Assembly: GCA_903831635.1 (NCBI GenBank)
Contig: CAIKYN010000227.1
Location: 1-33,200, forward strand
Length of the DNA: 33,200 nucleotides
Direction of reading: 5' to 3'
Origin: an uncultured Spartobacteria bacterium
Lineage (GTDB): Bacteria > Verrucomicrobiota > Verrucomicrobiia > Chthoniobacterales > UBA6821
Part shown: positions 1 through 33,200 of the stretch, piece after piece
Numbering within the stretch: position 1 is the stretch's first letter
How the letters are laid out: each line of letters opens with the position of its first letter
The notes under the pieces: generated by a model
The model's input: only the letters and a program-made list of their open reading frames with translations
The model's database searches: none
What the model was told of the DNA's origin: nothing
Made by a program: the position numbers and the translations under genes

Positions 1-1610
1 AGCACACCTTGGAAAACCAGAGTCCAAGTCACGGCTTCGAATCCTCCGACGCTCGTGTAGATGGTCGTCAGGACACCCATGATTACGACGCTCCAGCGGA
101 CATCTAGGCCTGTGGTTGCTGAGATTGCAATCGAAGGGAGCACGAGGACAATGCTTGATCTGCCGAAGGTCTGAAAGATGATCTGCAGAAAACTGGCAAT
201 CAGGCGGAGTGAAAGATTGAAGCGTCGTTCTAGGTACTCGAAGGTGGAGGTAATCTCCAACCTTCGGAGGATCGGATAGGTGATCCGTGACTGGAAGAAG
301 TACACAGGAATAAAAACGATCAGGGGAAAAAGCCAGACAAGGTTGGAGGCAAAGGCCAGTGCCGGAACCGCCATGAAGCTGATTGCACTGGCAGCGGTGG
401 CGAACATACTGATACCGGCGGCCCACCAGGGAGTCTGACGGTTACCGAGGGAGTATTCCGCTGCAGATTTCTGATTCCGGAAGTAGTAACCAATGTAACC
501 GATGAAGCAGAAGTAGAAGAGAATCATCAGATAATCGGCCCAGTTCAGGTTACGGGCCGTCCGGGGCGTGCTCACCTGAAGAATGCTAGAATTACCTTTT
601 CCTCCAAAGAGAAGAAGCGATCCATCCGATGACTTTACCAGGGAGGGATTGAGGACTTTCAGTGGTGTTCCGGCTTTTACCCAGGCATCGGTGACCACGT
701 GAAAGAGCAGGGTGGGGGACTCATTTTCTTGGTTCAGGACGAGTGGGTCCAGCACGCTGGGTGTTGTATCGGCTCCAAAGACGAATGTGTGAGCCTGTCC
801 CGAGGGGGCGGCTTTACCGGCGGCAAGTGCAATCGGCAGTTCGGCACCATGAGCCCATCCCGTGAGAGTCGTTCCTTCAGCAGGCTTACTACGGTAAAGG
901 AGAACATCCTTGGTTGCAACGAAACCACCGCCTCCGTCGGATGAGCGCCCCCCGATTACCTCAAGTAAATCATACTGAGCTGTCACCAAGGGAAGAATCG
1001 TTCCAGAACCCGGAAGATCAGGAAGCCGGTTCCATGCGGCTTTCTCATTGGAGAGATCCAATGTGAGTACGTCGCGGCGTGCTTGCGGTGAGGAGAGCGA
1101 AGAGGTTCCCCCGACAACATGAAGTTTCTCGCTGACGATTGCTGCACCGGCCCCGACGACAGGGAACGGTAACGGTGGGAGTTCCCTGCTTTCCAGATGG
1201 GTGCCGTTCCAGCTAACTGCGGTCACGCGGGAAGAGGGGACTCCGTCAACGAGGCCACCAGCCACGATCAGATCGTTGCCATGCTGTGCTGTCGCTCCCC
1301 AAGCTCTTCCACCGGGAAAGGGAATCTTTTTCCAAGATGAGCCCTTCTCTCCCATCGGAAGCACATAAGCCTCTGGCACGCACGTGCCTTCTTTACCAAT
1401 TCCACCCAACTCGAGAAGGACTCCACCGGAAGTTCCTCCCTCGATCCCGTTGCGAGAGGCGATCTCCGAGGGAGGAGAGGGGAGGGCAGATTGTTCGATC
1501 CTGACCTGTGTGTCCGCTTTATCCAAAACATCCGACGCCTGGAGGGGGTATGCGTGCAGGAGGAGCAGTAGGAATGCCGGGAGTGAAAAGGACAGGCGGG
1601 GAAATATCAT
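1..1610 (-). CDS. Kelch/galactose-oxidase-like beta-propeller fused to a sodium:solute symporter (SSS family); C-terminus beyond the left edge
   Basis: Not in the supplied track (no stop inside the window). Hand translation from ATG at 1610-1608 on the minus strand stays open to base 1: MIFPRLSFSLPAFLLLLLHAYPLQAS (signal peptide), kelch-like repeats (DLIVAGGLVDGVPSSRVTAV, LHVVGGTSSLSSPQARRDVLTLDL, YDLLEVIGGRSSDGGGG, LLLFGGKGNSS), then SSS-like membrane sequence (NWADYLMILFYFCFIGYIGYYFRNQKSAAEYSLGNRQTPWWAAGISMFATAASAISFMAVPALAF...EYLERRFNLSLR). Confidence 0.88.
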   Translation of the reverse strand, partial: MIFPRLSFSLPAFLLLLLHAYPLQASDVLDKADTQVRIEQSALPSPPSEIASRNGIEGGTSGGVLLELGGIGKEGTCVPEAYVLPMGEKGSSWKKIPFPGGRAWGATAQHGNDLIVAGGLVDGVPSSRVTAVSWNGTHLESRELPPLPFPVVGAGAAIVSEKLHVVGGTSSLSSPQARRDVLTLDLSNEKAAWNRLPDLPGSGTILPLVTAQYDLLEVIGGRSSDGGGGFVATKDVLLYRSKPAEGTTLTGWAHGAELPIALAAGKAAPSGQAHTFVFGADTTPSVLDPLVLNQENESPTLLFHVVTDAWVKAGTPLKVLNPSLVKSSDGSLLLFGGKGNSSILQVSTPRTARNLNWADYLMILFYFCFIGYIGYYFRNQKSAAEYSLGNRQTPWWAAGISMFATAASAISFMAVPALAFASNLVWLFPLIVFIPVYFFQSRITYPILRRLEITSTFEYLERRFNLSLRLIASFLQIIFQTFGRSSIVLVLPSIAISATTGLDVRWSVVIMGVLTTIYTSVGGFEAVTWTLVFQGV

Positions 1611-1664
1611 TGGTTGGGGGTGATGCACGGTAAACGTTAAGTCTAGAGGGCGCGGATACCTCGG

Positions 1665-2372
1665 TCAATCGTCCTTCACGGCATTCGCAGCCACGTTGAT
1701 CCACTCGTCTGCCATGAGTTGGTGACCTGCCGCGGAAGGGTGAACTCCGTCCGGTATCCAGAATGAGGCGGGTGCTATGTTAAGTGCAGCATCAAAAAGT
1801 GGTTGCCATTCGATCACGTAAGTTCCGTGCTTTTCCGCAAGATCAACGACTGCCGAGGCAAAGTTCCCGACTTCGGAACTCCAGAGGTCCCAATCTTTGC
1901 CGATCTTGTCCTCGGGTAGAACAAAAGGAGTGCAGAGGATGATTTTGGTATCCGGAAGCTCTTTTCTGGTTAGAGAGAGAAGAAAGTCAAAGGTTTCACG
2001 GAAGAGTTCGAGGGTCACCAAGCTCTTGGGAGGGCGCCCATCGGTCCGGGGTGGAGGCGGGATGGTAAGTTCCACGACACTGGCGGCATCATTCACGCCC
2101 ACGAAAATAGTGAGAAGATCGGGGCGATGTGAGATGCAATCCTCCTCCCAACGGGGTGCTAAATCGGTGATCCTGTGACCATTGATTCCGCGATTGATAA
2201 AATTGACGGAATCCTGCGGGTGATCATAACCATAACGCGCGGCAATCAGACGGACATAGGTGTCCCCGAGTGAGTGGTTCACATCGCCTGTCCTGCTGCG
2301 ATCTCCATCTGTGATGGAGTCTCCAATAAAAAGAATCGTGCTTTCTTGTTTGAAAATGCGGGGCTGTTTCAT
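1665..2372 (-). CDS. SGNH/GDSL-type esterase/lipase
   Basis: ORF 1665..2477; the likely start is the internal Met at 2372 (MKQPRIFKQESTILFIGDSITDGD). GDS block, GVND block and C-terminal DGVHPSAAGH match the SGNH hydrolase fold. Confidence 0.87.
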   Translation of the reverse strand: MKQPRIFKQESTILFIGDSITDGDRSRTGDVNHSLGDTYVRLIAARYGYDHPQDSVNFINRGINGHRITDLAPRWEEDCISHRPDLLTIFVGVNDAASVVELTIPPPPRTDGRPPKSLVTLELFRETFDFLLSLTRKELPDTKIILCTPFVLPEDKIGKDWDLWSSEVGNFASAVVDLAEKHGTYVIEWQPLFDAALNIAPASFWIPDGVHPSAAGHQLMADEWINVAANAVKDD

Positions 2373-2536
2373 AACTGATTTTAGCTGTTTGCAGGGATAT
2401 TGTGATCGATGTTTTGATCGATTGCTAAAGTAAAAATCATTGCTACACCTCAGCCTAAAGGGAAGTGCATGTTTCATCAGAGTTGATTGGATTGCATTTG
2501 AATGATTCCCGCGTCAGTTTTTGTAACATTCGAGCC

Positions 2537-3445
2537 ATGATGATCCGAGCGGCCTTAATCATTCTTAGCCTGTGTTCGTTGATGCGGGGTTCCTCTTTAT
2601 TACCAGAAGGAGTAACTGTCACCCGAGATCATGATGGCGAGACTCCGGGCGTCGAGTCGTGGTCGATTGTCAGTCCCTACCAGCAGGGCACGAACAAGGT
2701 CGAGGTGCTGCTACCGCCCCATCTTGATCCAAACCGCAAATACCCAGTGGTGTACTGCCTCCCCGTCAATGCGGGTACCATGGGAAACTGGGGGCATCCC
2801 TTGACTGAAGCGATCAGGTGTAGGCTTGCCGATAAATACCAGGCGATCTTTGTGACCCCTTCTTTCACTACGCTCCCTTGGTATGGAAATAACCCCGAGA
2901 ATCCACTCTTTCGGCAGAACGACCATATCACCAAGGCGGTGATGCCTTTTATCGAAAGCCATTATCCGGTGTTAGATTTCTATAGTGCGCCATCACCCTC
3001 ACAATCCTCACCAAATTATTTGATCGGTTTCAGTAAATCGTCCTTGGGAGCCCTTGCTCTTTTCTTCAACAACCCTGACAAATTCCGCTCGGTGGCAGTT
3101 TTTGAGAGCTGGTATGGGCAGCCGAATGATCTCCAGTGGAATACTTGGGGGTTCAAGGAATGTTACGGAACAAGAGCTAACTACGACCTGTACGATCCCC
3201 AGTTGCTGATAGCCAAACGTGCGGGCGAGTTTGCTAATGGTCCTTCGAGAATCACTGTGCTGGGCGGCGGTCCTGGTCCGAGAGTTGGTGTCGATCAGCT
3301 GTTGGGATTACTACGCGACAAATCGGTTCCACATATCGAGATCTGGGATCGCACCATGAGCCATGATTGGCGGAGCGGCTGGATGCCGTTGGCAGTCGCC
3401 TCACTCTTTGCGCCTCCCGGGGACGCTCCGGCTCCCACGAAATAG
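2537..3445 (+). CDS. Secreted alpha/beta-hydrolase (putative esterase, esterase D-like)
   Basis: ORF 2465..3445; likely start MMIRAALIILSLCSLMRGSS at 2537 (signal peptide). Nucleophile elbow YLIGFSKSSLGALAL, candidate catalytic His in MSHDWRSGW. Confidence 0.72.
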   Translation: MMIRAALIILSLCSLMRGSSLLPEGVTVTRDHDGETPGVESWSIVSPYQQGTNKVEVLLPPHLDPNRKYPVVYCLPVNAGTMGNWGHPLTEAIRCRLADKYQAIFVTPSFTTLPWYGNNPENPLFRQNDHITKAVMPFIESHYPVLDFYSAPSPSQSSPNYLIGFSKSSLGALALFFNNPDKFRSVAVFESWYGQPNDLQWNTWGFKECYGTRANYDLYDPQLLIAKRAGEFANGPSRITVLGGGPGPRVGVDQLLGLLRDKSVPHIEIWDRTMSHDWRSGWMPLAVASLFAPPGDAPAPTK

Positions 3446-3471
3446 GCTGATTGACTCGCCCTGTTAGGGGC

Positions 3472-4179
3472 TTACTCCACAAACCTCGTGAATGAAGTCG
3501 CAGGATCCCTTTCTGTACGAAGGGTATTCTCGATTTTTGAGGAATCTTCGTAACCAAGCGCCATCCCGCAGACGAGCATCTGCTGGTCCGAGATTTTCAG
3601 GTGCCGGGCGATGATTCTGTGGTATTTGCAGAAAGCAGCTTGGGGACAGGTATCAAGCCCTCGGGCCTGCGCGGCGATCATGACATTCTGAAGAAACATG
3701 CCGTAGTCTAGCCAGCTCCCCTGGCCCATGATCCGATCGATGGTGAAGAAGAGTCCGACCGGCGCATCGAAGAAAGTGTAGTTACGAGCAAATTGCAGTT
3801 CCATCCGTTCACGCTCTCCCTTGGTGATGCCCAGAAGTCCGTAGAGATCGTAGCCAACCTTACGGCGCCGATCGATGTAGGGAGGCACCCATTTGTCCGG
3901 GTAGTAGGAGTATTCCTGTGTGTGCTCCGCATCTCGGACGGGATCGAGTGCTGTTTCGACGAGCTCCTTGGAGAGAGCTTCCTTTTTCTCACCCGTGACG
4001 ACGATGGTCTGCCACGGTTGGGTATTCGTTCCGGAGGGGGCTCGAGCCGCAACATCCAGGATCTCCAGAATGGTCTGATTCGGCACAGGCGTCGGTAGGA
4101 AGGCCCGCACAGAACGCCTTCCTCGGATGGTTTCATCAACGATGCATGAGATTTTAACTTTAGGGTCTAAATCGCTCAT
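3472..4179 (-). CDS. Nitroreductase family protein
   Basis: 235 aa; RGRRSVRAFLPTPVPNQTILEILDVAARAPSGTNTQPWQTIVVTG is a typical nitroreductase N-terminus. Confidence 0.88.
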   Translation of the reverse strand: MSDLDPKVKISCIVDETIRGRRSVRAFLPTPVPNQTILEILDVAARAPSGTNTQPWQTIVVTGEKKEALSKELVETALDPVRDAEHTQEYSYYPDKWVPPYIDRRRKVGYDLYGLLGITKGERERMELQFARNYTFFDAPVGLFFTIDRIMGQGSWLDYGMFLQNVMIAAQARGLDTCPQAAFCKYHRIIARHLKISDQQMLVCGMALGYEDSSKIENTLRTERDPATSFTRFVE

Positions 4180-4233
4180 CGGTTTTCTCTGTCTCTCTAA
4201 AAGCCTTCAGTCTTCAGCCTAGAAACCTCTTTT

Positions 4234-5571
4234 TCATGGCTCCGGATACGCTTTGATGAAATTTTTATACCAAAAAGCGGAAGGGGAAGGGATACGATCA
4301 TGCGTGGTTGGATCAAAGGAGAAGAGTCCGAATTTTGGCGTCCAACCCTCGGTCCACTCATAGTTGTCGACCAAGGTCCATGGGAAGTAGCCACGCACAT
4401 CCACGCCCTCGTTCATGGCACGTCGCATTTGGGCGATATGCTCGCGGAAATAGCGGATCGACTTCTGTCCGCTCTGGGTACCGATGCCGTTTTCCGAGAT
4501 CACGATTGGCTTGTGATAGCGACTCCAAATCTGTCGGAGCACATGATAGAGACCAGTCGGTGCGATCTCCCAACCGAGCTGCGTGTATTGGGAGTTATGC
4601 TCTCCGACGGGACGGAAGAGAAAGCGCAGGAGACTGCACTGCTGGGCGTAGTAATAGTTGACGCCGATCAGATCACAGGTGTCGGCTACCATATCGAGGT
4701 GGTCGTAGTTCTGATGCAGCATTAGGTGATAGACGGAACGGGTCGGATCGGCATAGGTCGCCTTCCTCCAGTAGGGCAGCGAGTAGATTCCCATCACCAA
4801 CGCATCAGGTCGTTCCTCCCTGACGATGGCTGCTGCATCACGGAACATCTCTGCCGAAACCTGCATCGCCCTCTTGTAAGAACCTGGGTGGACCAGTAGT
4901 CCCGGCGGCCAGTGGGCTCCGATCCATCCAAGCTGAAGGGCTCCGTTCGGCTCATTCTGCGGAACATAGATGCGCACATCGGACTTGGTAGCCCTCACTA
5001 CACGGCGCACATGAGCCTGCCAGGCTGAGCGGATGTCTGGATTGAGGAAATTGGCCCTAGACTTATCCTTGGAATAGATCCAATCGGGAAAGGTGAAATG
5101 CCAGAGCGTGATGATTGGCTCAATCCCAGCCTCCCTGCATTTATGGGCCATCTCAGCATAGCGTGCCAGAGCCGCTTCATTGATCTCACCCCGACGGGGT
5201 TCCACGCGCGCCCAATCAACCCCGAAGCGGAAATGATTCACTCCCAGAAATTTGACGGCAGCCAAATCCTTGTCGAACTGGCTCCAGGAGAAGACGGCAG
5301 TGTCCCCTCGGACGGGAGCTCTTCCCTCTTCTGCAAAACGGTCCCAGTCGGTCTTGAAATACCATTTCGATCCCGGAACGTATCCCTTATCCTCGTTCTG
5401 GAACGGAGCTGTGGAAGTGCCCCACCAGAAGGGTTCCTTGGGTAATTTTTTTGTTACCACGGCACTTGCGGGAGGCGTGTAATGGCGCGGTGCCATGATG
5501 CATCCAGGGAGGAGCAGGATGGATGGGAGAAGCGTTCCCAGGAGGAGGCTGCGGATGGTTGCTTGATGCAT
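4234..5571 (-). CDS. Lipoprotein GH1 family glycoside hydrolase
   Basis: 445 aa; lipobox LLLPGC; WWGTSTAPFQNE, acid/base motif PQNEPNG, nucleophile motif ISENGIGT, C-terminal DNYEWTEGWTPKFGL. Confidence 0.88.
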   Translation of the reverse strand: MHQATIRSLLLGTLLPSILLLPGCIMAPRHYTPPASAVVTKKLPKEPFWWGTSTAPFQNEDKGYVPGSKWYFKTDWDRFAEEGRAPVRGDTAVFSWSQFDKDLAAVKFLGVNHFRFGVDWARVEPRRGEINEAALARYAEMAHKCREAGIEPIITLWHFTFPDWIYSKDKSRANFLNPDIRSAWQAHVRRVVRATKSDVRIYVPQNEPNGALQLGWIGAHWPPGLLVHPGSYKRAMQVSAEMFRDAAAIVREERPDALVMGIYSLPYWRKATYADPTRSVYHLMLHQNYDHLDMVADTCDLIGVNYYYAQQCSLLRFLFRPVGEHNSQYTQLGWEIAPTGLYHVLRQIWSRYHKPIVISENGIGTQSGQKSIRYFREHIAQMRRAMNEGVDVRGYFPWTLVDNYEWTEGWTPKFGLFSFDPTTHDRIPSPSAFWYKNFIKAYPEP

Positions 5572-5610
5572 TGATTAAGGCCTAGTAACTAACAGGGAAG
5601 GCAATCCTTC

Positions 5611-6543
5611 ATGAAGCATTCTTTCCTTCTTTGTATTTTTCTTCTGCTGCTGGTCTCTTCAGGGCGATCGGAAATGGATATGGATGCTAAACGCCTCATG
5701 CCGGATACCATTTTCATGAATGATGGAAAGGTTCTTCACGGCCTGATCCTCAGGAATGATGCGCAGAAGGTGACCTTGCAGCAAAAAATGGGGGAAGTGG
5801 AGATCCCCAAGAGTGGTATCCGTCGCATCGATGACGAGCCTGATTTGGGAGTCTATTTTGCCGACATCGTTGATCCTGGAACGCTTCCCCCGTGGCGGAT
5901 GATCGTTCAGGACCTGCGTACTGATGACAGCATCAAATCCTTCAGGCAGATTCCTGCAACAACCATCGACAATGGTTATCTCAAGGATATTCCCTATCTC
6001 TCCTTCAAGATCAACGAACGGACGGAGATGAATGTCTACGGCGATCCTAATCACCCAGTCTGCATTGAGTTCGGTATTTACGAACGAGGGGAAAAGATCA
6101 CCCAGTTCAAGAAAATCATCCGTGCTTACCTTGCGGGCATTCTTACCAACAGAAAAGAGGTTGGGGCCCTCTACTCCCTGCATGAAAAGGGAGGCCAGAT
6201 TCGAGTAAAAAACTTTATTTTTAAGGTCACGCCGCCAGATGCACCCGACGCCTACGGAGGTTGGTGGATCGCGATTTATGATCCTTCGCGCCTCGAGAAG
6301 GCACGAATTCCCGACGCAGTGTATCGAAAAGTTACACTCCCCTTTGATGAGGTGAATAATCACTTTGGGAGACTCCGTTTGGACCGAATCATGTCGAATG
6401 ATCAGTTCCTAGCTGCCACCCGCATGAATTGGAATAGCGCCATCCCCGATCTGCGTGGGTTTTACCGCAACAGAGTGGGAGATCTGGAACTTCTTGTTCC
6501 GTCATTTATGAAGAAAAAACCTTCACCCACACCTCAGCCATGA
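5611..6543 (+). CDS. Uncharacterised secreted protein with N-terminal small beta-barrel-like segment
   Basis: 310 aa; signal peptide MKHSFLLCIFLLLLVSSGRS; DTIFMNDGKVLHGLILRNDAQKVTLQQKMGEVEIPKSGIRRIDD. Stop overlaps the next start (ATGA). Confidence 0.75.
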   Translation: MKHSFLLCIFLLLLVSSGRSEMDMDAKRLMPDTIFMNDGKVLHGLILRNDAQKVTLQQKMGEVEIPKSGIRRIDDEPDLGVYFADIVDPGTLPPWRMIVQDLRTDDSIKSFRQIPATTIDNGYLKDIPYLSFKINERTEMNVYGDPNHPVCIEFGIYERGEKITQFKKIIRAYLAGILTNRKEVGALYSLHEKGGQIRVKNFIFKVTPPDAPDAYGGWWIAIYDPSRLEKARIPDAVYRKVTLPFDEVNNHFGRLRLDRIMSNDQFLAATRMNWNSAIPDLRGFYRNRVGDLELLVPSFMKKKPSPTPQP

Positions 6544-7880
6544 AGAGCTTTCCCATGATCGCGGCGGTATTTCCGCTCCTGCTCCTCGGGGGGTGCGCCA
6601 TTCATCCCCTGGGCGCTCTGGACAAGGCTCCACGCCATCAGGCGGAAAAGCTCACGGGCTATGCCCCCTTCGCCTGGGGGATCTCCACCAGCAGCCTCCA
6701 GTATGAAAACAAAGCGGTGCAACCCGGAGATCCTAACTACTATGTCCGCGACTGGGATCTGCTGGTGCAGCATAAAAAGGCTCCTGTAGTCGGGGATGCA
6801 CTTTATTCCTGGAGTGATTTTGACAAGGATCTTGCCGCTCTCAAAAAGATCGGGGTGACCCACTACCGATTCAGCATAGAATGGGCCCGCGTCGAGCCCC
6901 ATCCGGGTCAATATAACGAACGGGCAGTCCGAGGATATGTCCAGATGTGCCGCAAACTCAAGGAGGCGGGAATAGAGCCCGTGGTCACGCTCTGGCACTT
7001 CACCTTCCCCGCGTGGTTGACCGATACCAAGGACAGCGAAAAGACCAACTGGCTTCACCCGCTTGCCCGCGAACGTTGGAATCTTTACGTCAAGAAGATG
7101 GTCCGAGCGACCGCTCCCTTCACAACTTTCTATGCCCCTGAGAATGAGCCCAATGGACAGGTCCTTACCGCCTACATCATCGGTCTCTGGCCTCCCTGCC
7201 ATACCTTTGATTTCAAGGGGTATCAAGCCGCGACAATCGCCAGTGCCGACATGTTTCGTGATGCCGCCGCCCGGATCAAGGAGGTGAAACCTTCGGCCAA
7301 GGTGCTCAGCGTCGAGGCACTTCCCTGGTGGGAGCACGCGCCGCTTGATCCCGGAGGCCTCCTCTACAACACGGTGATGCATGCCAATTTCGATCATTTG
7401 GACCGCATCTATGACGTCTGCGACATCATCGGATTCAACTACTACTACAGCCAGATGGCCGGCCCGCTTAGTCTCCTTTCTGAGGGAGCGCGTCATGGTC
7501 ATCACTACACGATGATGGGATGGAGAATCGACCCCGCCGCCCTCGGCAAGCAGATCCGCTACGTCGGCAAGCGCTACGACAAGCCGATGATGATCACGGA
7601 AAACGGGGTTGCCACCACGGATGAAAAGAAGCGCCTCTCCTATCTCCACGACCACATTGCGCAGGTTCGCAAGACCATGGATGAGGGTTACGATGTGAAG
7701 GGGTATTTTGTCTGGTCGCTGGCGGACAACTACGAGTGGCACTACGGTTATGTACCGAAGTTCGGCCTCTCAAGCATGGATTCCTCCAACAAGGTCAGGA
7801 TCCTCAAGCCGGCCGCCTACTATTACCGCGACGTCATTCGTGCATCCAATCGGGCTCAAAAGGTAACCCCACTGAACTGA
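6540..7880 (+). CDS. Lipoprotein GH1 family glycoside hydrolase (paralogue of 4234..5571)
   Basis: 446 aa; lipobox LLLLGGC; FAWGISTSSLQYE, PENEPNG, MITENGVAT, DNYEWHYGYVPKFGL. Confidence 0.9.
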   Translation: MKSFPMIAAVFPLLLLGGCAIHPLGALDKAPRHQAEKLTGYAPFAWGISTSSLQYENKAVQPGDPNYYVRDWDLLVQHKKAPVVGDALYSWSDFDKDLAALKKIGVTHYRFSIEWARVEPHPGQYNERAVRGYVQMCRKLKEAGIEPVVTLWHFTFPAWLTDTKDSEKTNWLHPLARERWNLYVKKMVRATAPFTTFYAPENEPNGQVLTAYIIGLWPPCHTFDFKGYQAATIASADMFRDAAARIKEVKPSAKVLSVEALPWWEHAPLDPGGLLYNTVMHANFDHLDRIYDVCDIIGFNYYYSQMAGPLSLLSEGARHGHHYTMMGWRIDPAALGKQIRYVGKRYDKPMMITENGVATTDEKKRLSYLHDHIAQVRKTMDEGYDVKGYFVWSLADNYEWHYGYVPKFGLSSMDSSNKVRILKPAAYYYRDVIRASNRAQKVTPLN

Positions 7881-7886
7881 GTCCTT

Positions 7887-8882
7887 GTGAAGGTTGCCGT
7901 CTTCAATACCAAGCGCTATGAGCGCGCCGTGCTGGAGAAAGCAGCGCAGGGAACTTCAATCGACTTCAACTTTCTGGAGCCTCGTCTTGATGCGCAGACC
8001 GCAGTGTTGGCTGCCGGACATGAGGCGGTGCTGATCTTTGTGAATGATGTGGCCAACCGGGTCGTTCTCGAAAAACTCTCCGCCGGAGGAACGCGCTTCC
8101 TTGCCACGCGAAGTGCCGGGTTCAACCAGATCGACCGTGAGGCGGCGTGTGAGTTCGGGATCTCGCTCGCCTACGTGCCCGCCTATTCCCCCAATGCCGT
8201 TGCGGAATTCACAATCGGCCTGATCTTGACCCTTGGACGTCACATTCATGAAGGGCATAACCGCGTGAGGCGGGCTGATTTCAATCTCGAGGGACTTTGC
8301 GGATTTGAATTACGCGACATGACTGTCGGTGTTTGCGGGACCGGAAGGATCGGCACAGAGGTTGTGAAACTACTCAGCGGTTTCGGGTGCAAGATCCTTG
8401 CCTATGACGACGAACCGAACGAGACCGTGACCCTGCTGGCCTCCTATGTCGACACGCGTGAGGAGCTTTTCCGGTACTCCGACATCCTTACTCTGCACGT
8501 CCCCCTTCAGCCTTCGACCTTCCATCTCATCGATCAGTCAGCCCTCGGCATGATGAAGAATGGTGTCTTTCTCATCAATACGAGTCGTGGAGCTCTGCTG
8601 GATACTCCGGCTGTCGTAGAGGCTCTGAAGAGTCGCAAGGTCGGCTTCCTGGCGATCGATGTCTACGAGGAGGAGGCTTCCCTCTTCTTTGAGGATCACT
8701 CCTCGGACATCATCAGCGACGACACCTTTGCCCGGTTGCTCACCTTTCCTAATGTCATCGTGACAGGCCATCAGGCCTTCCTTACCCAGCATGCCCTGCG
8801 CAATATCGCGGAGACAACCGTTCAAAGCCTGCAAGAGTTCACCACTGGGATGCCCTGCACCTATGCCGTGCCGGCGCCATGA
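7887..8882 (+). CDS. D-isomer-specific 2-hydroxyacid dehydrogenase (D-lactate dehydrogenase-like)
   Basis: 331 aa, GTG start; MTVGVCGTGRIGTEV NAD-binding motif, HVPLQPSTFHLI, GVFLINTSRGALLDT, VIVTGHQAFLTQHAL. Confidence 0.9.
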   Translation: MKVAVFNTKRYERAVLEKAAQGTSIDFNFLEPRLDAQTAVLAAGHEAVLIFVNDVANRVVLEKLSAGGTRFLATRSAGFNQIDREAACEFGISLAYVPAYSPNAVAEFTIGLILTLGRHIHEGHNRVRRADFNLEGLCGFELRDMTVGVCGTGRIGTEVVKLLSGFGCKILAYDDEPNETVTLLASYVDTREELFRYSDILTLHVPLQPSTFHLIDQSALGMMKNGVFLINTSRGALLDTPAVVEALKSRKVGFLAIDVYEEEASLFFEDHSSDIISDDTFARLLTFPNVIVTGHQAFLTQHALRNIAETTVQSLQEFTTGMPCTYAVPAP

Positions 8883-10495
8883 AGCGCTTGCTGATCACAC
8901 TGCTAGCGCTGGCTCTGTTCCCGATGACAGGGTGCGCCCCGCATCGCGAGAGGTCGGATCTCATCTTTATCAACGGAGCGGAACCGGAGACTCTCGACCC
9001 AGCCCTAATCACGGGCCAACCTGAGGGTCGCATCGTCAATGCACTCTTTGAGGGATTGCTCCGCTTTGATCGAGATGGCATCGCCGGGCCTGGAGTAGCC
9101 TCGTCCTGGGAGCTTTCACCCGATCATTGCGTCTACACCTTCCATCTCCGTCACGATGCCCGATGGAGTGATGGAATGCAGATCACTGCATCCGACTTCG
9201 TTGATTCGTGGCGGAGGACACTGGATCCCGCCACGGCTTCCGCTTACAGCTACCAGCTTTTCTCGGTGAAGGGTGCCGAGGAGTTTGCCAATAGTCCCTT
9301 GGGCAAGATGCCCGACTTTTCTTCGGTTGGAGTGAGGGCCCTCGATGAGCACACCCTAGAGGTCACGCTCCGGCAGCCAACCCCCTACTTTCTGGATCTC
9401 TGTGCATTTCCGACACTCTACCCAGTACGCACCGATTTGATCGCAAAGTATGGGGACGACTGGGTGAAGCCCGGGAAGCTTGTCGGGAACGGCTCCTTCA
9501 TTCTTGAGGATTGGAGGATCAATGATGCCATCCACCTTAAGCGGAACCCCCTGTACTGGGATGCAAAAAACGTCTCCTTGCGCACAGTTGAGGTCCTTCC
9601 GATCAGTCAGGCCAATGTCGCCTACAACTTCTATGCCGCCCGTCAGGCTGATCTGATCATGGACAAGGGATTGGCTCCCCCTTCGCTGCTGGATGCCCTC
9701 AAGATCCGTCCCGACTTCCACGCCGCGCCTTTCCTTGGAACCTTTTTCCTTCGCTTTAATTGTGCCAAGGGCCCCTTCACCGATGTTCGGGTGCGCAAGG
9801 CATTCGCCATGGCGGTCGGTCGCAAAAGGATCACGTCCAAGATTACAAGGGCTGGCGAGTCCGATGCGCTAAGTTTCGTTCCGCCCGGTATTCCGGGGTA
9901 TGAGGCTCCCAAGGGTCTTCCCGAGGATGTCCACACTGCACGCAGACTGCTGGCCGAAGCTGGTTATCCCGAGGGCAAGGGTTTTCCTCTGACCAGTTAT
10001 CTTTACAGCGAAGGTGAGCTGAACGAGGGAGTGGCTGTCGAGTTGCAGGCCATGTGGAAGGAGCAACTGGGTGTTACTGTCCAGCTTGCAAGGCAGGAGT
10101 GGAAGGTCTACCTGAACTCCCTCGGGTCGCTGGATTTTGGAATCGCCCGCTCCAGCTGGGTGGGGGATTACCCGGATCCGAACACCTTTCTCGATCTCTT
10201 TCTCTCTGAAAGTGGCAACAACCGTACGGGATGGAAGAATGTCGCCTACGATCAGATGATCCATGATGCGGCTCGGGCTGCTGCGGATACCGATCCAAAG
10301 AAACGTTTTGCGATTATGCGCCGTGCCGAGGAATTCCTTGTCCGGGATGAGGCGCCGATTTCTCCCTTGTTTTTCTATGTTGGAATCCAGCTTTACGACG
10401 GAAATCATTTGGGTGGGATCGAGCCCAATGTCTTGGACGAACACCCCATACGTGAGATCTTCCGCAAAGACCTACCTGATGCATTGAAGCCATGA
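8879..10495 (+). CDS. oppA: Oligopeptide ABC transporter substrate-binding lipoprotein (OppA/SBP_bac_5 family)
   Basis: 538 aa; lipobox-like LALFPMTGC; ETLDPALITGQPEGRIVNALFEGLLRFD, YTFHLRHDARWSDGMQITASDFVDSWRRTLDP. Confidence 0.9.
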   Translation: MKRLLITLLALALFPMTGCAPHRERSDLIFINGAEPETLDPALITGQPEGRIVNALFEGLLRFDRDGIAGPGVASSWELSPDHCVYTFHLRHDARWSDGMQITASDFVDSWRRTLDPATASAYSYQLFSVKGAEEFANSPLGKMPDFSSVGVRALDEHTLEVTLRQPTPYFLDLCAFPTLYPVRTDLIAKYGDDWVKPGKLVGNGSFILEDWRINDAIHLKRNPLYWDAKNVSLRTVEVLPISQANVAYNFYAARQADLIMDKGLAPPSLLDALKIRPDFHAAPFLGTFFLRFNCAKGPFTDVRVRKAFAMAVGRKRITSKITRAGESDALSFVPPGIPGYEAPKGLPEDVHTARRLLAEAGYPEGKGFPLTSYLYSEGELNEGVAVELQAMWKEQLGVTVQLARQEWKVYLNSLGSLDFGIARSSWVGDYPDPNTFLDLFLSESGNNRTGWKNVAYDQMIHDAARAAADTDPKKRFAIMRRAEEFLVRDEAPISPLFFYVGIQLYDGNHLGGIEPNVLDEHPIREIFRKDLPDALKP

Positions 10496-11331
10496 GAAAA
10501 CCACGGTTTAAGATCAAGAACTGCACCGCCCTTATCACTGGAGCTTCTGCGGGACTCGGTGCCGAGTTTGCCCGTCAGCTCGCACCTGTTGCCTCCTGCT
10601 TGATTCTGCTGGGGCGTCGTGCTGATCGCCTCACAGCACTTGCCGCCGAATTGCAAGCATCCCGTTCGGATCTTCGGATTGATACGATTGCAGCGGATCT
10701 CTCGCAATCCTCCGAGCGAGAGCAACTGGCTGCCGTGATCATCCGTGAGGAGATCCCGCTGAATCTTTTGGTGAATAATGCCGGCCTCGGAGACTTGGGA
10801 ACCTTTGATGATGCCGACTGGTCACGCCTGGCTCCTGTGCTGGACGTGAATATCGTGGCACTGACTCATCTGACGCATCTTCTGTTGCCGATGCTCCGCT
10901 CTCAAAGCCCCTCAGGCATCCTGAATGTCAGTTCCGTGGCAGGTTTTTATCCACTCCCCGAGATGGCCGTCTATGCCGCCACCAAGGCCTATGTGACCAG
11001 CTTCAGCGAGGCGCTCCGTATGGAGCTCGCGCCAGCAGGAATCTCGGTCACGGCCCTCTGTCCGGGACCTGTCCCGACCGAATTCTTCGAAGTGGCTACC
11101 CGTAACGGAGAAACCATCCGTGCCATGGATCGCTCCCACCCGGCGCTCGCGACCTCTCCTGAACAGGTTGTTCGCGAAGCGCTTCAGGGATTGGAAAAGG
11201 ATAAGCCCGGGGTCATCCCGAATTCACTGCTGGCGTTCCTAGTCAGAGGAAGTCGCCTCCTCCCGTTTCCCATGATCAGGGAGGCTATACGTCTGGGGGC
11301 GGGGCCTACCAGTCCCAAGAGTCTGAAATGA
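10492..11331 (+). CDS. Short-chain dehydrogenase/reductase (SDR)
   Basis: 279 aa; TALITGASAGLGAEFARQLA (TGxxxGxG), LLVNNAGLG, YAATK catalytic motif. Confidence 0.92.
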   Translation: MRKPRFKIKNCTALITGASAGLGAEFARQLAPVASCLILLGRRADRLTALAAELQASRSDLRIDTIAADLSQSSEREQLAAVIIREEIPLNLLVNNAGLGDLGTFDDADWSRLAPVLDVNIVALTHLTHLLLPMLRSQSPSGILNVSSVAGFYPLPEMAVYAATKAYVTSFSEALRMELAPAGISVTALCPGPVPTEFFEVATRNGETIRAMDRSHPALATSPEQVVREALQGLEKDKPGVIPNSLLAFLVRGSRLLPFPMIREAIRLGAGPTSPKSLK

Positions 11332-11394
11332 GCTTAGCAACTTCCTTGATCAACCGACATTGACGATTCGAGCTAGATCGGCGAAAGTCTCCTT

Positions 11395-12423
11395 GTGAAA
11401 AATTTCACAAGATGGTCCACCAAGGAAATTGACCCCCGATCCAACGCTGCTTTTGCGGAGGCAATCGAGCTGATTGGTCCCGATCTCTACTCTGTCGAGG
11501 AGAGGATTCATGAACAGTCCAATGCGGTCGACTCGGGCGTGGAGCATTATTTTGAATATGCCGTTGGAGGTAGCGGCAAACGGTTGAGGCCTGCGTTAGC
11601 TCTACTCTCCGGTGGAGCTACAGGACGAATTGTTTCAGACCATGTCGATCTTGCGGTCATCGTGGAGCTCATCCATATCGCAAGCCTTGTTCATGACGAC
11701 ATCATGGATGGCGCTGATCGCCGCCGTGATCGACCAACGCTTAACGCGAAGTGGGGCAATTCCCTCACGGTTCTTGTTGGGGATGTGCTTTTTGCCCACG
11801 CCTTGAGGCTCTCGACGAAATTTTCCAACTCTGAGGTTGCTCGTAGAATCGCTGATGCTGCGGCTGATGTTTGCACGGGCGAGATCTTACAGACCCAGCG
11901 TCGCTTCGATCTGAATCTTCCTCTGGCGGAGTATTACCGGATGGTGCAGATGAAGACCGGAGCGCTCTTCGCTGTCTCCTGCGAACTTGGAGCATTCTTG
12001 AGCGGAGCGTCACCTTCTGTGATCAATGCTCTCAAGAATTACGGCAATAAGATCGGTATTGCCTATCAGGTTCTTGATGACTGTATCGACCTAGTGGGTG
12101 ACGAGGAGATGATCGGAAAGACTCTTGGTACAGACATCGCCTGCGGGAAGTTTACCCTTCCCGTCCTGCTTCTGTTGCAAAATTCCTCCCCAAAGGAACG
12201 CGATGAACTTCATGCCATGCTTCTGGCTGAAGAAGGTGTCTCCCCCTCGAAATTGCTCGATCTTGTCACCTCAAAGGGAGCTCTCCCCGCCGCCGTTCAG
12301 GCTGCACGTGTTCTGGTGAACGAGGCCGCTGCCGAGCTCGATAAGGTTCAGAAGAACCGTCATGCCGTGGCGCTTTATTCCATGACCGAGTATTTGCACG
12401 GGGTTCTCGATTCTCTCTGCTAA
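11395..12423 (+). CDS. Polyprenyl synthetase (trans-isoprenyl diphosphate synthase)
   Basis: 342 aa, GTG start; GGSGKRLRPALALLSGG, LVHDDIMDGADRRRDRPT (first DDxxD), YQVLDDCIDLVGD (second Asp-rich motif). Confidence 0.93.
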   Translation: MKNFTRWSTKEIDPRSNAAFAEAIELIGPDLYSVEERIHEQSNAVDSGVEHYFEYAVGGSGKRLRPALALLSGGATGRIVSDHVDLAVIVELIHIASLVHDDIMDGADRRRDRPTLNAKWGNSLTVLVGDVLFAHALRLSTKFSNSEVARRIADAAADVCTGEILQTQRRFDLNLPLAEYYRMVQMKTGALFAVSCELGAFLSGASPSVINALKNYGNKIGIAYQVLDDCIDLVGDEEMIGKTLGTDIACGKFTLPVLLLLQNSSPKERDELHAMLLAEEGVSPSKLLDLVTSKGALPAAVQAARVLVNEAAAELDKVQKNRHAVALYSMTEYLHGVLDSLC

Positions 12424-12498
12424 AGAGCCGATAATTAAATCTTGGGGAGAGCTTTTTTGTGTCCCTTGCGGATTACTGCTCGTGGCGTATTTTTCCCC

Positions 12499-13194
12499 AT
12501 GATCTCTTCATGCTTTGGGGACCTTCCCCGGACCGAAAGGCCGCGTGAACGGCTTTTCAGTCATGGGGCCTCTGTCCTCACCGATGCAGAACTCTTAGCC
12601 CTGTTCCTACGCACGGGTAAAGTGGGGTTGGACGTCATGTCTCTGGCCAAATCCTTGTTGGTTGAGTGGGGTAGCTTGAGACGATTAGCTGGATGCTCCG
12701 TTGAGGAACTTTCCTCACTTCCCGGCATGGGGCCAGCCAAGGCTGCGGAACTCAAGGCTGCTTTTGAAATGGGGCGCCGGATGGCATTGCCTGAGGAAGA
12801 ACGCCCAAGAATTGATCGAGCCGGAGTGATCCACCGACTCCTTGCCCGTGAGATGGAAATTCTACCCTATGAGTCGCTTCGTGTTCTGATGCTGGATACC
12901 CGTCACGGTCTTCTGGAACATCGTGAAGTCTCTCGAGGAAGTCTGAATGAAAGCATCGCCCATCCGAGGGAGATCTTTCGTCCCGCCATCGCCAAGGGGG
13001 CGTATGCCATAGCCGTAGTCCATAACCATCCCTCAGGCGATCCCCTGCCTAGTGAGGCAGACCGGCGACTGACGCGTCGTCTCACGGAAGCCGGGACACT
13101 TCTTCAAATTCCTCTGGTCGATCACGTCATCATCGGAGCGACACGTGGGGATCAATCCCCATATTTCAGTTTCCGTGAAGCGGGACTGATGTAG
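12499..13194 (+). CDS. radC: RadC family JAB/MPN+ domain protein
   Basis: ORF 12442..13194 with likely start at 12499 (MISSCFGDLPRTERPRERLFSHGA); HhH-like LPGMGPAKAAELKAAFE; VVHNHPSGDPLPSEAD metal-binding motif. Confidence 0.9.
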   Translation: MISSCFGDLPRTERPRERLFSHGASVLTDAELLALFLRTGKVGLDVMSLAKSLLVEWGSLRRLAGCSVEELSSLPGMGPAKAAELKAAFEMGRRMALPEEERPRIDRAGVIHRLLAREMEILPYESLRVLMLDTRHGLLEHREVSRGSLNESIAHPREIFRPAIAKGAYAIAVVHNHPSGDPLPSEADRRLTRRLTEAGTLLQIPLVDHVIIGATRGDQSPYFSFREAGLM

Positions 13195-13249
13195 GCAATG
13201 GGTGTTGAAAGGCTGTACTGAATCCATAAATAAATCATAATTGACGCTA

Positions 13250-13322
13250 CTTGCCTCCCGGCAAGCGGTGGCGCCCTTCGGGCTGCCTTCGGCAGTCTTA
13301 CGCGCCACTTCCCAGTGGCTTG
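13250..13322. repeat. Multi-hairpin palindromic intergenic element (REP/MITE-like or structured RNA; class unknown)
   Basis: Perfect inverted repeats: CTTGCC/GGCAAG (13250-13255/13260-13265, loop TCCC); GTGGCGC/GCGCCAC (13268-13274/13302-13308); GCCC/GGGC (13273-13276/13280-13283, loop TTC); CTGCC/GGCAG (13283-13287/13291-13295, loop TTC); CCACT/AGTGG (13305-13309/13314-13318, loop TCCC); CAAGC/GCTTG (13262-13266/13318-13322). Confidence 0.7.
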
Positions 13323-13355
13323 TTTCAATCCTGCATCCCTCATAATCTGAACCTG

Positions 13356-14174
13356 ATGTCCAAGATTCATCCCTCTGCTTTCGTTGATCCCGCTGCAGTC
13401 CTTGCTTCCGATGTGGAGGTTGGTCCAGGAGCAATCATTGAGGCTGGAGCCGTGATCGGCGAGGGATGCAGGATTCAGGCTCACGCTGTGATTACAGGCC
13501 ATGTGCACATGGGTGCCAGAAATACCGTGGGATATGGAGCCATCGTCGGTGCCGATCCTCAGGATTACGATTTTAAGCCCGGCACGAAGAGCGAGGTTGT
13601 CATCGGTGATGACAATATCATCCGCGAATACGTCACCTTACACCGCGGCACCAAGGAGGGGACAGTCACCCGCGTCGGGGACAAAAACTTCCTCATGGTG
13701 GGGGTCCACCTCGGTCACAACAGCTCGGTCGGCAACAAGGTGATCATTGCCAATAACTGCCTCCTTGCAGGGTATGTCGAGGTTCAGGATGGGGCAGTGC
13801 TTGGCGGTGGTTCGGTTTTCCACCAGTTCCTGCGTGTTGGCAAACTCTGCATGGTTAGGGGAGGGGAGCGCTTCCCGAAGGATATCCCTCCTTTTGTCTC
13901 TGCTTATGGGACCAGCATGGTGGCCGGTATCAATGCTGTCGGCCTCAAGCGTGCCGGGATGAGTTCCGAGACGCGTCTTGAGATCAAGCGGGCCTTCCGC
14001 CTGATCTATCACAGTGGCAGGAATATCTCTCAGGCTCTTGAGGAATCGAGAAAGGAAACATGGGGTCCCGAGGCACAGTACTTTCTCGATTTCATCGCCT
14101 CTGCCAAGAAGCGTGGCGTCTGCGCAGCTAAACCTGTCCGGGGGAAAGGCGGAACGACCGAAGACGAGGAATAG
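13356..14174 (+). CDS. lpxA: Acyl-ACP--UDP-N-acetylglucosamine O-acyltransferase
   Basis: ORF 13251..14174 with true start at 13356 (MSKIHPSAFVDPAAVLASDVEVGPGAIIEAGAVIG). Hexapeptide repeats, GVHLGHNSSVGN with the two catalytic-region His, GGGSVFHQFLRVG. Confidence 0.92.
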   Translation: MSKIHPSAFVDPAAVLASDVEVGPGAIIEAGAVIGEGCRIQAHAVITGHVHMGARNTVGYGAIVGADPQDYDFKPGTKSEVVIGDDNIIREYVTLHRGTKEGTVTRVGDKNFLMVGVHLGHNSSVGNKVIIANNCLLAGYVEVQDGAVLGGGSVFHQFLRVGKLCMVRGGERFPKDIPPFVSAYGTSMVAGINAVGLKRAGMSSETRLEIKRAFRLIYHSGRNISQALEESRKETWGPEAQYFLDFIASAKKRGVCAAKPVRGKGGTTEDEE

Positions 14175-14188
14175 GAGTAACGATTCTT

Positions 14189-15496
14189 CTAATCTTCGGC
14201 TAGGGAGCGCAGAGCGGCTTCATATACCAGTCTGACGGCCACTTGATGGTGAACTGCAGCCTCCGCGCAGGAGGAGAACTCGGGTGAACGCTGAATGACC
14301 TCACCGCCAAGCGTACCCACCTTGACTCGGATATTTCCGTAGGGTGTCTCGGCCTCCTCGAAATGCCGCTCGAGTTTCAATCGCTCCATGTGGTGTCGAC
14401 GGATACCGAAGGCGCTTGTTTGGCGCAGCATCAGTTCGGATAGATTCTCAGCTTTCTCCGCCACGGTAAGAACCTCCAGGATCCAACCGGAACGACCCTT
14501 TTTCATGACTGTCGGCGTGAGCGTCGCATCGAGTGCTCCCGCGGTGATCAATGCATCGAGTGCACTGGAGGCATGCTCGGGTGTGAGGTCATCCAGATTG
14601 CAGCGTAGTTCGACGACCTCTTCCAAGGTTGCATGATCTGATTCTGTGGATTTGCCCAGAATCAGACGGAGAACATTGGGGCGATTCGGGGTGTTTCGCG
14701 AACCGAGTCCGTATCCGATAGCGTTCACCTTCATCTCGGGCATTGGCACAAAAATCGAGGCAAACTCTGCCAGGATCGCTGCACCTGTTGGAGTGATGTG
14801 CTCCCAAGGTTCATCTACCTGACGAAAAGGTATCCCCTTGAGAATCGCCAGGGTGGCTGGTGCTGGTAGGGGGAAAGTTCCATGGGCGCAGTGGATATGC
14901 CCGGTGCCCTCGATCAACGGACCACATGTGATCTTATCGATCTTTAAGTAATCAATTCCTGCACATGCACAGACGATATCGGCGATTGAGTCCTCCGCCC
15001 CGACCTCGTGAAATCCGACATTTTCTGGGGGGACTCCGTGCACAGCTCCCTCTGCGATGGCGATCCGCTGGAAAACGGCAAGGGCGCGTGTTTTTACCTT
15101 CTCTTCGAGGTTACTGCCACTGATCAAAGCTACGATCTCGGCGTGATTACGTCCATGGATGTGATGACCAGCAGAGCCATAGTTATGATCATGCTCATGG
15201 TGAGCTCCGTCTCCGTGATGGTGGTGGTCGTGTACCACATGATGATGCTTATGACTGTGCTCGTGATGGTGATGATCAGCGGGTGCTCCCTCGTGGCCGT
15301 CATGTCCACTTACCAAAAAGCGCCAACCTGCGATGCCATTTCTTTCGCTGCGCTCGAAGCGGCAGGGTGGCAGATCGATTGGTAATGCCTTCAATGCATT
15401 GTGAAAAATCTCCTCCGGAACTCCGAGATCTCTGAGTGCCGAAACGGACATGTCGCCACTAATCCCGGCAAATGCATCGATATGAAGGAGTTTCAT
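14189..15496 (-). CDS. larC: Nickel-pincer cofactor biosynthesis protein LarC (single ORF, His-rich insert)
   Basis: ORF 14189..15541 with likely start at 15496 (MKLLHIDAFAGISGDMSVSALRDLG); VGFHEVGAEDSIADIVCACAGIDYL, EHITPTGAAILAEFA, LRCNLDDLTPEHAS; dense His stretch. Confidence 0.9.
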   Translation of the reverse strand: MKLLHIDAFAGISGDMSVSALRDLGVPEEIFHNALKALPIDLPPCRFERSERNGIAGWRFLVSGHDGHEGAPADHHHHEHSHKHHHVVHDHHHHGDGAHHEHDHNYGSAGHHIHGRNHAEIVALISGSNLEEKVKTRALAVFQRIAIAEGAVHGVPPENVGFHEVGAEDSIADIVCACAGIDYLKIDKITCGPLIEGTGHIHCAHGTFPLPAPATLAILKGIPFRQVDEPWEHITPTGAAILAEFASIFVPMPEMKVNAIGYGLGSRNTPNRPNVLRLILGKSTESDHATLEEVVELRCNLDDLTPEHASSALDALITAGALDATLTPTVMKKGRSGWILEVLTVAEKAENLSELMLRQTSAFGIRRHHMERLKLERHFEEAETPYGNIRVKVGTLGGEVIQRSPEFSSCAEAAVHHQVAVRLVYEAALRSLAED

Positions 15497-15644
15497 GATG
15501 GTGAGATTCTGGTTGTGGAAGGGATTCTTCCAAGCACCCATTCACAGCTATAGTCTTGGGAAACGGCAATGCAAAAAAACTAAAGCATCATGTCGCCAAG
15601 ACAGGGCATGTTTGTTTTAATTTTTACTCCTCAATTTATCCTCA

Positions 15645-17618
15645 ATGTTCCAAGACTCCGCCGGATCCATCACTGCCCAGAATTCATCGCTCTACAACGT
15701 GGAGGGATGGTCCGAGGGATACGTCCGAATCAATGATGCCGGGCACGCCGTCATGCTTCCTCGCCGCAGGGAAGGGGAGGAAATCGACCTAATGGAACTG
15801 GTCGAGGAGGCGAAGGATCGAGGTCTCCGTTTTCCTCTGCTGGTCCGGTGTCATGACCTGCTTCGTGATCGTGTGCGTCGGCTCAATGAGTCGTTTGCGA
15901 GAGCTATTACGGAGTGCGGATACAAGAATAAGTATCGCGGGGTTTTTCCCATCAAGGTTAATCAACTCTGTGAAGTCGTTGAGGAGATCGTGGATGCGGG
16001 GCTCCCGTATCATTTCGGCATCGAGGCTGGCAGCAAACCTGAGTTGATCGCCGCTCTCGCCGTTCATTCAGATCCCGAGAGTCTCGTGGTCGGCAATGGT
16101 TACAAGGACGATGAGTTTATCCGAGCCGCACTCATCGGGATCAAACTTGGCAAGAAAGTCATTCTTGTCGTCGAGAAGTTGGAGGAGTTTCATCAGATCC
16201 TCGCCGTTGCAAAGCAGGTGGGAGTGAAGCCGATGATCGGTGCTCGCGTACGCCTTCTCTCGAAAGGAGCTGGCAAATGGGCCACCAGTGGTGGAGAAAA
16301 TGCTAAGTTTGGCCTCTCGACAGCAGATCTTGTCTCGATGAGCGACACGCTCCATGCCGAGGGGATGCCCGATGCTCTCGTTCTTCTTCATTACCATGTC
16401 GGCTCGCAGGTCCCTGACATTCAGACGATCAGTCGTGCCACGCGTGAGGCCGCCCGCTTCTACGCGAAGCTCAAAAAAATGGGCCATGCCCTCGGCTATC
16501 TCGACGTGGGTGGTGGACTCGGAGTCGACTACGATGGATCGCGCACCAGCTTCGACAGTTCCAGAAACTACTCACTCCACGAGTACACTCGAGACATCGT
16601 CTACAACATCATGGAGATCTGCGACTCAGAGCAGGTCGAGCATCCCGTCATCGTGAGTGAGAGCGGACGATTCATCGTGGCTCCTCATTCCGTACTCATC
16701 ATCGAAGCCTTCGGTTCCATCGAGAAGCAGAGTCATACGGGTACGATTTCTGCCTCTCCGGAGGATCCCAAGTTGGTCTCCGACATGCTTGAGATCATGG
16801 CTGGCCTCAATGAGAAGCGTCGCTTGGAAAATCTTCACGATGCCCAGCAGATCAGGGATCAGGCTCAGTCGATGTTCGATCTGGGCCTCCTTGACCTCCG
16901 CTCCAAGGCAAAGATCGACACCCTCTACTGGCAGATTGCCGCTGCGATCGTAAAGCTGCACGCCGGGATGAAGCAGGTTCCCGAAGAGGTGAGGGAACTC
17001 GAGGTGGCTCTTGCCGATCAGCTACTCTGCAACTTCTCCGTGTTCCAGTCCCTGCTTGATCATTGGGCATTGGGTCAGCTCTTTCCGGTTATGCCAATCC
17101 ACCGTCTCAATGAGGTTCCTGAGCGTAGTGGCACCCTGGTCGACATCACCTGTGATTCCGACGGCAAGATGGCCAAGTTCATCGATTTCCAAGATGTGAA
17201 GGAGACTCTTCCTGTCCACACCGTCCGTCCCGGCGAGCCTTATTACCTCGGGATTTTCCTTTCCGGAGCCTATCAGGACATCATGGGTGATCTGCATAAC
17301 CTTTTCGGTAGGGTGAATGAGATGCATGTCTTCCTCGATGAGGATGAGGATGCCGGGTACTACATCGAAGAGGTGCTCCCGGGCAATACCATCGACCAAG
17401 TGCTGACTCTGACTCAGTGGGATACCAAAGAGCTGGCGCGCAGGATTAAGTCCCAAGCTGATGCCGCCCTGAAGGGGGATCGTCTCAAACCTAACGAGGC
17501 GATGCGCCTTGCTGATGAATACGAGAAGATGTTCCAGTCCTACACCTACTTGGATTTCAACGCTCGTCGCCCCAACGGCTCGATGAGTTCCCCTTCCACA
17601 ACAACAGATAAGGCGTAA
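15645..17618 (+). CDS. speA: Biosynthetic arginine decarboxylase
   Basis: 657 aa; YRGVFPIKVNQLCEVVEEIVDAG (PLP Lys region), ALGYLDVGGGLGVDYDGSRT, VSESGRFIVAPHSVLI, C-terminal VLPGNTIDQVLTLTQWD. Confidence 0.94.
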   Translation: MFQDSAGSITAQNSSLYNVEGWSEGYVRINDAGHAVMLPRRREGEEIDLMELVEEAKDRGLRFPLLVRCHDLLRDRVRRLNESFARAITECGYKNKYRGVFPIKVNQLCEVVEEIVDAGLPYHFGIEAGSKPELIAALAVHSDPESLVVGNGYKDDEFIRAALIGIKLGKKVILVVEKLEEFHQILAVAKQVGVKPMIGARVRLLSKGAGKWATSGGENAKFGLSTADLVSMSDTLHAEGMPDALVLLHYHVGSQVPDIQTISRATREAARFYAKLKKMGHALGYLDVGGGLGVDYDGSRTSFDSSRNYSLHEYTRDIVYNIMEICDSEQVEHPVIVSESGRFIVAPHSVLIIEAFGSIEKQSHTGTISASPEDPKLVSDMLEIMAGLNEKRRLENLHDAQQIRDQAQSMFDLGLLDLRSKAKIDTLYWQIAAAIVKLHAGMKQVPEEVRELEVALADQLLCNFSVFQSLLDHWALGQLFPVMPIHRLNEVPERSGTLVDITCDSDGKMAKFIDFQDVKETLPVHTVRPGEPYYLGIFLSGAYQDIMGDLHNLFGRVNEMHVFLDEDEDAGYYIEEVLPGNTIDQVLTLTQWDTKELARRIKSQADAALKGDRLKPNEAMRLADEYEKMFQSYTYLDFNARRPNGSMSSPSTTTDKA

Positions 17619-18733
17619 TGAGTGATCCCACGCTTCTAAAACATTCTCCTCTCGAAGCCGCTCATATCGCCTGCGGGGCCCGCATGGTCGAGTTCGGCGG
17701 ATGGTTCATGCCTGTCCAGTATTCTGGAATCATGGATGAACATAAAGCCGTGCGCTCCGCCTCCGGTATGTTCGATATTTCCCACATGGGAGAGGTCACG
17801 GTTTCCGGTCCCGGCGCTTTGGTTTGGCTTGAGAGTCTTCTGACCAACCGCGTTGGCAAACTCGCCGTCACCCGTGGTCAGTACACCCTTATGCTCGATG
17901 AGAAGGGAGGCGTCATCGATGATCTGATCATCTACCGCACGGGAGAGACCTCCTACTTTCTGGTGATCAACGGCGCCTGCCGTGATCTCGATCTGGAATG
18001 GATGCATTCTCATCTTCCTGCTGATGGATCCGTTGCTCTTGAGGATCAGGGGAACGACTATGCAGCGATTGCCCTCCAGGGGCCAGATTCGGAAAAGGTT
18101 CTGAGGTCACTCTTTCCTTCATGCGATGTCCCGAAGAGGAATGGTATTGCTCCGCTTGTCGATTCTGAGGGGGCCGTCCCATCCCTTGTGGCCCGCACCG
18201 GATATACCGGTGAGGATGGATTTGAGCTTTTTGTGCCTGTGAAAGCTGGCATCGCTCTCTGGGAGAGCCTTCTTTCCGCTGGGGTCAAGCCATGCGGACT
18301 CGGTTCCCGTGATACACTAAGGCTCGAGATGGGTTACCCTTTGAACGGATCCGATCTCTCCCGTGAGCGTACACCACTTCAGGCGGGCCTTGATAAATTC
18401 ACGGGTATTGATGATCCCGAGAAGGGTGAGTTTTCGGGCCGTAAGGCCCTGGAGCAGCAGCGCGCTGGCGGTCTTCCCTCTCGTCTCACCCCGCTGAAGC
18501 TTTCCGTCTCCGGACCTCCCCTCCGTTCCCATTATTCTGTTCTTGCCGAGGGAATTGCCGTGGGTGAAACCTGCAGCGGTGCTCTCTCGCCAAGCCTCGG
18601 GGAGGGGATCGCCATGGCCTACCTTCCTCCTGCACTTCATTCTCCCGGCACGTCTCTGGAAATTGAAGTGCGTGGACGTCGTTACCCCGCTACGGTAACG
18701 ACACTTCCTTTTTACAAGAAACCCACCCTCTAA
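17618..18733 (+). CDS. gcvT: Glycine cleavage system T protein (aminomethyltransferase)
   Basis: 371 aa; MVEFGGWFMPVQYSGIMDEHKAVRSASGMFDISHMGEV; ARTGYTGEDGFELF. Start shares one base with the speA stop (TAATG). Confidence 0.96.
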   Translation: MSDPTLLKHSPLEAAHIACGARMVEFGGWFMPVQYSGIMDEHKAVRSASGMFDISHMGEVTVSGPGALVWLESLLTNRVGKLAVTRGQYTLMLDEKGGVIDDLIIYRTGETSYFLVINGACRDLDLEWMHSHLPADGSVALEDQGNDYAAIALQGPDSEKVLRSLFPSCDVPKRNGIAPLVDSEGAVPSLVARTGYTGEDGFELFVPVKAGIALWESLLSAGVKPCGLGSRDTLRLEMGYPLNGSDLSRERTPLQAGLDKFTGIDDPEKGEFSGRKALEQQRAGGLPSRLTPLKLSVSGPPLRSHYSVLAEGIAVGETCSGALSPSLGEGIAMAYLPPALHSPGTSLEIEVRGRRYPATVTTLPFYKKPTL

Positions 18734-18755
18734 ACCCTCCGTATTCTTTGAATCC

Positions 18756-19136
18756 ATGAATGTTCCCGCTGATCTCCGCTACGCCAAAACCCACGAATGG
18801 ATCCGAGTCGAGGGTGACACCGTGACCGTCGGCATCACCGATCACGCTCAGGCTGAGTTGACAGATATCGTCTATGCAGAGCCACCGAAGGTTGGTGCCG
18901 AGGTGAAGGCTGGCGCGACTGCTGCCGTCGTTGAATCAGTAAAAGCTGCCAGCGACATCTATTCACCTCTCTCCGGGACGGTGACCGAGGTGAATGAGGA
19001 ACTCTCGGGTAACCCGGCTCTGCTGAATACCGATCCCTTCGGCCAAGGTTGGATCTACCGGATGAAATCATCCGATGCCGCTGAGATCAGTGCTCTCCTG
19101 ACACCCGAAGCCTACAGCGCCCAGATCGGTCAATGA
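18756..19136 (+). CDS. gcvH: Glycine cleavage system H protein
   Basis: 126 aa; [36 protein letters not shown]; lipoyl-lysine motif [16 protein letters not shown]. Confidence 0.97.
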
Positions 19137-22006
19137 GTACGATCGGTTCCGATCTCCTGGACTCCGTTCTCTCTCGCGGTCGTTTCTCTCGTCGCCATCT
19201 CGGTTCCCATAATCGGGATATCGAGGCGATGCTGGAGACATTGGAATGTGCCTCTCTTGAGGGGCTCATTTCAAAAACGGTTCCCGAGGAGATCCGTCTT
19301 CGTTCCAAGCTAAATATTCCTGCAGCAGCCTCCGAGGAGGAGGCCTTGGCTGAACTCCGTGAGATCGCCGATAAGAACGAGCTTCGCACTAATCATCTTG
19401 GAATGGGTTATCACGGAACCCACCTTCCCGCAGTGATCCGCAGGAATATTCTTGAGAATCCAGGCTGGTACACGGCCTACACCCCTTATCAGGCCGAGAT
19501 TTCACAGGGACGTATGGAGGCTCTCGTGAATTTCCAGACGATGGTCTGTGATTTGACGGGCATGGCGATTGCCAATGCCTCGATGCTTGATGAGGCCACA
19601 GCCGCCGCCGAGGCGATGGCGATGTGTCATGACCTCAAGGGGCAGGCTGGGAATGGGAGCGCTCCGCGATTCTTTGTCTCAGATGGATGCCATCCTCAAA
19701 CGATTTCCTTGCTCCGTACACGCACCGAGCCTCTTGGCATCGAGTTGATCGTGGGCAGTGTTGATCAGATTCCAGAGTCCGGGCTGTGTGGCGGCATCCT
19801 CCAGTATCCCTCGACCGATGGGTCGATTCATGATCCCTCTTCCGCGATAGCGAAGATTCATGCGGCAGGTGGACTCGCCATTGTAGCCAGTGACCCTCTT
19901 GCCCTTGTATTGCTGAAGCCACCTGGAGAATTCGGGGCCGATATCGTGGTGGGTTCCACCCAGCGTTTTGGTGTTCCCATGGGATATGGCGGACCACATG
20001 CGGCCTATCTGGCTGTTCGTGATGAGTTCAAACGCCGCCTTCCCGGACGTCTCGTCGGTATCTCCCGTGATGCAGATGGTAACCCCGCCTACCGCCTGAC
20101 ACTTCAGACTCGCGAGCAACATATCCGCCGTGAGAAGGCGACCAGCAACATCTGCACCGCGCAGGTTCTGCTAGCCGTGATCGCCTCGATGTATGCCGTC
20201 TATCATGGTCCGAAGGGACTCAGGGAGATCGCCGAGAAAATTCACCTTCATGCACTGAAGCTTGCGGCTTCACTTTCCAAGGCAGGATGGTCTTTGGGTA
20301 ATGCCCCGTTCTTTGACACCGTCCGCGTGAATCTCACTCCCACCGAGTCCGCTTCCCTGCGCTCTCGTGCTGAGAAGGAGGGTATCAATCTCCGTTTCCT
20401 CGGTGAATCCGCAGTGACCATCTCGCTGGATGAAACCTCTGGTCCGATCGATCGCCTTCTCGAACTTTTTGGCAAAGGATCGAGTGCTGCTCAGAACGAT
20501 CCGCTCACCTGGCAGACACCGGATGATCTGCGTCGCAGCTCTGCATATCTTACCCATCCCGTCTTTAACAGCTACCATACCGAGACTGAGATGCTCCGCT
20601 ACATGCGCCGTCTTGAGTCCAAGGATCTCTCGCTCACCACATCCATGATCCCGCTTGGATCATGTACCATGAAGCTGAATGCAACCTCCGAGATGATTCC
20701 GGTCACCTGGGAGACCATCGGAGGTCTTCACCCCTTCGTTCCCACGGAGCAGGCCCAGGGGTATACTGTGATGTTCCGTCAGCTTGAGGGATGGCTTGCG
20801 GAGATCACGGGATTTCATTCTGTATCGCTCCAGCCGAACGCCGGATCGCAGGGGGAATACGCCGGCTTGCTCGTCATTCGCGCCTACCACCGCTCTCGCG
20901 GGGATCTGAACCGAACCGTTTGCCTCATCCCTGTTTCCGCCCACGGGACAAATCCTGCCAGCGCCGCCATGGCCGGCATGGAGATCGTGGGTGTTGCCTG
21001 CGATGCGGACGGAAATGTTGATTTGGCTGATCTGAAGGCCAAGATCGACCTCCATCGTGACCGTCTCTCGGCTCTCATGGTCACCTATCCTTCGACGCAT
21101 GGTGTCTTCGAGTCGCGGATCAAGGAGATTTGCGCCATGATTCATGAGGCCGGTGGTCAGGTCTACATGGATGGAGCCAACATGAATGCCCAGGTTGGCC
21201 TCTGCAGTCCCGGAGCCATCGGAGCCGATGTCTGCCATCTCAATCTTCATAAGACTTTCTGCATTCCTCATGGCGGTGGTGGTCCGGGGGTGGGGCCGAT
21301 CGGTGTGGCCGAACATCTCTCTCCGTTCCTGCCGGGGCATTCCGTGATACCGACCGGAGGCTCCCAAGCTGTCACCGAAGTCAGTGCCGCACCATGGGGG
21401 AGTGCAAGTATCTGTGTGATCAGCTGGATGTATCTCCGCATGATGGGGCCCGATGGACTGGCTGCCGCTAGTGCCCTCGCGATTCTTAATGCCAACTACA
21501 TGGCCAAGCGTCTCGATGCCTTTTTCCCCGTCCTCTACAAGGGAGAGCAGGGAACTGTGGCCCATGAGTGCATTCTGGACCTCCGCGAGTGGAAGACTCG
21601 TGCTGGCATAGAGGTCGAGGATGTCGCGAAGCGCTTGATGGATTATGGATTCCATGCTCCAACCATGAGCTGGCCTGTTCCCGGCACGCTCATGATTGAG
21701 CCAACCGAGAGTGAGTCAAAGGATGAGTTAGATCGTTTCTGCGATGCCATGATCGCAATCCATGGCGAGTTGACTTCGATTGAGAAGGGTGATCTTGATA
21801 AGGTAGACAATCCCCTCAAGCGTGCTCCTCATACTGCCCTCACCGTCACCTCAGACGAATGGATTAGGCCTTATTCCCGAAGCCAGGCCGCATGGCCAGC
21901 TCCATGGCTGAAGAATCATAAGTTCTGGCCATCGGTATCGCGTGTTGATAATGTCTACGGCGATCGGAATATTTTCTGTAGTTGCTTGCCGGTTCAGGAA
22001 GCCTAG
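19133..22006 (+). CDS. gcvP: Glycine dehydrogenase (decarboxylating), P protein, single chain
   Basis: 957 aa; [43 protein letters not shown] Lys motif [28 protein letters not shown] overlap with gcvH. Confidence 0.97.
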
Positions 22007-22032
22007 TTCTTCCTGAAACCGACATTCATTAA

Positions 22033-22104
22033 GGGCAGTTAGCTCAGCGGTAGAGCGGCTCGCTTACACCGAGTTGGTCGGGGGTTCGATCCCCTCACTG
22101 CCCA
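22033..22104 (+). tRNA. tRNA-Val (anticodon UAC), CCA not encoded
   Basis: Cloverleaf GGGCAGT TA GCTC AGCGGTA GAGC G GCTCG CTTACAC CGAGT TGGTC GGGGG TTCGATC CCCTC ACTGCCC A; anticodon TAC; following bases TAT, so no genomic CCA. Confidence 0.95.
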
Positions 22105-22394
22105 TATTCTCGCATAGAGAAGAGGGCATTGGGAGCTAGGTCTTAGTTATTACCACAATGGCATAAGAATCCGAATGGGGTTGTCAGTCGGCCATGCTCA
22201 GTGAGCGACTTCTGCGGAGGCCATGGTGCGACATTCTATGTCCCTATTCTGGTGCTTATTCTCAAGCGGATGGAGGATCTGCAGTAATCTGGCTCTATTG
22301 AGGAGATAGACTTTCTTTTTCCATGGTCAGGAACGCTCACCGAACTGTTACTTTATCCCGCAGAGTTATGAGGCTGACTGCCGGAATAGAATGG

Positions 22395-25361
22395 TCAGGG
22401 AGTAGGACTCGGAGTCGGGGTGGGAGTTGCGAAAACGACTCCACCTGTAGGCAGGGACGGTGTGCTGCCGGGGAAGGCGTTGGTGTTGGTCGATCCACCA
22501 TAGGAATTCGTACCAGTGAAGGTTAGCGATCCGCTTCCTAGAGAGAGGGTATTGCTGGAAGTCGGGGTGGGGGTGGTATTCGAAATGAAGCTATTGGAAG
22601 AAACGGTCAGATTGCCGGAACCAATTGATCCCGAGCCAGTATAGCTATTGTAGGAACCACCATTAAACGTAATGCTTCCCCCTGAGCCACCCGAATCATA
22701 AGGCATGGTGGAGAAGGTGTTGGTGACTGAGGTGGCGGCATACCAAGCGGAATTGCCGGCCTGGGATGCGACCACCGTGTAGGTGGGGACATTGCTACTT
22801 GTGTAGGCGTTGACCACGATCGCGTTTGAGACGAGGGAGACATTGGCTTTCAATGGCGTGAGCGTATAGGTCACAGGGAGTCCCGAACTTGCCGTGGCGG
22901 ATAGACCATAGTGGTTCGTTCCTGCCATCAGGGGCGAGTTGATGGATGGGAAGGTGATGGTTTGGCTTCCCTTGTTTACCGTAAGATTGGTTGAGAGGGA
23001 GGCTGGGAGGTAGTTGGAATTGCCTGCGTTGGTGGCGGTCAGGGTAATGGATCCCACATTAGTAGGGATGACGGTATTATTGGAGAGTCCGCCGGCTCCC
23101 GATATGCGGAGGGTGTTGGTGAGTCCCGAACTGGAGGATGGGGTGGACACGGTGAAGGAGATCCCGTTAGAGAGTTTTGTCGGAATCCCCGTGAAGGGGG
23201 CGATCGATTGAGCAGCCTTGCTTACGACAAAGCTTTTCGTGATCTGGGGTGCTGCGAAGAAGTTGGAATTGCCAGATTGATCGGCTGCAAGGGTGACGGT
23301 ACCCACACCAGTCAGAGAAATCGAGTTGGAGGTCAGGATTGAGGCTGGTCCTGATTTGACGGAGAGTGCAACGGGAAGTTTCGAGGTGGACGTGGGAAGG
23401 ATGATTGTCTGCGGGTTGGTCGAGTAAGGACGATTGGTGATGGTTCCGAAGGGCGAGATGGTCTGGTTGGAACGAGTTGTGTAAATGTTCGTGATGGGAG
23501 TTGCAGCAAGGTAGTTGCTATTCCCAACTTGCGACGCCACGACAGAAACAGTTCCTGGGCCGGAGATTTTCAAAGAACCTCCGGTAAGAGTTGCCGGTCC
23601 ACCGACTAATGAGTAGGAGACAGGTAGACTCGAAGAGGATGTGGCGCTTAGAGAAACCGTCTGCCCAACAGAGAGATTTGTCGTGCTCTGGGGAAAGGTA
23701 ATACTCTGGGGAGACTTTGCCACAGTGAAGGTAGTGGTCACCTGGGGAGCGGAGGCGTAGAGTGCATTTCCCGCCTGATTGGCCGCTAAAGTCACTGGAC
23801 CTGCCCCAGTGATAGTGATGGTACCAATATTATTTCCTTGGCTGAAGGTAGCCGGTCCAGAGAGGACACTCACAGTGACAGGTAATTCCGAACTACTAGT
23901 AGGAATCTGGATTTGGAAAGGAGGGTTTTTATATGTTGGGGGAAAGATCGTTTGAAAGGAGGAGATGGTCTGGGGATAAGCCTTGATTACAAAGCTTGAT
24001 GTGACCGGTGTGGCAGGTGAGTAGTAATAGTTTACTAGAGCATTGGTTCCCGTACCGAATGTCGTCGCCTTCAGTGTAACGGTTCCTGTACCCGTAAGGG
24101 TGAATGCAGTTCCATTTTGGATGCCCGATGTCTGACTAGGGTTGGAACTAACCTTGATTGGGCCGGAAAGGATCTGCAGTAATACGGGAACATTCGCAGA
24201 AGAGGTGGGGAAGGATGGAATTGTAAAGGAGGTGCTGATGTTGGTTACAATATTGGTCACCCTATTGACGGTATTGGTAACAAGATTTGTAATATTGTTT
24301 GATAATGACTGCTGGCCGATCTGCGGGAATGAAATCTTCTGACTCCCAAGGGTCGACGGGATTACGTAGAATCCAGTGTTTCCTCCATCAAATACATTCG
24401 TTGTGACAACGCCACCGTTTGTGGAATAAGTGCGATATTGGGGGGAGTTACCATTGGTGTCGGTAACTGCCACAGTGATATAAATACCTGCCGTAGGATT
24501 GTTAGTGGGGTAGTGATTGAATGTTGCGACGAGATTTGTTGCGGAACCTATAGTTTGGATGTCGGCTGGGCAGGCATCGGAGTCGGAGCTAAAGGCAAAG
24601 TAAGGGAGAGTAGCTACTCTTGTGATTGTCACGAGATTGGTAAGATAGAGAGATGGCTGTCCATTAGTCACCCCCTGCAATGGGGTTTCGGTAAATGCAG
24701 AATTGTAGCTAGAAATATTGTAAGTCTGCAGGGCAGAGATCGGGTTGATCACATTGCTCATCCCCTTACCCAAAATCCGTCCAAAAACGGTAAATCCTCC
24801 ATTATTGTTTGAATTAAGCGTGGTGCTGTTATCAGAAACATTGATGAACCACTGGTCGGTGGCGCTGTTTGGATTTCCCCCAACCTTTGCCATCGCCACG
24901 GTTCCAACAGAGTTAGAAATGCCATATTCGTTGGTGACTGGAGAAAAAGTAGGAATCGATGACAGTGAAGGGTCGGCCGTAAATCCGCCTGTTTGAATGA
25001 CCGCCAAGCCATCGTTGGTAACGGAGGTTGATCGGTGGACAACCGTGTTTTCGTAGGCTCCATCGCGGACATAGGATAGGAAGTTGGCGACTGTTTTAGG
25101 CGCATTAGTTGGCAAGAGCTCCATCAGGAACCCACCATACTGAGTATCCGTAGATACCCAAACCAGGTTGGTATTGGCCAGAGGATCAACCCTGAAATAC
25201 TGATTGAGAGGAGTGGTCAGCTTGGAGCCTGAAGTAGGGGTGATGTAATATCCTTGAGAGAAATTTATTAGGAAGGAGCTGGCCGCGGATAAAAATCCTG
25301 CGTTTAGCAGAAAGAATACGCAGAATACTGATAACTTTAGTTGTCTTGGGGAGGAGCACAT
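22395..25361 (-). CDS. Large secreted protein: N-terminal cyclophilin-type PPIase domain, about six Ig-like repeats, Gly/Ser/Asn/Thr-rich tail
   Basis: 988 aa; signal peptide; cyclophilin motifs APKTVANFLSYVRDGAYENTVVHRS, AVIQTGGF, GTVAMAKVGGNPNSATDQWFINVSDN; repeats of about 80-85 aa of the type QTIxFP...SGLPVxxxxxSGPA...GxGTVTLxAxQxGNSNYxAA; tail ending FATPTPTPSPTP. Confidence 0.85.
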   Translation of the reverse strand: MCSSPRQLKLSVFCVFFLLNAGFLSAASSFLINFSQGYYITPTSGSKLTTPLNQYFRVDPLANTNLVWVSTDTQYGGFLMELLPTNAPKTVANFLSYVRDGAYENTVVHRSTSVTNDGLAVIQTGGFTADPSLSSIPTFSPVTNEYGISNSVGTVAMAKVGGNPNSATDQWFINVSDNSTTLNSNNNGGFTVFGRILGKGMSNVINPISALQTYNISSYNSAFTETPLQGVTNGQPSLYLTNLVTITRVATLPYFAFSSDSDACPADIQTIGSATNLVATFNHYPTNNPTAGIYITVAVTDTNGNSPQYRTYSTNGGVVTTNVFDGGNTGFYVIPSTLGSQKISFPQIGQQSLSNNITNLVTNTVNRVTNIVTNISTSFTIPSFPTSSANVPVLLQILSGPIKVSSNPSQTSGIQNGTAFTLTGTGTVTLKATTFGTGTNALVNYYYSPATPVTSSFVIKAYPQTISSFQTIFPPTYKNPPFQIQIPTSSSELPVTVSVLSGPATFSQGNNIGTITITGAGPVTLAANQAGNALYASAPQVTTTFTVAKSPQSITFPQSTTNLSVGQTVSLSATSSSSLPVSYSLVGGPATLTGGSLKISGPGTVSVVASQVGNSNYLAATPITNIYTTRSNQTISPFGTITNRPYSTNPQTIILPTSTSKLPVALSVKSGPASILTSNSISLTGVGTVTLAADQSGNSNFFAAPQITKSFVVSKAAQSIAPFTGIPTKLSNGISFTVSTPSSSSGLTNTLRISGAGGLSNNTVIPTNVGSITLTATNAGNSNYLPASLSTNLTVNKGSQTITFPSINSPLMAGTNHYGLSATASSGLPVTYTLTPLKANVSLVSNAIVVNAYTSSNVPTYTVVASQAGNSAWYAATSVTNTFSTMPYDSGGSGGSITFNGGSYNSYTGSGSIGSGNLTVSSNSFISNTTPTPTSSNTLSLGSGSLTFTGTNSYGGSTNTNAFPGSTPSLPTGGVVFATPTPTPSPTP

Positions 25362-25398
25362 AAAAGTAATTTCAAGTTCTACGAGATGTGTCCTCTTT

Positions 25399-26709
25399 TC
25401 AAGTAGAAGTTTGAGTTTTCACCCATTCCAGAGCTTCTTTTTGAGTAGCAAAAACTCCCTCTAGTTGCTTGGTCTGGACGGCTTGGAGGATTTCCGCGAA
25501 TTTCGGCCCCGGTTTCCATCCAAGAGCAATGAGGTCATTGCCGGTGATCAAAGGAGGGGGGATGAGTGGTTGATGGGAGAACTCCTCACGCTTCGCGATC
25601 AATAGGGCGTGGTTATCGAGCATGCCATGGCTGCCAAGGCAATCGACACGATGGAGTTCGAGTTCATCGTCGAAGGTGGGGCGTGCCATCATTCGCTTCA
25701 GAGTAGCAACACGCATATTCGGGACATCCTTGAAACTCATGTGAAGGCGCACGGCAGGCAGGACCGCATCGATCACTTCATTCGAAAAGCGAAGACGCTG
25801 CAGGATTCGCAGACTCATCTCGGCACTGACTCCCTCGTGACCATTAAACCGGATGCGTCCGGTCTCATCGACCATTCGCGTCGGAGGTTTGCCCAAGTCA
25901 TGGAAGAGCGCCGAGAGAACAAGGGGTAGCGATACCCTCTCTGGGAGCAGAGAGAGCATGAGGCGCGTGTGGACGAAGACATCACCCTCCGGATGGAACT
26001 CAGGCGGTTGATCGCACCCTTTGAGGTTTTCCATCTCAGGCAGAATCATCCGTAAAAGGCCGCTCTGATCAAGCAGATCGAATCCCCGCAGGCGATTCGG
26101 AGAGAGAAGAATCTTGCAGAATTCGTCCCTGATTCTCTCGGCGCTGACGGCATGGAGTTCAGGAGCCCATTCCAAGAGGGCGCTCCATGTTCCTGGATCA
26201 ATCGAGAATCCAAGTGTCGTCGCGAAACGGACAGCCCGGAGCAGGCGAAGCTTATCCTCGGCAAAGCGTTCCGAGGGATTACCAATGGCCTGGATCACGC
26301 TCTTCTTCAGATCATCGCGGCCTCCAACGAAATCGAGAATCTCATCCTTGATAGGATCATAAAAAAGTCCGTTGATGGTGAAATCCCGTCGACGGGCATC
26401 CCCTTCGGCATCCGTGTAATGAACGCTTTCTGGATGGCGGCCATCAAGATAAGCACCATCTCCGCGGAAGGTGGCAACCTGGATTTCCGAGCCCCCTTCC
26501 AGAACGATAATCACGCCGAACTGAGCGCCGACAGGCACTGTTCGAGGAAAGAGCGCTTCCACTTGTTCGGGGCGAGCACTGGTCGCCACATCATAATCGT
26601 GGGGCTCCAAGCCTAGGAGTGTGTCACGCACGCAGCCACCCGCATAAAGAGCCTCGAACCCCTTGGCACGCAGGCGCTCAACGATCGATCGTGCGGCGGC
26701 TTCACTCAT
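25399..26709 (-). CDS. cca: CCA tRNA nucleotidyltransferase / poly(A) polymerase family with HD domain
   Basis: 436 aa; LYAGGCVRDTLLGLEPHDYDVATSARPEQV, RRRDFTINGLFYDP, RFAEDKLRLLRAVRFA, ALFHDLGKP (HD). Confidence 0.93.
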   Translation of the reverse strand: MSEAAARSIVERLRAKGFEALYAGGCVRDTLLGLEPHDYDVATSARPEQVEALFPRTVPVGAQFGVIIVLEGGSEIQVATFRGDGAYLDGRHPESVHYTDAEGDARRRDFTINGLFYDPIKDEILDFVGGRDDLKKSVIQAIGNPSERFAEDKLRLLRAVRFATTLGFSIDPGTWSALLEWAPELHAVSAERIRDEFCKILLSPNRLRGFDLLDQSGLLRMILPEMENLKGCDQPPEFHPEGDVFVHTRLMLSLLPERVSLPLVLSALFHDLGKPPTRMVDETGRIRFNGHEGVSAEMSLRILQRLRFSNEVIDAVLPAVRLHMSFKDVPNMRVATLKRMMARPTFDDELELHRVDCLGSHGMLDNHALLIAKREEFSHQPLIPPPLITGNDLIALGWKPGPKFAEILQAVQTKQLEGVFATQKEALEWVKTQTST

Positions 26710-26833
26710 GTTTCTATCGTGACTTGTTCAGGTGGAAAGGCAAAATGAAGAATGAAAAATGAAAAATAATTCAAAGGAGACGGTCTGGATTCTTTCCTAA
26801 CAGTCTTCAGCCTTCAGTCTAACAACCTCCTTC

Positions 26834-27706
26834 TCAGCCCCCCTTTTCTCCAATACTGCGGCGTAGGGCGTCGCCGAGGCTGTAGAGAGCCAGAAGCGTT
26901 GTCAGAAGGGCGATCGAGGGGAAGAGGATGAGCCACCAGGCTCCCTTGAGGGGATTGATGGCGGAGGCCCCCTCAGCTAGCAGCGAGCCCCAGCTTGACT
27001 GGGGAGCCTGAACTCCGAGCCCCAGGAAGCTCAGGAAGGCCTCATCAATGATGACGGAGGGAACTGCCAGGGTTAGGTAAACGAGGATGATTCCAGCAAG
27101 GTTAGGAAGCAGGTGGCGCCAGAGGATAGTCCAGTACCCTTCACCCAGGACCCGAGCAGCCGCAACATAGGAACGCTCCCTTAGGGTGAGGGTCTGTCCC
27201 CGCACGATCCGGGCCATCGTTAGCCACTCAATGATCCCAAGACTCACAATCAGGATCACGATGCGGGACGATCCGACAAGCCAATCCCATCCATGGCTAC
27301 TGGCTGCAAGTTGCAGGCGTTCATTGAAAGCATTGATAAAAATCAGGATAAAGATGAGACGAGGCACGGAGTAGAGAATGTCGACAAAGCGCATCATGGA
27401 GTTGTCAATGCCCCTACCTGAAGATCCCGCAATGAGTCCATAGGTGGTTCCGATTAGGAGGCTGATCGCTGCGCCGCAGATGCCGACCAGTAGAGAGATC
27501 CGGCCTCCCTCGAGGATCCGGAGAAGCAGGTCTCTTCCATTGAGATCAGTTCCGCAGAGATGAGCCAAGCTGGGAGGGGCATAGGTTTGGTCTCCAGGCA
27601 GGTCGTAGACATGGGGAAAAAAAAGGGGGCCAAGCAGGACGGTAAGGATCATTCCGGAGAGAATGATGGCCGGAAATCTGGCTCTCTTCGGGAGTTGGTA
27701 AATCAT
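26834..27706 (-). CDS. oppC: Oligopeptide ABC transporter permease (OppC-like)
   Basis: 290 aa; HLCGTDLNGRDLLLRILEGGRISLLVG; EAFLSFLGLGVQAPQSSWGSLLAEG. Confidence 0.92.
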   Translation of the reverse strand: MIYQLPKRARFPAIILSGMILTVLLGPLFFPHVYDLPGDQTYAPPSLAHLCGTDLNGRDLLLRILEGGRISLLVGICGAAISLLIGTTYGLIAGSSGRGIDNSMMRFVDILYSVPRLIFILIFINAFNERLQLAASSHGWDWLVGSSRIVILIVSLGIIEWLTMARIVRGQTLTLRERSYVAAARVLGEGYWTILWRHLLPNLAGIILVYLTLAVPSVIIDEAFLSFLGLGVQAPQSSWGSLLAEGASAINPLKGAWWLILFPSIALLTTLLALYSLGDALRRSIGEKGG

Positions 27707-28608
27707 GATTCCCGAATCCTCCGGTCAAGCAAGCGGTAGGAAAGATCCACCAGCAGGTTGAAGATCATCAAGAGTACGCAGTAGACGATGACCACTCCAC
27801 CGAGCAAGAAGCCGTCACGGTTAAGGATCGAATTGACAAAGAATCCTCCTGCTCCGGGAATGTGAAAGATCGTCTCCACAACAATGGACCCTGTGAGGAG
27901 GTTGGCCGCTAGGGGGGCAAGATAGGAAATTACCGGCAAGATCGCCACGCGGAGAGCGTGGCGGTAGACCACCGAGCGTTCGGAGAGGCCCTTTGCCCGA
28001 GCCGTGCGAACGAAATCCTCTGCTAGTGTCTCCCTCAGGCTGTCATGGAGCAGCCGTGCGATCACTGCTGCGTAGGGAATCGCCAGCGTCACGGATGGCA
28101 GAATGAGCTGAAGCGGGGTACCCCAGCCACCGACGGGAAGCCAAGCCAGCTTGATCGCAAAGATCAGGATGAGGAGAGGTCCTAGTACAAAGGAGGGGAG
28201 GGAAATTGCCAGCAGCGTCAGTGCAAGGGCTCCCGTTTCTGAAAATGTTCCCGGTCGCGCCGCCGCAAAGGCACCCAACCAGACGCCGATGGTGACGGCA
28301 ATCAGTAGTGCCGTGGCACCGAGAGTCAAGGTAACAGGGAGTGTCTGGGCAAGGATCTCGTTGACCGAGCGGTTGCGGTACTTCGTCGAAAGACGGAGAT
28401 CTCCATGGATCAGATCCTTGAGATAACCGCCATATTGAACCAGAAGCGGACCATCTAGCTTGTACTTTGCCAGAAGCTGCTTCTCGATGGCTTCCGGGAT
28501 CTTCCGCTCCGAATCAAAGGGCCCTCCCGGAGAAAGACGTATCAGAAAGAAAGTGATCGTCACTACGCAGAACAACACCACGGGGAGTGAAGCGAGGCGA
28601 CGAAGCAT
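27703..28608 (-). CDS. oppB: Oligopeptide ABC transporter permease (OppB-like)
   Basis: 301 aa; MLRRLASLPVVLFCVVTITFFLIRLSPGGPFD; EDFVRTARAKGLSERSVVYRHALRVAILPVIS (EAA loop). ATGA overlap with oppC. Confidence 0.92.
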   Translation of the reverse strand: MLRRLASLPVVLFCVVTITFFLIRLSPGGPFDSERKIPEAIEKQLLAKYKLDGPLLVQYGGYLKDLIHGDLRLSTKYRNRSVNEILAQTLPVTLTLGATALLIAVTIGVWLGAFAAARPGTFSETGALALTLLAISLPSFVLGPLLILIFAIKLAWLPVGGWGTPLQLILPSVTLAIPYAAVIARLLHDSLRETLAEDFVRTARAKGLSERSVVYRHALRVAILPVISYLAPLAANLLTGSIVVETIFHIPGAGGFFVNSILNRDGFLLGGVVIVYCVLLMIFNLLVDLSYRLLDRRIRES

Positions 28609-28648
28609 GATGCCGAAAGGATGAAGGCAGAATGATGAATTATGAAGG

Positions 28649-28685
28649 AAAAGCCGTTTGATGAATCAAATCACCAAACGGCTTT
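28649..28685 (-). terminator. Rho-independent-like terminator downstream of tpiA
   Basis: Perfect 11-bp inverted repeat AAAGCCGTTTG (28650-28660) / CAAACGGCTTT (28675-28685); on the minus strand followed by TTTTCC. Confidence 0.65.
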
Positions 28686-28726
28686 AAGTCATCCAGCCCT
28701 GAGGCTTTGCGCGAAAAACTAACTAT

Positions 28727-29503
28727 TTATTCCGTAGGAACGGCCGCGGTCACAATCTCTGCAAAGCTGCGGGGGTCGAGGCTAGCACCCCCCACCAGGG
28801 CGCCGTCGATATCGGGCTGGGAGAGGAGTTCGCGGGCATTATCCGCGGTCACGCTTCCCCCGTAGAGAATGCGTGTCTTGTCGGCAATTTCAGCTCCTGC
28901 CGTAGTCTTTAGATAGTCGCGGATGAAGAGATGAGCCTCCTGAGCCTGAGCAGGAGTGGCAGTGAGTCCCGTGCCAATTGCCCAGACGGGCTCGTAAGCG
29001 ATCACAACCTCCTCAAGCTGTTCCGTGGTCAGTGCTTTCAGCGCCCCTTGAAGCTGAGCTTCAAGTATAGCTTTTTCCTGACCAGCCTGTCGCTCCTCAA
29101 GTGTCTCACCAATACAGAGGATGGGTCGAAGCTCGGAATTAAGAGCGGTTACGACCTTTCGGTGCACGAGCTCATCGGTCTCTCCGAAGAGGCGGCGGCG
29201 TTCGCTATGACCTACCAGTACGAAGCGTACGAAGAGATCGCGCAGCATCGCCGCGGAGATCTCGCCGGTGTAGGCCCCCTTGGCCTCCGGGGACATGTTC
29301 TGCGCGCCCAGTCGGATCTTCTGGGAGCCCCCCAAGATCTCCGAGGCCTTGGCGAGGGCCGTGAAGGGGGGGATGATGGCGATATCGACATTGTTGACCT
29401 TTTCAGTCTCTTGACGAAAGACCTCCAGATAGGGAGCGACCTCCGAGGCGGTCATGTTCATCTTCCAGTTACCTGCAACGAATTTCTTGCGTGGGAGTGC
29501 CAT
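28727..29503 (-). CDS. tpiA: Triosephosphate isomerase
   Basis: 258 aa; FVAGNWKMNMT, LVGHSERRRLFGE, VIAYEPVWAIGTG, ILYGGSVTADNA. Confidence 0.98.
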   Translation of the reverse strand: MALPRKKFVAGNWKMNMTASEVAPYLEVFRQETEKVNNVDIAIIPPFTALAKASEILGGSQKIRLGAQNMSPEAKGAYTGEISAAMLRDLFVRFVLVGHSERRRLFGETDELVHRKVVTALNSELRPILCIGETLEERQAGQEKAILEAQLQGALKALTTEQLEEVVIAYEPVWAIGTGLTATPAQAQEAHLFIRDYLKTTAGAEIADKTRILYGGSVTADNARELLSQPDIDGALVGGASLDPRSFAEIVTAAVPTE

Positions 29504-29517
29504 AGTAATTCGTGAGA

Positions 29518-30765
29518 TTAGGCCTTCTCGTCGAGTGAGGCAACTCCGGGAAGAGTCTTCCCTTCGAGGAGCTCCAGGGATGCACCGCCACCCGTGGAGG
29601 CATGGGTGACCTTGTCGATGACGCCGAATTTCTTGGCGGCTGTCGCCGTGTCACCTCCACCGACGATGGTGATGGCCCCTGCAGCTGTGGCAGCAGCGAC
29701 GGCCTCAGCCATGGACTTGGTTCCCTCGGCGAAGATGTCGAACTCGAAGACGCCGCAGGGGCCGTTCCAGACGATGGTCTTCGCGGAGGCGATGACCTTG
29801 GCAAAAAGCTCGCGGGTCTTTGGACCGCAATCGAATCCCTCCCAGCCATCAGAGATTCCGCTCTCAACGGTGGCCGTGCCGGTGTTGGCTGTTGGGGAGA
29901 AGGCATCTCCAGTGATGAAGTCAACGGGGAGGTGGATACGGACACCCTTCTCCTTCGCCTTGGCAATGAGTTCTGCCACGATCTCGGCACCGGCCGGATC
30001 ATAGAGGCTGTTACCGATCTGCATGCCATTGAGGACTTTCAGGAAGGTGTAGGCCATCCCTCCGCCGATGATGATGTCGTCAGCCTTCTCAACGAGGTTT
30101 CGGATAAGGGGGATCTTGTCGGCGATCTTGGCGCCGCCGAGGATCGCAAGCAGGGGGCGCTGAGGATTCTCAAGGACGGCTGCGAATGCGGCCAGTTCCT
30201 TCTCGACCAGGAAGCCGGCCACCTTGTCAGGAAGATCAACTCCAGTGACGCTGGAGTGTGCGCGGTGGGAGGTCCCGAACGCGTCGTTCACATAGACGTC
30301 AGCCAGTTTGCTAAGGCTGGCGCGGAAGGTGGCGACCTTGGCCGGATCAGCTTTTACGCTATTCCCCTCTGCATTCTTCGCCTTGCCCTCCTCCTCAATG
30401 TGGAAGCGGACGTTCTCGAGCAGGATGACTTCACCTGGTTTGAGTGCAGCGCACGCGGCCTCGACCTCGGATCCGACGCAATCGTTCAGGAAAGTCACGG
30501 GACGACAAAGGAGCTCCTGGAGCTTTTCGGCAACAGGCTTGAGGGTGTACTTGGCGACACGCTCACCATTCGGGCGTCCGAGATGGCTGGCAAGAACGAC
30601 GGAGGCTCCCTGATCCAGAGCATGCTGGATGGTGGGCAATGCCGCGGTGATGCGCTGCGTATTGGTGATTTCGCCGGTCTGCTTGTCCTGAGGGACATTG
30701 AAGTCGACGCGGATGAAGACGCGTTTGCCGGCGAGGGAGAGGTCCTTGATTGTTTTTTTAGCCAT
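29518..30765 (-). CDS. pgk: Phosphoglycerate kinase
   Basis: 415 aa; [55 protein letters not shown]. Confidence 0.98.
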
Positions 30766-30802
30766 GGTGATTGGGAAGTTGGAATGTGTTGGTGAAAAGA
30801 AA

Positions 30803-30844
30803 GAGGGCAGGAAAGTCAGGAATGCACCTGCTTTACCTGCCCTC
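30803..30844 (-). terminator. Strong hairpin terminator between gap and pgk
   Basis: GAGGGCAGG (30803-30811) / CCTGCCCTC (30836-30844) perfect 9-bp outer stem, plus inner AAAG/CTTT and CAGG/CCTG stems; minus strand continues TTTCTTTTC. Confidence 0.75.
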
Positions 30845-30861
30845 GAGAGTGATCTTAGTTT

Positions 30862-31926
<1,065 letters not shown>

Positions 31927-31954
31927 TCAGGGGTCGCACGGAGTTTGAAACTAT

Positions 31955-31977
31955 TAAAAAGACGGGGCTTCTCCGTC
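31955..31977 (-). terminator. Rho-independent terminator downstream of aroK
   Basis: Minus strand GACGGAGAAGCCCCGTC followed by TTTTT; 7-bp stem (one G-U) with a 3-nt loop. Confidence 0.75.
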
Positions 31978-32001
31978 AATTTTAAACGGATGAGGTGGCG
32001 T

Positions 32002-32547
32002 TTATGAAGCTTCGGTGGAGACTTTTGGAATCCCACCTAGGGCAAGCACTCGGATAATTTCATCCACGGTCTGTTCGTGGGGAAGTCCCGTGGCATCGAC
32101 TTGAATGTCAGCCGTTGCTTCGTAAATAGGAATGCGCGATTCAAGAAGTGCATTAAAGGTGCTGCGGGGATTCTCCACGTCGAGGAGAGGGCGTTTGCGA
32201 TTTCGGCTTGCACGCTCAAAGAGTGTCTCCGGATCGGCATGCAGCCAGACAATCCTTCCGATTCGATGAAGAAGAGCCCTGTTCTCTTCGCGCAGGATGG
32301 CGCCGCCACCTGTTGCGAGAACGATGTTCTGAGCTTCGACTAGATCCCGAAGCTCTGCGGACTCACGCTCCCGAAAGCGCTCTTCTCCTTCGTTCGCAAA
32401 GAGATCACTGATGCTGGTGCCTTGGGCTCGTGCAATAATCAGGTCGTCGCTGTCGAGAAACTCGTGACTGAGCCGTTTCGCCAACCGTCGACCGATGCTA
32501 CTCTTCCCACAGCCCATGAAGCCGATGAGGACGATATTGGAATTCAT
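32002..32547 (-). CDS. aroK: Shikimate kinase
   Basis: 181 aa; IVLIGFMGCGKSSIGRRLAKRL (P-loop), FLDSDDLI, VLATGGGAIL. Confidence 0.95.
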   Translation of the reverse strand: MNSNIVLIGFMGCGKSSIGRRLAKRLSHEFLDSDDLIIARAQGTSISDLFANEGEERFRERESAELRDLVEAQNIVLATGGGAILREENRALLHRIGRIVWLHADPETLFERASRNRKRPLLDVENPRSTFNALLESRIPIYEATADIQVDATGLPHEQTVDEIIRVLALGGIPKVSTEAS

Positions 32548-32648
32548 GCCGTTAGCCTACTCGTGATCGCAAAAAAGAACACCCTCGAACATGCTGTTGG
32601 CCGTCGAAGCGGATTGATTGAATCTGGCGTGGTGAATAGACTCAATGG

Positions 32649-33200
32649 ATGAGTTCCAAAAAAACGAAGTCATCCCAACCCACGACGAAATCGAAGTCTG
32701 CGAGTAAGGCTACAATTGCTGCTCCCTTGGTAGGGGTTGTCATGGGAAGTAAGAGCGACTGGGAGACGATGGGACATGCCGTGGCGCTGCTGGAGGAGTT
32801 CGGGGTTCCCTGCGAATACCGGGTCGTTTCCGCACACCGGATGCCCGATGTCATGGCCACTTATGCCAAGGAGGCTGAGGCGAGGGGACTGCATGCAATC
32901 ATTGCCGGGGCTGGCGGAGCTGCCCACTTGCCGGGAATGATTGCTGCCCAGACGACCGTGCCTGTCCTTGGGGTCCCGGTGAAGAGCCGCACCATGGAGG
33001 GATTTGACTCCCTGCTCTCGATTGTCCAGATGCCAGCCGGGATTCCCGTCGCCACATTCGCCATAGGCGAGGCGGGGGCTAAGAATGCTGCCTTGTTTGC
33101 GATCGCCCAGTTGGCCCTGCTCCATGAGGGGCTTGCTAGCAAACTTGCCACTTTTCGGAAAATCCAGACGAAGGCAGCCAGTGACAGTGTTCTGGAGCCT
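32649..33200 (+). CDS. purE: N5-carboxyaminoimidazole ribonucleotide mutase (PurE), 3' end beyond the window
   Basis: Not in the supplied track (no stop in the window). Hand translation from ATG 32649: [69 protein letters not shown]...[74 protein letters not shown]. Confidence 0.95.

What the first reader, a model, noticed from the sequence alone, without database searches (positions are those of the whole stretch)
13250..13322. Dense multi-hairpin element between radC and lpxA
Directly seen: in 73 nt there are four compact hairpins (loops TCCC, TTC, TTC, TCCC), an enclosing 7-bp perfect stem GTGGCGC/GCGCCAC, and an alternative CAAGC/GCTTG outer pairing that competes with the first and last hairpins. 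The symmetry (TCCC-loop hairpins outside, TTC-loop hairpins inside) is far beyond an ordinary terminator and there is no T-tract. Inference: a REP/MITE-like mobile palindrome or a structured RNA/attenuator able to switch between two folds ahead of lpxA. A track ORF (13251) runs through it but is a spurious N-terminal extension of LpxA.
Basis: partly seen in the sequence, partly recalled or inferred. Interest (0 to 1): 0.6.

Follow-up and report, generated by a model that had tools for sequence, protein, structure and literature searches.

The report
Roaming four-hairpin element shared with phages
The 83-base cluster of four hairpins in front of lpxA is one copy of a repeat scattered up to a hundred times or more through genomes of freshwater Spartobacteria, and phages that appear to infect these bacteria carry the same structure just before the start codons of their virion genes, so it is a previously undescribed mobile hairpin element with a likely job in phage gene expression.

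Summary
In detail: window 13241-13323 forms four hairpins. It is a dispersed element, not a single oddity. Seven copies were detected in this genome, up to 114 or more in relatives, and matches are confined to Chthoniobacterales in a phylum-wide sample. Copies covary strongly (228 double-change cells against 70 in shuffles). The alternative 'switch' fold shows no covariation. No GTAG tag is conserved and the genome has no RAYT-type transposase; attC core, terminal inverted repeats and Rfam match are also absent, so it belongs to no tested family, though it works like a REP/RPE-type mobile palindrome (7-bp TTCNNNN duplications, copies inside genes, presence/absence between species). Host copies decay: at orthologous loci pair changes are mostly uncompensated, so the lpxA copy is probably a passenger. 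In at least seven phage lineages the element sits before portal, protease, scaffold, tail-tube and head-tail genes, co-oriented, with the start codon 16-20 nt downstream in 18 of 24 distinct copies; there compensatory change keeps the structure. Pairing is almost purely Watson-Crick (2 G.U of 655 cells in phages), pointing to DNA rather than RNA hairpins. Host copies also favour sites 20-100 nt upstream of co-oriented genes (42 against 15). Mechanism and mobilising enzyme are not identified.

The parts
13241..13323 (+). the element (TTGAC...CTTGT), one copy of the dispersed four-hairpin family
   Evidence: model R1 match 13241-13326, 98.5 bits, E 1.9e-26; homologous copies
13245..13273 (+). 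hairpin 1: outer 5-bp stem, inner 6-bp stem CTTGCC/GGCAAG, TCCC tetraloop, 3-nt bulge
   Evidence: covariation in 8 of 11 pairs
13274..13282 (+). hairpin 2: CCC-TTC-GGG (template strand C(GAA)G)
   Evidence: nearly invariant stem; 52 of 74 triloops are TNC, i.e. GNA on the - strand
13283..13295 (+). hairpin 3: CTGCC-TTC-GGCAG (template strand C(GAA)G)
   Evidence: covariation in 7 of 7 pairs; 83 of 110 triloops TNC
13304..13319 (+). hairpin 4: GCCACT-TCCC-AGTGGC
   Evidence: covariation in 6 of 6 pairs
13300..13302 (+). 5' foot of hairpin 4 (ACG), pairs with 13321-13323 (TGT)
   Evidence: outermost foot pair changes on both sides in 12 of 60 copies; the two outer foot pairs are Watson-Crick in 52 of 52 phage cells
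13321..13323 (+). 3' foot of hairpin 4 (TGT)
13324..13326 (+). TTC, start of the right 7-bp TTCNNNN repeat seen at many copies; not clearly duplicated on the left of this copy
   Evidence: left/right identity peaks at exactly 7 nt over 156 copies
13356..14174 (+). lpxA; true start 13356, 29 nt after 13326
12442..13194 (+). radC, upstream gene ending 46 nt before the element

Best explanation
The element is a non-autonomous mobile DNA-hairpin repeat about 83-100 bp long, shared between Spartobacteria and their tailed phages. Shown: it is dispersed, multicopy, present or absent at orthologous sites, often flanked by 7-bp TTCNNNN repeats, and its four hairpins are strongly conserved by covariation. 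Shown: in phages it occupies the space just upstream of virion genes in gene orientation, and its structure is maintained there; in host chromosomes resident copies decay. Inferred: the hairpins act as single-stranded or cruciform DNA, for propagation by an unidentified recombinase and, in phages, to mark or open the 5' boundary of a late gene. The copy before lpxA is one such insertion, probably without an essential role for lpxA.
For: Copies: 7 in this genome, 3-114+ in 14 of the 15 congeners searched and 0 in one; genome-contig hits are almost all freshwater Spartobacteria/Chthoniobacterales; matches only inside the order in a phylum sample. Covariation; order-wide relatives A4, 89.4% paired, 132 double-change cells against 42.5. 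7-bp flanking repeats: identity 0.466 against 0.357 +/- 0.010 shuffled, strongest by far at length 7. Insertion polymorphism: absent before lpxA in the closest relative, present inverted in two others; in xseA of one species, remnant in a second, absent in others. Decay in hosts: compensated fraction 0.08 and 0.16 at 8-11 and 12-15 differences in orthologous copies, against 0.43 and 0.54 in dispersed copies of equal divergence. Phages; compensated fraction 0.77 at orthologous phage positions. Watson-Crick only: G.U 78 against A.C 145 in hosts, foot pairs excluded; 2 against 5 of 655 in phages.
Against: No mobilising enzyme was found: RAYT, reverse transcriptase and integron integrase/attC do not fit. 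No clean empty site with a single heptamer was obtained; heptamer tracts also occur without the element, so the 7-bp repeats could be pre-existing tandem repeats. Strict Watson-Crick pairing could also come from template-switch repair between hairpin arms. The phage set was enlarged with a pattern that includes the tail CTTGTTTGACA, although start-codon spacing was not part of any query. Phage hosts are inferred, not proven.
Confidence: 0.58

Rival explanations
1. Structured RNA leader: transcribed ahead of phage late genes and of some host genes such as lpxA, it protects or tunes the 5' end of the message or attenuates it; dispersal is secondary.
For: Start codon 16-20 nt after the element in 18 of 24 distinct phage copies; host copies 20-100 nt upstream of co-oriented starts 42 against 15; hairpin 4 with TTGTTT is terminator-like.
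Against: Almost no G.U pairs despite heavy covariation; host copies at fixed loci do not compensate; no alternative fold is conserved; no Rfam match.
Confidence: 0.22
2. DNA-hairpin promoter of the phages: an RNA polymerase recognises extruded template-strand hairpins, as phage N4 virion RNA polymerase does, and starts transcription just before the gene; host copies are escaped promoters.
For: Hairpins 2 and 3 present C(GNA)G triloops on the template strand, the loop type needed for N4 promoter extrusion (PMC4496689); strict Watson-Crick pairing; a strong intrinsic terminator lies 41 nt before one phage copy, so transcription may need to restart there.
Against: No N4-type polymerase was looked for or seen in the partial contigs; some phage copies have no terminator upstream; N4 promoters use one hairpin, not four.
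Confidence: 0.12
3. Passive palindromes: replication template switching makes and perfects hairpins, giving covariation without selection or mobility.
For: Pairing is almost purely Watson-Crick; tandem and composite copies are common.
Against: Conserved TCCC loops, foot pairs, ends and gene-relative spacing across the order and in phages are not explained.
Confidence: 0.06
4. Integron-like cassette site: islands in two species have many co-oriented copies between toxin-antitoxin and restriction genes.
For: L300 and L074 arrays.
Against: 0 of 222 copies carry an attC core pair; true integrons with ordinary attC arrays exist in the genus; HepT loci are not clearly enriched, 4/14 against 5/31.
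Confidence: 0.05

Closest known systems
REP / REPIN elements with RAYT transposases (GTAG-tagged)
   Same: short, dispersed, mostly intergenic, palindromic, high copy; Verrucomicrobia (Opitutus terrae) are reported rich in GTAG repeats (PMC3733652)
   Different: 83-100 bp with four hairpins; no conserved GTAG tag; no RAYT in this genome or most relatives that carry it; shared with phage late genes
CGTC-tagged REPs and Rickettsia palindromic elements
   Same: lack a dedicated transposase (PMC3733652); can lie in frame inside genes (PMC10969869 for RPEs)
   Different: different hairpin architecture and ends; a CGTC occurs only on the opposite strand at the other end and partly inside the stem
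MITEs
   Same: small non-autonomous repeat with short flanking duplications
   Different: no terminal inverted repeats, no parent transposon found
Integron attC sites
   Same: hairpins recognised as folded single-stranded DNA (general knowledge); arrays in the same orientation
   Different: no RYYYAAC/GTTRRRY core in any of 222 copies
Phage N4 virion RNA polymerase promoters
   Same: DNA hairpins upstream of phage genes with template-strand C(GNA)G triloops (PMC4496689)
   Different: four hairpins, late virion genes, no such polymerase identified
Heptamer repeats (TAACTGA) of Beggiatoaceae and cyanobacteria
   Same: tandem heptamers upstream of genes, like the TTCNNNN tracts around the element (PMC4679880)
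   Different: different unit; the abstract describes no associated hairpin element

Membership tests
REP (GTAG type) | conserved GTAG tag at the hairpin foot | tested here: not met
   the only GTAG lies in hairpin 3 and alternates with GCAG and others
REP (GTAG type) | cognate RAYT (PF01797) in the genome, flanked by the repeat | tested here: not met
   absent in own genome and 13 of 15 congeners; hits elsewhere have no intact element beside them and those inspected carry GGGGTC flanks
REP/RPE-like mobile palindrome in the broad sense | dispersed multicopy palindromes, mainly intergenic, variable between species | tested here: met
MITE | terminal inverted repeats | tested here: not met
   ends TTGAC and CTTGG are not inverted repeats
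MITE | target-site duplication | tested here: inconclusive
   7-bp TTCNNNN match far above shuffle, but heptamer tracts pre-exist
Integron attC | RYYYAAC ... GTTRRRY core sites | tested here: not met
   0 of 222
Rfam structured RNA family | match above gathering score | tested here: not met
   no match for the window element or in four phage contigs
RNA attenuator/switch | conserved alternative pairing | tested here: not met
N4-type hairpin promoter | template-strand hairpin with C(GNA)G loop close to a start of transcription | not testable with these tools
   loop type met; transcription start unknown
N4-type hairpin promoter | phage-encoded virion RNA polymerase | not tested
   only partial phage contigs were read

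The most novel reading that the evidence does not exclude
A multi-hairpin DNA element is the standard 5' boundary signal of late genes in Spartobacteria phages, is read as extruded DNA hairpins to start or insulate transcription, moves between phage and host genomes, and has seeded host chromosomes with dozens of ready-made leaders, including one before lpxA.
Probability: 0.25. Interest if true: 0.85.

Novelty: new variant of a known kind. Interest (0 to 1): 0.64.

Why it matters
Repeated bacterial palindromes are usually explained by a RAYT transposase and are not generally known as phage gene leaders. Here one structural family is both a chromosomal repeat and a positioned leader of virion genes, so phage genomes offer a direct way to find what the structure does and how such repeats spread. 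The Watson-Crick-only covariation helps separate DNA-level from RNA-level selection, and host against phage copies form a natural contrast of decay against maintenance.

Tried and rejected
RAYT/IS200 partner. Reverse transcriptase. Integron attC. Cassette-array role, tested by HepT enrichment: not significant. Alternative fold/switch. Known RNA families. Sequence matches in the INPHARED phage and PLSDB plasmid records: none. Clean empty site at radC-lpxA: flanks diverge too fast. xseA linker comparison: presence/absence clear but the linker is too variable for an exact junction. R1 search of the phage-like contig in the own genome and of two contigs with related portal genes: no match, although the own contig carries a sister hairpin leader.

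Full report
What is in the window. Bases 13241-13323, between radC (ends 13194) and lpxA (true start 13356), form four hairpins. The enclosing GTGGCGC/GCGCCAC stem and the CAAGC/GCTTG pairing are literally present but show no covariation over 60 copies.

It is a dispersed repeat. A BLAST of the own genome finds three strong copies; a covariance model built from 60 copies (R1) finds 7 here, 13-114 or more in most congeners (114 is the cap of scored candidates, reached in G006), 3 and 6 in two others and none in one. Named records with the hairpin-1 pattern are almost all freshwater Spartobacteria or Chthoniobacterales MAGs. Weak but structurally faithful relatives with quite different stems occur in other families of the order, and nothing outside the order was found in a sample of 388 genomes of the phylum.

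Structure is real and shows in the pairing. In 60 copies 93.7% of pair cells are standard and 228 cells have changes on both sides against 69.9 in shuffles; sliding the partner by one column drops pairing to about 40%. In 222 non-redundant copies G.U pairs are not favoured over A.C (78 against 145 outside the foot pairs); in 26 distinct phage copies there are 2 G.U and 5 A.C in 655 cells. RNA families normally tolerate G.U (general knowledge), so the pairing looks like DNA pairing, or like hairpin-arm template switching. On the template strand hairpins 2 and 3 mostly show C(GNA)G triloops, the type that extrudes readily in the phage N4 promoters (PMC4496689).

It behaves as mobile DNA in hosts. 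Copies differ in presence and orientation at the same locus: at radC-lpxA the closest relative lacks it and two others hold an inverted copy. Copies are bounded as TTCNNNN|TTGAC...CTTGG|TTCNNNN, and the match between left and right flank peaks at seven bases. Some copies lie in frame inside genes such as xseA and glycosyltransferases. Tandem, truncated and composite copies are common. At orthologous loci differences are mostly uncompensated, whereas dispersed copies of the same divergence are largely compensated: the structure seems needed for propagation, not at each site. This argues against an essential role at lpxA.

Enzyme. No RAYT-type gene (PF01797) exists in the own genome or in 13 of 15 congeners; those found elsewhere are not beside an intact element, and those inspected carry their own GGGGTC-type flanks. 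Reverse transcriptases are nearly absent. Real integrons exist in two congeners but their attC sites are unrelated and no element carries an attC core. The mobilising agent is unknown.

Phages. A pattern scan of IMG/VR that used only hairpin 1 found the element in contigs with terminase, portal, protease, capsid and tape-measure genes. A second scan that used the phage tail CTTGTTTGACA gave 36 model matches, 26 distinct rows, in at least seven lineages. Of 24 distinct full copies, 18 have the start codon of a co-oriented gene 16-20 nt after the element, two at 31 nt. Orthologous positions in diverged phages keep the structure with new stems: 99 compensated against 30 broken pair changes in pairs with four or more differences, not independent. 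The own genome bin holds a 35.7-kb phage-like contig (G000:C414) in which the head-tail and tail-tube genes carry a sister multi-hairpin leader ending TTTTGACA at the same place. TTTGACA followed by ATG after 13-17 nt recurs in these phages, also at genes without hairpins.

Host copies share the bias: long ATG-started ORFs begin 20-100 nt downstream of the element in its own orientation 42 times, against 15 times on the other side (binomial p 0.0005; copies are not fully independent). The window copy, 29 nt before lpxA, fits this.

Reading. Most likely a mobile DNA-hairpin element that phages use, or that phages spread, as a late-gene 5' boundary element. Dispersal, covariation, decay in hosts and positioned maintenance in phages are shown; DNA-level action and any transcriptional role are inferred. 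It works like a REP/RPE-type repeat but failed the defining tests of REP, MITE and attC, so it is not filed under any of them.

Noticed in passing
flanks of many copies, e.g. L231 (G004:C20), L228 (G001 radC-lpxA), L059: Intergenic DNA of this genus is full of tandem heptamer/octamer tracts of the form TTCNNNN or TTCNNNNN (TTCAGGT, TTCATCC/TTCATAA, TTCAACCC), with or without the element.
   Followed up: partly
L410/L411 = G000:C414 (35.7 kb): Phage-like contig in the own genome bin with a portal gene related to the element-bearing phages; its head-tail and tail-tube genes have a sister leader (TTTGTCTGCC...TTTTGACA) in which TGTC/GACA is predicted to close a multi-branched fold.
   Followed up: partly
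L300 (G006:C53) and L074 (G012:C67): Islands with many same-orientation copies, some fused head to tail, alternating with Fic, MNT/HEPN, Phd, RloB-like and restriction genes; resembles a cassette array.
   Followed up: partly
L297 (G001:C154), L298 (G005:C123): Chromosomal integrons with intI and ordinary attC arrays occur in this genus.
   Followed up: partly
L045/L245 (G006), L247 (G007): Copy in frame in the N-terminal linker of exonuclease VII large subunit (xseA), with a degenerate remnant in a second species; the linker is hypervariable across the genus.
   Followed up: partly
L204, L218 (G006), L207, L219 (g2), L209 (G027): PF01797 transposase genes flanked by GGGGTC-containing repeats, similar to the TIR-associated tyrosine transposases of PMC3733652; one (L218) lies beside a truncated element copy.
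   Followed up: no
L157, L158: Two short contigs of a MAG named Akkermansiaceae carry the element near contig ends; probably mis-binned, since MAG15, which looks to be from the same study, carries many copies.
   Followed up: no
L114 4054-4306: A copy whose hairpin-2 loop holds a 163-bp insert with ends ATACCAT...ATGGTAT, probably another small mobile palindrome nested in the element.
   Followed up: no
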